NCBI RefSeq assembly: GCF_017114985.1
Contig: NZ_JABXKP010000026.1
Span: forward strand, 1-64,000
Length of the DNA: 64,000 nucleotides
Reading direction: 5' to 3'
From: Nostoc sp. JL33
Lineage (GTDB): Bacteria > Cyanobacteriota > Cyanobacteriia > Cyanobacteriales > Nostocaceae
Positions 1 to 64,000 of this stretch are shown piece by piece. Within the stretch, counting starts at the first letter, position 1; each line of letters opens with the position of its first letter. The notes beneath the pieces are model-generated. The model had not been told where the DNA came from. It ran no database searches and saw only the letters and a program-made list of their open reading frames with translations. The translations under genes and the position numbers were made by a program.

Positions 1-234
1 GTTTTTACTGCTGAATTATTTTAATCTACGCTTAATTTAACAATGTATCAATTAATTTATCCTAAGTTTGGCTAATCCAGATGTTTTTTTCTCGCTCGTG
101 AGAAATCCGGGTCTTAGCGCCTGGCTCACCGCGTTGTCTCCTCTTGGCGTTGAAATTTCCACCCTCAATTCGCTAAGGTTTTACCCAAAGCTGTACAAGC
201 AATTCCAACTTGGCAATTCACTATTTGGAAACTA

Positions 235-2409
235 TTAGTTTTTGCTGGCACCTGCTGAAAGTTCTTCTGATTCTTGTGCCTCAGATGTAAATCTTGATGA
301 TTGTTCAACTTGTTCAGGTAGAGAAACAATAATATCAGCGCCATTGATAATTGTTCCTAATAACCCCAGTTCCGATTCAACCAATTGATCAATAGCCTCA
401 TTTAGCATGTTCTCTTCTGTAAAATGTGGTCGCGCCACTAGTACGATCCCATCGCTGTAGGGTTGGATTAACAAAGGGTCATTGGATATGCTCAGAGGAC
501 TAGTGTCTAAAATAATTAAATCAAAACGTTCGCGGACATCTTCGATCAGCCGCCGCATTTCGCTAGATTCAAGAATAGCAGCTGATTGCCGCACAGGGCC
601 AGGGCTGGGAAGAATGTATAAATTTTCCACATCAGGAACTAAACGAATACATTCACTTAAGTTAGCGTAATAACGCAAGGGTTCAATAGTGGCGTAGGGG
701 TCAGGAATTACTTTCAGGGATGTACAACGGGAAGGCGATCGCAAATCTGTTTCGATAATCAAGGTTCTTTTACCAGCACGGGCTGAAGCTATACCCAAGT
801 TATATGCACTTGCCGTTTTCCCCTCTAGTCTACTGGTGCTAGTAATCAACACCACCTTTAAGTTTTTACCACCAATCCGGCGCAGATTACTACGGAATTT
901 CTCATAAAATTCTAAATAAGGAGAATCGGCAGAAAGTAGCACAGGCACAGCTTCAAGATCCAAATCATCAACTGGCATTAAAGGCAATTCTCCCAACAGT
1001 GCCACTTCCCGTTGCTTGAGGCTATCGCGGATATCTTCCCTGGTTTTGAAAGTACTTTCCATCGCTCCCAACAAAAATATCACCCCGCCACCAATCAACA
1101 CACCTAAGAAACCACCCACAGCAAGTGTAATAGGCACACTCTTAGGAGGTTTGAGATCGGCAACGACTGTGGGGCGTCTGGCAATGCTGAGGCTGCTAGT
1201 AGTTTCTGCCTCTGCGGTTTTAGCATCGGTTAGCTTCGCCTGCATTTGGTCATAGATGGCTTTTTTGAGTATAACCTCCTGTTCTAAACGCGATCGCTCT
1301 AATTGCTTATTCGGTATCAGAGAATACTCTCGCCGGAGTCGCGCTTCTTGTTGAATTTCTTGGGCTAGTTGTTGTTGCAGCGTCTCCCCTTGGGTTTGCA
1401 ACGTCACCATTTGGTTTGCCAGCTGCTGACGTGCTGGATCTAAGCTACTTTGGGCGCGAATACCTGCAATCCTACCCGGAAGCGGAGCCGCCGTACCTTC
1501 ACCGCCTAACACCTCACCTGCACGTTGTTGCAGCAATTCCTCAGCAGCTTCTTTCTGACGCTGCAACTGAACCATCGTTGGATGTTCCGGTCGCAAATCT
1601 TTTTTGAGTACGGCGATTTGCGACTCACTTTGATAAATTTGCGTTCGCAAGCTACCAATAATTGGATCGGCACTCAAAGCAGAAGAAGTATAAGCCTGTC
1701 CGACTGTCAAGCCTAACTTATTTTGTAAACTGCGAACTTGACCATCAACCCCAGAAATAGTTAATTGAATTTGCCGTTGCAGATTTTGGCTGGCAGTAAT
1801 GGCGCTTAACAAGCTGCCATTCTCTGCTGCCAATATTGCTGTTCGCTCTATGCGATCGTACTGTTCCAACTTCTTTTCAGCAATTTGCAATTCCCGTTTA
1901 GCTTGTGGTGTGCGATCGTTAATCTTTTGAATAATTGCCTGTAATCGCCCAGTATTGAGATCGCTGCTCAACTTGATCATTGCTTGCATCAATTCCGCCA
2001 AGACCTGTATAGCTCGTTTGGCGTCAGTATCTACATATTTCAAATCCAAGATACTAGATTCATATTCTCCAGTCCTGGGGTTTTTTTTAGGTAAAGTAAG
2101 GGCAATACTGCTAGCGAGCTTTTTCGGTTGGACACCAGCTTTTTCTGCCACTCCTGCAATTATCTGGTTTGATAGTAAAGCTTCCTCATTCAGTTCCTTT
2201 CCTTGCTGTTGGATTTGAGTACCAGTTGTAGAGAAAGAAACTGGTGGGCCACTATAGGTAAGTGCAGCAGATCCTATATAACTAGTAGGTGGCTCTGGTT
2301 GCATAGCCACCACAGTTGACCCTGCTATAACTAAAGCAAAACTAGCTAGTCCAATCCACTTGTACTTCTCAAAAGCAATAAGATAGCGCTTAACAATTGG
2401 TGGGGTCAT
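235..2409 (-). CDS. Wzc-like polysaccharide co-polymerase / BY-type tyrosine kinase
   Basis: Inner-membrane protein that sets chain length and helps export of exopolysaccharide. It starts with a Wzz-type region and a first membrane segment at about residues 25-43, has a long periplasmic coiled coil (Gln/Glu/Leu-rich, about 150-420), a second membrane segment (about 440-460) and a cytoplasmic ATPase. Seen in the ATPase: Walker A STSRLEGKT (near 531-539), Walker A' TLIIETD (near 556) and Walker B FDLIILDTS (near 636). The ATG at 2409 is preferred over the upstream in-frame TTG at 2430 because family N-termini start close to this point. It is the last gene of a minus-strand polysaccharide locus and follows the Wza-like gene. 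Oddity: the C-terminal tail (SEAQESEELSAGASKN) has no tyrosine cluster, so classical C-terminal autophosphorylation may be absent. Family call is firm; the sugar product is unknown. Confidence 0.9.
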   Translation of the reverse strand: MTPPIVKRYLIAFEKYKWIGLASFALVIAGSTVVAMQPEPPTSYIGSAALTYSGPPVSFSTTGTQIQQQGKELNEEALLSNQIIAGVAEKAGVQPKKLASSIALTLPKKNPRTGEYESSILDLKYVDTDAKRAIQVLAELMQAMIKLSSDLNTGRLQAIIQKINDRTPQAKRELQIAEKKLEQYDRIERTAILAAENGSLLSAITASQNLQRQIQLTISGVDGQVRSLQNKLGLTVGQAYTSSALSADPIIGSLRTQIYQSESQIAVLKKDLRPEHPTMVQLQRQKEAAEELLQQRAGEVLGGEGTAAPLPGRIAGIRAQSSLDPARQQLANQMVTLQTQGETLQQQLAQEIQQEARLRREYSLIPNKQLERSRLEQEVILKKAIYDQMQAKLTDAKTAEAETTSSLSIARRPTVVADLKPPKSVPITLAVGGFLGVLIGGGVIFLLGAMESTFKTREDIRDSLKQREVALLGELPLMPVDDLDLEAVPVLLSADSPYLEFYEKFRSNLRRIGGKNLKVVLITSTSRLEGKTASAYNLGIASARAGKRTLIIETDLRSPSRCTSLKVIPDPYATIEPLRYYANLSECIRLVPDVENLYILPSPGPVRQSAAILESSEMRRLIEDVRERFDLIILDTSPLSISNDPLLIQPYSDGIVLVARPHFTEENMLNEAIDQLVESELGLLGTIINGADIIVSLPEQVEQSSRFTSEAQESEELSAGASKN

Positions 2410-2680
2410 GGTCGCTTCGCTCCAATTCAAAATTCAAAATGACGCTCTTTACAAGACGCGCTCTCTACGCGGACTCGCTAACGCCGGGCTAACAAAATTC
2501 AAAATTAGGAAGCACCAAACTAAAGATAGTGGCTTTGATACAAGAACGCTCTCAACTTCCTACTGTATTTATCGGTTGATATCTTTAATATTTTTCCATT
2601 AATCAATTCAAACAGAAATTCGAGATGTACCTTTCTCCTACTCACAACTATTTCCAGATTGTATCCTTATTTTATAATTA

Positions 2681-4042
2681 CTAATTTGATCCATTGCCAC
2701 CGACGTTTCTAAAAAATTGGAGAAAGGATTGGACATTGAAGAAGGGTTGGGTAATCGTAGTCAGTAAGTTAGTAATCTTACCGATGAGGTTCCGACCAAC
2801 AACAATAACATCATTATCTTGAAGCGACACATTTTGAGATGCATCACCGCCTAGAGCTTTTTTAGCATCAAGTTTCTGGGTAACAGCTTTACCTTGTTCA
2901 GAATCAAAGCGAACCAGAGCGATATCCCGGAGGTTAGCAGCGTCGAGATTTACTCCTCCCAAAGCATCTACAAATGTACTGCCGTTAGGCAACGCTTGAG
3001 TGGAAAGACCTCCCCCAGCGTAGTTTAAAACTCGGACTCTAATCTGTGGTGTAGCTAAGGATGAACGTGCTACTAAATTGCGGTCATAAGCATCATCATT
3101 ACCGACTTCACGACGCGGCACGAGTATTGCATCTCCATCTTGTAAGCGTAAATTAGGGATTGAACCGCCATTTTGCAATGCTGCATATAAGTCAATAGTT
3201 TGTGAAATCACCGAACCATCGATTAACTTCCGGCGTACTTGCACTTGTCGTAGGTCTGCATTCAACGTTGAACCACCAGATATTAGCAGGGCATCAGCAA
3301 CGCGGGGTGTTGATGAATTAATCGGATAAATTCCTGGTTTAAATATTTCCCCGCTAATGGTAACTTGAACTGGTCGTGTCCCTGCCAAGGATACTACCAC
3401 GATTGGATCTGGTAAAACGCGACTCAAACCCAAGCGAATTTTTTCTTGAGCTTCTTCCAAGGTTAAACCTTGTAATGACACGGTTCCCACTTGCGGCACC
3501 ACAATATTACCTTCTGGACTAATTACAGCTTGAAAACTGATGTCTTGACGCTGCGTTGCTAAGGCTAAAACTATTACTGGGTCAACGACATAACGATTTA
3601 AACCCAAGCGGATTTTTTCTTGAGCTTCTTGCAAAGTTAAACCTTGTAAGGAAACTGTTCCTAGTAACGGCACCACAATGTTACCTTCTGGGTTGATTAA
3701 AGCTTGAAAGCTCAAATCTGGAAAGCGCTGAACCGAAACGCTAATTCCATCTCCTATTCCTAATCGGTATGGCCCAGGAGGACGCTGAAGCACAACGCCA
3801 ATTGCATCTCCTGGCCCCAAGAGGTAACGGCTGAGTTGGGGGGAAATTTCGTCATTTGCACCTGGAGGCACAACCTCAGTACCTGGCAGAGGCGAGGGGG
3901 GTTGCCCTGGTGATTGTCCTTGAGATGGAAAAGGCAGGGCAACGACAAGTTGGATAGGTGTTGTTAAGAAAACTCCTACTTGAAGACTGACAAAACACAG
4001 GGCGCTGAATCCACGCATATAATAACTGGAATCCATGAACAT
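2681..4042 (-). CDS. Polysaccharide export protein, Wza-like (Poly_export/SLBB)
   Basis: Predicted outer-membrane or periplasmic export channel component, partner of the Wzc-like protein encoded just downstream. The N-terminus is signal-peptide-like (hydrophobic residues about 10-36), followed by a Pro/Gly-rich linker. The Poly_export region is internally duplicated: residues about 109-161 and 167-219 are near copies sharing PEGNIVVP and GTVSLQGLTL. SLBB-type domains follow (VTISGEIFKPGIYPI near 227; a second one in the C-terminal third). The length of 453 aa is typical of cyanobacterial members. The gene is separated from the cyanoexosortase B partner gene by about 240 bp without an evident gene. 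Confidence 0.88.
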   Translation of the reverse strand: MFMDSSYYMRGFSALCFVSLQVGVFLTTPIQLVVALPFPSQGQSPGQPPSPLPGTEVVPPGANDEISPQLSRYLLGPGDAIGVVLQRPPGPYRLGIGDGISVSVQRFPDLSFQALINPEGNIVVPLLGTVSLQGLTLQEAQEKIRLGLNRYVVDPVIVLALATQRQDISFQAVISPEGNIVVPQVGTVSLQGLTLEEAQEKIRLGLSRVLPDPIVVVSLAGTRPVQVTISGEIFKPGIYPINSSTPRVADALLISGGSTLNADLRQVQVRRKLIDGSVISQTIDLYAALQNGGSIPNLRLQDGDAILVPRREVGNDDAYDRNLVARSSLATPQIRVRVLNYAGGGLSTQALPNGSTFVDALGGVNLDAANLRDIALVRFDSEQGKAVTQKLDAKKALGGDASQNVSLQDNDVIVVGRNLIGKITNLLTTITQPFFNVQSFLQFFRNVGGNGSN

Positions 4043-4281
4043 CGGTGCAGGAAATACTGATATAGAAATTAGTCGCGCGGAATGGTTATTTTACTCTATC
4101 AATGTCCTAAATATGTCTTTTATCTGCAAGTATTTACCAAGAAGAACAGGAGAGTTTACCAAAATTTTATTTCTAACTTCATAATTAATATTGTTAACAT
4201 CTTTTAGCTCAGTTTCAGCCTGAAGGCAATTTATTGAGATCCTGTTGATGAATCTCTGCACAAAGCTATCTATAACAGACT

Positions 4282-5004
4282 CTACAAAGGGCCTGCCATC
4301 AATACTGCTTGCACTGTTTCCCCAATAGACTGGGCTAAAGACCAAGATGTTTCTACCTGCCCCAAAGGTTCCATTGGAATCAGAATACTGACGGCTACCC
4401 AAGGAGTGCGTTGCTTGTGCCACTGTGCCAATTGATCCGCCAAGAACCAGTGTAAAGGTGATGGATTTCCACCGTCTGGCATAGCGTACCATTGCAAGAC
4501 AGCGAAGGTTTGCTGTGGTGTGGAGGCGCGAAAGAACCTAGCTTCTACTTTGGTTTCGACATTAGAAGTCAACTTTGCAGGCGGTTTGACAGTAAATTCA
4601 GCAGAGCGAGATTGAGCTATATCCCACTTTCCCCAGCGTGACCTTCCCCAGCCGTTAACCTCTGTCCACTCTACCTCTGGTTGATCCATAGGCCCATTTT
4701 GCGGCAGCAAAAGCAGGATTGCCTGGGATTGGGAACCTTCTTTTTTAATTACCTGCAAAGACCATTTATGTTCGCCAATTTCCTGTTCTGCTTGTTCAGT
4801 CGTTTGCCAACCAGGAAGAGTTAACCCAGTGTTGCGGATCTGTTTTAATTCCTTGAGGGTAGTAACAGGTGGCGGTTGTTTCCATTGCCAGTGTCCTGTC
4901 AGGTATCCGGGAACCCCTCCTATTGCTAGCAGCAGTAGTAATAACAAAAGTGCTGCTATCTGACTCAATTGGTTTTCCTTGAAAAACTTGGAGAAGGAAA
5001 TCAT
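4282..5004 (-). CDS. Cyanoexosortase B system-associated protein
   Basis: A 240-residue protein with one N-terminal membrane segment (about 15-36, leucine-rich) and a soluble extracytoplasmic domain containing HWFLADQLAQWHKQRTPWV. Size, topology and its position right after cyanoexosortase B match the EpsI-like partner proteins that accompany cyanobacterial exosortases. Its biochemical role is not established; it may help the transpeptidase or polysaccharide assembly. The ATG at 5004 precedes the hydrophobic segment. A 133-residue overlapping reading frame at 4091-4492 on the same strand is regarded as a shadow. Confidence 0.78.
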   Translation of the reverse strand: MISFSKFFKENQLSQIAALLLLLLLLAIGGVPGYLTGHWQWKQPPPVTTLKELKQIRNTGLTLPGWQTTEQAEQEIGEHKWSLQVIKKEGSQSQAILLLLPQNGPMDQPEVEWTEVNGWGRSRWGKWDIAQSRSAEFTVKPPAKLTSNVETKVEARFFRASTPQQTFAVLQWYAMPDGGNPSPLHWFLADQLAQWHKQRTPWVAVSILIPMEPLGQVETSWSLAQSIGETVQAVLMAGPL

Positions 5005-5102
5005 CAGTAAAAATTGTAATACTTAGGCAAAATTTTACTTTATAAAATCACACTATGAGTTCAGTAATATTTATGACTAACGGATCAGCGACGAAAAATT
5101 AA

Positions 5103-5196
5103 GGGAGTGGGGAGTGGGGAGTGGGGAAGGTGGGGTCCCCTCTGGGGATAAGGGGTAATGGGGAGTTAGGAGTTAGGAGTTAGGAGTTAGGAGTTG
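5103..5196. repeat. Short tandem heptanucleotide repeats (GGGAGTG / GGAGTTA)
   Basis: Two adjacent runs of 7-nt units: GGGAGTG-type at about 5103-5128 and GGAGTTA-type at about 5160-5196. They lie in the spacer between cyanoexosortase B and its partner gene. Such STRRs are common in heterocystous cyanobacteria. About 5240-5310 also holds copies of the dispersed motif TCTCTACGAGA. No gene was seen in 5005-5329. Confidence 0.75.
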
Positions 5197-5329
5197 TTTA
5201 TTGGAAAGAATTCAGTCCCAATACCCAATGCTCAATGCCCAACACTTCTCTACGAGAGGCTGCGCCAACGACTTCTCTACGAGACGCTCTGCGCGTTCGC
5301 TCAGTACAAGTGCCCAATGCCCAGTGATT

Positions 5330-6223
5330 CTAACTTTCTCCTTCTTGGTGTGTTTCTAGAGATGCTGAAAAATAGCTATTAATCCAATTCAGTAAGGGCA
5401 CTAATGACACCAGCATACAAGCAGAGTAGAGATCACCACCCCAACCCTCATGCAGCCATTTAAAAGCCGCTTCTTGACCTGTGCCGTGAAAGAAAGTCAG
5501 TAAAGTATTACGGATGATATTGGCAGTAGTACTAACGATCGCAGCAATACATAAAAATGATATAGTTGTGCGACGTGAAGACAAAGCATCTGTCCAATAA
5601 AGCAGCATCAAGCCTACGTAGAGAGTAGTAAACAACATTTTCAGCCCTGCACAATAGGGGGCAACTTCCACAATCCGTCCTCCCACGTAGAGATTTGTCT
5701 CATACACGGTTACTTCCATACCAAATTGATTCAGTATGAAGCCTGCTGTGCCAGCAATGAAGCTTTGGAGAGGGAAGGTATAGGGAGCAATCAGATAGGG
5801 TACTGCTGTTGGGGTTGCCAAAAATACTAGTAGCAGGGGGAATCCTTGCGATCGCAAACCTGATATTCCCTTAAACCACAAGCATAATCCTGCCAGTATA
5901 ACGGGCAAGGAAAGGTTAACCCACTCTGTAACACCGCTAAGATAAAACACTGCCCCTAATAACAAGAAAACAGCGCCCAAAGGATGGCTGGTGTCTGGCA
6001 AACGTTTCCATTTTTTCCGGTTCATCCAGCCCAGATAAGCAGCAAATGGTAAACCGATAATCCCGTGGCTGAAATATTCGTGTTCTGTACTGATATTTTT
6101 GTTTAGCCAACCATCCAACCAGTGCAGCAATATTGGAGCATAAAGCAGCAGCAAAACGCCTAAAATAGCTAGATTTAATAAGCCTGATGCGTCTCTGTTT
6201 TTAATCTGTTGCTGGAGTGCCAT
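5330..6223 (-). CDS. crtB: Cyanoexosortase B (transpeptidase-like membrane protein)
   Basis: Multi-spanning membrane enzyme of the exosortase/archaeosortase family, predicted to cut C-terminal PEP-CTERM-type sorting signals and transfer the protein to a surface acceptor. The catalytic triad is visible: Cys191 in APYCAGLK, Arg238 in NIIRNTLL and His258 in WLHEGWGG. About eight hydrophobic segments are present and the length of 297 aa is typical. The neighbours (exosortase partner protein, polysaccharide export genes, aminotransferase) fit the known coupling of exosortases to exopolysaccharide loci. No PEP-CTERM substrate is encoded next to it. Subtype B rather than A is inferred from the locus and from divergence from the CrtA-like gene at 14.5 kb. 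The symbol crtB here means cyanoexosortase B, not phytoene synthase. Confidence 0.85.
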   Translation of the reverse strand: MALQQQIKNRDASGLLNLAILGVLLLLYAPILLHWLDGWLNKNISTEHEYFSHGIIGLPFAAYLGWMNRKKWKRLPDTSHPLGAVFLLLGAVFYLSGVTEWVNLSLPVILAGLCLWFKGISGLRSQGFPLLLVFLATPTAVPYLIAPYTFPLQSFIAGTAGFILNQFGMEVTVYETNLYVGGRIVEVAPYCAGLKMLFTTLYVGLMLLYWTDALSSRRTTISFLCIAAIVSTTANIIRNTLLTFFHGTGQEAAFKWLHEGWGGDLYSACMLVSLVPLLNWINSYFSASLETHQEGES

Positions 6224-6248
6224 GATTTTAGGTAATTCAAAAACTTAG

Positions 6249-6279
6249 GTCATTTGTCATTTGTCATTTGTCATTTGTG
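6249..6279. repeat. Tandem TCATTTG repeat
   Basis: Four consecutive 7-nt units (TCATTTG) in the 135-bp spacer between the aminotransferase and cyanoexosortase B. It belongs to the same class of short tandem repeat seen elsewhere in the window. Confidence 0.7.
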
Positions 6280-6358
6280 ATTAGCAAAGAATAAAGAACA
6301 AATGACACTGTTAACAAAAAAATGTGTAATTTAGACGCACATTAGGTATGAATTTATT

Positions 6359-7552
6359 TCAGACTACCACGCTGCTAAGGTCAGCAGGAGAGGGTTCATC
6401 TGTTTTATAACTCGTTGAGACTGCATGAGCGATCGCTGCTACAACTTCTTTGATTTGACTACTGCTCAAACCAGGATACATCGGTAATGATAATATCTGC
6501 TTTGACAGTTTTTCGGCTTGGGGAAAATCTCCAAGCTGATAGCCTAAGTTGGTGAATGCTGGCTGGAGATGACAAGGAATTGGGTAGTGAATGCCAGTTT
6601 GAATTCCCACTGCTGTGAGTTTTCCCTCAAGTTGCTGGCGCCCTATTGGGCAAGAATCATCAACTTTAATTACATAAAGATGATAAACGTGTCCTGTACC
6701 GCTTTGATTTTCCATCGGAATAATCCCAGCAGTTGCTAAGGGCGCTAGTTCACTATCATACTGCTGGGCAATAGCCAAGCGATCGCGATTCCATTCTGGC
6801 AAATATGGTAGTTTCTTGTGCAAGATTGCTGCTTGCAAAGTATCCAAGCGGCTATTCGTACCTGCTTCAGTATGAAAATACTTTTGCGATGCCCCATAAT
6901 TTCGCAAGCGCCTCATCTTCTGAGCTACATCTGAATCTCGTGTGAGTAACATTCCTCCATCCCCAAATGCGCCCAAATTTTTGCTGGGATAGAAACTAAA
7001 AGCTGCTGCTATTCCGACTGAACCAGCGTGATATCCATCTCTTTGGGCGAGGTGTGCTTGTGCCGCATCTTCAAAAATTAGTAGTTTGTAGGTATCGGCA
7101 AAGTTCAATAACTGGCGTGGTGATACCATTTGACCATAGAGATGCACAGGGATAATTGCTTTGGTATGAGGCGTAATTGCCTTTGCTGCGGACTCTAAAT
7201 CAATTAAAGCTGTTTGGCGATCGCAATCTACCAGAATTGGCTTGGCACCAGCGCGTAGCACCCCAATTAAGGTTGCTACAAATGTGTTTGCTGGTAAAAT
7301 TACTTCATCACCAGCACCAATATTACACGCTTGCAATCCCAGAGCGATCGCATCTGTTCCTGATGCCACACCAACTCCATATTCTGCCCCAGACACTGCC
7401 GCAAATGCTGCTTCAAAATCTGAGAGTGCTTGCCCTAAAATAAAATCTCCCCGTTCCAATACAGATTGGATTGCATCTTGTAATTGCGTTTGAATTGGTT
7501 CGTGTTGTAACTTCAAGTCTACAAAAGGAACTCTAATAGTCATTTTATTCAT
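6359..7552 (-). CDS. DegT/DnrJ/EryC1/StrS-family sugar aminotransferase
   Basis: PLP-dependent aminotransferase that makes amino sugars (typically from 3- or 4-keto nucleotide sugars) for surface polysaccharide. Features: GVGVASGTDAIALGL (substrate/PLP phosphate region), VILPANTFVATLIGV, IFEDAAQAHLA (PLP-binding Asp), FSFYPSKNLGAFGDGG (Schiff-base Lys in PSKN) and NSRLDTLQAAIL. The length of 397 aa is normal. Two ATGs (7552 and 7543) are possible; the difference is three residues. It is the most upstream gene of the minus-strand exopolysaccharide group and probably supplies a sugar precursor. The exact substrate cannot be read from sequence. Confidence 0.9.
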   Translation of the reverse strand: MNKMTIRVPFVDLKLQHEPIQTQLQDAIQSVLERGDFILGQALSDFEAAFAAVSGAEYGVGVASGTDAIALGLQACNIGAGDEVILPANTFVATLIGVLRAGAKPILVDCDRQTALIDLESAAKAITPHTKAIIPVHLYGQMVSPRQLLNFADTYKLLIFEDAAQAHLAQRDGYHAGSVGIAAAFSFYPSKNLGAFGDGGMLLTRDSDVAQKMRRLRNYGASQKYFHTEAGTNSRLDTLQAAILHKKLPYLPEWNRDRLAIAQQYDSELAPLATAGIIPMENQSGTGHVYHLYVIKVDDSCPIGRQQLEGKLTAVGIQTGIHYPIPCHLQPAFTNLGYQLGDFPQAEKLSKQILSLPMYPGLSSSQIKEVVAAIAHAVSTSYKTDEPSPADLSSVVV

Positions 7553-8105
7553 TACCAGTTGTCCTCAAAAAGAGATTTACAAAGTATGCAAAAAAGAGAA
7601 AAGCCTGCACAATTTTCAGCGTTAAATTGTAATAGGTTCAATCTATCCGATCAAGAGTTATATAAACTATCTAGGATTGTCAGCGATCGGTCTAGCTGCC
7701 ATCAGCAAAATTAGCTCTAAAGTTTACATAACTATACTAATTCTAAGTAAATTTACGCTGAATATGTCCAGAGGATTTTCCCTTCTGTACATAAAGAATG
7801 ACAGACTTTTAGTCTTGTATCCTTAGCATTAGCTTACCCTGACTGAATCAAAATCTAACGCAGCCTGATGGCAAAATCTCAAGCAAGAGAAACTACACTC
7901 ATGCTAAATAGAGAACATTCAGCACCAGTAAATACTAAGTGGTAAAGAGCGCGTTGCCGACTGAATCGAAGGGGTAAAAAATTTTTGTCCCAAACTTGTT
8001 TGTCAGAGGCAAAATTAGGGAATGCTTAAAGATAGGAATTGATAACCTAGAAATTAGGACTTGTATCAATTACAGGATCGAGAAATTATTAAGGTAGCAG
8101 TGGCA
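7553..8105. other. Divergent intergenic region, no gene seen
   Basis: About 550 bp between the minus-strand aminotransferase and the plus-strand GAF protein. It must hold both promoters, but no confident operator, RNA or ORF was recognised. Confidence 0.6.
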
Positions 8106-9659
8106 ATGTTAGAGCCTGAAAACAAATTATTTGCCCTAAAGGATGGTTGGGATTCTCCTGAATCAAGAGAACAACAACGCCTCAAAGCTTTGTCAGATTT
8201 AGGTTTGCGGCAACCAGAAACGATTCCGGTTTTTGAAGAAGCCACGCAGACTGCTGCCCACTTTTTGGAAGCACCAATTTCCATATTGGGATTTGTGGAT
8301 CAAGAACGCCACTGGTTTAAGTCGGCGGTGGGTTTATCTAGGCTGGGACTAATGAATCATTTGGCACAAAGCCGCCAACTGTCACGCCGGGAATCCTTTT
8401 GTACTCAGGTAGTAGAGAGTTTTCAAGTATTTGTAATTAATGATACACATAAGCTTACAGATCCAGTCCTTGCTAGCAGCAAGTTGGTGCAGGATTATGG
8501 TATTCGTGCTTACTTAGGAGCGCCACTGATTGATGCTGAGGGACATTGTTTGGGTGCATTGGCGGTGATGGATTTGATGCCGCGCAATTTTACACCGCGA
8601 GACATTGAATTTTTACAAATCATCGCCCGTTGGAGCATGAGTGAATTTGAGCGTAACCGACTCCTGCAAGGGAAACTCAAATCAAGGACTCCGGCGATCG
8701 CTCCTCTATTTTCACTCAATGAGGAACGTAACGCTGAGATTAAAATCACCCCACCCACTAAAGATAGCCAATCTGTTTCTACCAAGCAAGTGAAACTGGA
8801 ACTTTTGGGTCAGCTAACTCAGGAGTTACGTACACCCTTAACATCTGTACTCGGTATGGCTAGTGTTTTAGGACGTGAGATTTATGGCCCTTTGACGAGT
8901 AAGCAGAGAGAATATTTGGAAATTATCCAACACAGTGGTCGGTACTTACTTTCCCTAGTAAACGAAATTACCGAACTAGGAGCTACGGATGAAAACTCCA
9001 CTGTGCTGAATGTAGTTCCTGTGGATATCGAAATGCTGTGTCAACAAGCTATCAATACCCTAGAAGAAGTGGCTAATCGCCGCGAGCAAGATATTCGCCT
9101 CTCTATAGAACCGGGACGCAATCGCATTTTACCTTTAGATAAAGAGAAGGTGCGGCAAATGCTCTATCACCTGGTTTTCAGTGTGATTCAACTTGCGGCT
9201 ACAGGTAGCATTGTTCGCATTCATGTCTCTTACAAGGAAGATACGCTCAACATTACTATTTGGGTTTCCCATCCTTGGCTAGGGGACGGCATAACTGAGG
9301 TTGATCCGTATTTCCGTCTTAATTCTTTATCGCTGCTGGAGCTAACAGGTGAGGTAGCAACTTACAATAGTCATGCAGAAAGCCAAGAGCAAGCAGATAT
9401 TTCATCAGTAACAGTGAACAATTCAAAAAATTTGAGTGATTCCCACTCCAAATCCTTTGCTGCTAGTTCAGGTATAAATTTAGCTAAATCACATGGAAGT
9501 CTTTCTCGTGAAAGCTTGGGTCTATTACTAAGTTGTCAACTGGCAGAGTTGCATAGTGGACAAATTTTGATTCAAGGTTCGCCAGAATCAGGATATCGTT
9601 ATGTGCTTTCTTTGCCACTGCAACTGACGACTCCCTCACAACTAATTAGCGATGTTTGA
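8106..9659 (+). CDS. GAF-domain protein with degenerate histidine-kinase module (probable pseudokinase)
   Basis: A GAF domain (about residues 40-190; contains GAPLIDAEGHCLGALAV) is followed by a DHp-like region and a HATPase-like region. In the DHp the motif reads LTQELRTPLTSVLG, so the phospho-acceptor His of the usual SHELRTPL motif is replaced by Gln. The ATPase part also lacks a clear N-box (QMLYHLVFSVIQLA) and a DxGxG motif, and a Ser-rich insert (about 425-470) interrupts it. It is therefore probably a signalling scaffold or regulator rather than an active kinase. The ATG at 8106 (517 aa) is preferred to the in-frame TTG at 8061. The ligand of the GAF domain is unknown; the family is recurrent in cyanobacteria as far as I recall. 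Confidence 0.8.
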   Translation: MLEPENKLFALKDGWDSPESREQQRLKALSDLGLRQPETIPVFEEATQTAAHFLEAPISILGFVDQERHWFKSAVGLSRLGLMNHLAQSRQLSRRESFCTQVVESFQVFVINDTHKLTDPVLASSKLVQDYGIRAYLGAPLIDAEGHCLGALAVMDLMPRNFTPRDIEFLQIIARWSMSEFERNRLLQGKLKSRTPAIAPLFSLNEERNAEIKITPPTKDSQSVSTKQVKLELLGQLTQELRTPLTSVLGMASVLGREIYGPLTSKQREYLEIIQHSGRYLLSLVNEITELGATDENSTVLNVVPVDIEMLCQQAINTLEEVANRREQDIRLSIEPGRNRILPLDKEKVRQMLYHLVFSVIQLAATGSIVRIHVSYKEDTLNITIWVSHPWLGDGITEVDPYFRLNSLSLLELTGEVATYNSHAESQEQADISSVTVNNSKNLSDSHSKSFAASSGINLAKSHGSLSRESLGLLLSCQLAELHSGQILIQGSPESGYRYVLSLPLQLTTPSQLISDV

Positions 9660-9942
9660 TCACAATATATAAAGAACAGGTGACAGTTGATAGTCTATGG
9701 TAACTGGGAAGTAGGGATTGGGAAAAAGGTAATTTCCATCTATTTGTTGTGTACTAAGTACTTGAAGGGCTATCTTAACTTAGTATTGGCTAAAGTGGTT
9801 TCGGATTAAAGTAGTGGCTGATGGCTAGGAATAAGGGTGGATTACAGGATGTGCAATCTCTGTTATTACCTTTTTATAGCCATAGGCATTATGATCAATT
9901 CCAAGTTCTGCGTCGGCAGACTAATTGATCGCAATGTTTTTT

Positions 9943-11361
9943 ATGAATTTAGTCTGGCAACGATTTACTTTATCATCTTTACCGCTCAAAGAATATCTTG
10001 CTACCAGTTACGTACATCGTTCTCTGGTCGGACTGTTAAGTTCTTGGCGGCAAACCAGCATCTTACTCCAGTGGGGAGATGCGATCGCAGCTGCTTTACT
10101 CAGCTTAATATATGCCCTTGCACCTTTTGCTTCGAGTACATTGGTGGGCTTGTTGCTGGTGGCTTGTGTGGGATTTTGGCTGTTGTTGACTTTATCTGAT
10201 CAAGTCACACCAGCAAATGTCTCGTCAGTCACTCCCATTCACCTGCTGGTATTGCTTTACTGGGGAATTGCCGCAGTCGCAACAGCATTATCACCAGTGA
10301 AAAAGGCGGCGCTTAACGACTTGGGAACGTTGACCTTGTATTTGCTACTATTTGCCCTTTGTGCCAGGGTATTGAGGTCGCCTCGCCTCCGGTCTTGGAT
10401 TATCATCCTTTACCTGCACGTATCGTTAATTGTCAGTGTATATGGATTGCGGCAATGGTTTTTTGGAGCCACAGCACTGGCAACTTGGGTTGATCCAGAA
10501 TCTCCGATGTCTAAGACTACAAGAGTCTACAGTTATTTAGGTAATCCCAACTTATTGGCTGGATACCTTTTACCAGCAGTAATTTTTAGCCTAGTGGCAA
10601 TTTTTGCATGGCAAAGCTGGCCTAAAAAAGCCTTAGCATTAACGATGTTGATTGTCAATACTTCTTGTCTGATCCTAACTTTTAGCCGTGGCGGTTGGAT
10701 TGGACTAGTGGTGGCATTTTTGGCTGTGATGGCCTTGCTAGTTTATTGGAAAAGCGTGGAAATGCCTCGTTTTTGGCGTACTTGGTCGCTACCGATTGTC
10801 TTGGGAGGTTTGATTGGAGTATTACTGCTAGCAGTGATATTTGTAGAGCCAGTCCGCCTGCGGGTGTTGAGCATTTTTGCTAACCGTCAAGATAGCAGTA
10901 ATAATTTTCGCCGAAATGTGTGGGATGCTGTTTTTCAGATGATTCGCGATCGCCCGATTTTCGGCATTGGCCCCGGCCACGGCTCTTTTAATAAAGTTTA
11001 TCCCCTCTACCAACACCCTCGTTACACTGCTTTGAGTGCCTATTCAATTTTATTTGAAGTGACTGTAGAAACTGGCTTTGTTGGTTTAGCCTGCTTTCTC
11101 TGGCTGATAATTGTCACATTTAATACGGCATTTTTGCAAGTGCGACGATTGCGAAAATTGAGAAGTGTAGAGGGATTTTGGTTAATTGGAGCGATCGCTA
11201 TTTTGTTGGGTATGCTAGCTCACGGCACCGTAGATACTGTTTGGTATCGTCCTGAAGTCAATACCCTCTGGTGGCTTATCGTTGCCTTAATTGCCAGCTA
11301 CTGGACACCTTTAGCTCAAAACCAGACAAATTCATCTAACTCAGAACCAGCACTCAACTAA
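9943..11361 (+). CDS. ictB: IctB-family membrane protein (O-antigen ligase-like)
   Basis: A polytopic membrane protein of about 472 residues with 10-12 hydrophobic segments and the Wzy_C/O-antigen-ligase loop RPIFGIGPGHGSFNKVYPLY. It matches the cyanobacterial IctB family, once proposed as a bicarbonate transporter; the O-antigen-ligase similarity suggests a glycan ligase or polymerase role instead. The sequence alone cannot decide between these. The ATG at 9943 (MNLVWQRF) is preferred over TTG 9925 and ATG 9934. It is followed by a strong hairpin shared with the convergent WGxxGxxG gene. Confidence 0.85.
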   Translation: MNLVWQRFTLSSLPLKEYLATSYVHRSLVGLLSSWRQTSILLQWGDAIAAALLSLIYALAPFASSTLVGLLLVACVGFWLLLTLSDQVTPANVSSVTPIHLLVLLYWGIAAVATALSPVKKAALNDLGTLTLYLLLFALCARVLRSPRLRSWIIILYLHVSLIVSVYGLRQWFFGATALATWVDPESPMSKTTRVYSYLGNPNLLAGYLLPAVIFSLVAIFAWQSWPKKALALTMLIVNTSCLILTFSRGGWIGLVVAFLAVMALLVYWKSVEMPRFWRTWSLPIVLGGLIGVLLLAVIFVEPVRLRVLSIFANRQDSSNNFRRNVWDAVFQMIRDRPIFGIGPGHGSFNKVYPLYQHPRYTALSAYSILFEVTVETGFVGLACFLWLIIVTFNTAFLQVRRLRKLRSVEGFWLIGAIAILLGMLAHGTVDTVWYRPEVNTLWWLIVALIASYWTPLAQNQTNSSNSEPALN

Positions 11362-11369
11362 GATCAATA

Positions 11370-11406
11370 AGTTGTCAGTTGTTTTTCTACTGAACAACTG
11401 ACAACT
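11370..11406. terminator. 14-bp perfect hairpin between convergent genes
   Basis: AGTTGTCAGTTGTT at 11370-11383 is perfectly complementary to AACAACTGACAACT at 11393-11406, with a 9-nt loop. It sits 8 nt after the ictB stop and 25 nt before the stop of the convergent gene. There is no strong T-run on either side, so termination is inferred from the position and the stem. Confidence 0.5.
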
Positions 11407-11431
11407 GACAAATGAGTGAATTTTGAATCGT

Positions 11432-11725
11432 CTAGTCTTTATAGGTGCTGGTACCTGGGGCGTTAGGGTCGCGATAAGCGGTCGGTTCCTGATCACGCTT
11501 TTTGCCTGTCAAACCAGCTAGACCAGCTAGACCAATTAATCCTAGCCAACCCCAATCAAAACCGTTGCGATCATCGGAAGTGGAAGTGGAAGTGGTCGTT
11601 CTTGGAGCAGTAGTGGCTCCGGGGTCAGCAGTCGTCTGAGCTTGTGCGGATAGAGTTAAGGGTAAAATTCCCATACTCAAGCTGAGAACGCCAGCGCCAA
11701 CAGTTGTAATGAAATTACTTTTCAT
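11432..11725 (-). CDS. WGxxGxxG family surface/exported protein
   Basis: A 97-residue protein from the ATG at 11725. It has a signal-peptide-like N-terminus (about 1-31, ending SAQAQ), a Thr/Ser-rich low-complexity stretch and a C-terminal hydrophobic motif GWLGLIGLAGLAGLTGKKRD. The WGxxGxxG signature and the trailing basic residues match the WGxxGxxG-CTERM type of putative sorting signal. The ORF can extend upstream to 11797, but the added residues precede the signal peptide and are unlikely. The function is unknown; export is an inference. Confidence 0.7.
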   Translation of the reverse strand: MKSNFITTVGAGVLSLSMGILPLTLSAQAQTTADPGATTAPRTTTSTSTSDDRNGFDWGWLGLIGLAGLAGLTGKKRDQEPTAYRDPNAPGTSTYKD

Positions 11726-11905
11726 AAGTTGTGACAATTCTTTATGCCATCCGAAGTTACTCACTACTATATCGAGTTTCAACGTTAGCAAAATCAATCT
11801 ATGGCTATAAACTAGGCATTCTCAGAACTCATGCTGTGGATATACAACATGCTTTTGGCAGCAATCCGCTTCTCACTCTCGTATGTAGTTTCGCTACACT
11901 AACCC

Positions 11906-12373
11906 TTAATAGTTTTTCATTGCCCGTTGAATGTCACGCTGGTCTTGGCGTCGTTTCAGGTCTTCTCGCTTATCGTGGAGCTTTTTACCTTTGCCAAGGG
12001 CTATACTCACTTTTACCCAGCCGCGTTTGAGATACATTTTCAAAGGGATTAAAGTTAAACCCTGCTGTTCTACTGTGCCAATTAGCTTGCGGAGTTCTTT
12101 GCGATGCAACAGCAGCTTGCGTGTACGCCGTGGTTCATGATTAAAATATTGTCCACTAGCGTTATAAGGCGAGATATGCACATTGATCAACCATGCTTCA
12201 CCATTGCGAAGCAAAGCATAGCCATCTTGGAGATTGACTTTACCCGCACGAATTGACTTCACCTCGGTTCCTGTCAACTCAATTCCAGCTTCGTAAGTTT
12301 CTAGAATTTCATACAAATAACGGGCTTGGCGGTTGTCGCTAATAACTTTGTAACTGTCGCTCTTGTCGCTCAT
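11906..12373 (-). CDS. smpB: SsrA-binding protein SmpB
   Basis: Binds tmRNA and delivers it to stalled ribosomes in trans-translation. Full-length (155 aa) with family landmarks: YEILETYEAGIELTGTEVKS near the N-terminus, INVHISPYNASGQYFNHEP, and the basic C-terminal tail KLHDKREDLKRR. The ATG at 12373 gives the usual N-terminus. No tmRNA gene was recognised nearby. Confidence 0.97.
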   Translation of the reverse strand: MSDKSDSYKVISDNRQARYLYEILETYEAGIELTGTEVKSIRAGKVNLQDGYALLRNGEAWLINVHISPYNASGQYFNHEPRRTRKLLLHRKELRKLIGTVEQQGLTLIPLKMYLKRGWVKVSIALGKGKKLHDKREDLKRRQDQRDIQRAMKNY

Positions 12374-13639
12374 TGATAATTTTGTGTGCTTTAAATGTAC
12401 CTAAAAAATTATTTCGATTGCCTTGTGAATTATAGGCTGTATCTTATAACCGCTATAAATGCTGAACTGTATATCACTAATTTAACTTTTCTAAGTTCGT
12501 AATTAAAACTTTTCTGGCAACTTTAAGTTAGCTGACACCAATAATAAGCGTGTCCAATGGTTTTGATTATCTAAGAATCAAGTAGCAATAGATACCATTG
12601 TTGATTGCAGCTAGCTGGCCTTGATTTTAATTTCCTTAGTTAATTTAGCAATATCATAGCGTAGGCGTAGCCAGCCGTAGGCATCGCTGCTGCAATGTCT
12701 TTTAACTCAAATCAACGTCCTCTTAGCTGCTAATATAACCATTTGTTATCTCTATTTACAAGAGAAGGCAGTTATTGCTGAGGGCAGTTCGAGCTTGCAG
12801 AAAGAAATATAAATTTAGGAATTACGCATCATACATATGTACTATACGAAATTTGGGCTTTTGAGGCATATTTAACACCCAACACAGTCAATATGTGATC
12901 AAATCATGGTTGTATTCAGCGCCTGAAACGTTGATTTTGCGTAATACAGATTATGGTTAATTTGTACAGTGCATAAGCCCTAAAATTATCCAATCTTTTC
13001 GGACTACCCCACAAGAAGTAAGTTAAGTAGTCGAAAAATTAATTACACAATGTCATTGTGATCGTCACGTACTACTACGGAGAAGCAATGATTGTAAATA
13101 TTTTTGTCCAGCTACTTAGTTGAATATTTTTTTATTTGGAAGTCCCTAACCGTGTTTTATTACTCTGATCAGATAAAAAATAAACCAAAATAATTGTCCC
13201 AAATGCAACCCCTCTGTTACCCGGATTTAGTCGAGTTAACTTACAAATACACCTCTTTACAATCACTTCTTGAGAAGTTAACATTGTGTCGTTCGTTTAA
13301 AGAGAAGTTCAAGATCAGTTTTCTCTCATCTGTTTGAGGGTAAACAGATGGATGTTTGAGTTTTTGCGTCAAACCATAGACTGCAACTATGGAATCGTCT
13401 GTGAAGTTTATCTTACCTAAGGCTGGTTTAGATTGATTCTGGGTGATTCATTCATAAGCTAATTTTATGATTAATCCCAGGTAATCAGCTTTTGTGCAGC
13501 CTCCAAAAAACGGGATCGTAAACTAATATTTTTGAGTGTAGGCGTAGCCAAGCTAGACATCGCAGAACTCTTTGGTCTACTGACAATGAGATTTAATCTG
13601 TTTTCAGATTGCCGTAATTATCTACATACATATATCATC
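12374..13639. other. 1.27-kb intergenic region without a recognised gene
   Basis: AT-rich spacer between smpB and the PEP-CTERM/cyanoexosortase A operon. It holds a dispersed repeat of the type GCGTAGGCGTAGCC...GTAGGCATCGC at about 12659-12691. A segment bounded by ATTACGCA (about 12824) and TGCGTAAT (about 12945) might be a small inverted-repeat element of roughly 130 bp. The last 300 bp presumably carry the promoter and leader of the operon. No tRNA, riboswitch or confident ORF was seen. Confidence 0.5.
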
Positions 13640-14497
13640 ATGAGAAACAAATTAGTTGTTTTTAGCGTTGGATTGACCATGCTACTGACAGGGAACCGCA
13701 GTATGGCTGGAGTAATTACTCTTTATGATGGCGCATCAGGTGTCACGCCCAATCAATATAATCCACCATCCCCGTGGCTAAATTTTGGCTCTCCCAATGG
13801 TGGAACACAAAGTGTTAGTAGTGGGTTAACAAATTTAGATAGCAGTTCTAGCAACAATATATATGCTGGCTATAGCAACTATAATGTCGCTAACCCGCCA
13901 GTTTCTTCTTCTGTCATTACCCCTACTACCCTGGTTAACTCATCATTTCCTTCTCTAGATCGAAATGCCGATTATAACCTGAATTTTACTGTGAGGATTA
14001 ACTCTCAAGTCAACGATGGAACTAATGGCTCTTTTCGTGCTGGCTTCAGCGTCATAGCTCTCAGTAGTGACAAAAAAGGAATAGAAATAGGTTTTAGAAA
14101 TAATGATATTTTTACTCAGGTTAACTCCTCTTTTAATTCTATTTCCACTGCTGAACAAAAAACTGGCGTTTCCAGTTTGCTATCAAGCCTCACTGCTTAT
14201 AATTTAAACATTTCTGGTAACAACTATACGTTAACTAATGGTGCGACTACTCTCTTGAGTGGTTTGCTACGCGACTACACCACAGCTACTGGATTTGGAA
14301 ATGATGTTTATAGAACTTCTAACTTTCTTTTTTTCGGAGATGATACTACGTCTGCACGAGCTAACATCGACCTTCAATCTATAACTCTTACCACTAACAC
14401 TGCTGGCGTACCCTACGAATTTTCACCCACTGTTGGTATTTTGGCATTAGCGGCTGTGAGTACTATAAATCATTTGTTGAAAAATAAAAAGTCATGA
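13640..14497 (+). CDS. PEP-CTERM-type (cyanobacterial subclass) exported protein, cyanoexosortase A substrate
   Basis: A 285-residue exported protein. It has a signal peptide (about residues 1-23, ending RSMAG), a Gly/Ser/Asn-rich beta-type body and a C-terminal sorting signal: VPYEFSPTVGIL, a hydrophobic stretch and KNKKS at the end. The P-[FY]-E-F-[SD]-P-T-x-G pattern is that of the cyanobacterial PEP-CTERM subclass. The ATG at 13640 is chosen because it directly precedes the signal peptide; an upstream in-frame start at 13532 adds 36 unlikely residues. Its stop overlaps the start of the cyanoexosortase A gene by 4 nt (ATGA), implying translational coupling and a dedicated substrate. The role of the mature body is unknown. 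Confidence 0.8.
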   Translation: MRNKLVVFSVGLTMLLTGNRSMAGVITLYDGASGVTPNQYNPPSPWLNFGSPNGGTQSVSSGLTNLDSSSSNNIYAGYSNYNVANPPVSSSVITPTTLVNSSFPSLDRNADYNLNFTVRINSQVNDGTNGSFRAGFSVIALSSDKKGIEIGFRNNDIFTQVNSSFNSISTAEQKTGVSSLLSSLTAYNLNISGNNYTLTNGATTLLSGLLRDYTTATGFGNDVYRTSNFLFFGDDTTSARANIDLQSITLTTNTAGVPYEFSPTVGILALAAVSTINHLLKNKKS

Positions 14498-15342
14498 AAA
14501 TATCTGGCTTTGATATTATAGAACAGCTAAAAAAATCAAACTTTTGGCTATCTGCGATCGCACTTGGTTTAACAATCATTCAACTCGATTTAAATTGGAA
14601 ATTTATTGGTAGTATTGATGCTTTAACTCTCAGAGGTTTATTTTTGACAGCTATACTATATTTAATTTGGAAAAAAAAGCATAACCTTAATCTAAGAAGC
14701 GATTTATTTTCTACTTTAATTGGCTTACTCTTAATTAGCTTTATCTTAATCAAAAGTCTATCGTTGTTCTGGTTTGAATCTTTTTTTCTCAAAATATTTG
14801 CTTTATTTTCATTTTTAGGGCTGGCTTTAATAGCATCAGGAATTAAAGGATTAAAGCAATACTGGCAAGAATTTATAATTTTGGTTATGTCCTTATCTGA
14901 TGGATTACTCATATCGTTAGTTGCAGCCAAGGTAGATGTTAGTTTATTAGCTGCTAAGGTTTCAAACTTTGTGCTTTGGTATCTAGGTTTTGCCGTATAT
15001 CGTCAAGGCGTGAACGTCATTCTTCCCACAGGAGGCATCGAGATATATCCTGGTTGTTCTGGCTTAAATGCCATATTATTATTGTTACAATTATCACTGG
15101 TTTTTATTCTAGTATTTCCTATTAATATATTTCAGAAAATTATGTTACCAATTTTGGCTGTATCCCTAGCATTTATTATTAACATTTTCCGATTAGTATT
15201 GATGACATTGCTAGTGGCATCCAATCATCAAGGATTTGAATACTGGCATGGAGAATCTGGAAGTCAAATATTTTCTACAATTTCGATTTTAGCTTTCGGG
15301 TTTGTCTGCCATTGGATACTAAGAGAAAACAAACCAGCATGA
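14494..15342 (+). CDS. crtA: Cyanoexosortase A
   Basis: Integral membrane exosortase-family transpeptidase that should process the sorting signal of the protein encoded just upstream. Catalytic residues visible: Cys188 in YPGCSGLNA, Arg233 in INIFRLVLM and His252 in EYWHGESGS. There are about eight membrane segments; length 282 aa. It is joined at both ends by ATGA overlaps (start with the substrate gene, stop with the partner gene at 15339). The coding region looks AT-richer than the housekeeping genes around it. Subtype A is inferred from the sequence around the Cys and from the associated genes. The symbol crtA here stands for cyanoexosortase A. Confidence 0.87.
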   Translation: MKISGFDIIEQLKKSNFWLSAIALGLTIIQLDLNWKFIGSIDALTLRGLFLTAILYLIWKKKHNLNLRSDLFSTLIGLLLISFILIKSLSLFWFESFFLKIFALFSFLGLALIASGIKGLKQYWQEFIILVMSLSDGLLISLVAAKVDVSLLAAKVSNFVLWYLGFAVYRQGVNVILPTGGIEIYPGCSGLNAILLLLQLSLVFILVFPINIFQKIMLPILAVSLAFIINIFRLVLMTLLVASNHQGFEYWHGESGSQIFSTISILAFGFVCHWILRENKPA

Positions 15343-16055
15343 TTAAATTTTCTCAATGGAAAAAAGAAATGAGATTTTGGGTAAATATCCGAATCTCATT
15401 GCTGGCTATCACTTGTATTGGGGTTTTTTTTACCTTAGGCAAGTTAATATTTGATGCTGATGCTGCTAGCCATAAAGTTAGCAACTTTGTATTTCCACCC
15501 AATGTATTATTAACAGACGGGAAAATCTTAGAAAGTCAATTATTAATTGATAAAGTGGTACAAGAATCAAGAAAATATGATGCTGTCATTGCTGGTAGGC
15601 GCTATCAATATCGTTATAACAGCATTCCTCTGGATATAGAGATGCGTTATGTGGTAGGTACATCAGGGAACGTCGAAGGACTAATAAAAAATAATACGAC
15701 TATAAATTTGCCTCCTGGTAAGGTATTTAAAACAGTACGCCAGCAGCTAGGGATAGGATATTATGGCTTGTTTACCTATCAAAATAAGGCTTATCTAAGT
15801 AGCTGTATAAATCCCCAAGGTGATAGTACAGTGACTACAGAACAATTTCTTCACAATAGGCAGATTTACAATATTCGCTTCAATCGTTTTTTCCCTTGGT
15901 TACTTGGCAAACAAAGCTTTTTAGATAGACGTTGTTTATGGGCACATTTATCCATTCCTGTAAATAATGCTGACTCTCAAAGTGCCTATCAATTCTTGGA
16001 AAAAGCTTGGCTATCTTGTTATCGTTGGTGGAGTCCTCGCTTTCCTAAACATTAA
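15339..16055 (+). CDS. Cyanoexosortase A system-associated protein
   Basis: A 238-residue protein with one N-terminal membrane segment (about 16-35) and an extracytoplasmic domain, the usual layout of exosortase partner proteins. The ATG at 15339 overlaps the crtA stop (ATGA) and is preferred to an in-frame TTG at 15312. Motifs noted: YQYRYNSIPLDIEMRYV and CINPQGDSTVT. Its molecular role is unknown; genomic pairing with cyanoexosortase A is the main evidence. Confidence 0.8.
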   Translation: MIKFSQWKKEMRFWVNIRISLLAITCIGVFFTLGKLIFDADAASHKVSNFVFPPNVLLTDGKILESQLLIDKVVQESRKYDAVIAGRRYQYRYNSIPLDIEMRYVVGTSGNVEGLIKNNTTINLPPGKVFKTVRQQLGIGYYGLFTYQNKAYLSSCINPQGDSTVTTEQFLHNRQIYNIRFNRFFPWLLGKQSFLDRRCLWAHLSIPVNNADSQSAYQFLEKAWLSCYRWWSPRFPKH

Positions 16056-16092
16056 ATTTCAACAAACATAACTAGTTAAGTATGAATAAATT

Positions 16093-16779
16093 ATGAATAA
16101 ATTAGGAAAAGATTACTGGTCTTCTATTTTTAATTTGCGCTTCATTGGTTACATATTATTAATATTGTCTTTTATTGATGTTGTCAATATTTTTATTCCC
16201 TTTCAGTTTACTAATGCTGTCTGGGAATTTCAAATGATTGGAGCGCTAGTAGAACATGCACCTTTACCTTTAATAGGATCAATACTTGTATTTTTTGGAG
16301 AAATAAATTATCGCAGAGAAATAGAAATATATCTATTAAATTTTATTTCATGGGCTGCTCTATTAGCTGGCATTTTATTTTTATTGCTGTTGCCTTTAGG
16401 AATTAATAATACCTTCCGTATCGATCATCAAAATCGGGTGCAAATTACAAATCATTCATCACAACAAATTACCCAAATCCAACAAATTAAGAAAGTGTTG
16501 AATAAGGCGACAACAAACCAAGATATCAATCAAATCATAAAATCTTTAAACCCCCAAGAGAATACGCCAAAGTTTAAAAATCCTCAAGAGGTGAAAAGTC
16601 AACTTTTATTAGAAATTGGGCAATTAGAAAAAAACACTAATAATCAATCTCAAGTAGTACAAAATAATACACACAAAGAACTCATTAGAAATTCTATAAA
16701 ATGGAATTTAGGTGCTTTAATTTGTTCATTTGCTTTTATTTCGATTTGGCGTGTTACACACTGGGCACGTTCATCGTAG
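16093..16779 (+). CDS. HpsJ-like membrane protein, cyanoexosortase A-associated
   Basis: A 228-residue membrane protein with three hydrophobic segments in the N-terminal half (about 17-35, 43-66, 80-102), a polar Gln/Asn-rich soluble region (about 110-200) and a final segment (about 207-222). The layout fits the HpsJ family; HpsJ proper belongs to the hormogonium polysaccharide locus, and HpsJ-like proteins occur beside cyanoexosortase A. It starts 37 nt after the partner gene, so it probably closes the operon. A direct role in polysaccharide secretion is not shown here. Confidence 0.72.
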   Translation: MNKLGKDYWSSIFNLRFIGYILLILSFIDVVNIFIPFQFTNAVWEFQMIGALVEHAPLPLIGSILVFFGEINYRREIEIYLLNFISWAALLAGILFLLLLPLGINNTFRIDHQNRVQITNHSSQQITQIQQIKKVLNKATTNQDINQIIKSLNPQENTPKFKNPQEVKSQLLLEIGQLEKNTNNQSQVVQNNTHKELIRNSIKWNLGALICSFAFISIWRVTHWARSS

Positions 16780-17338
16780 TCATGTACCTATTTATGGTGG
16801 CTGCACATTAGGGATTGGAAGGGGGACAAGGCAGACAAGAGAGTTGGTATCGGGAGTCTAAGTACACAATGAAAAGAAATTCGTGGCGACGAATTGAGGA
16901 TTGAAATTTAAACGCATAGGCGCTTCTCTACGAGACGCTACGCGAACGCCTTCCCCCAGGTAGGAGCGCAAAGTTTGTTTGATTTCATTCGCTACAAACT
17001 TAGGCAAAGCTGTACTTAGCTTTTGGAAAATTATTGATTAACTTAATAAAAATTCACAGTATAGTGATATAATGAACATTTAGTCTGCCTGTATTGATGA
17101 GTTGTTCAAAATTACAAAGCTCTCTATGTCTCCCAAGCAGAGGGAGTCAAAGGTGAGTTAGACTTCTTTAACTAAACCTAAAGATTTAAGATTTTCTTTA
17201 TAAATTAGCCTTGAGGCATTTATTAGCTGGTCATCCTGTCATAGTATGAAACATAACAAGACTATTCTTACCTGTGTTCATTGATGGAGCGCGTAAAAGC
17301 AAATTTTTGATTTCAAAAATGCTAGGGGTGTATTGTCC
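16780..17338. other. Intergenic region with dispersed repeats
   Basis: About 560 bp. It contains a TCTCTACGAGACGCTACGCGAACGCC-like dispersed repeat near 16923-16950, of the type scattered through Nostoc genomes. A TATAGT/TATAAT-like stretch near 17057-17072 could be the promoter of the response regulator, but this is weak. No gene seen. Confidence 0.45.
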
Positions 17339-18022
17339 ATGCCCTTGACGATTCTTATAGTGGATGATGATTTGGGCACTCGTCTGTCTGTTAGCGACTA
17401 TCTTGAACTGTCTGGCTACTCGGTGATCACGGCTAATGACGGTCAAGAGGCTTTGGTTATGGTGGATGAGTATCATCCTGATTTGATTGTCACGGATATT
17501 GTCATGCCACAAATGAATGGCTATGAACTAGTGCGCCGGGTGCGTCAACAACCAGTGTTTCGTTTATTGCCTGTAATTTTATTAACAGCACGCACTAAGA
17601 CCCAGGAAAGAATTCTGGGCTACCAGTCAGGGTGCGATTTATACTTACCCAAGCCTTTTGAACTCGAAGAGTTAGCAGCAGCAATCCGCAATCTTTTGGA
17701 GCGATCGCAAATCATTCAATCGGAGTATCGGTTTTCTCATAAAGAGAGTTTGGGCATTTCCGCCTCGACAAAAGCAGTGGATGCCCATAATTCTTTGTCC
17801 ACTCAAATTCAGAAATCTCACTTGCACTCACCCCTAACTCATAGAGAACAGGAAGTCTTAGAGTTATTGACTCATGGTCTTTCTAATGCCGAAATGGGTC
17901 ATCAGCTACACCTGAGTCCTCGAACAGTGGAAAAGTACGTTAGCAGTTTATTGAGAAAAACCTCAACCAGCAACCGAGCCGAATTAGTGCGTTTTGCGAT
18001 TAAGCATGGTCTGGTGGATTGA
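17339..18022 (+). CDS. Response regulator, REC + LuxR-type HTH (NarL/FixJ family)
   Basis: A 227-residue two-component transcription regulator. REC domain: acidic pocket VDDD (residues 8-11), phospho-acceptor Asp53 in IVTDIVMP, and Lys in LPKPFE. The C-terminal LuxR HTH runs from LTHREQEVLELL to VEKYVSSLL. The ATG at 17339 is preferred to an in-frame TTG at 17333. It resembles the cyanobacterial/plastid Ycf29-type regulators, but I cannot assign targets. No kinase gene is adjacent. A TnpB remnant begins right after its stop codon on the other strand. Confidence 0.88.
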   Translation: MPLTILIVDDDLGTRLSVSDYLELSGYSVITANDGQEALVMVDEYHPDLIVTDIVMPQMNGYELVRRVRQQPVFRLLPVILLTARTKTQERILGYQSGCDLYLPKPFELEELAAAIRNLLERSQIIQSEYRFSHKESLGISASTKAVDAHNSLSTQIQKSHLHSPLTHREQEVLELLTHGLSNAEMGHQLHLSPRTVEKYVSSLLRKTSTSNRAELVRFAIKHGLVD

Positions 18023-18023
18023 C

Positions 18024-18056
18024 ATCCTCCTCGGCGTAAACGCACGAGGATTCCTA
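18024..18056. other. GC-rich hairpin at the end of the TnpB remnant
   Basis: CCTCG-GCG, a short loop, CGC-A-CGAGG. It lies just 3' of the tnpB stop (minus strand) and 2 nt after the response regulator stop (plus strand). In IS200/IS605 elements this location corresponds to the right-end structure and the 3' part of the omega-RNA scaffold. It may also terminate the regulator transcript. Confidence 0.45.
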
Positions 18057-18060
18057 AACC

Positions 18061-18717
18061 TCACGATTTAGGTTTCTGCTTCTTTCCCTTACGAGAGTTT
18101 TGCAACTGCCCAATAGACTTATGCCCATCAGGTCTTACGTTCGCTCCACAGACTAAGACCGCAAGCCCTGCGGCGAGAATATTTTGTGCGGCATTAATGT
18201 CTCGGTCGTGGTGAGTTCCACATTCTGGGCAATCCCAATCCCGAACATTAAGCGGCAATTTATCTACAGCATGACCACAGTTTCCACAGCGTTTAGAACT
18301 GGGGAACCAACGGTCAATTTTAACCAGCGTTCGACCGTACCACGCTGCTTTGTACTCCAACTGACGAATCAACTCAGCCCAACTGGCATCAGCAATCGCA
18401 ATCGCGAATTTATGGTTCTTGATCATGTTGCAACAAGCCAAATCCTCGACAGCAATCGTTTGGTTTTCGCGTACCAATCGAGTCGTCAGCTTGTGAAGGA
18501 AATCTTTTCGAGCGTCGGCAATAGCTGCTTGAATCCGGGCAACCTCACGTCTGGCTTTTTCTCTATTGTTGGAACCTTTGACTCTACGGCTCAAGGTTTT
18601 TTGAACTTGTCGCAGCTTAAGCCTAAGACGCTTGAAATGCTTGGGATTGGCAATCTTCTCCCCGTCGCTGGTAGCAATTAAGGAGGAGATTCCCGCATCA
18701 ATCCCTACAACAAAAAA
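18061..18717 (-). pseudogene. tnpB: 5'-truncated IS200/IS605 TnpB (RNA-guided nuclease) remnant
   Basis: The reading frame is open from about 18717 to the stop at 18061 (about 218 codons of a normal 370-400), with no start codon in the first part. The catalytic half survives: RuvC-I Asp in VVGIDAGISS, RuvC-II Glu in AVEDLACCNMIKNHK, a zinc finger with CGNC and CPEC, and RuvC-III Asp in HDRDINAAQNI. The N-terminal wedge and recognition domains are missing, and upstream DNA (18718-18800) is low-complexity GAGGAGTTA repeat. No tnpA is present. This is a decayed copy, not an active transposon. Confidence 0.85.
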
Positions 18718-18809
18718 AGTGAGGAGTTAAAAGTCAAGAGTGAGGAGTTAAGAAGAGAAAAGGTAACTCCTAACTCCTAACTCATACTCATAACTCATAA
18801 CTCATAACT

Positions 18810-19295
18810 TTAGCTTATTGGTTGTTGACTGGTAACGTATGTGAGCAGACCTTCACAAGCATCGATCAGTAAATCAATAACCTGATTAAACCCCTCTTGA
18901 CCACCGTAATAGGGATCTGGAACTTCCTTCAGGGTGTGTCGAGAGCAAAACTCGGACATCAAACGCACTTTTTGCTGATATTGCTTAGTTTGATCAAGAG
19001 TGAGGATGTTCTGATAATTTTCTTGATCCATCGCCAAAATCAAATCAAAGTCTTGAAAGTCTGACTTTTGAAACTGACGTGCTCGACCACGCAGTTTAAT
19101 TCCCAACTTTGTAGCAGCCGCAGCACTCATGCGTCTGTCAGGTGGGCTACCAATGTGATAACTAGATGTACCAGCAGAGTCACAGAGGATGCCATGGCTG
19201 AAGCCAGCCTGCTCAATTAGATGATTCATGATGTTTTCTGCCGATGGCGATCGGCAGATGTTACCTAAGCAGACAAACAGCAACTTGTAAGGCAT
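18810..19295 (-). CDS. Low-molecular-weight protein-tyrosine phosphatase
   Basis: A 161-residue phosphatase. The P-loop VCLGNICRSPSAE (Cys9, Arg15) sits at the N-terminus and the general acid Asp127 in VPDPYYGG. The ATG at 19295 is chosen because the P-loop must lie a few residues in; the upstream ATG at 19325 adds ten residues. Wzb-type members dephosphorylate Wzc-like kinases; a Wzc-like protein is encoded 16 kb away, but a link is only inference. It is followed on the plus side by the YbaB gene in the same orientation. Confidence 0.93.
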   Translation of the reverse strand: MPYKLLFVCLGNICRSPSAENIMNHLIEQAGFSHGILCDSAGTSSYHIGSPPDRRMSAAAATKLGIKLRGRARQFQKSDFQDFDLILAMDQENYQNILTLDQTKQYQQKVRLMSEFCSRHTLKEVPDPYYGGQEGFNQVIDLLIDACEGLLTYVTSQQPIS

Positions 19296-19418
19296 AGATA
19301 TTTTTTGTCCTTTGTCAATAGTCATTTGTCACTTGTCCTTCGACCAATGACCAAGCGCAAAGTCTGAGCGGAGGTTTCCTCCGCTCAGAACTTTGTAAGA
19401 ATGACCAATGACTCTTGA

Positions 19419-19766
19419 CTAAAATCCAGGAAGTTCCAGTCCACTGGTTAATTCTTCCATACGTTCCCGCATTGTTGCAGTGGACTTGGTATAGGCTTCT
19501 TTCATTGCCACTGTCACGAGATCGGAAAGCACTTCTGCACCTTCCCCGAAAGCCTCTGGAGAAATTTCCACCCGCTTGGGTTCTTGGTTCCCACTGACTA
19601 TCACCTTCACCAGACCACCGCCAGATTCTCCTTGAATCTCCATTTGCTCCAATTCTTCTTGAAGTCGCTTTGCGCCTTCTTGAACTTGCTGCGCTTTCTT
19701 AAAAGCTTCAGCCAGTTCCTTCATTTTCCCTAAGCCAAAGCCGAATCCTTGTCCTTTTCCTGTCAT
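19419..19766 (-). CDS. YbaB/EbfC family nucleoid-associated protein
   Basis: A small DNA-binding dimer (115 aa) of the YbaB/EbfC family. Landmarks: a Gly/Phe-rich N-terminus, a helix with [20 protein letters not shown], a central [20 protein letters not shown] strand region and a C-terminal helix with [20 protein letters not shown]. It lies downstream of murC-murB in the same orientation, separated from murB by about 265 bp. Confidence 0.93.
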
Positions 19767-20030
19767 AATTATTTGTACGCGTGTGCGTTGAATAACAAAT
19801 CAAATTCAATTATAGATGCGGTAAGTAATTTGCCTCTTTTTTTACCAATAATAAATGCATTCTTGAATAGGGAGTAGGGAATTGGCCAAACAGGGCATTG
19901 GGCAAAACAGTTCCTCTTTTTTGAGTTCCGATTCCTGAATAAAGAAGTAAGATTCTCCACTCAGCACGGTCTAAACCCTAGCTATCCGCTAACAGTACTT
20001 CTTTACTCAGCACTACTACTCCCCCACTCA

Positions 20031-21032
20031 CTACCCACAAGCAGCTTGAAACTCTCCGAGCATTTTGACTTCTGGCTCTAAATTAATAGACCAACGTTCT
20101 TGTACCTGATGTTGGATATGGCGAATCAGACAGAAGATGTCACTAGCTTTTGCACCACCACGGTTAACGATAAAATTAGCATGGAGTAGTGCTACTTGTG
20201 CCCCACCAATTTGGTAGCCTTTCAGCCCAGTTTGTTCAATTAACCAGCCAGCAGTATAAGGTTTGGGATTGCGGAACACACTGCCACAACTGGGAAAGTT
20301 GTATGGTTGGGTACTCAACCGATGCTTTTTGTGTTGTTTGGTGATCGCCACAACTTTTGCTGGGTCGGCACCTGGCGCAAGTTGTAAGGTGGCTTGGGTG
20401 ACTATGCGATCGCCACCTTGCAATAATGAAGTCCGGTAGCTATAACCTAACTGTTCCGGGGTGAGAGTTTCCAGTGTACCGTCGGGTGAAAGTACCTGGG
20501 CACTAACTAACATATCTGCGATACAGCTATTGTGTGCCCCGGCATTCATCACCACGGCACCTCCTGCTGTTCCAGGGATGCCAACAGCCCACTCCAATCC
20601 TTGCCAACCTAATTCTGCTGCTGCCCATGCCAAGCTGGGAATTGATTCTCCCGCAGCAACGGTTAATTGACCTGTATCTGGGTCAAAGTTGCTGAACCGC
20701 AGATGACGAGTCGCAATGACTAAACCTGTTATACCGCGATCGCTCACCAGCAAGTTAGAACCGGCTCCCAGTGTTGTCACCTTTAAATCACGTTCTTTTG
20801 CGTATTTAAGACTTGCTTGCAGTGCTTCTAAGTTTCGGGGGGCAACGTACAAATCAGCTGCTCCCCCAACTCTATAGGAAGTAAACGCTGACAAGCAAGC
20901 CTGGGGCTTGATCGCACAATCAGTATTGGGTAAGCAAATTACTTCACTCTCCACCGGATTAGTTGTTTGGTGTTTCTTTGTATTCAAAGCAGAAGCTGTG
21001 CAGACGTTTCCAGCTGCCTGGGAAATTGTCAT
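20031..21032 (-). CDS. murB: UDP-N-acetylenolpyruvoylglucosamine reductase MurB
   Basis: FAD-dependent reductase that makes UDP-N-acetylmuramate in peptidoglycan synthesis. Motifs: [23 protein letters not shown] (FAD), [25 protein letters not shown] (catalytic Ser) and LEPEVKMLG (catalytic Glu). The length of 333 aa includes a 35-40 residue N-terminal extension before the FAD domain. It follows murC after 124 bp, the usual cyanobacterial murC-murB order. Confidence 0.96.
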
Positions 21033-21156
21033 TTTTACTTTATATTGGTAAAATTTTTACATTTATTTACCGCAAAGATACGGTAATAGAGTTAAACTAC
21101 CGAACCGTTGCTAGACGGGCGCTTTGCTCAGAAATAAAACTTCGCAAAGCCTCCAC

Positions 21157-22620
21157 TTAAGATGTGGCTTTAGCCGGTTCGCAAAGTGTCGTAATTACTT
21201 CAGGAATCACCTGATTCAAGTTCCCAGCCCCCAAAAACAGCGCCAAGTCTCCTGGGCGTAGCGTTTGTAGCAAGTACTCATACACTGAGGGTAAAGTTGG
21301 CTGATAAACTACTTGCGAATGGTGTTTAGCAATTTCCGCCGCTAGATGTTCACCACTAATTTGCCCTAAATTAGGTTCACCTGCACTGTAAATATCAGTC
21401 AGGACAACCAAATCAGCATGGGTAAAGGACTCGGCAAATTCTTCTAAAAAGGTCAGTGTCCGGCTATAGCGATGGGGTTGGAAGATGGCAACCACTCTTT
21501 GCCCTGGTCTTGCTTGTAAACGGGCTGCGGCGAGAGTCACGCGAATCTCGCTGGGGTGATGAGCATAGTCATCAATGAAGGTAATACCATCAACTTCACC
21601 CCGGAACTCAAAGCGGCGTCTTGCTCCTTCAAAGGTGGCGATACCTTTGGCAATTGCTCCAAATTCTAAGCCCAAGGCGCGACCAACAGCCACTGCTGCT
21701 AGGGCATTGCTGAGATTGTGCCGACTGAGCAGCCGCAACTTCAACACGCCCAAAGCTTTGCCTCTTTCCCAAACTAAAGCCGTGGTGCCATCAGCACGAT
21801 AATCAATATTGGTGACGGTGTAATCAGCGTCTGTATCTGAGTGTAAGCTGTAGCTGATTGTCGGTTGCAAGCGATCGCGCACTGTCGCACAATCAATACT
21901 ACCTATTAAGGTTTTACAACCCTTAGCAAATGTCTGGAAGATGTCAATGACTTCTTCTAATGTATCGTAGTGGTCAGGATGATCGAGTTCAATATTGGTG
22001 ATGATGCCAATCTCTGGAGCGTGTTTTACCAAGGAACCGTCAGATTCATCTGCTTCGGCTACCAAATATTGGCTTTGTCCCAACCGAGCATTACCTTCCC
22101 AAGCATTGACTTCGCCACCTACTAAAATCGTTGGGTCTAGACCTGCTTGCAGAAGCATATAGCCAATCATGCTACTGGTTGTAGTTTTGCCGTGTGTTCC
22201 TGCCACTGCAATACTATAGTAATCGGCAATTAAAGCTGCCAGTACATCTGAACGATGTAAAATTGGACAACCTAATTCTAGCGCTGCTTTGTATTCTAAA
22301 TTATTCGTGTTAATTGCTGTTGAACAAATGACTTGAGGCAGTTTTGACTTAGTATCAGTAGGTAATTGTTCTTGTGAATTTAATACTACTGCATTCGCCA
22401 ATACCTGAGGGTGAAAGAATTCGAGATTGCTTGCCTCTTGTCTATCAAAAATATGAGCACCGATAGATTCCAACTTGTGCGTAATGTGGTTAGGACGAAG
22501 ATCCGAACCTGATACTGGAAATTGACGCTTGGCGAGAACGTATGCCAGAGCAGACATACCTATACCACCGATGCCAATGAAATGAAATGGTCTACCACTA
22601 AAATCTACAGAATTAGTCAT
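21157..22620 (-). CDS. murC: UDP-N-acetylmuramate--L-alanine ligase MurC
   Basis: ATP-dependent ligase that adds L-Ala to UDP-MurNAc. N-terminal Rossmann motif FIGIGGIGMSALAYVL, ATP loop VAGTHGKTTTSSMIGYML, EADESDGSL, DDYAHHPSEI and IFQPHRYSRT are all present. Length 487 aa, normal. It heads a minus-strand pair with murB. Confidence 0.97.
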   Translation of the reverse strand: MTNSVDFSGRPFHFIGIGGIGMSALAYVLAKRQFPVSGSDLRPNHITHKLESIGAHIFDRQEASNLEFFHPQVLANAVVLNSQEQLPTDTKSKLPQVICSTAINTNNLEYKAALELGCPILHRSDVLAALIADYYSIAVAGTHGKTTTSSMIGYMLLQAGLDPTILVGGEVNAWEGNARLGQSQYLVAEADESDGSLVKHAPEIGIITNIELDHPDHYDTLEEVIDIFQTFAKGCKTLIGSIDCATVRDRLQPTISYSLHSDTDADYTVTNIDYRADGTTALVWERGKALGVLKLRLLSRHNLSNALAAVAVGRALGLEFGAIAKGIATFEGARRRFEFRGEVDGITFIDDYAHHPSEIRVTLAAARLQARPGQRVVAIFQPHRYSRTLTFLEEFAESFTHADLVVLTDIYSAGEPNLGQISGEHLAAEIAKHHSQVVYQPTLPSVYEYLLQTLRPGDLALFLGAGNLNQVIPEVITTLCEPAKATS

Positions 22621-22918
22621 TTATTGCTCCTCTTACACCACATCACACCATAATCACAAATGACACGCGTATCATAACAGGAATTTGATTTTTACCGTAA
22701 CTGCTTCTATATCATGTTCATGTTTGATGTCCGAATCATATTTGTGCTCTGGTTTTCCTTGTTCAGAATGATTTTACCTTGGTTGGAGGTTTTTGCTATT
22801 TTTGAACTGTTCTTAAGATTATTCTGAAAATTTTGGTCACATCGGGAAAAAAATTCTTGTAATGTCAAATACATATTTTTGGCTACCTTACTGGAATTGG
22901 CTACATAATACATTGTTT

Positions 22919-23031
22919 AGTGAAACTGATTTGAAATTGCATCAAGTCTAGGCGTGAATTCAGTACAATAGTACATTGGTAATGAAACTATTTTTCAATT
23001 GCATAAAACCCAGGCATAACTGGATGCAACA
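22919..23031 (+). repeat. Imperfect ~60-bp tandem duplication upstream of nadD
   Basis: GAAACTGATTTGAAATTGCA (from 22922) recurs in diverged form as GAAACTATTTTTCAATTGCA (from 22983), and the following 25 nt of each copy also align (CTAGGCGTGA versus CCAGGCATAA). The second copy runs into the first codons of nadD. The rest of the 22621-22918 spacer showed nothing recognisable. Confidence 0.55.
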
Positions 23032-23650
23032 ACTTGCAATTTTTGGTGGCACATTTGATCCAATTCATTGGGGACACCTGCTCGTAGCCGAGACAGCTTT
23101 GCATCAAGTATCCCTTGAAAAGGTAATTTGGGTGCCATCCCTAAATCCTCCTCATAAAGAAGCAGCTTTGTTTGAGCATCGTCTGGAAATGCTGCAATTA
23201 GGCATAAAAGATAACCCAGCGTTTACTACCTCACTAGTGGAGGCAAATCGCTCTGGGACTTCTTATGCCATTAACACCCTGTTCGACTTATCTGCTTGTT
23301 ATCCAAATACTCACTGGTACTGGATTGTCGGCTTGGATACTTTCCAAACCTTACCCCGTTGGTATCGTGGACACGAACTAGCACAAATGTGTGATTGGTT
23401 AATCGCACCCCGACTACTAGGTGGTGAGACTATAACTCAAAGCAAATTAATCTGCAAGCAAGTGGAGAAAGAAATCAGGGAGGAGTCATATACCATACAC
23501 TGGCAACTCTTAGATATACCTTTAGTAGGAGTTTCGTCAAGTCTAATTCGCAAATTTTGCCGCGAACACCAGTCAATTCGTTATTTAGTCCCGGAATCGG
23601 TTAGATCATATATCACTAACAACAATCTTTATTCCCACAAATCTGAATAA
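23024..23650 (+). CDS. nadD: Nicotinate-nucleotide adenylyltransferase
   Basis: Adenylates nicotinate mononucleotide in NAD synthesis. Motifs: AIFGGTFDPIHWGHLLVAE with the nucleotidyltransferase HxGH, WVPSLNPPHK, WIVGLDTFQTLPRW and the C-terminal SSSLIRKF (usual ISSTxIR). The ATG at 23024 (208 aa) is chosen; the frame is open back to 22976, but those codons lie in a duplicated non-coding segment. It is followed by GAPDH after 116 bp in the same direction. Confidence 0.9.
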   Translation: MQQLAIFGGTFDPIHWGHLLVAETALHQVSLEKVIWVPSLNPPHKEAALFEHRLEMLQLGIKDNPAFTTSLVEANRSGTSYAINTLFDLSACYPNTHWYWIVGLDTFQTLPRWYRGHELAQMCDWLIAPRLLGGETITQSKLICKQVEKEIREESYTIHWQLLDIPLVGVSSSLIRKFCREHQSIRYLVPESVRSYITNNNLYSHKSE

Positions 23651-23766
23651 ATTATGTGTTTTTTTGTTGATCTAACAGTTTATGGTTATAAGTGCCCCCC
23701 CCCTTTGCGATATGATTGGGGTCAACGATATGAACATATAAGCATAAATACAGAGGGCAAGACACT

Positions 23767-24780
23767 GTGATTAGAGTTGCAATCAACGGTTTCGGGCGGA
23801 TTGGACGTAACTTTGCACGCTGCTGGGTGGGTAGAGAGAATAGTAAAATCGAGCTTGTCGCTATTAATGACACATCAGACCCTAGAACCAATGCCCATCT
23901 GCTAAAGTATGACTCAATGCTAGGGAAGATCAAGGGTGCTGAGATTAGTGCCGATGATAACTCGATCATCGTTAACGGTAAGACGATTAAGTGCGTATCC
24001 GATCGCAACCCAGAAAAGTTGCCCTGGAAAGATTGGGGAATTGACCTAATTATCGAAGCAACGGGGGTGTTTACTAGCAAAGAAGGAGCGCTCAAGCATG
24101 TGAATGCTGGAGCCAAGAAAGTTCTGATTACCGCTCCTGGTAAAAACGAGGATGGCACTTTTGTGATTGGTGTGAATCATCACGACTATGACCACAACAA
24201 ACACCACATTATCAGTAACGCTAGCTGTACTACCAACTGCTTGGCACCGATCGCCAAGGTGTTGAACGATAGATTCGGCATTATTAAAGGCACGATGACC
24301 ACCACCCATAGTTATACAGGTGACCAGCGTTTGCTAGACGCTTCTCACCGGGATTTGCGACGGGCGAGGGCAGCAGCGATCAATATTGTACCCACTTCCA
24401 CTGGTGCGGCAAAAGCAGTAGCGCTGGTAATCCCAGAGCTTAAAGGCAAGCTAAATGGCGTTGCCCTGCGTGTACCTACCCCGAACGTCTCAATGGTAGA
24501 TTTCGTAGTTCAAGTTGAGAAGCGTACTATTACTGAAGAAGTTAACCAAGCTCTTAAAGATGCTGCTGAAGGGCCACTCAAAGGCATTTTGGACTATAGC
24601 GAACTAGAATTGGTATCTTCCGATTATCAAGGTAGTGATGCTTCTTCGATTGTGGATGCCAACTTGACTTTCGTGTTAGGTAATGACCTAGTGAAAGTTA
24701 TGGCGTGGTATGACAACGAGTGGGGTTACAGCCAACGAGTTTTGGATTTGGCTGAATTAGTAGCCGAGAAGTGGCAATAA
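23767..24780 (+). CDS. gap: Type I glyceraldehyde-3-phosphate dehydrogenase (Gap2-like, NAD(P))
   Basis: Catalytic Cys154 in SNASCTTNC, His181 in TTTHSYTGD, and Rossmann GFGRIGR. At the cofactor-selecting site the sequence reads [13 protein letters not shown]: Ala-Ser stands where strictly NAD-specific enzymes have Leu-Pro. Together with [20 protein letters not shown] this is the pattern of the cyanobacterial Calvin-cycle type (Gap2), which can use NADPH. The start codon is GTG at 23767 ([10 protein letters not shown]). Nostoc has several gap paralogues, so I leave the number open. Length 337 aa. Confidence 0.94.
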
Positions 24781-24820
24781 TTAGTCATTAGTCATTGGTC
24801 ATTAGAAAAATGACAAAGGA

Positions 24821-25885
24821 CTATTGACCAAAATGTTGAAATCCCTGGCTAAGACTCAGAACTTGGTCAGGAAATTTTTTTTGTTCGTCGTGCAATAGTA
24901 CTGTTGATCCCGATGTAATGCTGCCGACGATCGCAGTACCTTCACCAAGATGTTGTACGAAGGCTGATGCTAAGGAATATGGCAAGCACAGCACTAATTC
25001 AAAGTCTTCGCCACCGTATAAAGCATATTCTAGGGCTTGGTCTTCTGTCAGCCAATGCTTAAAAGTTTTTGGTAAGGGAATTTGTCTGCGTTCTAGGACA
25101 GCGCCAACGCCACTGGCGCGGCAAATTTGGAGAATCGCGTCTGCCAAACCATCACTGCTATCCATACCAGCTACAGAAATTTTGGATTTTAGATTTGGGA
25201 TTTTGGATTGGGAATCGAAGATTTTCCAGAGGATTGGTAAGACATCTAATCGTGGTTGTGGGCGTTGGTGTGCGCGGATTAGAGCCGTCTTTTCCACGTC
25301 GTTGAGTTGTTCTCCTAATTCGGGATGTAAGAGCAGTTCTAAGCCAGCGCGGGAGGCTCCATGAACACCTGTAACGACGATCGCATCTCCGACAACAGCA
25401 GCAGAACGGCGGATAATTTGACTAGGGTTAACTTGACCAAAAGCGGTAATTGCTAGAGTCGTCACAGGCGATCGCACAATATCACCCCCGACAATTGGGG
25501 TATTGTATTTTTGCAGGCATTCTGTCATTCCCTGGTATAGTCGCTCAACCCAACTCACCTTAACTTCACCGGGGAGTCCCAACCCGACGGTGATTCCCAA
25601 TGGGGAAGCACCCATTGCTGCTAAATCTGATAAATTGGCAGCCGCAGCTCGCCAACCAGCATCTTCTGGGGAAGTGGTGAGTTTACTAAAATGTACGTCT
25701 TCAACCAGCACATCTGTAGTCACCACCAAAGATTGCCCTGGTGCAGTTTCAAGTACTGCGGCATCATCACCGATAATTTCTGGAGGACAGAAGCGCTGTA
25801 ATCTTTCTAAAAGACCTTGTTCGCCAATGTCTTTTACTTGTTGAGAAGATAACTCACTGTTCACAATCGGTTTTCCCTGTTGCAA
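24821..25885 (-). CDS. thiL: Thiamine-monophosphate kinase ThiL
   Basis: Phosphorylates thiamine monophosphate to the diphosphate. Motifs: GDDAAVLE near the N-terminus, VVTTDVLVEDVHF (metal-binding Asp), NLSDLAAMGASPLGITVGL, VGGDIVRS, MDSSDGLADAI and YGGEDFELVL. Length 354 aa with a short polar insert (QSKIPNLKSKIS) near 227-240. It is convergent with the GAPDH gene; the 40-bp gap contains a weak GTCATT/AATGAC hairpin. Confidence 0.95.
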   Translation of the reverse strand: MQQGKPIVNSELSSQQVKDIGEQGLLERLQRFCPPEIIGDDAAVLETAPGQSLVVTTDVLVEDVHFSKLTTSPEDAGWRAAAANLSDLAAMGASPLGITVGLGLPGEVKVSWVERLYQGMTECLQKYNTPIVGGDIVRSPVTTLAITAFGQVNPSQIIRRSAAVVGDAIVVTGVHGASRAGLELLLHPELGEQLNDVEKTALIRAHQRPQPRLDVLPILWKIFDSQSKIPNLKSKISVAGMDSSDGLADAILQICRASGVGAVLERRQIPLPKTFKHWLTEDQALEYALYGGEDFELVLCLPYSLASAFVQHLGEGTAIVGSITSGSTVLLHDEQKKFPDQVLSLSQGFQHFGQ

Positions 25886-25953
25886 AATTACGAAGAAAAC
25901 TGATGATTTACTTTACTGTTTAAGATAAGGGTATCGTTTAGGAGACAGTTGGG

Positions 25954-26526
25954 ATGGTCAGTACACCAGTAACCAGCATCACCTTTGAGGAGTACTTAGC
26001 CTATGATGATGGTAACGGTTCCCATTATGAACTGGTGGATGGCAAGCTAGAGCTAATGAACCCACCTACTATTCAACATTTCTTGATTGTCGATTTTTTG
26101 GATACTGCCTTGAAAGCAGAAATCAAACGTTGTAACTCTACTTGGCTGTGTTTTCGGGAAAGTGGGGTGAGAACGGGGAGAAATAAATCTAGGTTGACTG
26201 ATCTGTGTGTAGTGACAGTGGAACAAGCCAGAGAATTATTAAATTCCTCAGCAGTATTTGAGTCACCCCCGTTACTAATTGTCGAGGTGGTCAGTCCAGA
26301 ATCGGTGAAACGGGACTATCGCCATAAGCGATCTGAATATGCGGCCTTAGAGGTTCCTGAATATTGGATTGTAGATCCACTCGAAGCGAAAATTTCAGTG
26401 TTACTACTGGAAGATGGATTATACGAAGAAACAGTTTTTACAACCAATCAGCAAATTGGATCACGGACTTTTCCAGAATTAACGATTACAGTTGATCAGA
26501 TATTCACCGCCGGGAATCTGAGTTAG
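25954..26526 (+). CDS. Uma2 family (DUF820) PD-(D/E)XK-fold protein
   Basis: A 190-residue protein of a family heavily expanded in cyanobacteria with a restriction-endonuclease-like fold. Seen: YELVDGKLELM, LTDLCVVT (Asp position), LLIVEVVSPES (Glu) and YRHKRSEYAALEVPEYWIVD (Lys). An AGGAGA ribosome site lies about 8 nt before the ATG. Biological role unknown; intact length. Confidence 0.85.
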   Translation: MVSTPVTSITFEEYLAYDDGNGSHYELVDGKLELMNPPTIQHFLIVDFLDTALKAEIKRCNSTWLCFRESGVRTGRNKSRLTDLCVVTVEQARELLNSSAVFESPPLLIVEVVSPESVKRDYRHKRSEYAALEVPEYWIVDPLEAKISVLLLEDGLYEETVFTTNQQIGSRTFPELTITVDQIFTAGNLS

Positions 26527-26529
26527 GGG

Positions 26530-26549
26530 AGACGCGATTAATCGCGTCT
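26530..26549. repeat. 20-bp perfect palindrome, copy 1
   Basis: AGACGCGATTAATCGCGTCT followed by GTACAGGAG. It lies 3 nt after the Uma2 stop, in the gap to the convergent cyclophilin gene. A second copy in inverted orientation is at 29622-29641. It is likely to act as an RNA hairpin/terminator or is a dispersed mobile repeat. Confidence 0.7.
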
Positions 26550-26612
26550 GTACAGGAGTTAAAAGTTAGTAATTATTCTCCCTCATCTCCCTCATCTCCC
26601 CCTGCTCCCTTC

Positions 26613-27719
26613 TTATGCAGCTTGCGGCTCAACCAGATTTTCTATTCCCTGAACGACTTTTGCTGATTCAATTTTGTCACCAGCCTTCAGTTTATCCAAA
26701 ACTTCTTTGCCTTCGGTGAGATAGCCAAAAACGGCATAGCGACCATCTAATAGGTTGCGTCCGGCGGGGGTGAGTTCTGGTTCAAAGAGGAAGAAGAAGA
26801 ATTGCGAAGATCCACCATTCACTTCACTTTCGGGACGAGCCATCACCACTGCACCAAAGGCAGAGAAAGGCAGAACTGGCATATCAACGTAACGACCGGC
26901 TTCTTCTAAAGTAATGCCATAGGTAGGTGCTTTATCGCCCTTAACTAAAACTTCTAAAGGAATGGCGCGATATTTGCCCGTTGTTGGGTCAATGAAACCG
27001 ACCTCTTTACCTTCTGGATCTCCAGTTTGGAGAAAGTAAGATTCTTCAGAACGGGTAAATTCTAAACCATTATAAAAACCCCTCTGTACCAAATCTACAA
27101 AATTCCCAGCAGTGACAGGGGCGCTGTAACCGTCTACTACAAGGGTCAAATCGCCTTTGTTAGTTTTGAATTCTACAGTGGCACGACCTTTAAGTTGCGG
27201 CAGGTTACTATACTGGGGAGGCACTTCAAAGGGGAATTGTCTCACCATAGACTCTTCTAGCTGAGTAACGAGATTCAGCAGTTTACCTCTATCTTGCAGA
27301 ATTTGTTCTTTATCTTTGCTGTTCGCCAATTCTTGCAATTTATCCACCCCAGATTTCAACTCGGTAATCCAAGCTTCGGCTTGGGGTTGGCGTTCTTCGG
27401 GAACGCTTGTTAAGATTTGGGAGGGTTTATCGAGAATGCGGGATGCTTTGCTGATGTCTTTGGAAATAGCACTCCAGCGCCGATTCGCCCGCAGTTGGGC
27501 AGAAATGTCCTCTAAACTGGCTTGTAGTTGCCGCACAGGTTTGTTGTCTATCGGGAGTGCATACCGCAACAAAGCTTTGCCGTCGGTAATTGCATTGCCG
27601 GCTGGTAGTGCGGCACTACTGGAGGGAGTCCACCCAGCTGTAGTTATGCCTAAAAATATTGTTACCAGCAGTATTGCCATTAGGCTGTTCTTCAGCCAGG
27701 ATTTTAATAAGTTAAGCAT
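26613..27719 (-). CDS. Exported peptidyl-prolyl cis-trans isomerase, TLP40/CYP38-like cyclophilin
   Basis: A 368-residue protein: N-terminal signal peptide (about 1-38, ending SSAA), a helical domain (about 45-170) and a C-terminal cyclophilin-type domain (about 180-360) with VTAGNFVDLVQRGFYNGLEF and GSSQFFFFLFEPELTPAG. The helical plus cyclophilin layout resembles thylakoid-lumen TLP40/CYP38, implicated in photosystem II assembly in plants; a similar role here is inference. The start at 27719 directly precedes the signal peptide. Confidence 0.88.
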   Translation of the reverse strand: MLNLLKSWLKNSLMAILLVTIFLGITTAGWTPSSSAALPAGNAITDGKALLRYALPIDNKPVRQLQASLEDISAQLRANRRWSAISKDISKASRILDKPSQILTSVPEERQPQAEAWITELKSGVDKLQELANSKDKEQILQDRGKLLNLVTQLEESMVRQFPFEVPPQYSNLPQLKGRATVEFKTNKGDLTLVVDGYSAPVTAGNFVDLVQRGFYNGLEFTRSEESYFLQTGDPEGKEVGFIDPTTGKYRAIPLEVLVKGDKAPTYGITLEEAGRYVDMPVLPFSAFGAVVMARPESEVNGGSSQFFFFLFEPELTPAGRNLLDGRYAVFGYLTEGKEVLDKLKAGDKIESAKVVQGIENLVEPQAA

Positions 27720-27925
27720 GGGATAACTCAAATGCAGCATTGAATTGTTGACTGGACGTAACCCATCAATAATCTTCCCATGTTAGGTGCTGAGTAGAAC
27801 AAAGAGGCAGAGGGGTGAAGGACAAATGACTAATGATAAATGACAACTAACTAATGACTTATGCCCAATGACGACCCTAGAAGGGTACAATAAATGCCGA
27901 TTGTCTTCCAAAATTTGAAAGTTTC

Positions 27926-28483
27926 ATGATCTCCAGTAACGACTTTCGACCCGGTGTTTCAATTGTATTAGATGGGTCTGTATGGCGAGTGATCGAATTC
28001 CTCCACGTTAAGCCAGGCAAAGGTTCCGCCTTTGTCAGAACCAAACTGAGAAATGTCCAAAGTGGGAGCGTGATTGAAAAAACGTTCCGAGCAGGGGAAA
28101 CGCTACCGCAAGCCACCTTAGAAAAAAGCACGATGCAACATACCTATAAAGAGGGCGATGAGTTTGTCTTTATGGATATGGAAACATACGAAGAAGGCAG
28201 ATTAACCCGCGCACAAATTGGCGATCGCGTCAAATACCTCAAGGAAGGTATGGAAGCGGAAGTTATCCGGTGGGGCGAACAGGTGCTGGGAGTAGAATTG
28301 CCTAAGTCTGTGACTCTGGAAGTTATCCAAACAGATCCAGGTGTAAAAGGTGACACTGCCACGGGTGGCTCAAAACCAGCAACTGTGGAAACTGGTGCAA
28401 TTGTGATGGTTCCTTTGTTTATCACCCAAGGAGAACGCATCCGAATTGATACTCAGGAAGATAAATATATCAGCAGGGAATAA
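27926..28483 (+). CDS. efp: Translation elongation factor P
   Basis: A 185-residue EF-P with N-terminal KOW-like domain and the loop [17 protein letters not shown] carrying the modifiable Lys. C-terminal signature [22 protein letters not shown]. It relieves ribosome stalling at proline runs. It is followed 109 bp later by accB, the common cyanobacterial efp-accB pairing. Confidence 0.97.
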
Positions 28484-28592
28484 CTTTCATCTCTACGGAG
28501 ATGCTTGCTCCCGATTTAAATCCCTACATAGGGATTAAATCCCTGCCACACTTAAAATGCTAATTTACGGATAGGTCGAGGTAATAAAAACT

Positions 28593-29150
28593 GTGCCATT
28601 GGACTTTAATGAAATCCGCCAACTACTGGCAACTATCGCCCAAACAGATATTGCAGAAGTTACGCTCAAAAGCAATGACTTTGAACTAACAGTCCGTAAG
28701 GCTGTGAGCATCAGCAATCAGGTGTTGTCGGTAGGTCAAGCGACCTTGGGCGGTGTGGTAGGTTCGGGCTTGACATCGGGTTCATCTTTGGGAAACCAGG
28801 GGGCCCCAAGTCAGGTAACGGAGGTGTCCACAGGTCGCGCGTTTGATAATGCTGGAACTGGCACACAATTGCAGTTGTCAGTAAATGCCCCCTCAATCAT
28901 TGACCAGAGATTAGTAGAAGTGCCTTCCCCAATGGTAGGGACGTTTTATCGCGCTCCTGCGCCGGGGGAAGTGGCATTTGTGGAAGTGGGCGATCGCGTC
29001 CGCAAGGGTCAAACAGTCTGTATCATTGAGGCGATGAAGCTGATGAATGAAATTGAAGCCGAAGTCTCTGGACAGGTGATGGAAATTCTCCTCCAAAATG
29101 GTGACGCTGTAGAATATGGTCAACCTTTGATGCGAATTAACCCTGATTAA
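28593..29150 (+). CDS. accB: Biotin carboxyl carrier protein of acetyl-CoA carboxylase
   Basis: Carries biotin for the first step of fatty acid synthesis. Biotinylation site EAMKLMNEIEAEVSG in the C-terminal lipoyl-like domain; a Gly/Ser/Pro-rich linker (about 50-105) separates it from the N-terminal region. The start codon is GTG at 28593, preceded by GAGGTAATAA; the ORF begins with the usual PLDFNEIRQLL. Length 185 aa. Confidence 0.96.
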   Translation: MPLDFNEIRQLLATIAQTDIAEVTLKSNDFELTVRKAVSISNQVLSVGQATLGGVVGSGLTSGSSLGNQGAPSQVTEVSTGRAFDNAGTGTQLQLSVNAPSIIDQRLVEVPSPMVGTFYRAPAPGEVAFVEVGDRVRKGQTVCIIEAMKLMNEIEAEVSGQVMEILLQNGDAVEYGQPLMRINPD

Positions 29151-29212
29151 GTATTAATGTATATATGAAATGAGTCATCGTTAAAACTTTCAGTCCTTGC
29201 GGGTTAATCCTG

Positions 29213-29560
29213 ATGAAACAAACGTTGCCTTTACCACCAGAAGTGGTGCAACAAGTAGCTGAATACTTCAGCCTGTTAAGTGAGCCGATGCGCTTGCGGC
29301 TGCTACACTTATTACGGGATGAAGAAAAATGCGTGCAAGAGTTGGTAGAGGCAACACAGACTTCTCAGGCAAATGTGTCAAAGCACCTGAAGGTAATGTG
29401 GCAAGCAGGCATCCTTAGCCGCCGCAGTGAAGGAACTTGCGCCTATTACCGGGTGGAAGATGAAATGATTTTTGATTTGTGTAATCGGGTTTGCGATCGT
29501 CTCGCCACAAGGTTAGAACAGCAAGCCCGTAACTTTCGTGTGTTAAATAGTAATCGCTAA
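29213..29560 (+). CDS. ArsR-family transcriptional regulator with four cysteines
   Basis: A 115-residue winged-helix repressor. HTH region VEATQTSQANVSKHLKVMW and wing SEGTCAYYRVED are clear. Cysteines at 40, 76, 90 and 94 (the last two as CNRVC in the C-terminal helix) could bind metal or form a redox switch; the classic ArsR CVC motif and the SmtB alpha-5 pattern are not evident. It begins 63 bp after accB. Ligand and targets unknown. Confidence 0.85.
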   Translation: MKQTLPLPPEVVQQVAEYFSLLSEPMRLRLLHLLRDEEKCVQELVEATQTSQANVSKHLKVMWQAGILSRRSEGTCAYYRVEDEMIFDLCNRVCDRLATRLEQQARNFRVLNSNR

Positions 29561-29621
29561 TTCTAAGAGAGTTATGAGTTATGAGTTATGAGTTATGAAT
29601 TAAAACTCCTCACTCCTGCAC

Positions 29622-29641
29622 AGACGCGATTAATCGCGTCT
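29622..29641. repeat. 20-bp perfect palindrome, copy 2
   Basis: The same AGACGCGATTAATCGCGTCT as at 26530, here preceded by CTCCTGCAC, that is the flank of copy 1 on the other strand. It lies between the convergent ArsR and GerMN genes. An ATGAGTT tandem repeat (about 29575-29599) lies beside it. Confidence 0.7.
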
Positions 29642-29656
29642 CTACTCCTAACTTTT

Positions 29657-30277
29657 TTAAAGCGGATAATCTTTCTGAAACTGTTCACGAGTTAGCGGTT
29701 GTTGTAACTCTACACCCTCACCGCCTAAAACATCCAACGGTTTGCCGTTCACGTCAATGTACACCTTGGCTTTTGGATTTAAAGTTGTCGCAGTATAAAC
29801 AACTTGTCCCACGCGACCCATCATTGAGGTGCTACCACCCCCACTGGTAAAATCTTCAGATAAATTAACGTGAACCTCATCATTTTCCGCTTTCAACCCC
29901 AACAGTTTGGTTGCTTTGGGGATGGTCGTAGTAGAATCTGTCCCTGCTTTTGGGCCTGCTAATAAACTTTGGAAAGCTGCTTCTAAAGCCTGGTTGGGCT
30001 GTACAGAAGCTACTTTAACAGGCTGGGGAACTAAAGCAACATTTTTGTCTTTTGGTGTGAGCCAATAAACGTTAGCAGTTTGCTCATTACCTGGCTGCTT
30101 AGTTGATGGCTGTGCTGGCTGAACGATTCGCGCAGAAGAATTTGACGGCGTGGGAGTATTGCTGGAGTGTGAAGTAAACAAAGCTACACCGCCACCCACC
30201 GCTACAACCGCTGCTGAGACGGCTGCAATTACGCCTGAAGAAATACGATTAGATCCTTGTTGGTCTTTCATGTTCAA
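29657..30277 (-). CDS. GerMN-domain protein, membrane anchored
   Basis: A 206-residue protein with one N-terminal membrane segment (about 16-40), a Ser/Thr/Pro/Gln linker and a GerMN domain (about 65-200) with VYWLTPKDKNVALVP, LKAENDEVHVNLSEDF and KVYIDVNGKPLDVLGG. GerMN domains occur in spore germination and cell-envelope proteins; in cyanobacteria the role is unknown, probably periplasmic peptidoglycan-related. Confidence 0.85.
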   Translation of the reverse strand: MNMKDQQGSNRISSGVIAAVSAAVVAVGGGVALFTSHSSNTPTPSNSSARIVQPAQPSTKQPGNEQTANVYWLTPKDKNVALVPQPVKVASVQPNQALEAAFQSLLAGPKAGTDSTTTIPKATKLLGLKAENDEVHVNLSEDFTSGGGSTSMMGRVGQVVYTATTLNPKAKVYIDVNGKPLDVLGGEGVELQQPLTREQFQKDYPL

Positions 30278-30557
30278 AACCTTCCTGACTGAGGGCTGAT
30301 ATGGTAGTTATGTGAGGAGCAGCCTGGTTAAAGACGATACTTACAAGTAGAGAGTTTCCCACAACCTGGAGGAGACTTTATGCCTTAAAATGCATTATTC
30401 GTGTAAGTCGCTGACTTCAATTTTAGAATTTTTATTTCTAGTCCGTCACCTACCAAATTATGTAAATCTCTTTCTTTGTGGAGATGACTGAAGATTAAAT
30501 TTACAACGCAGAGGAACGCGGAGTAAAGTATTTATTCCTCTGCGTAAATGTTTGCGT

Positions 30558-32372
30558 TTAATTTTTTACCTGAATGGCGGCGGTAATCCACTTATGAAGT
30601 GTAGTTGTAACTTCATCAATGACAATTTCTTGCGATTTCCGAGTTGCTCTTTCTACAACTTCAACTTTGCCATTAGCGATCGCACGTCCGGTTACAATTC
30701 GATAAGGTATGCCAATCAAGTCAGCATCTTTAAATTTGACTCCAGCACGTTCATCGCGGTCATCTAGTAGGGTTTCAATTCCCGCTTGATTGAGTTCTGT
30801 GTAAAGTTTTTGGGCGATTTCGACTTGTTGAGCATCCTTTATGTTAGGAATTGTGACGATCGCGTGATAGGGTGCGATCGCAACTGGCCAAATAATCCCA
30901 TCTTTATCGTAAGATTGCTCTACGGCAGCTTGTGCCAATCGTGACACGCCTATGCCAAAACAACCCATAACTAGCGGCTTTTCTTCACCCTGTTCATTGG
31001 TATAAGTTGCTCCCATCGCTTGGGAATATTTAGTGCCTAATTGGAAGATGTGACCTGCTTCGATTCCACGGGCACTGAAGAGAGTTTGTTCTGGGTTATG
31101 GATGGCGCGATCGCCTGGTCTTGCCTTCCGTATATCTACTACTTGCTCTGGTAGTTTAACTTGCTCACCCCAATTAGCACCAACTACGTGATAGCCAGCT
31201 TCATTCGCCCCTGTAACAAAGTTTTTTAAATCAACGGCTGTTTGATCCACCAAGCGCAAAAACTTGGGATGGATCTGTTTTTTGGCGGTAATATACTCAT
31301 CTGCGATGTCTGGCGCAATGTAGCCTAAAGGTAGAGATTTCGCTGTCCATGCAAGCTGGGCTTCTACATTTGGTACATCCAAACTAATAATAGTTTTAGC
31401 ACCATACTCAGAAGCCAATTTGGTCAATTCATTTTGCAACTTGACTTGATTAACTTCCTGATCGCCTCGGATGCTCACCAAAACTAACACGGTTATACCA
31501 TTATCATAAACTGTCTGATAAAGGACATTTTTTACTAATTGAGTCGGAGAACAGTTGAGGAGTTGACAGACCTTTTCAATCGTTTCTGTTCCAGGTGTAG
31601 CGCGTTTTTCATAGGTTGTAAACCGTGAGGTTTCAGCGTCGATTGGTAAAGAAACAGCCTTTTCTACGTTAGCCGCGTAATTACCATCCTCAGTGTAGAG
31701 AACTTCATCTTCACCAGCTTCCGCCAAAACCATAAATTCTGTGGAACCAGAACCACCAATTGCACCAGAATCAGCTTCTACCGCCCGAAAAGCTAAACCA
31801 GAACGCCGCAAGATATTGCTGTAGGCTTTATACATATCCTGGTAAGTTTCTTTGAGGCTGGCTTCATCGGCATGGAAGGAGTAGCCATCCTTCATGATAA
31901 ACTCCCGTCCGCGCATTAAACCAAAGCGGGGACGAATTTCATCGCGGAATTTGGTTTGAATTTGGTAGAGATGCTGTGGTAGCTGGCGATAAGAGCGAAT
32001 CATATCACGAGCGATCGTTGTAATTACTTCTTCATGAGTTGGGCCTAATCCTAATTGTTGCTCACGGCGGTCAATTAGGGAAAACATAATCCCTTCAGCT
32101 TTGGTGTAAGTGTCCCAGCGTCCCGATTCCTTCCATAAATCAGCCGGTTGTAATTGTGGTAGGAGACATTCTTGTGCGCCTGTAGCGTTCATTTCTTCCC
32201 GCACAATCTGGGAAACTTTTTGTAGTACCCGCCACATTAGCGGTAGATAAGCATAAATACCGCTACCGATGCGACGAATGTAACCCGCACGGAGTAATAA
32301 TTTATGGCTGGGAATCTCAGCATCAGCTGGATCATCCCGGAGTGTAACGAATAACATTTGTGACAGTCGCAT
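30558..32372 (-). CDS. proS: Prolyl-tRNA synthetase (bacterial type)
   Basis: Class II synthetase. Motif 1 region [20 protein letters not shown], motif 2 [34 protein letters not shown] and motif 3 [13 protein letters not shown] are present, with an INS editing domain (about 220-390) between motifs 2 and 3 and a C-terminal anticodon-binding domain. Length 604 aa, normal for the bacterial type. The 280-bp gap to the GerMN gene downstream has no gene. Confidence 0.97.
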
Positions 32373-32574
32373 CGTTTATAGCCTTTCTTTGATCACTAAT
32401 TTCTATGTCAACTAAAGTATGAAGTATTAAGGATGAAGTACAAAGTACACAGTGTTATTTCTTTTTCATTTTTACTTGTAAGCATAGGGCATTGGTTATT
32501 CTCCCTCATCTTCCTCATCCCCCATTCCCCACTCCCTACTCCCCACTCCCCATTCCCTTTAGGAGAAAACTACT

Positions 32575-33957
32575 TTGGCAGATGTAATTTATCAAGCACA
32601 GCCACCCTTAGAATTTATTCCTCCGGCGTTTAACCCCTTATTTCTACGAGTTGTTCAGCTTTTACTACCAACTTACATTAACTGGCAAACACCTATTACC
32701 CAAATTGAAGCAGACAACGTAGAAGTTCTGGTGGATCTCTATCGCCAGTTTCAGGAAGGTAATATCCGTTTTATGTTGGCATTTCGTCATCCTAAAACAG
32801 ATGATCCATTTTGTTTAAGCTACTTGTTTTCTCAACTTGTGCCAAAGGTAGCGCGATCGCAAGGTACAGCACTACAACTTCCCATTCACGCTCATTTTAT
32901 CTACGATCGCGGCATTCCTCTATGGGCAGGTTCCTACGTCGGCTGGATTGCTTCTCGTTTAGGTGGTACTCCGATTCAGCGCGGTAAAGCTGACTGGACA
33001 GGGTTACGTTCGGCGCGTGACTTGTTCGCCAATGGTAAATTCCCGATGGCAGCTGCGCCAGAGGGTGCTACCAATGGTTTATCGGAGAATATTAGCCCCC
33101 TAGAACCTGGTATCGCCCAATTAGGCTTTTGGTGTGCTGAAGATTTGCACAAAGCTGGACGCGACCAACAGGTTCTAATTGTACCAGTTGGGATTAAATA
33201 TAGTTACGTTGATGCTCCTTGGAATGCGATCGCAAATCTTTTAAGTGAATTGGAAGCGGCTAGTGGTTTACCTGTGAATGCACCAGAACAGGCTTCTATA
33301 GAGTCGCTTTATCCCCGGTTGTTGACTTTGGCAGAACATTTGCTTTCGTTGATGGAAAAATTTTACACTCGCTTTTATCATCTAAAGCTGCCAGATATCA
33401 AAACAGCAGTAGGAGAAATCGAAGATAGAAATGAAGCGTTAGCAGTTCGTTTGCAAGCTTTATTGAATGCGGCGCTACTAATATCCGAACAGTATTTTGA
33501 TTTGCAGTCAAAAGGTAGTTTAAGGGATCGATGTCAGCGAGTAGAACAAGCTGGCTGGAATTATATATTTAGAGAAGATTTTAAGGATGCAAAAGGAATA
33601 TCTGCTGTAGAGAAAGCTTTAGGCGATCGCGTTGCTGAAGAAGCGAATGCCCGGATGTGGCACATGCGTTTAGTAGAAAGTTTTGTGGCAGTTTCTGGTA
33701 ATTATATTCGTGAAAATCCAACGGTAGAAAGGTTTGCAGAGACGACTTTAATTTTATGGCAAATGATCGCTAAAATCAAAGGTGAGAAAGCTGTGCGGCG
33801 TCCGCAATTAGGCAAGCAAAAAGTCAAAATAACTGTGGGTGAACCCATATCTATTTCTGAGCGCTACCCGGCGTATCAAGGGAATCGTTTGGCTGCTAGG
33901 CAGTCTGTTGCTGATGTAACGAATGATTTGCAACACGCGATGGAAGGTTTGATTTGA
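32575..33957 (+). CDS. 1-acyl-sn-glycerol-3-phosphate acyltransferase-like protein (PlsC superfamily)
   Basis: A 460-residue acyltransferase. The HX4D-type site appears as AFRHPKTDDPF (near 65), followed by QRGKADWTGLRSARDLF and AAPEGATNGLSENISPLEPG (acceptor-binding region). The C-terminal half (about 260-460) is an extra helical domain not found in small PlsC enzymes. The start is TTG at 32575 with AGGAG about 10 nt upstream; no in-frame ATG lies before the catalytic domain. Substrate not determined. Confidence 0.82.
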   Translation: MADVIYQAQPPLEFIPPAFNPLFLRVVQLLLPTYINWQTPITQIEADNVEVLVDLYRQFQEGNIRFMLAFRHPKTDDPFCLSYLFSQLVPKVARSQGTALQLPIHAHFIYDRGIPLWAGSYVGWIASRLGGTPIQRGKADWTGLRSARDLFANGKFPMAAAPEGATNGLSENISPLEPGIAQLGFWCAEDLHKAGRDQQVLIVPVGIKYSYVDAPWNAIANLLSELEAASGLPVNAPEQASIESLYPRLLTLAEHLLSLMEKFYTRFYHLKLPDIKTAVGEIEDRNEALAVRLQALLNAALLISEQYFDLQSKGSLRDRCQRVEQAGWNYIFREDFKDAKGISAVEKALGDRVAEEANARMWHMRLVESFVAVSGNYIRENPTVERFAETTLILWQMIAKIKGEKAVRRPQLGKQKVKITVGEPISISERYPAYQGNRLAARQSVADVTNDLQHAMEGLI

Positions 33958-34481
33958 TTAGGAGGGTTGCATCTTTATAGCTAAGAAGCAGAATAAAGGT
34001 GTCAGTCGTCAGCAGGCTTATTGATTTCGACCCCTGACTCTTGACTGCCTTAACTAGCAAGAGTGCAATGTAAATGCCCAAGTGTTCATCAGAATCAAAT
34101 ATTATTTTATAAAGTAGATCAATGCAGAGAAAAAACTTCTAGCGATCGCGGGTTTAGATGCCCTGTACGGAGATGCTGTCCGGATATGGTTTATTAAGCT
34201 TACACAAACCCAAAAATGTTTCAAAACTATCTAAGTAAATGGGTGCAGAAAATCGTAGACTCCTAGACCTACATGGTTTTGCTCCTATTTCACCTTGAAT
34301 ATAATTGGGTTAGATAAAAGCAATTTTAACTAAATATGTAACTTGTTTTTTGAGGGTTATAAAATTCCCGTTAAGTTATCCAAATTATATTTAAGAAGAA
34401 TCACGCTTCTCTATTTTTGTAATTCAAATTAAAAATAGAAAAGTCCAGAAAATTGTGATTCTCTGAATCAATTTATAAAAC
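33958..34481. other. Intergenic leader region of the PEP-CTERM gene
   Basis: About 520 bp, increasingly AT-rich toward the gene. No ORF, repeat or riboswitch was recognised. It probably contains the promoter of the PEP-CTERM gene. Confidence 0.5.
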
Positions 34482-35426
34482 ATGAAAACTCACGGCTTAT
34501 TCAATTTACTCAAGGTTGGCGTTACCACTTTTGGAATCTTCTTTGTGGCTGGTCAAGGAGCATATGCATCCGACTTAAAGGGAACAGCATTTAGCATATC
34601 TTTGGAGTGTTTGAACGACACTACCGGTCTTTTGGTGGGCCAAAACCCCAATGATGCTAACGGCTGGCAGTATGCATTTGATTCAAACAAAGATGGGATG
34701 AACGGAAACTACGGGGTTGTTGGTGCACCTGGGACAGTAAATCCCTACGATATTTCTGGTATGGCTATCAAAGAAACTGCTACCAGCATCATTGTAGCCA
34801 TCAATGGCAATATGAAGTTAACAGGACAGGCTGAACAGGGTGCTACAGGCGGTCAGATTGGATATGGTGATTTGTTCTTCAACATGGCCGGTAAGACCTT
34901 TGATAATGCTATGAGCAGTGGGGATTTGTTTGGTATTCACTTCTCTTCAGTGAATGCTTCAGGGGTACAACAAGTAGGTGTTTATAGTGGTGTTCAGGCA
35001 AAGACAGTTACTGATGTCAAAGAGGGCTACACTGTTGCTACATATGGTGGTTTGGCAGGTGGAGGAAATTCTTACGAAAGTCAGGTAAGTAAAGCTAATG
35101 GTGTTGCCACTTATGGTGATTTGACCAGTAGTTACTTTACTAATAATGGCAAGGACAATACATTTAATCTTAATGTAATCCAATCTGGAAATTATCTTAA
35201 TGGAATCTCGTTTCTAGCACAGGGTAATGTAACGCAGCAGTTGCTAACCACTGGCTACGATGCCAACAAATTCAACGGTACACAAACCATTGCATTTGAA
35301 TTCAGTAAATCTACTATTCTCAAATCGACTCCTGAGCCTGCTGCTCTTACTGGTTTAGGAATCGTCGGTCTAGCCTTGGCTGGTAGCAAGCGACGCAAGA
35401 AATCAATCATCGTAGCAATTGGGTAG
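34482..35426 (+). CDS. PEP-CTERM sorting-domain exported protein (XDD3-like)
   Basis: A 314-residue exported protein. Signal peptide about 1-29 (ending GAYASD), a Gly/Asn-rich beta-type body beginning with NGWQYAFDSNKDGMNG, and a classical PEP-CTERM tail: TPEPAALTGLGIVGLALAG followed by KRRKK. The NGWQYAFDS stretch resembles the XDD3 group of exosortase-dependent surface proteins (moderate confidence). The PEP-type tail differs from the EFSPT tail of the 13.6-kb protein, so a different exosortase may process it. It stands alone and has a clear terminator 170 bp downstream. Confidence 0.82.
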   Translation: MKTHGLFNLLKVGVTTFGIFFVAGQGAYASDLKGTAFSISLECLNDTTGLLVGQNPNDANGWQYAFDSNKDGMNGNYGVVGAPGTVNPYDISGMAIKETATSIIVAINGNMKLTGQAEQGATGGQIGYGDLFFNMAGKTFDNAMSSGDLFGIHFSSVNASGVQQVGVYSGVQAKTVTDVKEGYTVATYGGLAGGGNSYESQVSKANGVATYGDLTSSYFTNNGKDNTFNLNVIQSGNYLNGISFLAQGNVTQQLLTTGYDANKFNGTQTIAFEFSKSTILKSTPEPAALTGLGIVGLALAGSKRRKKSIIVAIG

Positions 35427-35598
35427 AGACTATTGGCAATAGGCTTTGATTTATCTTCAGTGATTATGGACACGATAAAAGACTACATTTTTATCAAAAA
35501 AAATGATCGCTGGAGTAATGGAATTTTCGATAAAGCTTAAGCGAAAGTATCCCAAGCTTTATAGATTTCCCTACTAAAGATTAAATAACTAAATTTCA

Positions 35599-35630
35599 AT
35601 GCCCTTACTTTCTAGTAAGGGCATTTTTTC
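35599..35630 (+). terminator. Rho-independent terminator of the PEP-CTERM gene
   Basis: An 11-bp perfect stem ATGCCCTTACT / AGTAAGGGCAT with a 4-nt loop (TTCT), followed by a T-run (35624-35629). Orientation fits the plus-strand gene ending at 35426. Confidence 0.88.
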
Positions 35631-35807
35631 TCTCAGTGAGTTATCAAATACAAAAACTACTCAGGTAATTCTCTAAACAATCTCGGTAACGCTCATAACA
35701 TTTTTAAAATCCAAGCAGACAAGTCGCTAGTTATTCTGCAAACTCTAGATACATCTGTGTTATACTGATGACTTTGATGAGCCATTAGAAGATTTCCAGG
35801 ATTATAT

Positions 35808-36011
35808 ATGGAAACTACAACTAAAAGACAAGAGTTGTTAAAAGCAATCAATCAAAGACTAGAACAAGCTTATGAAGACACTTTAGAAGATGTTCTAGAA
35901 CTGTTAGATATTTGGTCATCTGAGGATCAAGAGGATATTAAAGCCTTTGAAGAAGCTGAAAATGAACCTACTATTACTTGGGAACAGTACAAACAAGAAT
36001 TAGAATCGTGA
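35808..36011 (+). CDS. Antitoxin-like small acidic protein of a type II toxin-antitoxin pair
   Basis: 67 residues, strongly acidic and helical (LEQAYEDTLEDVLELLDIW; ends WEQYKQELES). An AGGA site lies about 8 nt before the ATG. Its TGA overlaps the GTG start of a RelE-like reading frame by 4 nt (GTGA), the typical antitoxin-toxin junction. No DNA-binding domain is obvious. The toxin partner is truncated, so this may be an orphan antitoxin. Confidence 0.6.
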   Translation: METTTKRQELLKAINQRLEQAYEDTLEDVLELLDIWSSEDQEDIKAFEEAENEPTITWEQYKQELES

Positions 36012-36064
36012 CTTATCAAATAGAAATTTCTAATAGGGCTGCGAAACAATTAAAAAAATTATCT
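36008..36064 (+). pseudogene. Truncated RelE/ParE-like toxin
   Basis: GTG at 36008 begins TYQIEISNRAAKQLKKL, the N-terminal strand-helix of RelE-type toxins (family about 85-90 aa). Similarity ends after about 18 codons at about 36061. The frame then runs antisense through a truncated Uma2 gene to a stop near 36167. All catalytic residues of the family lie in the missing part, so no active toxin is expected. Confidence 0.65.
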
Positions 36065-36346
36065 GCCATCATCTCTATTTTTTGCAATTACTCTATCTGG
36101 TTCAGGCTCACTGTTGTTAGACAAAGTAATTGGTTGTTGTCCTCGCAGGGTTGCGCGATCGCCTACTAGCTTATATAATTCTCGATCTAGGCGTGTTTGA
36201 CAAACAGAGTGCGGTTTACCTTTTGCTGCCATCTGGATTATTTCACCCTTAATTAGCTCAACTCGCTGATTCTCCTCAAAGAAGCCGAGTTCAGCTAGAC
36301 GGTGATATTCAGCTATAGTAAAGCGTTTAGCAGTTGTAAGGCTCAT
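36059..36346 (-). pseudogene. 3'-truncated Uma2 family gene
   Basis: 95 codons from the ATG at 36346. The N-terminal half is normal (FTIAEYHRLAELGFFEENQR, ELIKGEIIQMAAKGKPHS, QQPITLSNNSEPEPDRVI). Sequence stops after KNRDD, where the family continues for about 95 more residues including the Glu and Lys of the active site. The break coincides with the break in the convergent toxin gene. Confidence 0.8.
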
Positions 36347-36373
36347 AACAACTACGAGAATGCAGAGTTATTT

Positions 36374-37576
36374 TTATCTTAATATAGTCGTAACTGATTC
36401 AACTCCACCGATAGAAGATGATAAAATATCTAGCTCTTCTTCTTCATCAGGTTCTGTAGCTGCTTCTATACCTACACTCTTCCAAGGAAAGTCAAAATAT
36501 TGTTCTTGAACCGTTTTTAATTCTTTTATTGAATCTTTGAAAAATAATTTAATAGCAGATAACTGGTCTTTTTCAGATAAAAACTCTTGTAGGCTTTTTT
36601 GATAAAAAATAGCTGACCATGCTGGCAAAATTGCTAAATCAACAGGAGTCCATATATTGGGTTTATCGTTAATTACTTTCTGCATGGATTTAATAATTTT
36701 TGAGTGTTCTCCAAAACTATGAGAAACTTCTAAACATATACCTAAATATGGATATTCCGTTAAATTATCTGGATTTAAATTAAAGTATCCAAGACCACAC
36801 CAAAAATTATCGCCTGAAAACTTAGTATAGATAATATATCTACTTTTCCATCTCCATTGAGTCATGCTTGCTGCGCCTTTGATGACACCCCCAAAAGCTA
36901 GCTTGAATTCGTGTTGTACTTCATCATTGAGAGTTGATTGCATGAGATTGAGAGTTTTGTTGAAATTCACCATTGTCAATAAGTCAACTGATGAAAATTG
37001 ATTTGTGTGAGACATTCCATTTTCCCTCATAAAAATTAATATTTCTTTGGCTAAGATATCAAATGCGCGTTTTTCTAGGAAGCTATAAAACTGATACCAC
37101 CTCAGTTGGAAGAAATTTATCTTGGGTGATAACTCAAGGCAATATTCTTTGATTGCTGGTTTTGGCTCAGAAAGTTCATCTTTTGGGTCATAATCACGGG
37201 TAATGTAAATTAAAATTCGATGTCTGACATTTGGTAAATTACTCAAAATCTCAGCATATTTTTTTAAAGCATTCTTATCATCCTTAGCGCCAACTTTTGA
37301 TTCAATAAATATTACATCTGTATTTAAACCAGTTGACAGTTCAACCGCAATATCAAGTCTGCTATCATCTGGATGGCTTTCAAGTCCTTTGTGTTCTTGT
37401 TGAGTTGAAATCTTGATGCTGGAATAATTTTCATCACTAATGATTGAATGATGTTTTAGAAAATCAAGTAATATATCATTATTCAAGGATAAAAAATAAG
37501 TAACAATCTCAGTAAAAAAATCTTCACGCGGTTTGTTTCCTGAATGCAGATTAAGTAAATTGGTAAACAAAGACAT
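36374..37576 (-). CDS. PD-(D/E)XK nuclease superfamily protein
   Basis: A 400-residue protein with a nuclease-like N-terminal half: Asp75 in DSRLDIAVEL, then DVIFIESKVG with Glu92 and Lys94 (E-x-K), the PD-(D/E)XK core. The C-terminal half (about 185-400) is unrecognised and acidic at the end (PDEEEELD). Size and layout resemble stand-alone PD-(D/E)XK family proteins found in defence and mobile regions. AT-rich coding sequence next to a deletion scar suggests accessory DNA. No methylase or other partner is adjacent; the function is unknown. Confidence 0.72.
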   Translation of the reverse strand: MSLFTNLLNLHSGNKPREDFFTEIVTYFLSLNNDILLDFLKHHSIISDENYSSIKISTQQEHKGLESHPDDSRLDIAVELSTGLNTDVIFIESKVGAKDDKNALKKYAEILSNLPNVRHRILIYITRDYDPKDELSEPKPAIKEYCLELSPKINFFQLRWYQFYSFLEKRAFDILAKEILIFMRENGMSHTNQFSSVDLLTMVNFNKTLNLMQSTLNDEVQHEFKLAFGGVIKGAASMTQWRWKSRYIIYTKFSGDNFWCGLGYFNLNPDNLTEYPYLGICLEVSHSFGEHSKIIKSMQKVINDKPNIWTPVDLAILPAWSAIFYQKSLQEFLSEKDQLSAIKLFFKDSIKELKTVQEQYFDFPWKSVGIEAATEPDEEEELDILSSSIGGVESVTTILR

Positions 37577-37657
37577 TTATTTTTAAGTATTTAAGGTAAT
37601 TCCAAAAAATTTATACACAATAACTAGGAGGTGCATCTCGCTTTTGCAAATATACCG

Positions 37658-37774
37658 GGCGATTAGAAATCGCGGCTACACAAACAAAGTCCACCTCCGT
37701 GGACTAAGAAAAAATCAACAGTTTTTAACCTGCGGAGGCAGGTTTTGTCTGTGTAGCCGTGACTTATAGTCGCC
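37658..37774. repeat. ~117-bp inverted-repeat element
   Basis: The left arm (37658-37688, GGCGATTAGAAATCGCGGCT...) and right arm (37743-37774) pair over about 30 nt with few mismatches around CGGCTACACA/TGTGTAGCCG. Two smaller hairpins lie inside (GTCCACCTCCGTGGAC and AACCTGCGGAGGCAGGTT). No ORF. It resembles dispersed non-coding IR elements of Nostoc genomes. Confidence 0.75.
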
Positions 37775-37936
37775 TAGCTAGTAATAAATTAGACTTTTCA
37801 AACTAACGTTGCAGCAGTTATAACTTAGCCGATCGCAGTTTGACAAGGGTGCTACATAAACAATACTTACAACAAATAGGGGTAAAAATTTTACCCCTAC
37901 AAACTTGCGTATTATTTTAAGAATAGCTAGAGAAGG

Positions 37937-38482
37937 TTATGACTCTGTTAAGTGACTTTCTAGCAAAGATGCGATCGCATCAGGATGAATATTCTTGTAT
38001 TTCTTTTTACCAAGCTGTAAAACACAGTTGGGAGCGCTGCCACAGCATTTTTGGCAACTAGTATGTTCAATGGTAACTTTGTCTAACAAACCGCGATCGC
38101 ACAAAGTTTTTTCTAATTCTGATAATAACCCTTTACCACCACGCTTGAGGCAACCGCCCTTTTGGCATACCATAATCCTCGCTTTGGTTTCAGGTGGTAA
38201 ATCCTGATTTTGACACGCATCAATTGGTGTCACCCGATAGGCTTTAATTTTAATTTTACTTGTGCGCGAGTCTAGTTTACTATGACCACAAACGCGAATT
38301 TGCTGACCAGGAACTAAGGATAAACTTAGAGAATGACGCAACTCTTTAGGCAGTTTAATTTCCACATTTCCAGATGGAACTGCCAATTGCATGTATTTAT
38401 ATTTTCCTGGTTCACCACCAACAAAACCTAGTAACTGTCCCTCAAGGTTCAATTCTGATAAGGTCAAATACTTGTCACCCAT
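37937..38482 (-). CDS. (2Fe-2S) thioredoxin-like ferredoxin-domain protein
   Basis: A 181-residue protein. The C-terminal half is a thioredoxin-like [2Fe-2S] domain with MVCQKGGCLKRG and HTSCQKCCGSAPNC. The N-terminal half (about 1-90) is beta-rich with LEGQLLGFVGGEPGKYKYMQ and may bind nucleic acid or act as a partner-binding domain. It is encoded downstream of nifT in the same orientation, as in Nostoc nif regions, suggesting an electron-transfer or Fe-S role in nitrogen fixation (inference). Confidence 0.8.
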   Translation of the reverse strand: MGDKYLTLSELNLEGQLLGFVGGEPGKYKYMQLAVPSGNVEIKLPKELRHSLSLSLVPGQQIRVCGHSKLDSRTSKIKIKAYRVTPIDACQNQDLPPETKARIMVCQKGGCLKRGGKGLLSELEKTLCDRGLLDKVTIEHTSCQKCCGSAPNCVLQLGKKKYKNIHPDAIASLLESHLTES

Positions 38483-38619
38483 GATTGATAAAAAGTTAGG
38501 AATAGGGAATAGGGAATGGGGAGTAGGGAGTAGGGAATTGGGAATTAGGAATTAGGAATTAGGAATTGGGCATTAGTTATTTCTCCCTCATCTCCCTCAC
38601 TCCCCACTCCCCACTATTT

Positions 38620-38823
38620 TTACGCGAGGCGTTTAGCTTCTACAGTTTGGGGTAAATTGGCTCTCTCTGGCAAATCACGAAATTCCAATTCCCAACCATT
38701 TGCTAGGGTGAGAATCTTGCCATCATTTCCATCGGTTTGTTTGACTACTTCTTCTTCAAGGTCTTTTTTAGCAACGTAGACTACTAAAGTGCCGGCGTCA
38801 TTCATGCGTAGCATTACTTTCAT
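38620..38823 (-). CDS. nifT: NifT/FixU family protein
   Basis: A 67-residue protein [20 protein letters not shown]... ending in LPQTVEAKRLA, the NifT pattern. The start at 38823 is chosen to match the family; the frame is open to 38835. It overlaps the end of nifZ by 26 nt. The exact role is unknown; it is found in nif operons. Confidence 0.9.
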   Translation of the reverse strand: MKVMLRMNDAGTLVVYVAKKDLEEEVVKQTDGNDGKILTLANGWELEFRDLPERANLPQTVEAKRLA

Positions 38824-39085
38824 GAGATTCCTCAACAGATTCTAGTTCTTTTTTCATACAGCCGACGACGAACCCTGTTTCTAAGAAATGCACAGCATAG
38901 ATATAGGAAGTCTGCAAATATGTGCCGATACTCGCTATGTAGCCGATATCTCCCTTGTTTACTAAAACTTGGCCAACTTCCTTACCAGGAAAAGTACCAT
39001 CGTTTTTCAACAGTTTACGAACTCTTACTTTTTCACCAATTTCAAAAGCAGGTGGCAAGTTTAGCTCTAATTCATCACGTCGCAT
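38798..39085 (-). CDS. nifZ: Nitrogen fixation protein NifZ
   Basis: A 95-residue protein with the NifZ signature [21 protein letters not shown] and [17 protein letters not shown]. NifZ assists P-cluster maturation of the MoFe protein. Its start overlaps the nifV stop by 11 nt and its end overlaps nifT, so the three are probably one transcript. Confidence 0.93.
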
Positions 39086-40205
39086 GAGAGTACCTCTGTT
39101 CTCTGACCAAATTCAATAGTTCTTCTGTCGTCAAGCTGCGTTTTTTCTGTACCGATTGATGGCGCACTGCGTCTAAAACAGATTGGGTTTCTTGGGAGTT
39201 CAAGAAAATTCCATGCTGCTCTAGCAAGTTTGAAACCAAATGCCGTCCAGAATGTTTACCTAATACTAAACGCCGTTCCCAACCCACCTCTTCAGGAGCA
39301 AATGGTTCGTAGGTAATGGGGTTTTGCAATACTCCGTGAGCATGAATGCCAGATTCGTGAGCAAAGGTATTTTCGCCAACGATCGCTTTCCACGGTGGTA
39401 CACTAGCTCCTGATGCGGCTGCAACTAGTTGAGACAGTTCCAGTAAACTCGGAGTGTCAATGCCTAAATCAACGCCGTAGATGCGTTTGATAGCCATGAC
39501 AACTTCTTCTAATGCTGCATTCCCCGCCCTTTCACCCAATCCGTTGACTGTGGTATTTACCGATAAGGCTCCGGCTTTGATACCCGCAAGAGCGTTAGCA
39601 GTTGCTAGACCAAAATCATTGTGGGTGTGGATTTCTAAGGGAATCATCAAAGCTGAAACCAGCCGTTTGACCTTGGTGTAGGTGGTGAAGGGGTCGAGAA
39701 CTCCTACGGTGTCGCAGAAGCGGAACCGCGATGCACCCCATTCTTGAGCATAAAGCGCTACATCTAAGAGGAAGTTTTCATCAGCCCTGGAAGAATCTTC
39801 TCCGCCGACTGCTACCCAAAGACCTTGATCGACTGCGAAGCTGATACAGTCTTTGAGTTTTTGCAAACTTACTCGCCATTGACCGTGAAATTTGGCGGCA
39901 ATTTGGATACCGGAAACGGGAATGGCAATATGCACCCGGTTCAAACCGCAAGCGATAGAAGCCTTAATATCTGAGATAACAGCGCGGTTCCAACCCAGGA
40001 GTTTTGCTTGTAAACCCAAGTCAGAAATTGCGGCGATCGCTCGTGTTTCTTCCTCACCCATTGCCGGTATACCGACTTCTAATTCAGGTATACCAATGGC
40101 ATCGAGAAATTTAGCGATCGCTACTTTTTCTTCTAGGTTAAAGGCAACACCTGCTGCTTGTTCACCATCACGTAATGTAGTGTCATTAATTATGATTTGA
40201 TTCAT
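39075..40205 (-). CDS. nifV: Homocitrate synthase NifV
   Basis: Condenses acetyl-CoA with 2-oxoglutarate to homocitrate, a ligand of FeMo-co. HMGL-like TIM barrel: [16 protein letters not shown] at the N-terminus, [29 protein letters not shown] (metal-binding His) and [12 protein letters not shown]. Length 376 aa, typical of NifV. First gene of the nifV-nifZ-nifT group. Nostoc may carry a second nifV elsewhere. Confidence 0.95.
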
Positions 40206-40575
40206 TGCAAATATCCCTCTCTTGGAAGTATTCTTAATATCGTTTCTCTCTACAAACCCTAGTGATGGTAAATGCTAAAAATATCACAATTCATAATGTA
40301 GGATACATGATCCTTAATTATTAACCAATTATTAGCATCACATCTGTATGGCAGGGAACTAAAACCATGTATAATTTACTAATCGGTTTTACCGATGTCA
40401 GTTGAAGTTTGTTCGACTAGCAAGGAACTAATATAACTATTAGCAAATCCTGAACAAAGTAAAACACAGAATCCAGCAATTAAGGATGTAATCATCTTAG
40501 TAACCTCAGATTTTCTAGAGCATTGGGGTGTAATTTAGACAGGTAATGTTACTCAAAGCAATCGGTAAAAATTAG
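40206..40575. other. Intergenic region upstream of nifV
   Basis: About 370 bp, AT-rich, presumably with the nifV promoter. I looked for an NtcA site (GTA-N8-TAC) and saw none that is convincing. Apart from the possible small peptide nothing was recognised. Confidence 0.4.
40379..40495 (-). CDS. Possible small membrane peptide (38 aa)
   Basis: ATG at 40495 preceded by GAGG about 10 nt upstream on the minus strand. The peptide has a hydrophobic stretch MITSLIAGFCVLLCSGFANS and a polar tail, ending at a TAG at 40379-40381. It lies in the 370-bp gap upstream of nifV. Coding evidence is only the frame, the ribosome-site-like sequence and the membrane segment. Confidence 0.25.
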   Translation of the reverse strand: MITSLIAGFCVLLCSGFANSYISSLLVEQTSTDIGKTD

Positions 40576-40773
40576 CTAACTTTGTTCTGCTAGCCAATCA
40601 AAAATCTTTCCTAGCTGCTCCAAGTCAACTAAACCATACTGCCAGAGGAGCATCGGTAGTGGGCCATTTTCTAATTCACGGTGTCGCAGAGCTACAGCAA
40701 TATCGGCATTTGAAAGTTCAAGTTCATTGTGCAAAAAATTGAGGAGTTTTATATTTCTGTTACGAGTCGCCAT
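40576..40773 (-). CDS. DUF2949 domain protein, nif-associated
   Basis: A 65-residue protein (LNFLHNELELSNADIAVALRH, QYGLVDLEQLGKIFDWL) of the cyanobacterial DUF2949 family. It lies between nifP and nifV, the same place as a small gene in the Nostoc PCC 7120 nif region. Function unknown. Confidence 0.8.
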   Translation of the reverse strand: MATRNRNIKLLNFLHNELELSNADIAVALRHRELENGPLPMLLWQYGLVDLEQLGKIFDWLAEQS

Positions 40774-41040
40774 AATCGAACTTTCAATTTCTTAATTTGG
40801 AAAATAATTAAAAATCAGAAACTCCAATTTTATTTGGTAATTTCGCCTTCTTAATTGTTGCTATATGTCAGGGGAATTTCAGATTTAGTAGACTAAACAA
40901 AATCTAAAACTCGATTAATCCTTCTCAGTCTGCAACAAAATCTGCTAGCGTACAGTAGCTTCAACTTCTAAATCTATTCGAGCTTTGTGCATCTATGAAC
41001 AAAGGGGGAGTGGGGAGTGGGGAGTGGGGTATGAAAAACT

Positions 41041-41310
41041 TCAAGACTCATCGCTGTAATGCCAGCAACGCTCTAACCACTCTAATAAATCGTGACGAGA
41101 AGCAAAAAATTGCATAATTGTACTGCGAATTAGAATTACTTCTAGCAAATTGTTCACTTGCACTCGTAAAGAACCATCGGGAGGACAAGAGCTATTAATT
41201 TTTAACTCTTGCAAACGGTGATAGATTCGCCAGCGATCGCTCAAAGGAATCTGCAAAACTTGATCGCCTAAAGGGTCAGAACTAAGTTGTGAGGCGTTTA
41301 ATTTTCTCAT
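41041..41310 (-). CDS. Asr1405/Asl0597 family small protein
   Basis: An 89-residue protein containing PLSDRWRIYHRLQELKI and LLEVILIRSTIMQFFASRHD. It matches the Asr1405/Asl0597 family of heterocystous cyanobacteria, encoded right after nifP. Function unknown. Short GGGGAGT repeats precede (about 41008-41030) and follow it. Confidence 0.8.
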   Translation of the reverse strand: MRKLNASQLSSDPLGDQVLQIPLSDRWRIYHRLQELKINSSCPPDGSLRVQVNNLLEVILIRSTIMQFFASRHDLLEWLERCWHYSDES

Positions 41311-41366
41311 TTTGGCAGTGGGGAATGGGGTAGATGAGGGAGATCAGGGAGAATAATTACTAACTC

Positions 41367-42137
41367 CTAACTCTTAACTCCTAACTCTTGTCTTAAAGTT
41401 TGCAGTTGTTTTTCGAGTTGTTCAATGCGCCAGAGCAAAGAACGAATCACGGTTGCTTCCACATCCGGTAGCTTTTCATGTTCTAAAGGAGAAAGGCTGG
41501 CGCTTTCATTCCGAGAAATAATTCGGCCAGGAATTCCCACGACTGTGCGATCGCTCTTTACATTCTGCAAGACAATGGAACCTGCACCAATACGGACGCG
41601 ATCGCCAATTTGCAGATTACCTAAAACTTTCGCACCCGCCCCGATGACTGCATTTTTGCCCACTGTCGGATGACGCTTACCACTTTCTTTACCAGTTCCG
41701 CCAAGGGTGACATCCTGATAAATCAGTGTGTAGTCGCCGACGATCGCAGTTTCGCCAATGACAACACCCATTCCGTGGTCGATAAACACACCCTGACCAA
41801 TCTCTGCACCTGGGTGAATTTCAATTCCGGTCAAAAATCGCCCCAAATGAGAAATTAATCGGGGGATAAAACCCACTCCTCGGCAATGTAACCAGTGAGC
41901 AAGACGATGCAAACATAGTGCGTGCAATCCAGGGTAGCAAAACACCACTTCTAGCCAATTACGTGCTGCTGGATCGCGCTCAAAAATAATCCGAAAATCA
42001 CTCAATAATGGCTCAAAAAAAACGCCTGTGAGTAAATTTTTCAGCAAAGATGTTTGTGCAGAATCCTGCGTTTTGATATTCTGGCGTAGGCGCAGCCCGT
42101 CGTAGACATCGCTAATACTGTCTAAAAACTCTTGCAT
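41367..42137 (-). CDS. nifP: Serine O-acetyltransferase (CysE/NifP)
   Basis: Acetylates L-serine for cysteine synthesis, needed in quantity for nitrogenase Fe-S clusters. A left-handed beta-helix C-terminal domain is seen with [35 protein letters not shown] and [20 protein letters not shown]. The length of 256 aa includes an N-terminal helical domain. Location in the nif group favours the NifP isoform; cysE is an equally valid name. Confidence 0.9.
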
Positions 42138-42841
42138 CGGTAATGTCTGTCTGGTAAAAGAGCAATGTGCTATTTTTATGCTTATATCAGGCGACTTCCA
42201 ACTGGACAGTTACCCCAATGCTGATTGGATTTATTGGATTGATTAAGGCTGTACTCAAACGCCCAAACCCCGACTTAACATAAGTTTAAAATTGGTCTTG
42301 GGGTAGGGGCGCTAGTATTTAATGATCGGGGTACTAGTATTTTTGGGGCAGGGTTTAAGAATTTATGTACTCGCTACAAGAAACTTTACCTGTAAGCCTT
42401 TGCAAACATTCCATCAATATATTTGGCAATATATTAAGCTGTACTCAGATGCACTCAAATATGAGTTAGATGAGAATAAAAATCGTTTTTTTGTATCCGC
42501 TATTACTATTAGTATCCTATTATTTGGTTGAGCGAAAGATAGGTTTCTTTATTTTCTTTTAGGATTTGGTGTCTGTATGCACATATACGTTTCAAAATAT
42601 AGTTATCGCTCATAGTGACTATTTTATTATATAGATGTGTTGGAGTTGCGATCGCCAAAACTGAGCATTTACAGCAATTTTCAGGTAATTGAACCACAAA
42701 AAACGGTAAGCTAAACAGATACTGATTATCAAATTCAATGCCAGTATCTTCGCTCTTGCTAGCTTACTTCTTTGCAGGAGTATGCGGACTCCTGCGTGCT
42801 ACGAAGACAGTAATTCGTAATTTAAAATTGAAGAGATTTCT
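42138..42841. other. 700-bp intergenic region, no convincing gene
   Basis: Spacer between nifP and the TamB-like gene (minus strand). A 69-codon frame at 42322-42531 lacks a ribosome site and similarity and is not called. No repeat or RNA was recognised. Confidence 0.5.
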
Positions 42842-45800
42842 TTAAAACCGCGTTTGATACTCTACTACTGCACGATTATCATCAGATAAATTAGTGGAAG
42901 CACGCACACGAAATTCGTTGTTTATCCGGTAATTAAGACCCCATTGGAAGGGATCATTTGTTGTCAAAATTTTGATACTGGAAACGGATATTTTGGAAGA
43001 AATATCAACCCCAGCCTCCGCAGCTAATTCTAAAGTGGAAGTGCTCCTTCCTGCTTCAGGATTATCAGAAATAACGGTAGGAAATATCCGCAATTCACTT
43101 AAGCCAAAGGTACTCCCAATCTGATTAAAAGCTGACTGAAAATTGTTGAACACAGCCGAACCTGCGATGTTAATCAGTCCCAAAGTACTGTCACCACGTC
43201 CTTGGGTGTCTACAAACCCACCTCCTAAAAGAGCAACAATTTCGGTTTGACTACGTGACGGACTGCTTGTTAGTTCTAGATTTTCATTTAGTTTGCTGGC
43301 CAGACCCTTGATAGTGGCTTCGACTCGAACACTCTCTAAGGCTGATAAACCTGTGGAATTTACCCGGCTGAAGTCATTATTTTGAGTTACGTCTAGTACC
43401 TTGGCAAATAGCCGAATATCTAAGTCGGGGTCGCGGGGTCGAGAGGGACTAAAAGTTGCAGTATGTTTATAGCCACGAGCAAGGTTAAATTGGGTAGTAA
43501 ATAAATTCACCCCACCTTGTTCTAACTCGATAGTACCATCGGGTATGGGCTGATTGATTGAGCCGTTAACTATGAGATTACCAGTTGCGCGGAAACTGAG
43601 AATAGGGGGACGGGTAATTTGGACGTTTTTGCCTAGTTCCAAATCTAGATTATTAAATTTGGCGATCGCATTTCCTATGCCATTCCCAATTTCAGGTTTA
43701 CTCTGCTTATTGGCTTTCGTGGGTGATACGCCAATACTACTATTTCCAGATGAAGCGTTGCCGGTAGATTCTGCCAGCAATACCTGACCATCAAATAAAT
43801 TCACTTTACCGCCAATCATCGGGTTAAGGGCAGAACCAGTAATCTGCAATTTGCCGCTAGCGCCTCCTTGGTAAAGTCCCTTGAGATTCAACGCCAGCGG
43901 TTCAAGATTAACAGTCAGGGGATTGTTGATAATCACGTTCTGATTGTTGAAAATGGGAATTTCTCCAGCAGCTTCTACCTGACCACGGCTAAATCTACCC
44001 TGAAGATTTTCTACTAAGATGCTGTCAAAATTAAACAGCACTCTACCTGTGACACCTCTCACCTTACGTGGCAAAGCCTGGGCTGAAAAAGTAGCATTAT
44101 TAATAGTAGCAATTCCATTTACTTCGGGTTTTTTGAGTGTTCCGCGTACCTTCAGGTCTACTTCTCCTTTACCTTCCTCAAATACGACTTGATTAGTGAA
44201 TGCGTTTAACAGTGCCAATCCCTCGTTTTCCAACTTCATATCCAGAGTTATTTGCTCACTGTCGGGTGCCACGGAAGCAAAAGGCAATTTATAAGGTATG
44301 CTGCCAGTAATATCAACAGGTTTTGGCCCGGCAACTGCTACAGTACTACCAAAGTTTAAGCGTCCATTGGCATAGCTGAAACTTGCCCTCGCTGACTCTA
44401 TTTTGCTCTGATTTAGTATTCCTTCTGTGATTTGCAATTCGCCTATAGCTTGGGGATTAGCAATGCTGCCTGCTAAAGCTGCTGTACCGTTAAGATTACC
44501 TGTGATTCCAACTGGCAGTTTGACAAAATTATTCAGTATTTGTACCGGAAAATTATTCACCCGCAGCTGACCAGATTGTTCATCACCGCCAACGTTACCT
44601 GTGAAGGCAATCAGCCTGTTTTGAGACTGGATTCGTAAAGGTCGCAAATTTAAAACACCGTTCTCAAAGTTGCCTTCGGCAATCACGTTGTCGGCAGTAT
44701 AAAAACGGTTTCGTTCCTCCTTTTTACCCCAGGTAAAGTTTTGTCCATTCAAATTAAATTCCACTGACAATCCATTGGCTGTAGCTGTATTTACAGCCAC
44801 TTCCCCGTTGAAAGTCCCCTTTAAGTCTGCCAAATCTGGTATGGGAGTGGAATTAAGTCGCTGTTGTTGCTGTTCTGCTACCAAAGCTTCAATTTCAGAA
44901 AACCGTTGGATTTGGCTAAATAAGGGCTGATTTAGCGACCCTTGGGGGCTGGTGGTCAGATCCGCTGCTGTGCCGTAAATTTCTGCTGAACCACCTGGCA
45001 AATTTTCTAAATCAAATACCTGTGCTACAGCTAGAACATCTTCGATCTTACCCTGGTTGACGTTCAGTTTCCCTTGTAGCTGAGGGCCTTTAGGAGTTTG
45101 ATCAAAAGTACCGACAAGGGCGTAGCTACTGTTGCCTTTGACAAATTCACTACTGGCGATTGTGCCTTTACCATTACCGTAGCGGAATTGAGCAGCTAAA
45201 CGATCGCCTTTAACTCGGCCAATTTGCGGGTTGGCGATCGCTAAATTTCCTGTTGCTGCCAATGTCTGCTGATTAAACAGCAAATCTCCAGTTAACAACC
45301 CAGCTATCTTACCAGTACCCAAACGAGTAATTGGTGGTGGAGTCAAATTCAATATTTGTAAGGGGAAATTTGCAACTTTGAGTGTCCAATCATTCCCTTC
45401 AATATTACCTGTGGCTAATGCTTGCTGCCATTGTACTAAGAAGGATTTAGGGCGATTATTGCCATCTAAATTAAAGGTAAGGCGATCGCGATTTCCTGCC
45501 AAGTTCAAATTTAAACCGCGTCCCTGCACTGAATCGATGTTTCCAGTTAACAACGGCTCAAAAGCAATATTTTGAACAACCAAGTCTCGTAAATTAATTT
45601 GCCCTACCACATTTGGCAAAGGCAGCTTACCAGTTATTTGACCATTAAAATCTACTCTCCCCGCCACAGCAACCTGATTAGGAAGATTGATCGGTAACTG
45701 TTTGAGGTTGTAATTCTGGGCTTGGACGTTGAGATTTAAGGCAGTAATTTCCGGTATACCCGCCTTTGTTGCATTGGCTAATATGTTACCAGTAACATTT

Positions 45801-48508
45801 AAACCGGGAGCAGTTGCTCGCTCAATGGTAAGCCTTTCACCACTCCAAGCGATCGCCGCCGTCAGGGGTTGTTCAAGACCAGGAATACCTTGGGATAATT
45901 GCACCTGTCCAGCAGCACGCACATCAGCTAATTTGGATGATCCAAAGGTGCCAACTAATTGCAACTGACCGCCAAATTCACCGCGCAATTGCTGATTTAG
46001 CTGATTTAATTCCACACCAGAAGCATTAACTACAGCTTGATAGCGACCATTGGACAACTGGATATTAGAGGCTGCGATCGTTCCACCTGCAACATTCAGC
46101 CGTCCCTGACCACTGGCTTGAATAGTTTGCGGTTTAAAAGAATCAACAGAACCCGCCACGTTCACTTGACCAGTTAACCTCCCTCGTAACTGCGGTGGTA
46201 CTGCTACCAACTGCTGCAACGGGACATTATTTGCTTGAACTTGCGCCTGATATAGACGATTAGCCACTTGGATATTAGAGGCTGCGATCGTTCCACCCCC
46301 AACATTAATTAGTGCCTGACCGTTGGCTTGAACAGTTTGTGGTTTAAAAGGATCAACAGAACCCGCGACGTTGAACTGACCATTTAACGTTCCTTGGAAC
46401 TGCTTTGGTACTGTTGCCAACTGCTGTACAGGAACATTCTTAGCCTGAACTTGTGCCTGATATAGACCATTAGCAATTTGAATATTAGAGGCTGCGATCG
46501 CACCGCCGCCAATAGCAAGGCGACCCTCACCACTGCCACGGAGGGTTTTCAGGCTGAAATTCTCTCTGTTACCTGCTATTTGGAACGTGCCCGCCAATGG
46601 ATTATTTAAAGCTGGAGGAGACTGTTTTAATATTTGTCCCAACCGCACATTATTAGCTACGAGTTCAGCAGAGAAGCTTTGGTCTTGCAGTTGGATATTA
46701 GAAACTGCAACTGTGCCGCCACCAATTTGAACTCCTCCACCATCACTGCGAATCGTGGCAATTTTAAATGGTGCTGTGCTACCTGAGAGGATGAGACGAC
46801 CATTGAAATCTACTCCAGCCAAAGAGACATTTTGCAGTTGACTTTTGTTTACAAAGGGTTCCAATTTCACCCCAGAGGCAACAGCCACAGCTTGCCAACG
46901 CTGATTGGCATAACTACCAGTTGCCCGTACTGTACCACCGCTTACATTCAGAGCCACATTGCGGAAAGATACATTGCGATTTGGAGCGATCGCAACTTCA
47001 CCAGTTCCGGGGTAAGTTCCGTTAGGAGCTTGGAATTGTACCACAGTTTGGGCATTGGTAGGAGCGCCAGTTAGTTGGGCTGTCGCTGAGACATTGCCGA
47101 TTTGAAAATTGGGTGTTGTTTCGTAAACTTTGGCGATCGCATCCCCTGGAACATTTTTGGCAGCGAAATTTAAATCCAGTCGCGGACTTTTGCCAAGTTG
47201 AATTGTACCAGCGCCGATGATTTCACCACCAACTTTGGCGAACCCTTGAATATCTTTTAGGGTAATTAAAGAGGAACTAGTAGCAAGCTCAAATTTACTA
47301 GTGATGTTATTAAAATCAACTTTGTCAATCCGGGCAGTTTGGATTGTGGCAACTGTACCTGAGAGAATTGGCTCTTTTGTTGATCCGGTAATCTGCAAAG
47401 AAGCTTGTACTTGTCCAGCGATCGGCACAGGTAATTTTACCTTGAGAGTCTCCTGGGCATTAGCTAAACTCACCGCATTTACACGCCCTGCCAACTTAAA
47501 GCCTGCTTTAGAGTCGATGATTCCCGTCGCCACTAAGGGAATTTTGCCGTAGTTGGTGGTAACATCATTTAACTGCAACTCCGTTCCCTGGAAGTGGAGG
47601 TTTCCTTGGGTATTGCTCAACAGTTGCGGCACTTTAGGTACTTGAACTGTTACGCCTTGCACAGTAGCGTTGCCAAACAATAAAGTCCGTTGTCCGGGTG
47701 TTAACTTAACTAACAAGTCACCATTGGCTCGACCCGCCTGTAAATTCACTGGTAACTTAATCAATCGCGTAATATCCGCAGCCAGAAAATCTTGCGATCG
47801 CACCTGGAAGTTCCCTGCTAGCACCCTAGAACGTGTCTCTCCCTGAATGGAAATACTGCCACCACTATCTGCTTGACCCCCCACATCAAACCTGATGAAC
47901 TGGTTATTTGCGAAAAGTTGGGCAGAACCATTCAGTTGAGAAAAGGTTACAGGAGATGAGGGGGATGTTACTCCCCCTGCTCTCTTCTGCGGCATCAACG
48001 CCAGCTTGGCATTGCGAAACCGCAGGTTGTCCAGATCGGTTTTAATTGCGCTACCTTGACCAGACGGCGCTATTTTAGTGGAAACCCAGCGCCCTTGGTC
48101 ATCCTGTTCAATGTAAATATCTGGGTTAACTAAGGTGACATCTAGCTTTAGGTGGCGGTTAAAGATTAGTTGTAATAGGTCAAAACCCACCTCCACAGAT
48201 TCGATTGCCGCCCGATCTGGATCTGTGGGTGTCGCTGGGATAGCTGAAGCCCCAAACTGCACTCCCGTCAACGAAAATTGTGTGACTCTTCCCAGTTTTA
48301 CCGGACGGTTGAGTGTAGTCGTGAGACTTTCTTGTGCTAAGGGTGTTAACTCTGTTTGCACAAAAGTCCACAACCGCCAAATACCGACGACAATTGCTAA
48401 CAGTAAAAGTCCGCCCAAGGCAATGCTACCCCGACTCAACACCAGCAACCACAGACGCTTGCGAATAGGGGAAAGGGAGTGATGATCTTGATTGGAAGGG
48501 TTAGTCAT
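42842..48508 (-). CDS. TamB/DUF490-family translocation and assembly (lipid-transport) protein
   Basis: A giant 1888-residue envelope protein. There is one N-terminal membrane anchor (about 27-50), a very long beta-rich repetitive body and a C-terminal DUF490/TamB domain ending VVEYQTRF with a terminal Phe. TamB-type proteins bridge inner and outer membranes in outer-membrane biogenesis or phospholipid transport. Around residues 655-890 a 70-residue module containing GGGTIAASNIQ, YQAQVQANNVP and VNVAGSVDSFKPQT is repeated, three consecutive copies spaced exactly 70 residues apart. No TamA/Omp85 gene is adjacent. Confidence 0.9.
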   Translation of the reverse strand: MTNPSNQDHHSLSPIRKRLWLLVLSRGSIALGGLLLLAIVVGIWRLWTFVQTELTPLAQESLTTTLNRPVKLGRVTQFSLTGVQFGASAIPATPTDPDRAAIESVEVGFDLLQLIFNRHLKLDVTLVNPDIYIEQDDQGRWVSTKIAPSGQGSAIKTDLDNLRFRNAKLALMPQKRAGGVTSPSSPVTFSQLNGSAQLFANNQFIRFDVGGQADSGGSISIQGETRSRVLAGNFQVRSQDFLAADITRLIKLPVNLQAGRANGDLLVKLTPGQRTLLFGNATVQGVTVQVPKVPQLLSNTQGNLHFQGTELQLNDVTTNYGKIPLVATGIIDSKAGFKLAGRVNAVSLANAQETLKVKLPVPIAGQVQASLQITGSTKEPILSGTVATIQTARIDKVDFNNITSKFELATSSSLITLKDIQGFAKVGGEIIGAGTIQLGKSPRLDLNFAAKNVPGDAIAKVYETTPNFQIGNVSATAQLTGAPTNAQTVVQFQAPNGTYPGTGEVAIAPNRNVSFRNVALNVSGGTVRATGSYANQRWQAVAVASGVKLEPFVNKSQLQNVSLAGVDFNGRLILSGSTAPFKIATIRSDGGGVQIGGGTVAVSNIQLQDQSFSAELVANNVRLGQILKQSPPALNNPLAGTFQIAGNRENFSLKTLRGSGEGRLAIGGGAIAASNIQIANGLYQAQVQAKNVPVQQLATVPKQFQGTLNGQFNVAGSVDPFKPQTVQANGQALINVGGGTIAASNIQVANRLYQAQVQANNVPLQQLVAVPPQLRGRLTGQVNVAGSVDSFKPQTIQASGQGRLNVAGGTIAASNIQLSNGRYQAVVNASGVELNQLNQQLRGEFGGQLQLVGTFGSSKLADVRAAGQVQLSQGIPGLEQPLTAAIAWSGERLTIERATAPGLNVTGNILANATKAGIPEITALNLNVQAQNYNLKQLPINLPNQVAVAGRVDFNGQITGKLPLPNVVGQINLRDLVVQNIAFEPLLTGNIDSVQGRGLNLNLAGNRDRLTFNLDGNNRPKSFLVQWQQALATGNIEGNDWTLKVANFPLQILNLTPPPITRLGTGKIAGLLTGDLLFNQQTLAATGNLAIANPQIGRVKGDRLAAQFRYGNGKGTIASSEFVKGNSSYALVGTFDQTPKGPQLQGKLNVNQGKIEDVLAVAQVFDLENLPGGSAEIYGTAADLTTSPQGSLNQPLFSQIQRFSEIEALVAEQQQQRLNSTPIPDLADLKGTFNGEVAVNTATANGLSVEFNLNGQNFTWGKKEERNRFYTADNVIAEGNFENGVLNLRPLRIQSQNRLIAFTGNVGGDEQSGQLRVNNFPVQILNNFVKLPVGITGNLNGTAALAGSIANPQAIGELQITEGILNQSKIESARASFSYANGRLNFGSTVAVAGPKPVDITGSIPYKLPFASVAPDSEQITLDMKLENEGLALLNAFTNQVVFEEGKGEVDLKVRGTLKKPEVNGIATINNATFSAQALPRKVRGVTGRVLFNFDSILVENLQGRFSRGQVEAAGEIPIFNNQNVIINNPLTVNLEPLALNLKGLYQGGASGKLQITGSALNPMIGGKVNLFDGQVLLAESTGNASSGNSSIGVSPTKANKQSKPEIGNGIGNAIAKFNNLDLELGKNVQITRPPILSFRATGNLIVNGSINQPIPDGTIELEQGGVNLFTTQFNLARGYKHTATFSPSRPRDPDLDIRLFAKVLDVTQNNDFSRVNSTGLSALESVRVEATIKGLASKLNENLELTSSPSRSQTEIVALLGGGFVDTQGRGDSTLGLINIAGSAVFNNFQSAFNQIGSTFGLSELRIFPTVISDNPEAGRSTSTLELAAEAGVDISSKISVSSIKILTTNDPFQWGLNYRINNEFRVRASTNLSDDNRAVVEYQTRF
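46060..46530 (-). repeat. 210-bp tandem repeats inside the TamB-like gene
   Basis: The string ATATTAGAGGCTGCGATCG recurs with spacing of exactly 210 nt (ending at 46080, 46290 and 46500). The repeats encode a 70-residue beta module and keep frame. Confidence 0.85.
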
Positions 48509-49445
48509 TTGCTTTCACTGTATTAATTGCCGGATATCGCTGGCACACACAAGCATTAACTGGCAGATTGATTCACTATGCCATTTCCAGGATACGCCAA
48601 CTAAATCCAAGACTCATTGGTTGAGTTACGGAATTTGCTTCGAGCGATCGCCAAACATAATTTACTATTAGCGATCGCTTCTTAGCCGGATTATATTAGG
48701 ACTCGTATTTGATTTTTGAAAAAAATCAGTACACCCTGAAAAGGCTTCTTCCTTACTCCCTACTCCCCACTCCCTGTCTACGCAAATAATTATGGCTACG
48801 CCACGCTGCGCGAACAAAAATCAAAGCAGACTGCTATATGGCTTAGGCGACATTGAAGAAGATATGCCTTTGATTCAACAGCTTGGAATTTTTTCCACCT
48901 TCCAAGCTGACTGATTGCCAATTCTCCCAGACCTTACAAAGCAGAACGAACCACCAGTAAACTGTTGTTCCATCTTCTTCACGCTTGGCTTACACCCAAA
49001 ATCAGCTAACACACCGTTACTTGGTTTGCTGAGTATTAAAACTCACCAAAATTAGCTAGCTGTATAAAAGCGATAAACGGCTGACCGCAAGCATTTGTAG
49101 TCGCCAATGTTGTACACCTTTCTTAGGCGATCGCCGCTATCTTCATGAAGACTCTTCAAGATAACCAGACGACCTTATACATTTCAATATTTCTGCAACA
49201 AACTAAATGTATCCTTAATGCTCGGCTTTATTTTTATTTTTTTATTTAAACTCTTTGATTACCATTTACTTGAGATTAACTTCATGAAGTTTCGTCTTCT
49301 AAGTCAGTAGAGGCTGTTTTAATAATTAAGTAAATCTGGGTTTATGATCTACCCCAAAATGAGCCTACATTTATCTTAATGTTTTCTGATTGATAAACTG
49401 TACCGCCGAAACCAAGCGTGAAAGCAAAACTATTTTAGGTTTTAA
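48509..49445. other. 940-bp gene desert
   Basis: Contains HIP1 sites, an ACTCCCC repeat (about 48757-48776) and a TACGCCACGCTGCGCGAAC-type dispersed repeat (about 48793-48815). Both strands carry stops throughout; the stretch 48830-49030 on the minus strand has a few short open pieces that could be a decayed ORF, but no family was recognised. Confidence 0.45.
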
Positions 49446-49992
49446 GGAAGTCAAAATATAAGTTATGCAGCTACCGGAACAGACTCGACTTCAATATCCA
49501 CTTCATCCATTGGTGGTGACAACGTTGCCCAGTATCGTAATTTGGTAATCTGGCTCAATAATAAACCACTAGCACCGTTTCAATTTTTCTTACCTAAATC
49601 AGCCTTGATTGAAACTCGCTTGGGTGTAACTTTCATCAGTTACGAAAAGACATGGCTGGCGTTAACACCAATTAATTTGCACCTCGAAGGGATTAATTTA
49701 ACAGCAACACAGAAAATTCAGTCACGATATCCTGATGACCAAATTCTCACTGCTGCGGGTACTGGGAGAACATTAACCGGATTTGCCATCGAAGTTGGTG
49801 AACAGGAAAAGTCAAAGAAAATCACTCCTAACAGAAATCGTTAATTACTACTGTGGGACTACATATCAACTACAAACCAGATATTTAGTTCATAATTCCA
49901 AATCCGGTTCTTGGCGTTTTCAGGAAAATCTGAATAGAGTGAAAATTGTTCCTGTGACTTTGCCTGAGGCACAATCTAGAACTTTAATGTAA
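49446..49992 (+). pseudogene. Broken gene of unknown function (frameshifted, no start)
   Basis: One frame is open from 49446 to 49844 without a convincing start (includes ISYAATGTDSTSIS, PFQFFLPKSALIETRLGVTF, SYEKTWLALTPINLHLEGIN and GTGRTLTGFAIEVGEQEKS). A second frame, displaced by one, carries on to 49992 (LLTEIVNYYCGTTYQLQTRY, SWRFQENLNRVKIVPVTLPE). The composition of both looks protein-like and the two overlap near 49783-49844, so a frameshift around 49820 is likely. Family not recognised. Confidence 0.5.
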
Positions 49993-50012
49993 ATAGACCT
50001 TAAAAAAGACAG

Positions 50013-50441
50013 ATGATTACACCAATGCGTGTTTTTGTGTTAATGTTCAATGCTCGAACGGAAAATGAGGGGATTCACACGATTCGAGAGGGCGATCGCA
50101 ATAAAATTCTGATGTTCGAGTCAGAAGACGACGCCACGCGCTTTGCCCTAATGTTGGAAGCTCAAGACTTCCCCTCACCTACACCAGAACCGATCGATGC
50201 TGAGGAAATCAAGGAATTTTGCCAAAGCGCTGGATATGAATGGGAAATCATCCCGGAAAACAGCAATTTAGTTGTCACTCCCCCAGAACTTAACGTCGAA
50301 GAAACTGACTGGCAAGCAGATGCCCGGAAAGAGGATACTATTGAAGACACCTTCCCTCTCAATCAACAGCCAGTAGAAGAACCAGGATTGTCTGATTCTG
50401 AACTAGAGAAGATTCGTCGCAAATTGGAAGGATTGTTGTAA
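50013..50441 (+). CDS. DUF3110 domain-containing protein
   Basis: A 142-residue protein: N-terminal RVFVLMFNARTENEGIHTIR and DDATRFALMLEAQDFPSP mark the cyanobacterial/plant DUF3110 family; the C-terminal part is acidic with a final helix SDSELEKIRRKLEGLL. ATGs at 50013 and 50025 are both possible. Function unknown. Confidence 0.85.
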   Translation: MITPMRVFVLMFNARTENEGIHTIREGDRNKILMFESEDDATRFALMLEAQDFPSPTPEPIDAEEIKEFCQSAGYEWEIIPENSNLVVTPPELNVEETDWQADARKEDTIEDTFPLNQQPVEEPGLSDSELEKIRRKLEGLL

Positions 50442-50743
50442 TTTGTCATTAGTCATTGGTAAGCCAGTGGGGTCTTCTCCCTCAGGCGCGTGGCTAACGC
50501 CAACGCCAAGGAGCGTCTTTTGGAGTTGGGGGTTTCCACGCTACTTGCTTCACTTGGGGAGACCCCTGTCCCCGCAGTGGCTCCCCATGAGCAACTGGTG
50601 CTAGCGTAGCGGTAGCAAGGTACGAGCGTCACCCGAAGGGTCATTGGTCATTAGCCATTGGTCGCTTGACTAATGACATAGACGCCCTTTGGGCGGCTGA
50701 CCGTAGGGTAGGACAAAAGACTAGGACAAATGACAGAGGACAA
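50442..50743. repeat. Repeat-rich spacer
   Basis: About 300 bp built of dispersed repeats: GTCATTGGT/GTCATTAG units at both ends, GGCTAACGCCAACGCCAAGG, a GC-rich GGGGAGACCCCTGTCCCCGCAGTGGC segment-type stretch and TGGTGCTAGCGTAGCGGTAGC. No gene. It resembles clustered small dispersed repeats of Nostoc. Confidence 0.55.
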
Positions 50744-51670
50744 ATGACAAATTTGCAGGAACGCGGGCATCTTTTAACGGAGTTGGTAAATCCTAACAGT
50801 TTTAACTTAGACCAGCTCAGTTCTCTGGAATTGGTGGAACTGTTTAATAACGAAGACCAAAAGGCAGTTGCGGCGGTTGCGGCGGCGAAAATTCAGTTGG
50901 CACAAGCAATTGAGCGTACCGCAGAGCGTTTGCGCCACGGAGGACGGCTATTTTATATCGGTGCGGGCACAAGTGGTCGTTTAGGGGTGTTAGATGCTGC
51001 TGAGTGTCCACCTACTTTTTGTACACCCCCAGAGTTGGTACAGGGGATTATTGCTGGTGGTGCGGGTGCGCTGGTACGCAGTTCTGAGGATTTAGAAGAC
51101 AGCATTGAAGATGGTGAGGCTGCGATCGCTGGGCGACACATTACCCAACTAGATGTAGTAGTTGGGATTACGGCTGGTGGGACAACGCCATTTGTCCACG
51201 GTGCACTTCATGCTGCACGTCAACGAGGAGCCACTACTATTTTTATCGCTTGTGTTCCAGCTGAACAAGTTAGCTTTGATGCCGATATTGATATTCGGCT
51301 ATTGACAGGGCCAGAAATAATCGCCGGCTCAACTCGCCTGAAAGCTGGTACAGCTACGAAGTTAGCTTTAAATATGCTTTCTACTGGGGTGATGGTGAAG
51401 CTAGGCAAAGTTTATGGCAATCGCATGGTGGATGTGGCGGTAACAAATCAAAAGTTACGCGATCGCGCTTTGCGAATTTTGCAAGACCTCACAGGTTTAA
51501 GTCGGGAAGCTGCTGGTTTTTTACTAGAACGTAGTGGCAAGTGGGTTAAGCTAGCGCTATTAATGCACTGGACTGGTTTAGAAAAAGACGAGGGCGATCG
51601 GCTTCTTTCAGAACACCAAAGTAATCTCAGAGCAGCTGTTATTAGCTATCAAAACCACAACCAACCTTAA
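50744..51670 (+). CDS. murQ: N-acetylmuramic acid 6-phosphate etherase MurQ
   Basis: Cleaves the lactyl ether of MurNAc-6-P in peptidoglycan recycling. SIS domain with IGAGTSGRLGVLDAAECPP, SSEDLEDSIEDGEAAI and GSTRLKAGTATKLALNMLST. The ATG at 50744 (MTNLQERGHLLTEL) matches family N-termini; the open frame reaches 50666 through repeat DNA. 308 aa, normal. Confidence 0.95.
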   Translation: MTNLQERGHLLTELVNPNSFNLDQLSSLELVELFNNEDQKAVAAVAAAKIQLAQAIERTAERLRHGGRLFYIGAGTSGRLGVLDAAECPPTFCTPPELVQGIIAGGAGALVRSSEDLEDSIEDGEAAIAGRHITQLDVVVGITAGGTTPFVHGALHAARQRGATTIFIACVPAEQVSFDADIDIRLLTGPEIIAGSTRLKAGTATKLALNMLSTGVMVKLGKVYGNRMVDVAVTNQKLRDRALRILQDLTGLSREAAGFLLERSGKWVKLALLMHWTGLEKDEGDRLLSEHQSNLRAAVISYQNHNQP

Positions 51671-51714
51671 AGAAATTTTCCTAAATAAACCACATCTATT
51701 TTGAGAACCATCGT

Positions 51715-51830
51715 TTTTAAAAGTAGTCGGAGCATCTTGCTAAGATGCTGGTGGTAGCGGGCAAAATACTCACACTACTCCAGGTTTAAAAAAATGGCTG
51801 CTACTTATCTTAGTAGCACGCCTTTTTTTT
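51715..51830 (+). ncRNA. Candidate structured RNA downstream of murQ
   Basis: A hairpin with stem AGCATC/GATGCT and 7-nt loop TTGCTAA (51731-51750), a mostly unpaired stretch with ACTCACACTACTCC, then a terminator stem. AGTAGT (51722-51727) can pair with ACTACT near 51775 to enclose the first hairpin. The first hairpin looks exactly like a tRNA-Ser(GCU) anticodon arm, but there is no D arm, T arm or acceptor stem, so it is not an intact tRNA. It could be an sRNA, a decayed tRNA or the murQ 3' UTR. Confidence 0.4.
51796..51830 (+). terminator. Rho-independent terminator
   Basis: GGC-TGCTACT / AGTAGCA-C-GCC stem with TATCTT loop, followed by eight T's. It ends transcription of murQ or of the RNA candidate. 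Confidence 0.85.
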
Positions 51831-52299
51831 CAGGATAATATTCCCTAGAAAAGTTAACTAAAACTGATATAAATTAAGAAATGTAAATTTATATCAATAT
51901 TTTTATGATTTATTGCCAATCTGAATAACTAAAGCAAAAATATCTGGAGACTGCTAATTATTTTTTAAACAAAACTTCAGGACTTATACGGATATAATTC
52001 AGGATAAAAGTTATTAAAATAATATGTTAATACTGAATTAATCATCATGTGGACTATAGCAACCTACTGGAGTGATGAAATATTAGCAGAAAAGTAAAGT
52101 CTTGCCAATAATAAAGCCTGTAGTAGATGACTTATTTACTAGCAAGATTTTTTATATCCTTCCCATGTCCCTTGCTTTTAATAATCTTGATTTAGGCTGC
52201 TATGTACCAAATGTATTTGCACTGATTGATATGTCTGCTAACCACTATATAGCTAGCGTGGGTTTTTCATGCACTGGCTTTTAATAAAAGGAAGAAACT
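51831..52299. other. Promoter region of the phototaxis operon
   Basis: About 470 bp of AT-rich DNA. A 60-codon frame at 52102-52284 has no ribosome site and is not called. No specific operator was recognised. Confidence 0.45.
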
Positions 52300-53499
52300 A
52301 TGTCCCACGGGGAAGTTATTTCAAATAATCTAGTAAATCAATTTCAAAGTTGTACTCAGCTGCAATATAATGGCAAATTAAATATTAAGAGTTCAAAGGG
52401 GAGCCAATGGACTTTTTACTATCGGCTGGGACGTATAGTTTGGGCAACGGGGGGAACTCATCCCTTCCGACGCTGGCGTAGACATTTAGCTCAAAATTGT
52501 CCCCAGATTGATGTTGATAAGTTGCAGTTGTCTTTGCAAGACCTATCAATCGATTACTGGGATTATCGCCTTTTAGAAATATTTTATAAAAAACAGAAAA
52601 TCCAACGCGAACAGATTAACTCTATTGTCGATAACACGATAGCAGAACTATTATTTGACGTAGCTATGCAAGGAAATTTTGCTTCTATAAGTTGCAGTCG
52701 CAGTCAAGAAGTTATCTTAGAAGCACCAATGAGTTTCACGAGCGCAGAAATGTCTGTAAAGCATATGCAAGACTCGTGGAAAATTTGGTCAGAAGCTGGT
52801 TTAGCAAATTTTTCTCCTGACTTAGCACCATTTCTGCGGCGACCAGAAATACTCCAGCAGATGGTAAGTCCATCTGTCTACAAAAACTTTGCCAATTTCA
52901 TCAACGGCAAATTCACTCTGCGAGATTTAGCCGTGAAAATGAAGCAGAGTGTACTGCCACTCACGCGTTCATTGGTTCCCTATATCCTTAAAGGAATCAT
53001 CGAATTGGTGGAAGTACCTGACTTGCCCTTAGGAGTTACTGAAGTCAACAATAACTCTACCATCACACAATTAAAGAAGCGGACTGCTCCACTAGTGGCT
53101 TGCGTCGATGATAGCCCTCAGGTATGTAAAATGCTAGAGGATATTATCACTTCCAATGGATTAAGGTTTGTCAAGATTCAAGATGCTGTACAAGCTCTAC
53201 CAACCCTCATTCAAGATAAACCAGACCTGATTTTCTTGGATTTGATTATGCCAGTTGCCAGTGGTTACGAAATTTGCACTCAGTTGCGACGAATATCTGC
53301 CTTTAGCAACACACCAATCATTATATTAACAGGCAATGATGGTTTTTTAGATAGAGTTCGTGCCAAGGTTGTCGGTTCTACAGATTTTCTCACTAAACCC
53401 GTAGTCGCTGATAAGGTGATGGCTATAATACGTAAATATTTAGCTACATCGAGTGTATCCATCGACAAAAATAAATCTAATTTAGAGGTTTGGAATTAG
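52300..53499 (+). CDS. pixG: PatA/PixG-type response regulator (DUF4388-like + REC)
   Basis: A 399-residue protein: an N-terminal PatA-type domain (LQYNGKLNIKSSKGSQWTFY, LGRIVWATGGTHPFRRWRRH), a helical middle and a C-terminal REC domain (CVDDSPQVCKMLEDI, phospho-acceptor Asp in LIFLDLIMP, Lys in FLTKPV). Such PatA-like regulators head the pixGHIJL/ptx phototaxis operons, and that is the order seen here. A GGAAGAAACT ribosome site precedes the ATG. Likely output protein acting on pilus motility (family knowledge). A 500-bp gap with a long hairpin separates it from the CheY gene. Confidence 0.86.
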   Translation: MSHGEVISNNLVNQFQSCTQLQYNGKLNIKSSKGSQWTFYYRLGRIVWATGGTHPFRRWRRHLAQNCPQIDVDKLQLSLQDLSIDYWDYRLLEIFYKKQKIQREQINSIVDNTIAELLFDVAMQGNFASISCSRSQEVILEAPMSFTSAEMSVKHMQDSWKIWSEAGLANFSPDLAPFLRRPEILQQMVSPSVYKNFANFINGKFTLRDLAVKMKQSVLPLTRSLVPYILKGIIELVEVPDLPLGVTEVNNNSTITQLKKRTAPLVACVDDSPQVCKMLEDIITSNGLRFVKIQDAVQALPTLIQDKPDLIFLDLIMPVASGYEICTQLRRISAFSNTPIIILTGNDGFLDRVRAKVVGSTDFLTKPVVADKVMAIIRKYLATSSVSIDKNKSNLEVWN

Positions 53500-53660
53500 G
53501 GGGAATTAGAGGCTAAGTAAGTGGGGAAGAGTAAATCAAACTAGGTTACGCAATATAAAACTAATTAAATTAGCTTGTAGTCAAGGTCTTAGTCCTTACT
53601 ATAAACCTCTAATTATTCATGTCTACTTACTTATTTATAAACAAAATATAAAGTGTAAGG

Positions 53661-53717
53661 TGTTAGACGAGAGTATGGCACTAAAAGCCTGGAATAGTGC
53701 CGTACTCTTGTCTAACA
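53661..53717. other. Long RNA-type hairpin (23-bp stem)
   Basis: Arms 53661-53683 and 53695-53717 are complementary over 23 nt; the only two non-Watson-Crick positions are G:U-type in the transcript. The loop is 11 nt (AAAGCCTGGAA). It lies inside a 498-bp gap between pixG and pixH. No T-run follows. Nothing else was recognised in 53500-53997. Confidence 0.7.
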
Positions 53718-53997
53718 AACCCTACAAGACTACTTAGATTTTTTCAAAAACAATTTACAATTCCTATATTAAGTTATGTTTAGTACGTATTTTTGCTGAG
53801 GTTGATACGTAAAATTTGAATCAATATTAGACAAATACAAATTTTTGTATTTTATAGCAGTCCTGTTTGAGTTGTGAAATAGTGGTTAGGGCAAAGGGGT
53901 TAGGGGCTAGTCCCTTGCATGTCTTTGTTGAGGAATCATTTAGGATTTGTATGTCTAATTTGTTTACATTCTGAGAAAGGTTTAACGAGTAATTGCC

Positions 53998-54360
53998 ATG
54001 AATACTGTTTTAGTTGTTGAAGATGGCTTAACCGATATGGAAATAATCAGCCGTTACTTACAACAGGCAGGTTATTCTGTGATTAGCGCCACAAGCAGTG
54101 AAGAAGCTCAAGACAAAATAGATAAAAAGAAGCCAGACCTAATATTACTCGACGTAATTTTACCAGGAAAAAGTGGCTTTGAAATTTGCCGAGAATTGAA
54201 AAGCAATCCCAACACTAGTAAAATACCTGTGGTTTTTTGCTCTACCAAAAATACTGATGTAGATAAAATTTGGGGTAATATGTTGGGCGCTGATGGTTAT
54301 CTCTCAAAACCGATTGAACGTGAGGAATTACTATTAATTTTGAACCGATTGATTCAATAA
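53998..54360 (+). CDS. pixH: CheY-like response regulator
   Basis: A 120-residue single REC domain. Acidic pair in VVEDG, Asp52 in LILLDVILP, Thr/Ser site in VVFCSTKN and Lys104 in YLSKPIE. PixH-type CheY proteins take phosphate from the PixL/CheA kinase and modulate pilus-driven phototaxis. Followed by cheW after 107 bp. Confidence 0.9.
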   Translation: MNTVLVVEDGLTDMEIISRYLQQAGYSVISATSSEEAQDKIDKKKPDLILLDVILPGKSGFEICRELKSNPNTSKIPVVFCSTKNTDVDKIWGNMLGADGYLSKPIEREELLLILNRLIQ

Positions 54361-54467
54361 GTAAGAATGCAATAAATAAACAGTCAATCAAAGTCACTAC
54401 TTTTAAATTAAAAAATAACTCAAATAGTGGCTAAAGATAAATTATCAAGTAGAAAGGATTAATAACT

Positions 54468-54941
54468 TTGGAAACCAAGGAAAAGTTTTTAAGTTTTAAT
54501 TTAGGAATAAGGGATACAGCCGTAATTTCGTTACAACACATCACAGAAGTTTTGCAAGTATCATTACCAGAAATATGTGGCGTTCCTGAGATGCCGAGTA
54601 GCGTCTTGGGTATTTATAACTGGCGCGGTGAGATGCTTTGGTTGGTCGATTTAGAGGCAATGTTAGGTTATCCTCCAATTTCGCAAGGCTCAAATTTACT
54701 TTCAATAATGATGGGGATTGTTCTGGAAAACAAGGGTAAGTATTTGGGACTATTGGTGCGACAGCTTATCGATATTGAATGGCTGGATACTAAGCAAATG
54801 AAACCCGCAATTACTGAATTATTTTATCCTAAAATATCACCTTTTTTACAGGGATACTTTATTAATGATTCCGAGGAGATGATTTTTAATTTGGATGCGA
54901 TAACGATTATCCAAGCTCCCATGTGGGGGGTTCATAATTGA
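54468..54941 (+). CDS. pixI: CheW-like coupling protein
   Basis: A 157-residue CheW domain protein (FLSFNLGIRDTAVISLQHIT, VPEMPSSVLGIYNWRGEMLW, RQLIDIEWLD). It links the receptor to the CheA-type kinase. The start is TTG at 54468 with AGAAAGGA about 9 nt upstream; there is no in-frame ATG before the domain. Third gene of the phototaxis operon. Confidence 0.88.
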   Translation: METKEKFLSFNLGIRDTAVISLQHITEVLQVSLPEICGVPEMPSSVLGIYNWRGEMLWLVDLEAMLGYPPISQGSNLLSIMMGIVLENKGKYLGLLVRQLIDIEWLDTKQMKPAITELFYPKISPFLQGYFINDSEEMIFNLDAITIIQAPMWGVHN

Positions 54942-55067
54942 AGCTTTAGTAATGGGTGATTAGGCATAGTATTTTGAAAATTACTAATCCTTAATGGCCA
55001 CATACCAGTTCATTCTTGCCTGCCAAATATCAAATTCTTACCAACTACAAATTTTGAGGGAAATCAA

Positions 55068-58000
55068 ATGACGTTTTTGTATAAAAATAGCCAAGAAAAT
55101 GAGAATATAATCTCGGAATTAGAAAATATTAATGGTGACGCGAATATAGCGAATATTGCTAGTAATGAAATATCTTTATTAAATGCGATCGCTGAGGAAT
55201 TTAAAACTTGGCGGCGACAGTTGCAAGACATCGCAACTCATATGCGCCAAGCGTCAGACCTTGATGGATTACTCAAAATCACTGTAGCGCAAATTAGAGA
55301 AAAGATTGGCTGCGATCGCGCTTTGATTTATCAGTTTACTTCCCTAGAATCAGGTAATGTTTTAGCAGAATCTAGAACACTAGGTTGGACACCGACTTTA
55401 GGCGAAAATATTCCCGTAATTATTTTTGGCTTATATAGCAATAAAGACTATATAGAACCTGTAGTTATTGACGATATCAATCAGATTCAACTTACCCCTT
55501 ATCAAAAGCAACTGCTAGATAAATTTCAAATTAAAGCTAGTTTGAGTTTACCGATTGTAGTAGAAGGTAAAGTATGGGGTTTACTAGCAGTAAATAATTG
55601 CCAGACAACGCGGCAGTGGCAAGAGGTAGAAATTAGTCTACTATCTCAAATTACAACAGAATTCACCTACAAATTACAGAGCTTTGAATTTCACAAAGAA
55701 CTACAAAATCAAACACAGGCAAAAAAATCAGTAGCTAAAGTCATCGATAAAATTCTCCACGTATCAAATATTGATAAGATTTTCCAAACAACTACTCAAG
55801 AAGTACGTCAATTACTAAAATGCGATCGCGTAGGTGTTTATCGCTTCAAACCTGACTGGAGTGGCGAGTTTATCGCAGAGACAGTGGGTAATGGTTGGAT
55901 AAAAATGGTTGGCCCTGATTTTAAAATGGTCTGGGAAGATAGCCACTTACAAGAGACTCAAGGAGGACGTTATGCCAAGGGTGAAACCTTTGTGGTCAAG
56001 GACATTTATCAAATGGGTCATGCTCAATGTCACATTGATATTTTAGAGCAGTTTGAAATGAAGGCTTACATCATTGCGCCGATATTCAGTGGAGAGAAAT
56101 TATGGGGCTTGCTGGGAGCTTATCAAAATTCTGGGCCGCGTGATTGGCAATCTTGGGAAGAAAGCTTTTTAACTCAGATTGGCTTGCAATTTGGTGTGGC
56201 CATATCACAAAGAGAATATATCGAGGAAGTGCAGAGGAAATCTGATCAACTAGCTCAGATACTTGAACAAGAGAAAGCTTTAACGAAGATAGTCGATCGC
56301 ATCCGACAAACCTTAGATGTAGATAGCGTCTTCAAAATAACCACTCAAGAAGTACGGCAATTACTAAAATGCGATCGCGTTGTAGTTTTTCGCTTCAATC
56401 CCGACTGGAGTGGTGAATTTGTCGCTGAGTCAGTGGTTAGTAATTCTATCAAACTGGTAGGCCCTGATATTAAAACCGTCTGGGCAGATACCTACATACA
56501 AGAAAATAAAGGTGGTCGATATGTCCAAGGTGAAAGCTTTATCGCTAATGACATCCATGAGGTAGGTCATTCTCCCTGCCATGTTGAGATGCTAGAGCAG
56601 TTGGAAATTAGAGCCTATGTGATTGTACCTGTATTTTCTGGGGAAAAATTGTGGGGATTATTAGCAATTTATCAAAACTTTGTATCTCGTGATTGGCAAC
56701 CTTGGGAAGTCAGCTTTTTGATTCAAATTGGCTCTCAATTTGGTGTAGCTGTATCACAGGCAGAATATCTTGAACAAGTGCGAATTAGAAATACACAACT
56801 AGCTCAGTTAGCAGATCAAGAGAAAGCTTTCACTAAGATAGTCAACCGCATCCGCCAATCTGTAGATGTAGATAGTGTCTTCAGAACAACCACTCATGAA
56901 GTGCGTCAATCACTCCGATGCGATCGCGTCGCAGTCTATCGCTTTAACCCTGACTGGGGTGGTGAATTTGTCTCTGAGTCTGTGGGTAATAATTGGACAA
57001 AACTGGTAGGCCCTGATCTTAGAACCTTTTTAGACGATACCTATTTGCAAGAAACTCAGGGAGGTAGGTATGTCAAAGGTGAAAACTTTATCGTTAATGA
57101 CATCTATAAAGCAGGGCTTGCTCCCTGCCACATTGAGATTTTAGAGCAGTTTGAAGCCAAAGCTTACATAATTGTTCCTATATTCTTCGGGGAAAAATTG
57201 TGGGGCTTGTTGGCAGCGTATCAAAATTCTAGCACCCGTGAATGGCAAAGCTGGGAACTTAACTTTTTGGTTCAGACTAGCTTACAATTTAGCCTAGCTA
57301 AATCACAGATAGACTATTTGGAATTAGTTCGGGTAAAATCTGAGAAACTAGCTCAGTTAGCGGAACAAGAGAAAGCTGTCACAAAGATCAGCAACCGCAT
57401 CCGACAATCTTTGAATGTAGAAGATATTTTCAAGATAACCACTCAAGAAGTGCGACAATTATTGCGATGCGATCGCGTCTCTGTCTATCGCTTTAATCCT
57501 GACTGGAGTGGCGAATTTGTGTCTGAGTCAGTAGCTCATGGTTGGGTAAGACTAGTAGGCCCCGATGTCAGAACTGTCTGGGAAGATACCCACTTACAAG
57601 AAACTCAGGGAGGTCGATATGCCCAAGGTGAAAACTTTGTTGTAAATGACATCTATCAGATGGGTCATTTACCCTGCCATATTGAGATATTAGAACAGTT
57701 TGAAGTCAAAGCTTATGTAGTTGTTCCTGTATTTGCTGGGGAACAATTGTGGGGTTTGCTGGCAGCTTATCAAAATTCGGGAACTCGTGATTGGGACGAA
57801 TCGCAAGTCAGTTTGTTAGCACGCATTGGCAGTCAGTTAGGGCTGACATTACAACAGACGGAATATTTGCAACAAGTACAAGCGCAGTCAGCAAAATTAG
57901 CAGACGCAGCAGCACGGGAAAAGGCAGCCAAGGAATTATTACAACAACGGTCTATTCAACTCCTAATAGCCCTTAGACCCGCTCTCAATGGCGACTTAAC

Positions 58001-58925
58001 GGTACGCGCACCAATTACAGAAGACGAGCTAGGCACGATCGCCGATGCTTACAATAATACCCTGCAAGCACTGCGGCAAATCGTTATTCAGGTACAGGGG
58101 GCTGCTCAACAAGTTGCCCAAACTTCTAGCAATAGTGACGCTTCACTAGCGGGATTGACTAATCTGGCGCAACAACAGTCTGAGGAAATTACCGCAGCTT
58201 TAGGCGAAATTCAACAGATGGTGGACTCTACTCAAGCTGTAGTGGCAAATGCAGAGTTAGTGCAACTAGCAGTGCAACAAGCCAATCAAACTGTAGAGTC
58301 TGGCGATACCGCCATGAACCTGACTGTCAAAGCAATCCAAGGAATTCGTGAAACTGTTGCTCAAACTAGCAAAAAGATTAAACGTCTCAGCGAATCCTCA
58401 CAAAAAATCTCCAAAGTGGTGAATTTGATTGGTAATTTTGCCACACAGACAAACGTACTGGCTTTGAATGCAGCGATTGAAGCCACTCGTGCAGGTGAAT
58501 ATGGCAAAGGCTTTGCAGTTGTAGCTGATGAAGTCCGTTCTTTATCTCGCCAGTCAGCAGCAGCCAGCATCGAAATTGAAAAATTAGTCCAGGAGATTCA
58601 AGCAGAAACCGGAGAAGTTGCAGTAGCGATGGAAACTGGCATTCAACAGGTGGTAGAAGGCACAAATCTTGTCAATGACACTCGCCAAAACTTAAATGCG
58701 ATCGTTTCTGCAACTGCCGAAATTAGTCAGCTAATCGAGCGAATTACCGCAGCAACTCAAAAACAAATGACGCAATCTGTGACAGTAACTAAATCAATGC
58801 AAGATGTAGCAGAAATTGCCAATAAAACTTTTGCTGAATCTCAAGAAATTGCTACTGTGTTCCAAGATTTATCAGGGATGGCGCAAGAGTTATTAACAAC
58901 TGCTGGTAAGTTTAAAGTGAACTAA
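55068..58925 (+). CDS. pixJ: Cyanobacteriochrome phototaxis receptor (methyl-accepting chemotaxis protein, PixJ type)
   Basis: A 1285-residue light receptor. GAF1 (about 65-200) lacks a bilin Cys (TPYQ at the site). GAF2-GAF5 each have the CBCR Cys-His: Cys321, 504, 687 and 870, spaced exactly 183 residues, with LEQFE downstream. The red/green-type Trp and Asp (W-x-D then QETQGGRY) are at 289/291, 472/474 and 838/840, but GAF4 has Leu655 in place of Trp (TFLDDTYLQ). After a HAMP-like linker (about 965-1010) comes the MCP signalling domain with the hairpin tip ATQTNVLALNAAIEATRAGE. No membrane segment is seen, so it is probably cytosolic or peripheral. Residue numbers of GAF2 agree with those I recall for AnPixJ. 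GAGGG precedes the ATG. Confidence 0.93.
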   Translation: MTFLYKNSQENENIISELENINGDANIANIASNEISLLNAIAEEFKTWRRQLQDIATHMRQASDLDGLLKITVAQIREKIGCDRALIYQFTSLESGNVLAESRTLGWTPTLGENIPVIIFGLYSNKDYIEPVVIDDINQIQLTPYQKQLLDKFQIKASLSLPIVVEGKVWGLLAVNNCQTTRQWQEVEISLLSQITTEFTYKLQSFEFHKELQNQTQAKKSVAKVIDKILHVSNIDKIFQTTTQEVRQLLKCDRVGVYRFKPDWSGEFIAETVGNGWIKMVGPDFKMVWEDSHLQETQGGRYAKGETFVVKDIYQMGHAQCHIDILEQFEMKAYIIAPIFSGEKLWGLLGAYQNSGPRDWQSWEESFLTQIGLQFGVAISQREYIEEVQRKSDQLAQILEQEKALTKIVDRIRQTLDVDSVFKITTQEVRQLLKCDRVVVFRFNPDWSGEFVAESVVSNSIKLVGPDIKTVWADTYIQENKGGRYVQGESFIANDIHEVGHSPCHVEMLEQLEIRAYVIVPVFSGEKLWGLLAIYQNFVSRDWQPWEVSFLIQIGSQFGVAVSQAEYLEQVRIRNTQLAQLADQEKAFTKIVNRIRQSVDVDSVFRTTTHEVRQSLRCDRVAVYRFNPDWGGEFVSESVGNNWTKLVGPDLRTFLDDTYLQETQGGRYVKGENFIVNDIYKAGLAPCHIEILEQFEAKAYIIVPIFFGEKLWGLLAAYQNSSTREWQSWELNFLVQTSLQFSLAKSQIDYLELVRVKSEKLAQLAEQEKAVTKISNRIRQSLNVEDIFKITTQEVRQLLRCDRVSVYRFNPDWSGEFVSESVAHGWVRLVGPDVRTVWEDTHLQETQGGRYAQGENFVVNDIYQMGHLPCHIEILEQFEVKAYVVVPVFAGEQLWGLLAAYQNSGTRDWDESQVSLLARIGSQLGLTLQQTEYLQQVQAQSAKLADAAAREKAAKELLQQRSIQLLIALRPALNGDLTVRAPITEDELGTIADAYNNTLQALRQIVIQVQGAAQQVAQTSSNSDASLAGLTNLAQQQSEEITAALGEIQQMVDSTQAVVANAELVQLAVQQANQTVESGDTAMNLTVKAIQGIRETVAQTSKKIKRLSESSQKISKVVNLIGNFATQTNVLALNAAIEATRAGEYGKGFAVVADEVRSLSRQSAAASIEIEKLVQEIQAETGEVAVAMETGIQQVVEGTNLVNDTRQNLNAIVSATAEISQLIERITAATQKQMTQSVTVTKSMQDVAEIANKTFAESQEIATVFQDLSGMAQELLTTAGKFKVN

Positions 58926-58927
58926 GT

Positions 58928-58958
58928 AGGGAATAGGGAGTGGGGAGTGGGGAGTGGG
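58928..58958. repeat. GGGGAGT heptanucleotide repeat, left of four-helix gene
   Basis: About four 7-nt units directly after the pixJ stop; the last unit provides GGAG before the next ATG. Confidence 0.7.
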
Positions 58959-58960
58959 AA

Positions 58961-59350
58961 ATGACAGCTTCTGAAATTCGATCTTATCAAGATTTAAAAG
59001 TTTGGCAAGAAGGCATGAATTTAGCTGAAGCTTGCTATCAGCTAACGATTGCATTTCCGAAAGAGGAACTTTACGGAATGACTTCACAGATTCGTCGGGC
59101 AGCTGCATCAGTTCCAGCAAATATAGCTGAAGGCTATGCACGAGAGTATCGCCCGGAATACATAAGATTTCTCCGAATAGCGCAAGGCTCTCTTAAAGAG
59201 CTAGAAACTCACTTGTTACTATCAGCTAGAGCCAAAGTTGGACTTACAGATACTCAACTAGTCACTCCAATTTTGAGGCAATGTGAATCTGTAGGAAGAC
59301 TACTGCGTGCTTTGATTCGTTCTTTAGAGAATAAGGGGAGTAGGGAGTAG
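58961..59350 (+). CDS. Four-helix bundle protein (23S rRNA intervening-sequence protein family)
   Basis: A 129-residue helical protein: YQDLKVWQEGMNLAEACYQL, MTSQIRRAAASVPANIAEGY and IRFLRIAQGSLKELETHLLL mark the IVP/four-helix bundle family. These proteins are found both in 23S rRNA intervening sequences and free in genomes, often next to surface-sugar or mobile loci; the function is unknown. It is wedged between pixJ and pixL and is flanked on both sides by GGGGAGT-type repeats, which suggests it was inserted. The ATG at 58961 is used instead of the upstream GTG/ATG inside repeats. Confidence 0.88.
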   Translation: MTASEIRSYQDLKVWQEGMNLAEACYQLTIAFPKEELYGMTSQIRRAAASVPANIAEGYAREYRPEYIRFLRIAQGSLKELETHLLLSARAKVGLTDTQLVTPILRQCESVGRLLRALIRSLENKGSRE

Positions 59351-59370
59351 GGAGTAGGGAGTAGGGAATT
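59336..59370. repeat. GGGAGTA heptanucleotide repeat, right of four-helix gene
   Basis: Five 7-nt units spanning the last codons and 3' end of the four-helix bundle gene. Confidence 0.7.
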
Positions 59371-59506
59371 ACGCCTGATGTGACATTAAAAAATCCTATT
59401 TTTCCATAAGGGTTTCCAGGCTTGGACAAAACCATCATTTTGGAATCATCAAGGAAACTGAAAGGTTTTCAACTCTCAATTTACATCTAATGTGAATTTC
59501 AATCTT

Positions 59507-59583
59507 CCCCACTCCCCATTCCCCATTCCCCACTCCCCACTCCCCGCTCCCCACTCCCCACTCCCCACTCCCCATTCCCCACT
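59507..59583. repeat. 11-copy CCCCAYT tandem repeat in the pixL leader
   Basis: Eleven perfect-length 7-nt units (CCCCACT, CCCCATT, one CCCCGCT) ending 8 nt before the CheA start codon. No purine-rich ribosome site fits between the array and the ATG. Confidence 0.9.
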
Positions 59584-59591
59584 CCTAACTT

Positions 59592-62500
59592 ATGATCACC
59601 GATAACGAAATTCGCGAACAAGGATACATCTACTTTCTGGCGGAAGCTCCAGAATTACTCCAAATTATTGAACAAGAACTATTTAGCTTATCGGAAGGTT
59701 ATAGCATTGCCAAAGTTCACAACTTAATGCGGGCTACTCATACACTTAAAGGTGGAGCCGCTAATGTTGGGCTAGAAGTAATTAAGATGATAGCCCATTT
59801 TTTAGAAGATGTATTTAAGGCTCTATATAATCCAAAAGTGGTAATTGATGTCGAGTTACAAACACTTTTATTACAAGGTTATGAATGTCTGAGCATAGCA
59901 TTAAATACTGAGCTAATAGGCAGTACTATTAATGATGACGAACTGCTCCATCGAGCAACTTCAGTGTTTGCACAGTTGCAAGAAAAACTGGGTGATGCCT
60001 TTGGTGCTGAGTCTCATATTCCTAGTTCTGAAGAATTGGGATTTGATATTGTGCAGTCTGTTTTTGAAGTGGGAGTAGAACAACGTCTAAACAGTATTGC
60101 TGACGCTGTTAACAATCCACCAAATAGTGACGACTTTATCGAGTTCTTACAGTCCCAAGCTGAAGTGTTTTTCGGCTTGGCAGAATCTCTAAATTTACCT
60201 GGATTGGGAGAAATTGCCCAAACAATTCTGTCAGCACTACAAGCAAATCCTACCCAGGTGCAGCAAATTGCAGAAATTGCCCTTGCAGATTTGCAACAAG
60301 CACAACAATTAGTATTAGCAGGCGATCGCACATCTGGTGGAAAAACTTCTCCCGCTTTGCGAAAACTCACGATAGTGGCAAATAACCAGTTATCTGGAGA
60401 ATCGGAAAATGATTCATCTACTGACCAATTTCTCATCAATGAAAAACAATTTTACCAGTTTATCACTACATCGGATAACAATAAAAACCAAGCCGTCAAC
60501 GCAACAACTGCCAAGTTTTATTTAAAAGTAATTCGCTACATTTTTGGCTGGTTTAATCATCAGATGGAAGTACCAGAGCCAGAACTCAGCTTGACTTTAC
60601 TAGTTCCCACATTAGAAAGAATAAGTCTACTTAATTATATCGAAAACTGGCTGAAAAAGTTTATTGATTTTGTTCAAGATGAAGACGATAGTCAAAGTCT
60701 TTGTATTTATCGACGTGGGATCATCTTAATTATTCTATTTGCAGTTGCAAAATTTGAATATTCTATTAACGCATCTGACAGCTACCTCTTAGTAATTAAA
60801 ATATTAGAAAAGCAAATTCATACATTAGCACAAAAATATAAAAATTATCCTCCTGTTACTGGCAAAGAGAAAAATTGGCTTGATAGTCCTAAGTTACAAA
60901 CATTATTAGTTTTTAAAGAAATATCTAAATCCGTATCTCCTGAAGCAACTGATAACTTCCTAGAAGCAATATGGGGAGAAGAAGCTAGCCAAAACCTTAC
61001 TGCTGAAGTCGTGACGATCCAGAGTGATGATTCTCCAGAAAACCTTGATTCATTAACTGTCAGTGAGCCGGTAGTTTCTGAAACAGCTATTGAAGTCATG
61101 CCTGATTTAGCTACACAAATAAACCAAGAAATAGAAGATAAATCACAGTATGTTCAAACTAAAAATTTGCGCCAACCTTCATTTATTCGGGTAGATACAG
61201 AGAGACTGCAACACCTCAATTATCTAGCAGGAGAATTACTGATTTACCAAAAACGGCGTAGTTTGCAAGATGAACAAGTCAAAGAAATAATTGAGCAATT
61301 AGTACAGCAACTCACTAGACACCAAACAAGTTTAAATGAATTACGTGATTTACCATTACAAATACAAAACATTACTTCACAACAAACGCAAGATTTTGCA
61401 GTTAATTTTGACTCTTTAGAAATGGATGTATATACAGAATTCCATATGACATTGCATGAAGCAATAGAAGAGACACTGCAACTACAAGAAACCACAGAGT
61501 CTCTTGACTTACTCGTGATGCAAGCTGCTCAAATTAGTGACAAACAAGAGAATTTAACTCTTAATATTATAGATAGCTTAGTAGAAGCACGGATGTCGCC
61601 TTTGGGCAATATCTTGAATCGCTTCCCTCACATGGTAAATAAGTTAGGGAATGTTTATGCCAAACTTGTAGAATTGAAACTTACTGGTACTGCGGTGCTA
61701 GTGGATAAAGCGATCGCAGAAAAGCTCTACGATCCCTTATTACACTTAGTGCGTAATGCTTTTGACCACGGGATTGAAACTCCGCAAGTTCGCCGAGAGC
61801 TTGGTAAACCAGAACAAGGTTTAATCGAAATCTGCGCCTATCATCAGGGTAGCCAAACTGTTATCGAAGTTCGGGATGATGGCCAGGGATTGAATTTAGA
61901 CAGAATTCGCAGAAAAGCTGTTGAATTCCATCCCATACAAACTGAAGAAAAAACTACAAGCAGAGCTTCTAATCTGGCTGAACCTGAACTCTTAGATTTG
62001 ATATTTTCGCCTGGATTTTCCACCGCTAATAAAGTAAGCGAAATTTCTGGACGCGGTATGGGTTTAGATATTGTGCGTACTCAGATGCAGGCGCTCAATG
62101 GCTCAATTTCAGTTGAATCCTTACCCAACCAAGGAACAATATTCATACTCAAAATCCCTTTTTCTATGACTACAGAAAAATTAATGCTAGTTCAAGCCAA
62201 AGGTGTTGTTTATGCCCTTCTTTTGGATAGTATCGAAAAAATATTGATTCCCTCTGAACAACAGATTAAAGAAATTGAAGGCAAAAAAGTCTTGCATTGG
62301 AACACAGACGATAATGATACTATGGTCAGCCTACGTCAACTTTCAAAGTTGATTGGTTATAATGGTTCATTCTTTAATAGTGCTACTGCATACAACACAT
62401 CAAATACTCACGAGCCAAGCATAACGAAAAATCCGGTGCTTTTGCTCCGACGAAATCAGGGAATGGTTGCTTTAGAAGTTGACCAAATAATTGGTGAACA

Positions 62501-63359
62501 AGAACTAGTAATTAGACCTTTAGGAAATGCGATCGCATCACCTAAATATATTTATGGTTGTAGTAGTTTAGCCAATGGTAATCTCATCTTAGTCATTGAT
62601 GCTTCATTGCTGGTAAAATCTGGCGAGATCCAACAAACAACACTTGATATCAGGGCGCTACCAATAGCTTCTTCGTCAAATAAAAAAGCCTTGCCGATAT
62701 CAGGACATACTTTTTTATCTACACCATTACTTGCTGCATCTACTTCCACAACAACTATAGAAACCCAACCTATTTATTTGGAAGAACCAGATAATAAATC
62801 AACAAAAACTGCTTCTACTTCCATAGCAAATATAGAAACCCAACCCAGTTATTCTCAAGAGCCAGATAATAAATCAACAAATGCTTCTACTTCCACAGCA
62901 AATATAGAAACCCAACCCAGTTATTCTCAAGAGCCAGATAATAAATTACCAAAAGTTATTTTAGTAGTAGATGACGCAATTAGTCTGAGGCAAACTCTCT
63001 CTCTGACTCTCCAAAAATCTGGCTATCAAGTAATACAAGCTCAAAATGGTATTGAAGCTCTAGAAAAGTTGCACTTACATCCAGAAATACAAGTTGTCGT
63101 CTCCGATTTAGAGATGCCACGAATGAATGGTTTTGAGTTGTTGAGCAATTTTCGTCAATACCCCAATTTAGCAAAAATACCTGTAGTAATTCTCACTTCT
63201 CGCAGCGCTGAAAAACATCGTCAGCTTGCCCACGAATTGGGTGCAAAGGCTTACTTGACCAAGCCTTATTTAGAGCATGAGTTTCTCTCTACAATTAAGG
63301 GTTTAATGAACAGTAATACAGATGATGTAAACCATTTACTCCTGGTGGCAAATCATTAA
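59592..63359 (+). CDS. pixL: Hybrid CheA-type histidine kinase with REC domain
   Basis: A 1255-residue kinase. Domains: Hpt with phospho-acceptor His50 in RATHTLKGGAANVG; a long middle region (about 110-515); dimerisation/HATPase with LHLVRNAFDHGIETP (N box), EVRDDGQGLN and SGRGMGLDIVRTQM; a CheW-like domain (about 870-1010); a Ser/Thr linker with three 24-25 residue repeats (about 1048-1120); and a C-terminal REC with Asp1172 in VVVSDLEMPRMNGF and Lys in YLTKPY. It should phosphorylate its own REC and PixH/PixG under control of PixJ. No CheB or CheR is encoded in the cluster. The ATG at 59592 immediately follows a repeat array. Confidence 0.93.
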   Translation: MITDNEIREQGYIYFLAEAPELLQIIEQELFSLSEGYSIAKVHNLMRATHTLKGGAANVGLEVIKMIAHFLEDVFKALYNPKVVIDVELQTLLLQGYECLSIALNTELIGSTINDDELLHRATSVFAQLQEKLGDAFGAESHIPSSEELGFDIVQSVFEVGVEQRLNSIADAVNNPPNSDDFIEFLQSQAEVFFGLAESLNLPGLGEIAQTILSALQANPTQVQQIAEIALADLQQAQQLVLAGDRTSGGKTSPALRKLTIVANNQLSGESENDSSTDQFLINEKQFYQFITTSDNNKNQAVNATTAKFYLKVIRYIFGWFNHQMEVPEPELSLTLLVPTLERISLLNYIENWLKKFIDFVQDEDDSQSLCIYRRGIILIILFAVAKFEYSINASDSYLLVIKILEKQIHTLAQKYKNYPPVTGKEKNWLDSPKLQTLLVFKEISKSVSPEATDNFLEAIWGEEASQNLTAEVVTIQSDDSPENLDSLTVSEPVVSETAIEVMPDLATQINQEIEDKSQYVQTKNLRQPSFIRVDTERLQHLNYLAGELLIYQKRRSLQDEQVKEIIEQLVQQLTRHQTSLNELRDLPLQIQNITSQQTQDFAVNFDSLEMDVYTEFHMTLHEAIEETLQLQETTESLDLLVMQAAQISDKQENLTLNIIDSLVEARMSPLGNILNRFPHMVNKLGNVYAKLVELKLTGTAVLVDKAIAEKLYDPLLHLVRNAFDHGIETPQVRRELGKPEQGLIEICAYHQGSQTVIEVRDDGQGLNLDRIRRKAVEFHPIQTEEKTTSRASNLAEPELLDLIFSPGFSTANKVSEISGRGMGLDIVRTQMQALNGSISVESLPNQGTIFILKIPFSMTTEKLMLVQAKGVVYALLLDSIEKILIPSEQQIKEIEGKKVLHWNTDDNDTMVSLRQLSKLIGYNGSFFNSATAYNTSNTHEPSITKNPVLLLRRNQGMVALEVDQIIGEQELVIRPLGNAIASPKYIYGCSSLANGNLILVIDASLLVKSGEIQQTTLDIRALPIASSSNKKALPISGHTFLSTPLLAASTSTTTIETQPIYLEEPDNKSTKTASTSIANIETQPSYSQEPDNKSTNASTSTANIETQPSYSQEPDNKLPKVILVVDDAISLRQTLSLTLQKSGYQVIQAQNGIEALEKLHLHPEIQVVVSDLEMPRMNGFELLSNFRQYPNLAKIPVVILTSRSAEKHRQLAHELGAKAYLTKPYLEHEFLSTIKGLMNSNTDDVNHLLLVANH
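62736..62953 (+). repeat. 72-75 bp coding repeats in pixL linker
   Basis: Three in-frame copies encoding ASTS...IETQPSYSQEPDNKST-type units beginning near 62736, 62811 and 62883; the last two are almost identical at the DNA level, a sign of recent duplication. Confidence 0.85.
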
Positions 63360-63381
63360 TAATTTGGGAAATCCCATCGCC

Positions 63382-64000
63382 TTAATTACCAGGTAGATTA
63401 TTTGGATCTACACCTAGAGAACGTAAATACTGCGCTAATTGTTCAGCCCTTTGACGTTCTTGTTCAGCCCTTTGACGTTCTTGTTCAGCCCTTTGACGCT
63501 CCTGTTGTGCCTGTTCTCCATCTGTTAAATAGCGGTTTCCTTGCTGATCATACCAACATAAAAACTCCTGTTGTATCCCAGCAATTACAGCTTGGTGTCG
63601 CCCAATACCTAACCCCACCTCTGGCATCAAATAGGGTTCACCAATTTGTAGTTGGTAGTTTCCATCTATCAACTTATACACTTCAAAGGGTTGATGTTGG
63701 TCGCGTCGCCAAAACTCAGGGTTATAAATTACGTAGTACAATACACCGAGTTTTCTGTATATATCTAGCTTCTCGTCGTATTCACCTCCTGGGGTGTGGG
63801 ATACCATTTCTAATGTGAATATTGGAACTATCCCATTTTCTTCCCAAACTGCGTAACTTTTGCGTGATTTGCCACCCTTTTTCCGTTCTACTCCCACACT
63901 TAAAAAAGCATCTGGCACTACAGGTACTCTGGGATTTACTCCTGTGGTGTGATAGACTCCCATATCTACTCCGAAGTACCAGTCCAGGCGATTTGCCCAA
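63382..64000 (-). CDS. Uma2 family protein with coiled-coil tail (partial, runs off the window)
   Basis: At least 206 codons, open to the right edge (the frame continues upstream of an internal ATG at 63963 with WANRLDWYFGVD). Uma2 motifs: PVVPDAFLSVG, VPIFTLEMVSHTP and DIYRKLGVLYYVIYNP. The C-terminus is a charged coiled coil made of repeated ERQRAEQ heptads, encoded by three 21-bp DNA repeats at 63441-63503. It ends 22 bp from the convergent pixL stop. Function unknown. Confidence 0.85.
   Translation of the reverse strand, partial: WANRLDWYFGVDMGVYHTTGVNPRVPVVPDAFLSVGVERKKGGKSRKSYAVWEENGIVPIFTLEMVSHTPGGEYDEKLDIYRKLGVLYYVIYNPEFWRRDQHQPFEVYKLIDGNYQLQIGEPYLMPEVGLGIGRHQAVIAGIQQEFLCWYDQQGNRYLTDGEQAQQERQRAEQERQRAEQERQRAEQLAQYLRSLGVDPNNLPGN

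Follow-up and report, generated by a model that had tools for sequence, protein, structure and literature searches.

In Nostoc sp. JL33, the window (the whole 64,000-nucleotide stretch of contig NZ_JABXKP010000026.1 that was analysed) encodes a photoreceptor of the PixJ family, a kind of protein that is already known. The point of interest is a module lacking the lid Trp, which recurs in the middle of related arrays of cyanobacteriochrome (CBCR) modules. We consider it fairly probable that the protein is a soluble PixJ receptor with four phycocyanobilin-binding modules of red/green lineage, of which GAF2 and GAF5 would be canonical and GAF3 and GAF4 colour-shifted. More tentatively, and with somewhat less than an even chance in our estimation, the mid-array Trp-less modules of Nostocaceae PixJ proteins may form a distinct orange-leaning/green type, which, together with a neighbouring module of altered photoproduct, would give the window's soluble receptor three spectral types.

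Receptor and gene neighbourhood

The receptor and its neighbours lie on the same strand, with the following genes and domains:

52300..53499, + strand: PixG-like response regulator with DUF4388 and a receiver domain (Pfam PF14332, PF00072)
53998..54360, + strand: PixH-like CheY single receiver protein (Pfam PF00072, E 1.6e-25)
54468..54941, + strand: PixI-like CheW coupling protein (Pfam PF01584, E 7.6e-26)
55068..58925, + strand: PixJ receptor with GAF1, four CBCR GAFs and MCP, 1,285 aa in one open frame
55257..55658, + strand: GAF1, without the bilin Cys-His (Pfam GAF match)
58323..58817, + strand: MCP signalling domain, aa 1086-1250 (Pfam PF00015, E 1.5e-40)
58940..59350, + strand: 23S rRNA-intervening-sequence family protein, between pixJ and pixL (Pfam PF05635)
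59592..63359, + strand: PixL-like CheA with Hpt, ATPase, CheW and receiver (Pfam)

In the receptor ORF, Pfam recognises five GAF stretches plus a single MCP signalling domain. A bilin-less GAF1 followed by tandem CBCR GAFs and an MCP domain is the PixJ architecture of the AnPixJ/NpR6012 type, and the succession of receiver, CheY, CheW, receptor and CheA on one strand is the PixJ gene order, the letters of which we take to run pixG-H-I-J-L. The identity of this gene as a PixJ-type receptor is borne out by this order, a pixGHIJ-L cluster. Among the 41 named loci, a pixG-like match of at least 300 aa lies upstream of pixJ in 38, pixH-like and pixI-like matches occur in 40 and 39, respectively, and a pixL-like match, partial in two cases, lies 3' of pixJ in 40. 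The 23S rRNA-intervening-sequence protein is found at full length next to pixJ in only 4 of these 41 loci; it is probably optional and not a component of the receptor.

The closest solved structures to the receptor are 6BHN (E 4e-104) and then 3W2Z (E 2e-88). Mean hydropathy never exceeds 1.48 over any 19-residue stretch, and the protein is presumably soluble. In the proposed mechanism, the MCP tip would drive the CheA PixL via the CheW PixI, PixG and PixH would regulate the output, probably to type IV pili, and the receptor would serve phototaxis.

Four CBCR modules in a fixed register

The four modules, delimited by our own 183-residue cuts, are as follows:

55713..56261, + strand: GAF2 module, aa 216-398 (Cys321, Trp289, helix Phe)
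56262..56810, + strand: GAF3 module, aa 399-581 (Cys504, Trp472, 'WADTY', Leu512 for helix Phe)
56811..57359, + strand: GAF4 module, aa 582-764 (Cys687, Leu655 for lid Trp, 'LDDTY ... GLAPCH')
57360..57908, + strand: GAF5 module, aa 765-947 (Cys870, Trp838, helix Phe)

The residues named in the initial annotation are in place: Trp at 289, 472 and 838, Phe654-Leu655 in GAF4, and bilin Cys-His at 321, 504, 687 and 870, which are the only Cys-His in the ORF. GAF1 indeed lacks Cys-His, although the statement that it has no Cys is inexact, as Cys82 and Cys178 lie within the first 215 residues. The 183-residue register holds and is seen equally in the DNA, where four copies of a 300-nt core are spaced by exactly 549 nt, copies 2-4 being 75-78% identical to the first. 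Equivalents of the Cys, His322, Asp291, Arg301, Tyr302, Tyr352 and the beta-2 Phe are kept in all four modules. PMC8156171 names W289 with Asp, Arg, His and Tyr as crucial pocket residues of AnPixJg2, and the four latter are present in GAF2-GAF5. Compared with a canonical red/green (XRG) CBCR, GAF3 has Leu512 for the helix Phe and GAF4 has Leu655 for the lid Trp, the remainder being kept in each.

For comparison, we assembled 30 loci, including the window (L057), and 60 stretches chosen among the matches listed; most matches near 47-54% identity were skipped, and L146 and L147 were taken. Removal of redundancy over the last 700 residues of each protein left 98 distinct proteins. First GAFs were excluded from the module alignments, and module matches shorter than 100 profile positions were dropped. 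With L040 (a run of N) excluded, the spacing is exactly 183 in 205 of 224 adjacent CBCR pairs from the 97 other proteins among the matches listed. The 183-residue spacing is a family trait and not peculiar to the Nostoc sp. JL33 gene. The register may be held through linker constraint together with gain and loss of whole modules, and such spacing, kept through gain and loss, would be a natural test of the number of modules that a chemoreceptor can read via fixed linkers.

Trp-less modules in the middle of the array

In the 78 three-CBCR relatives used for the lid count (among the matches listed, with L045 excluded), the lid residue of the middle module is Leu in 56, Val in 4, Ile in 3 and Trp in 15, so that Leu, Val or Ile replaces the lid Trp in 63 of 78. 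The first module has Trp in all 78 and the last in 76. GAF4 had been singled out as the one atypical module of the receptor; these counts rule out a lone mutated module, and GAF3 is altered too, at Leu512. Among the 76 Leu-lid modules in the matches listed, Cys and Asp are invariant (76/76), with Leu at 318 in 72 and Tyr at 293 in 62; L146, L147, L045 and L065 were excluded from these pocket-residue counts and from the co-variation test. GAF4 itself gave dN/dS values of 0.18-0.31 against five counterparts, and it keeps both the beta-2 Phe and the helix Phe.

Phe654 is confined, among the matches listed, to the window and its near relative L035, which rules it out as a feature of the class. In three relatives among the matches listed, Leu at 318 occurs together with Trp, Glu and His. 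Correction of the pocket co-variation for the tree left 3 independent pairs on supported branches, too few for a test of coupling. A far-red assignment for GAF4 is unlikely, given that in the alignment 6XHG, which we take to be a far-red sensor, has a Trp in a shortened loop plus an insert. A literature search for NpR6012g2, NpR6012g3 and AnPixJg3 found no mention among the matches listed, although they could be reported elsewhere, and a search for lid-Trp or orange XRG CBCRs gave no match, an earlier report being still conceivable.

Predicted colours of the modules

In slr1393g3, replacement of the lid Trp by His, Tyr or Leu blue-shifts the dark state in every case; with W496L, the shift is 26-30 nm, that of the photoproduct is at most 5 nm, the short-wavelength form is the majority and conversion is incomplete. 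The beta-2 Phe and the helix Phe are linked in print to photoproduct tuning. The initial annotation expected the photoproduct of GAF4 to change; considering that Trp-to-Leu moves the dark state in slr1393g3 and that GAF4 retains both Phe residues, this prediction was probably the wrong way round. GAF4 would bind phycocyanobilin, have an orange-leaning, blue-shifted dark state, form a near-normal green photoproduct and convert less completely. It could bind bilin poorly, since, according to PMC11733413, chromophore binding in NpR6012g4 was not restored by placing His at the position of this Trp.

For GAF3, the dark state is expected to be red and the photoproduct to be red-shifted to orange, because Leu512 replaces the helix Phe while the lid Trp is kept. 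In section 7 of PMC5240096, the helix position mattered together with the beta-2 Phe. SPI1085g3, according to a source that cites three further domains without the helix Phe as support, has the beta-2 Phe, a helix Leu and a photoproduct at 590 nm. The helix Phe is not universal, occurring in 153 of 213 Trp-lid modules among the matches listed, and 4 of the 15 Trp-Ala modules among those matches, including GAF3 of the window, have Leu there. With GAF2 and GAF5 as canonical red/green sensors, it is plausible that one receptor senses several colours.

A less likely reading, to which we give about half the weight of an even chance, is that ordinary red/green sensing is common to all four modules, with Asp656, Tyr659 and Leu684 compensating for the lid change, Leu512 of minor effect and the array adding sensitivity. 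This is consistent with the 5DFX alignment, in which the red/green slr1393g3 tolerates Tyr at position 293 as well as Phe for His at 318, and with PMC5240096, where helix-position changes alone had almost no photoproduct effect in two insert-Cys CBCRs. However, slr1393g3 already carries that Tyr and is still blue-shifted by all three lid replacements, and the 590-nm photoproduct of SPI1085g3 argues against a minor role for the helix Leu.

It is improbable that GAF4 no longer photoswitches and acts as a structural spacer or holds bilin without switching. The orange-absorbing subpopulation of NpR6012g4, which grows on Trp loss, is photochemically inert, and the incomplete conversion of Trp variants points the same way; the invariant Cys and Asp of the listed Leu-lid modules and the dN/dS of GAF4 speak against such a loss. 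Although GAF3 and GAF4 have Tyr at position 293, it is very improbable that they are tuned to biliverdin instead of phycocyanobilin: in PMC8156171, H293Y belongs to the four BV4 changes made in AnPixJg2, but the two changes given there as most crucial (308 and 336) are absent, Phe and Ile being retained, and slr1393g3 likewise has Tyr at 293. We retain phycocyanobilin binding in all four modules, with shifted colours in GAF3 and GAF4, as the preferred reading.

Age and origin of the modules

Among themselves, the modules of the receptor show 58-64% identity (dS 0.66-1.44); against the counterparts compared in other genomes, identity is 77-98% and dS 0.09-0.56. In a tree of modules from 34 chosen arrays, those of the receptor group with their counterparts elsewhere. 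Since every module resembles its counterpart in other species more than it does the modules beside it, the duplications are old; the clean tandem duplication proposed earlier stands as old history, and both the grouping and the dS values rule it out as a recent event.

A single origin for 20 'DDT/NDT' Trp-less modules was not rejected (p-AU 0.515; 92 of 119 rows, with L146, L061-L065 and L027_4 excluded), and the tree constrained to one origin scored slightly better. Free trees needed 7 or 8 lid changes over all modules, which implies either repeated origins or gene conversion. A literature search on gene conversion and tandem duplication returned only off-subject papers.

Comparison with known systems

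AnPixJ (All1069) of Anabaena sp. PCC 7120 is likewise a PixJ receptor whose CBCR GAFs are of the red/green kind, and its AnPixJg2 (3W2Z) is 71% identical to GAF2 of the window and shares the Cys321/Trp289 numbering. Two genomes, L135 and L129, whose GAF2 is 96-97% identical to AnPixJg2, have three CBCRs with Ile at the middle lid, whereas the window receptor has one module more. A search with AnPixJg2 in 217 genomes at E <= 1e-115 returned none, an empty answer that shows nothing at so strict a cut-off; because AnPixJ GAF3 was not found at this cut-off, its lid residue is only inferred. NpR6012g4 of Nostoc punctiforme (6BHN/6BHO) is 89% identical to GAF5 of the window. The genome L072, in which one module matches NpR6012g4 at 99.4% identity, has an array of three CBCRs with a spacing of 183 and a Leu-lid middle module, whereas in the window a WADTY module stands ahead of the Leu-lid one. 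The Trp-less class would sit in the kind of protein that gave AnPixJg2 and NpR6012g4.

PtxD (NpF2164) also joins many CBCR GAFs to one MCP, and several colours in one phototaxis receptor have already been described for it; in Nostoc punctiforme, the phototaxis requirement established by mutation is that for PtxD. Of its seven GAFs, two carry a second Cys linked to bilin, whereas Pfam finds five GAFs in the window receptor, and no seven-GAF MCP protein like L146 was found in the genome of the window. The tax1 cluster of Synechocystis, with receivers, CheW, CheA and the MCP photoreceptor PixJ1/TaxD1, resembles that of the window. PixJ1 differs in its two transmembrane segments, which contrast with the hydropathy of the window receptor, in having two GAFs and in its blue/green photocycle.

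If the predicted colours are true, nature has run the lid-Trp experiment across dozens of species, other changes accompanying it; CBCR function without the lid Trp could then be tested beside well-studied CBCR modules, as could the reason why arrays keep a Trp-less module in their middle. SPI1085g3 of Spirulina keeps the beta-2 Phe and has Leu for the helix Phe, as GAF3 does, in a different receptor. The Trp changes in slr1393g3 were single; in natural Trp-less modules, positions 290, 293 and 318 are different as well, and compensation may have occurred. Like GAF4, slr1393g3 W496L places Leu at the lid of a CBCR of red/green lineage; it is a laboratory point mutant, whereas GAF4 belongs to a recurring natural class.

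Receptor architecture and the pix locus

The receptor under study is encoded by the following frame:
55068–58925, + strand, PixJ-type ORF of 1,285 residues, with five GAF stretches followed by one MCP signalling domain

The initial annotation described it well: it is a real receptor of a known family. In the translated ORF, the Cys-His pairs of the four CBCR modules (GAF2–GAF5) were found at 321, 504, 687 and 870 and nowhere else, and the lid Trp (Trp289 of AnPixJg2, whose numbering is used for the pocket) at 289, 472 and 838, with Leu655 in its place in GAF4, preceded by Phe654, all as annotated. GAF1 had been described as devoid of Cys; it contains Cys82 and Cys178, and what is absent from the first 215 residues is a Cys-His pair. 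In the DNA, a 300-nt core occurs four times at a spacing of exactly 549 nt, with copies 2–4 showing 75–78% identity to the first. The nearest solved structures are 6BHN, whose partner entry 6BHO carries the name NpR6012g4, and 3W2Z (AnPixJg2); GAF5 shares 89% identity with the former and GAF2 71% with the latter.

Upstream of pixJ, on the same strand, lie genes for a DUF4388-receiver protein, a single receiver and a CheW, and downstream is a CheA with Hpt, ATPase, CheW and receiver domains. The gene order is pixGHIJ-L. Among 41 named loci, PixG was matched over at least 300 aa in 38, PixH in 40, PixI in 39 and PixL in 40, the PixL matches including two partial ones. Gaps in the set occur in L019, L036 and L039 (contig edge there) and in L022, which looks rearranged. 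One further gene separates pixJ from pixL:
58940–59350, + strand, 23S rRNA-intervening-sequence family gene

This gene is full-length in only 4 of the 41 loci (L006, L039, L042 and L046), with short matches in L012 and L022, a distribution that suggests a mobile or optional insertion.

A conserved register and old module duplications

The CBCR modules had been attributed to clean tandem duplication in exact 183-residue register. The spacing stands, and it is general: in 97 other proteins (98 distinct sequences, from which L040 was dropped for its run of N; the total counts L146 and L147, although these are not regarded as PixJ orthologues), neighbouring CBCRs are exactly 183 residues apart in 205 of 224 pairs, and every spacing is 183 in 86 proteins. 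The number of CBCRs, whose comparison among relatives the annotation had proposed, ranges from three to six (three in 79 proteins, four in nine, five in six and six in three). Since the spacing is nearly constant while the number varies, arrays gain and lose mostly whole modules. The duplications themselves are, on sequence divergence, old, and the register is held by constraint, because the window's modules differ more from one another (58–64% identity, dS 0.66–1.44) than from the counterparts compared in seven other genomes (77–98%, dS 0.09–0.56). Equal helical linkers would give an equal rotation between modules.

A recurrent Trp-less middle module

GAF4 belongs to a recurring class. On a quick 119-module tree that excluded the lid and Cys columns, nine rows cluster with support 93: GAF4 itself, its equivalents in two near relatives, and Trp-less middle modules from six three-CBCR arrays. 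GAF3 falls elsewhere, in a 'WADTY' group of eight rows with support 96. Support is low on many other inner branches, and further out Trp and Trp-less middle modules are intermixed. At least seven lid changes are needed on this tree, and eight on a 310-module tree. In a 92-row set, a single clade of the 20 'DDT/NDT' Trp-less modules was not rejected (p-AU 0.515, the constrained tree being better by 1.6 log units), which allows a single lineage without proving it.

Across 78 three-CBCR relatives (L045 excluded), the middle-module lid is Leu in 56, Val in four, Ile in three and Trp in 15; Trp occupies the lid in all 78 first modules and in 76 last modules. Pocket residues of the 310 modules are compared below.

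Pocket residues by lid type
Leu lid (76 modules): bilin Cys and Asp kept in 76; position 290 Asp 62, Asn 14; 293 Tyr 62; 318 Leu 72; 322 His 67, Tyr 9
Trp lid (213 modules): 290 Glu 188; 293 His 178; 318 His 197

Among the 76 Leu-lid modules is another Trp-less class, which terminates long arrays ('LNDPC ... CY', Cys at 293; last modules of L007, L008, L023, L026 and L037). Coupling among pocket positions offered only three independent pairs on supported branches, too few to reach significance, and three relatives in which Leu at 318 accompanies Trp, Glu and His count against strict coupling. GAF4 shows dN/dS of 0.18–0.31 against five counterparts; Phe654 is present only in the window and L035. 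Separately, Ser replaces the bilin Cys in the first CBCR of the relative L033, which may therefore no longer bind bilin covalently.

Most three-CBCR relatives carry a Trp-less middle module and fewer a WADTY one; the window and two 95%-identical relatives carry both. Unequal crossing over between two array types fits this arrangement, as does an ancestor with both types followed by loss of one elsewhere. Exchange within a receptor appears to have occurred in L027 (PixJ match at 8001–11306), whose last CBCR carries the Trp-less motif: its core is 91–98% identical in DNA to the middle module of the same protein, against 73–89% for the same stretch in L072, and the C-terminal ends are 44–64% identical. 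This pattern fits gene conversion by which the last module would have acquired the Trp-less pocket.

Predicted colours

Loss of the lid Trp in GAF4 had been expected to alter photoproduct tuning, and published variants argue otherwise. According to PMC11733413, W496L, W496H and W496Y of slr1393g3 blue-shift the dark state by 26–30 nm, the short-wavelength form being the majority, with the photoproduct within 5 nm and conversion incomplete; similar effects of Trp replacement are stated for AnPixJg2 and NpR6012g4. According to PMC6121604, a beta-2 Phe and a helix Phe form a steric blockade for the photoproduct: in SPI1085g3, with the beta-2 Phe kept and the helix Phe changed to Leu, the photoproduct lies at 590 nm, and three further domains without the helix Phe are cited in support. 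PMC5240096 reports red-shifted photoproducts for NpR6012g4 variants at these positions but, as counter-evidence, almost no effect of the helix change alone in two insert-Cys CBCRs, with only a small dark-state shift. GAF4 retains both Phe residues, and GAF3 has Leu512 at the helix position, which is variable: Leu occurs in 4 of 15 Trp-Ala-type modules, GAF3 included, and Phe in 153 of the 213 Trp-lid modules. By analogy, GAF2 and GAF5 are likely red/green, GAF3 red/orange and GAF4 orange-leaning/green. Thus, the receptor may indeed read several light qualities, as annotated, but the assignment of which module alters which state changes. The recurring Trp-less middle module deserves a spectrum.

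Role and comparison with known receptors

Four MCP matches above the cut-off were found in this genome (completeness rated at 99.49%); of these, only the window's protein and that of contig 91 appear among the GAF matches listed. Since no Cys-His or Cys-Tyr occurs in the 970-residue frame on contig 91, the window protein appears, from its sequence, to be the sole bilin-type MCP here, so that a role in phototaxis is a reasonable conjecture. No seven-GAF MCP protein like L146, a related-genome protein that resembles PtxD by architecture only, was found in this genome, where the best match was the window protein; this absence concerns L146-like proteins. As a check, the query finds itself in G124. 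Its best match was PixJ in G152 and G138, the genomes of the two five-GAF relatives. The same was true of G105, although this genome encodes a module with 99.4% identity to NpR6012g4; hence L146 and PtxD are different proteins, or else G105 belongs to some other strain than the PtxD-bearing N. punctiforme.

As described in PMC5812497, which also covers the Synechocystis tax1 cluster, PtxD is the receptor that mutant analysis showed to be required for positive phototaxis of N. punctiforme. It switches among six colours, so the idea of a multi-colour receptor is not new. The same paper gives Synechocystis PixJ1 two transmembrane segments, whereas the window receptor looks soluble, because no 19-residue stretch exceeds a mean hydropathy of 1.48 and the four highest stretches lie inside GAF domains.
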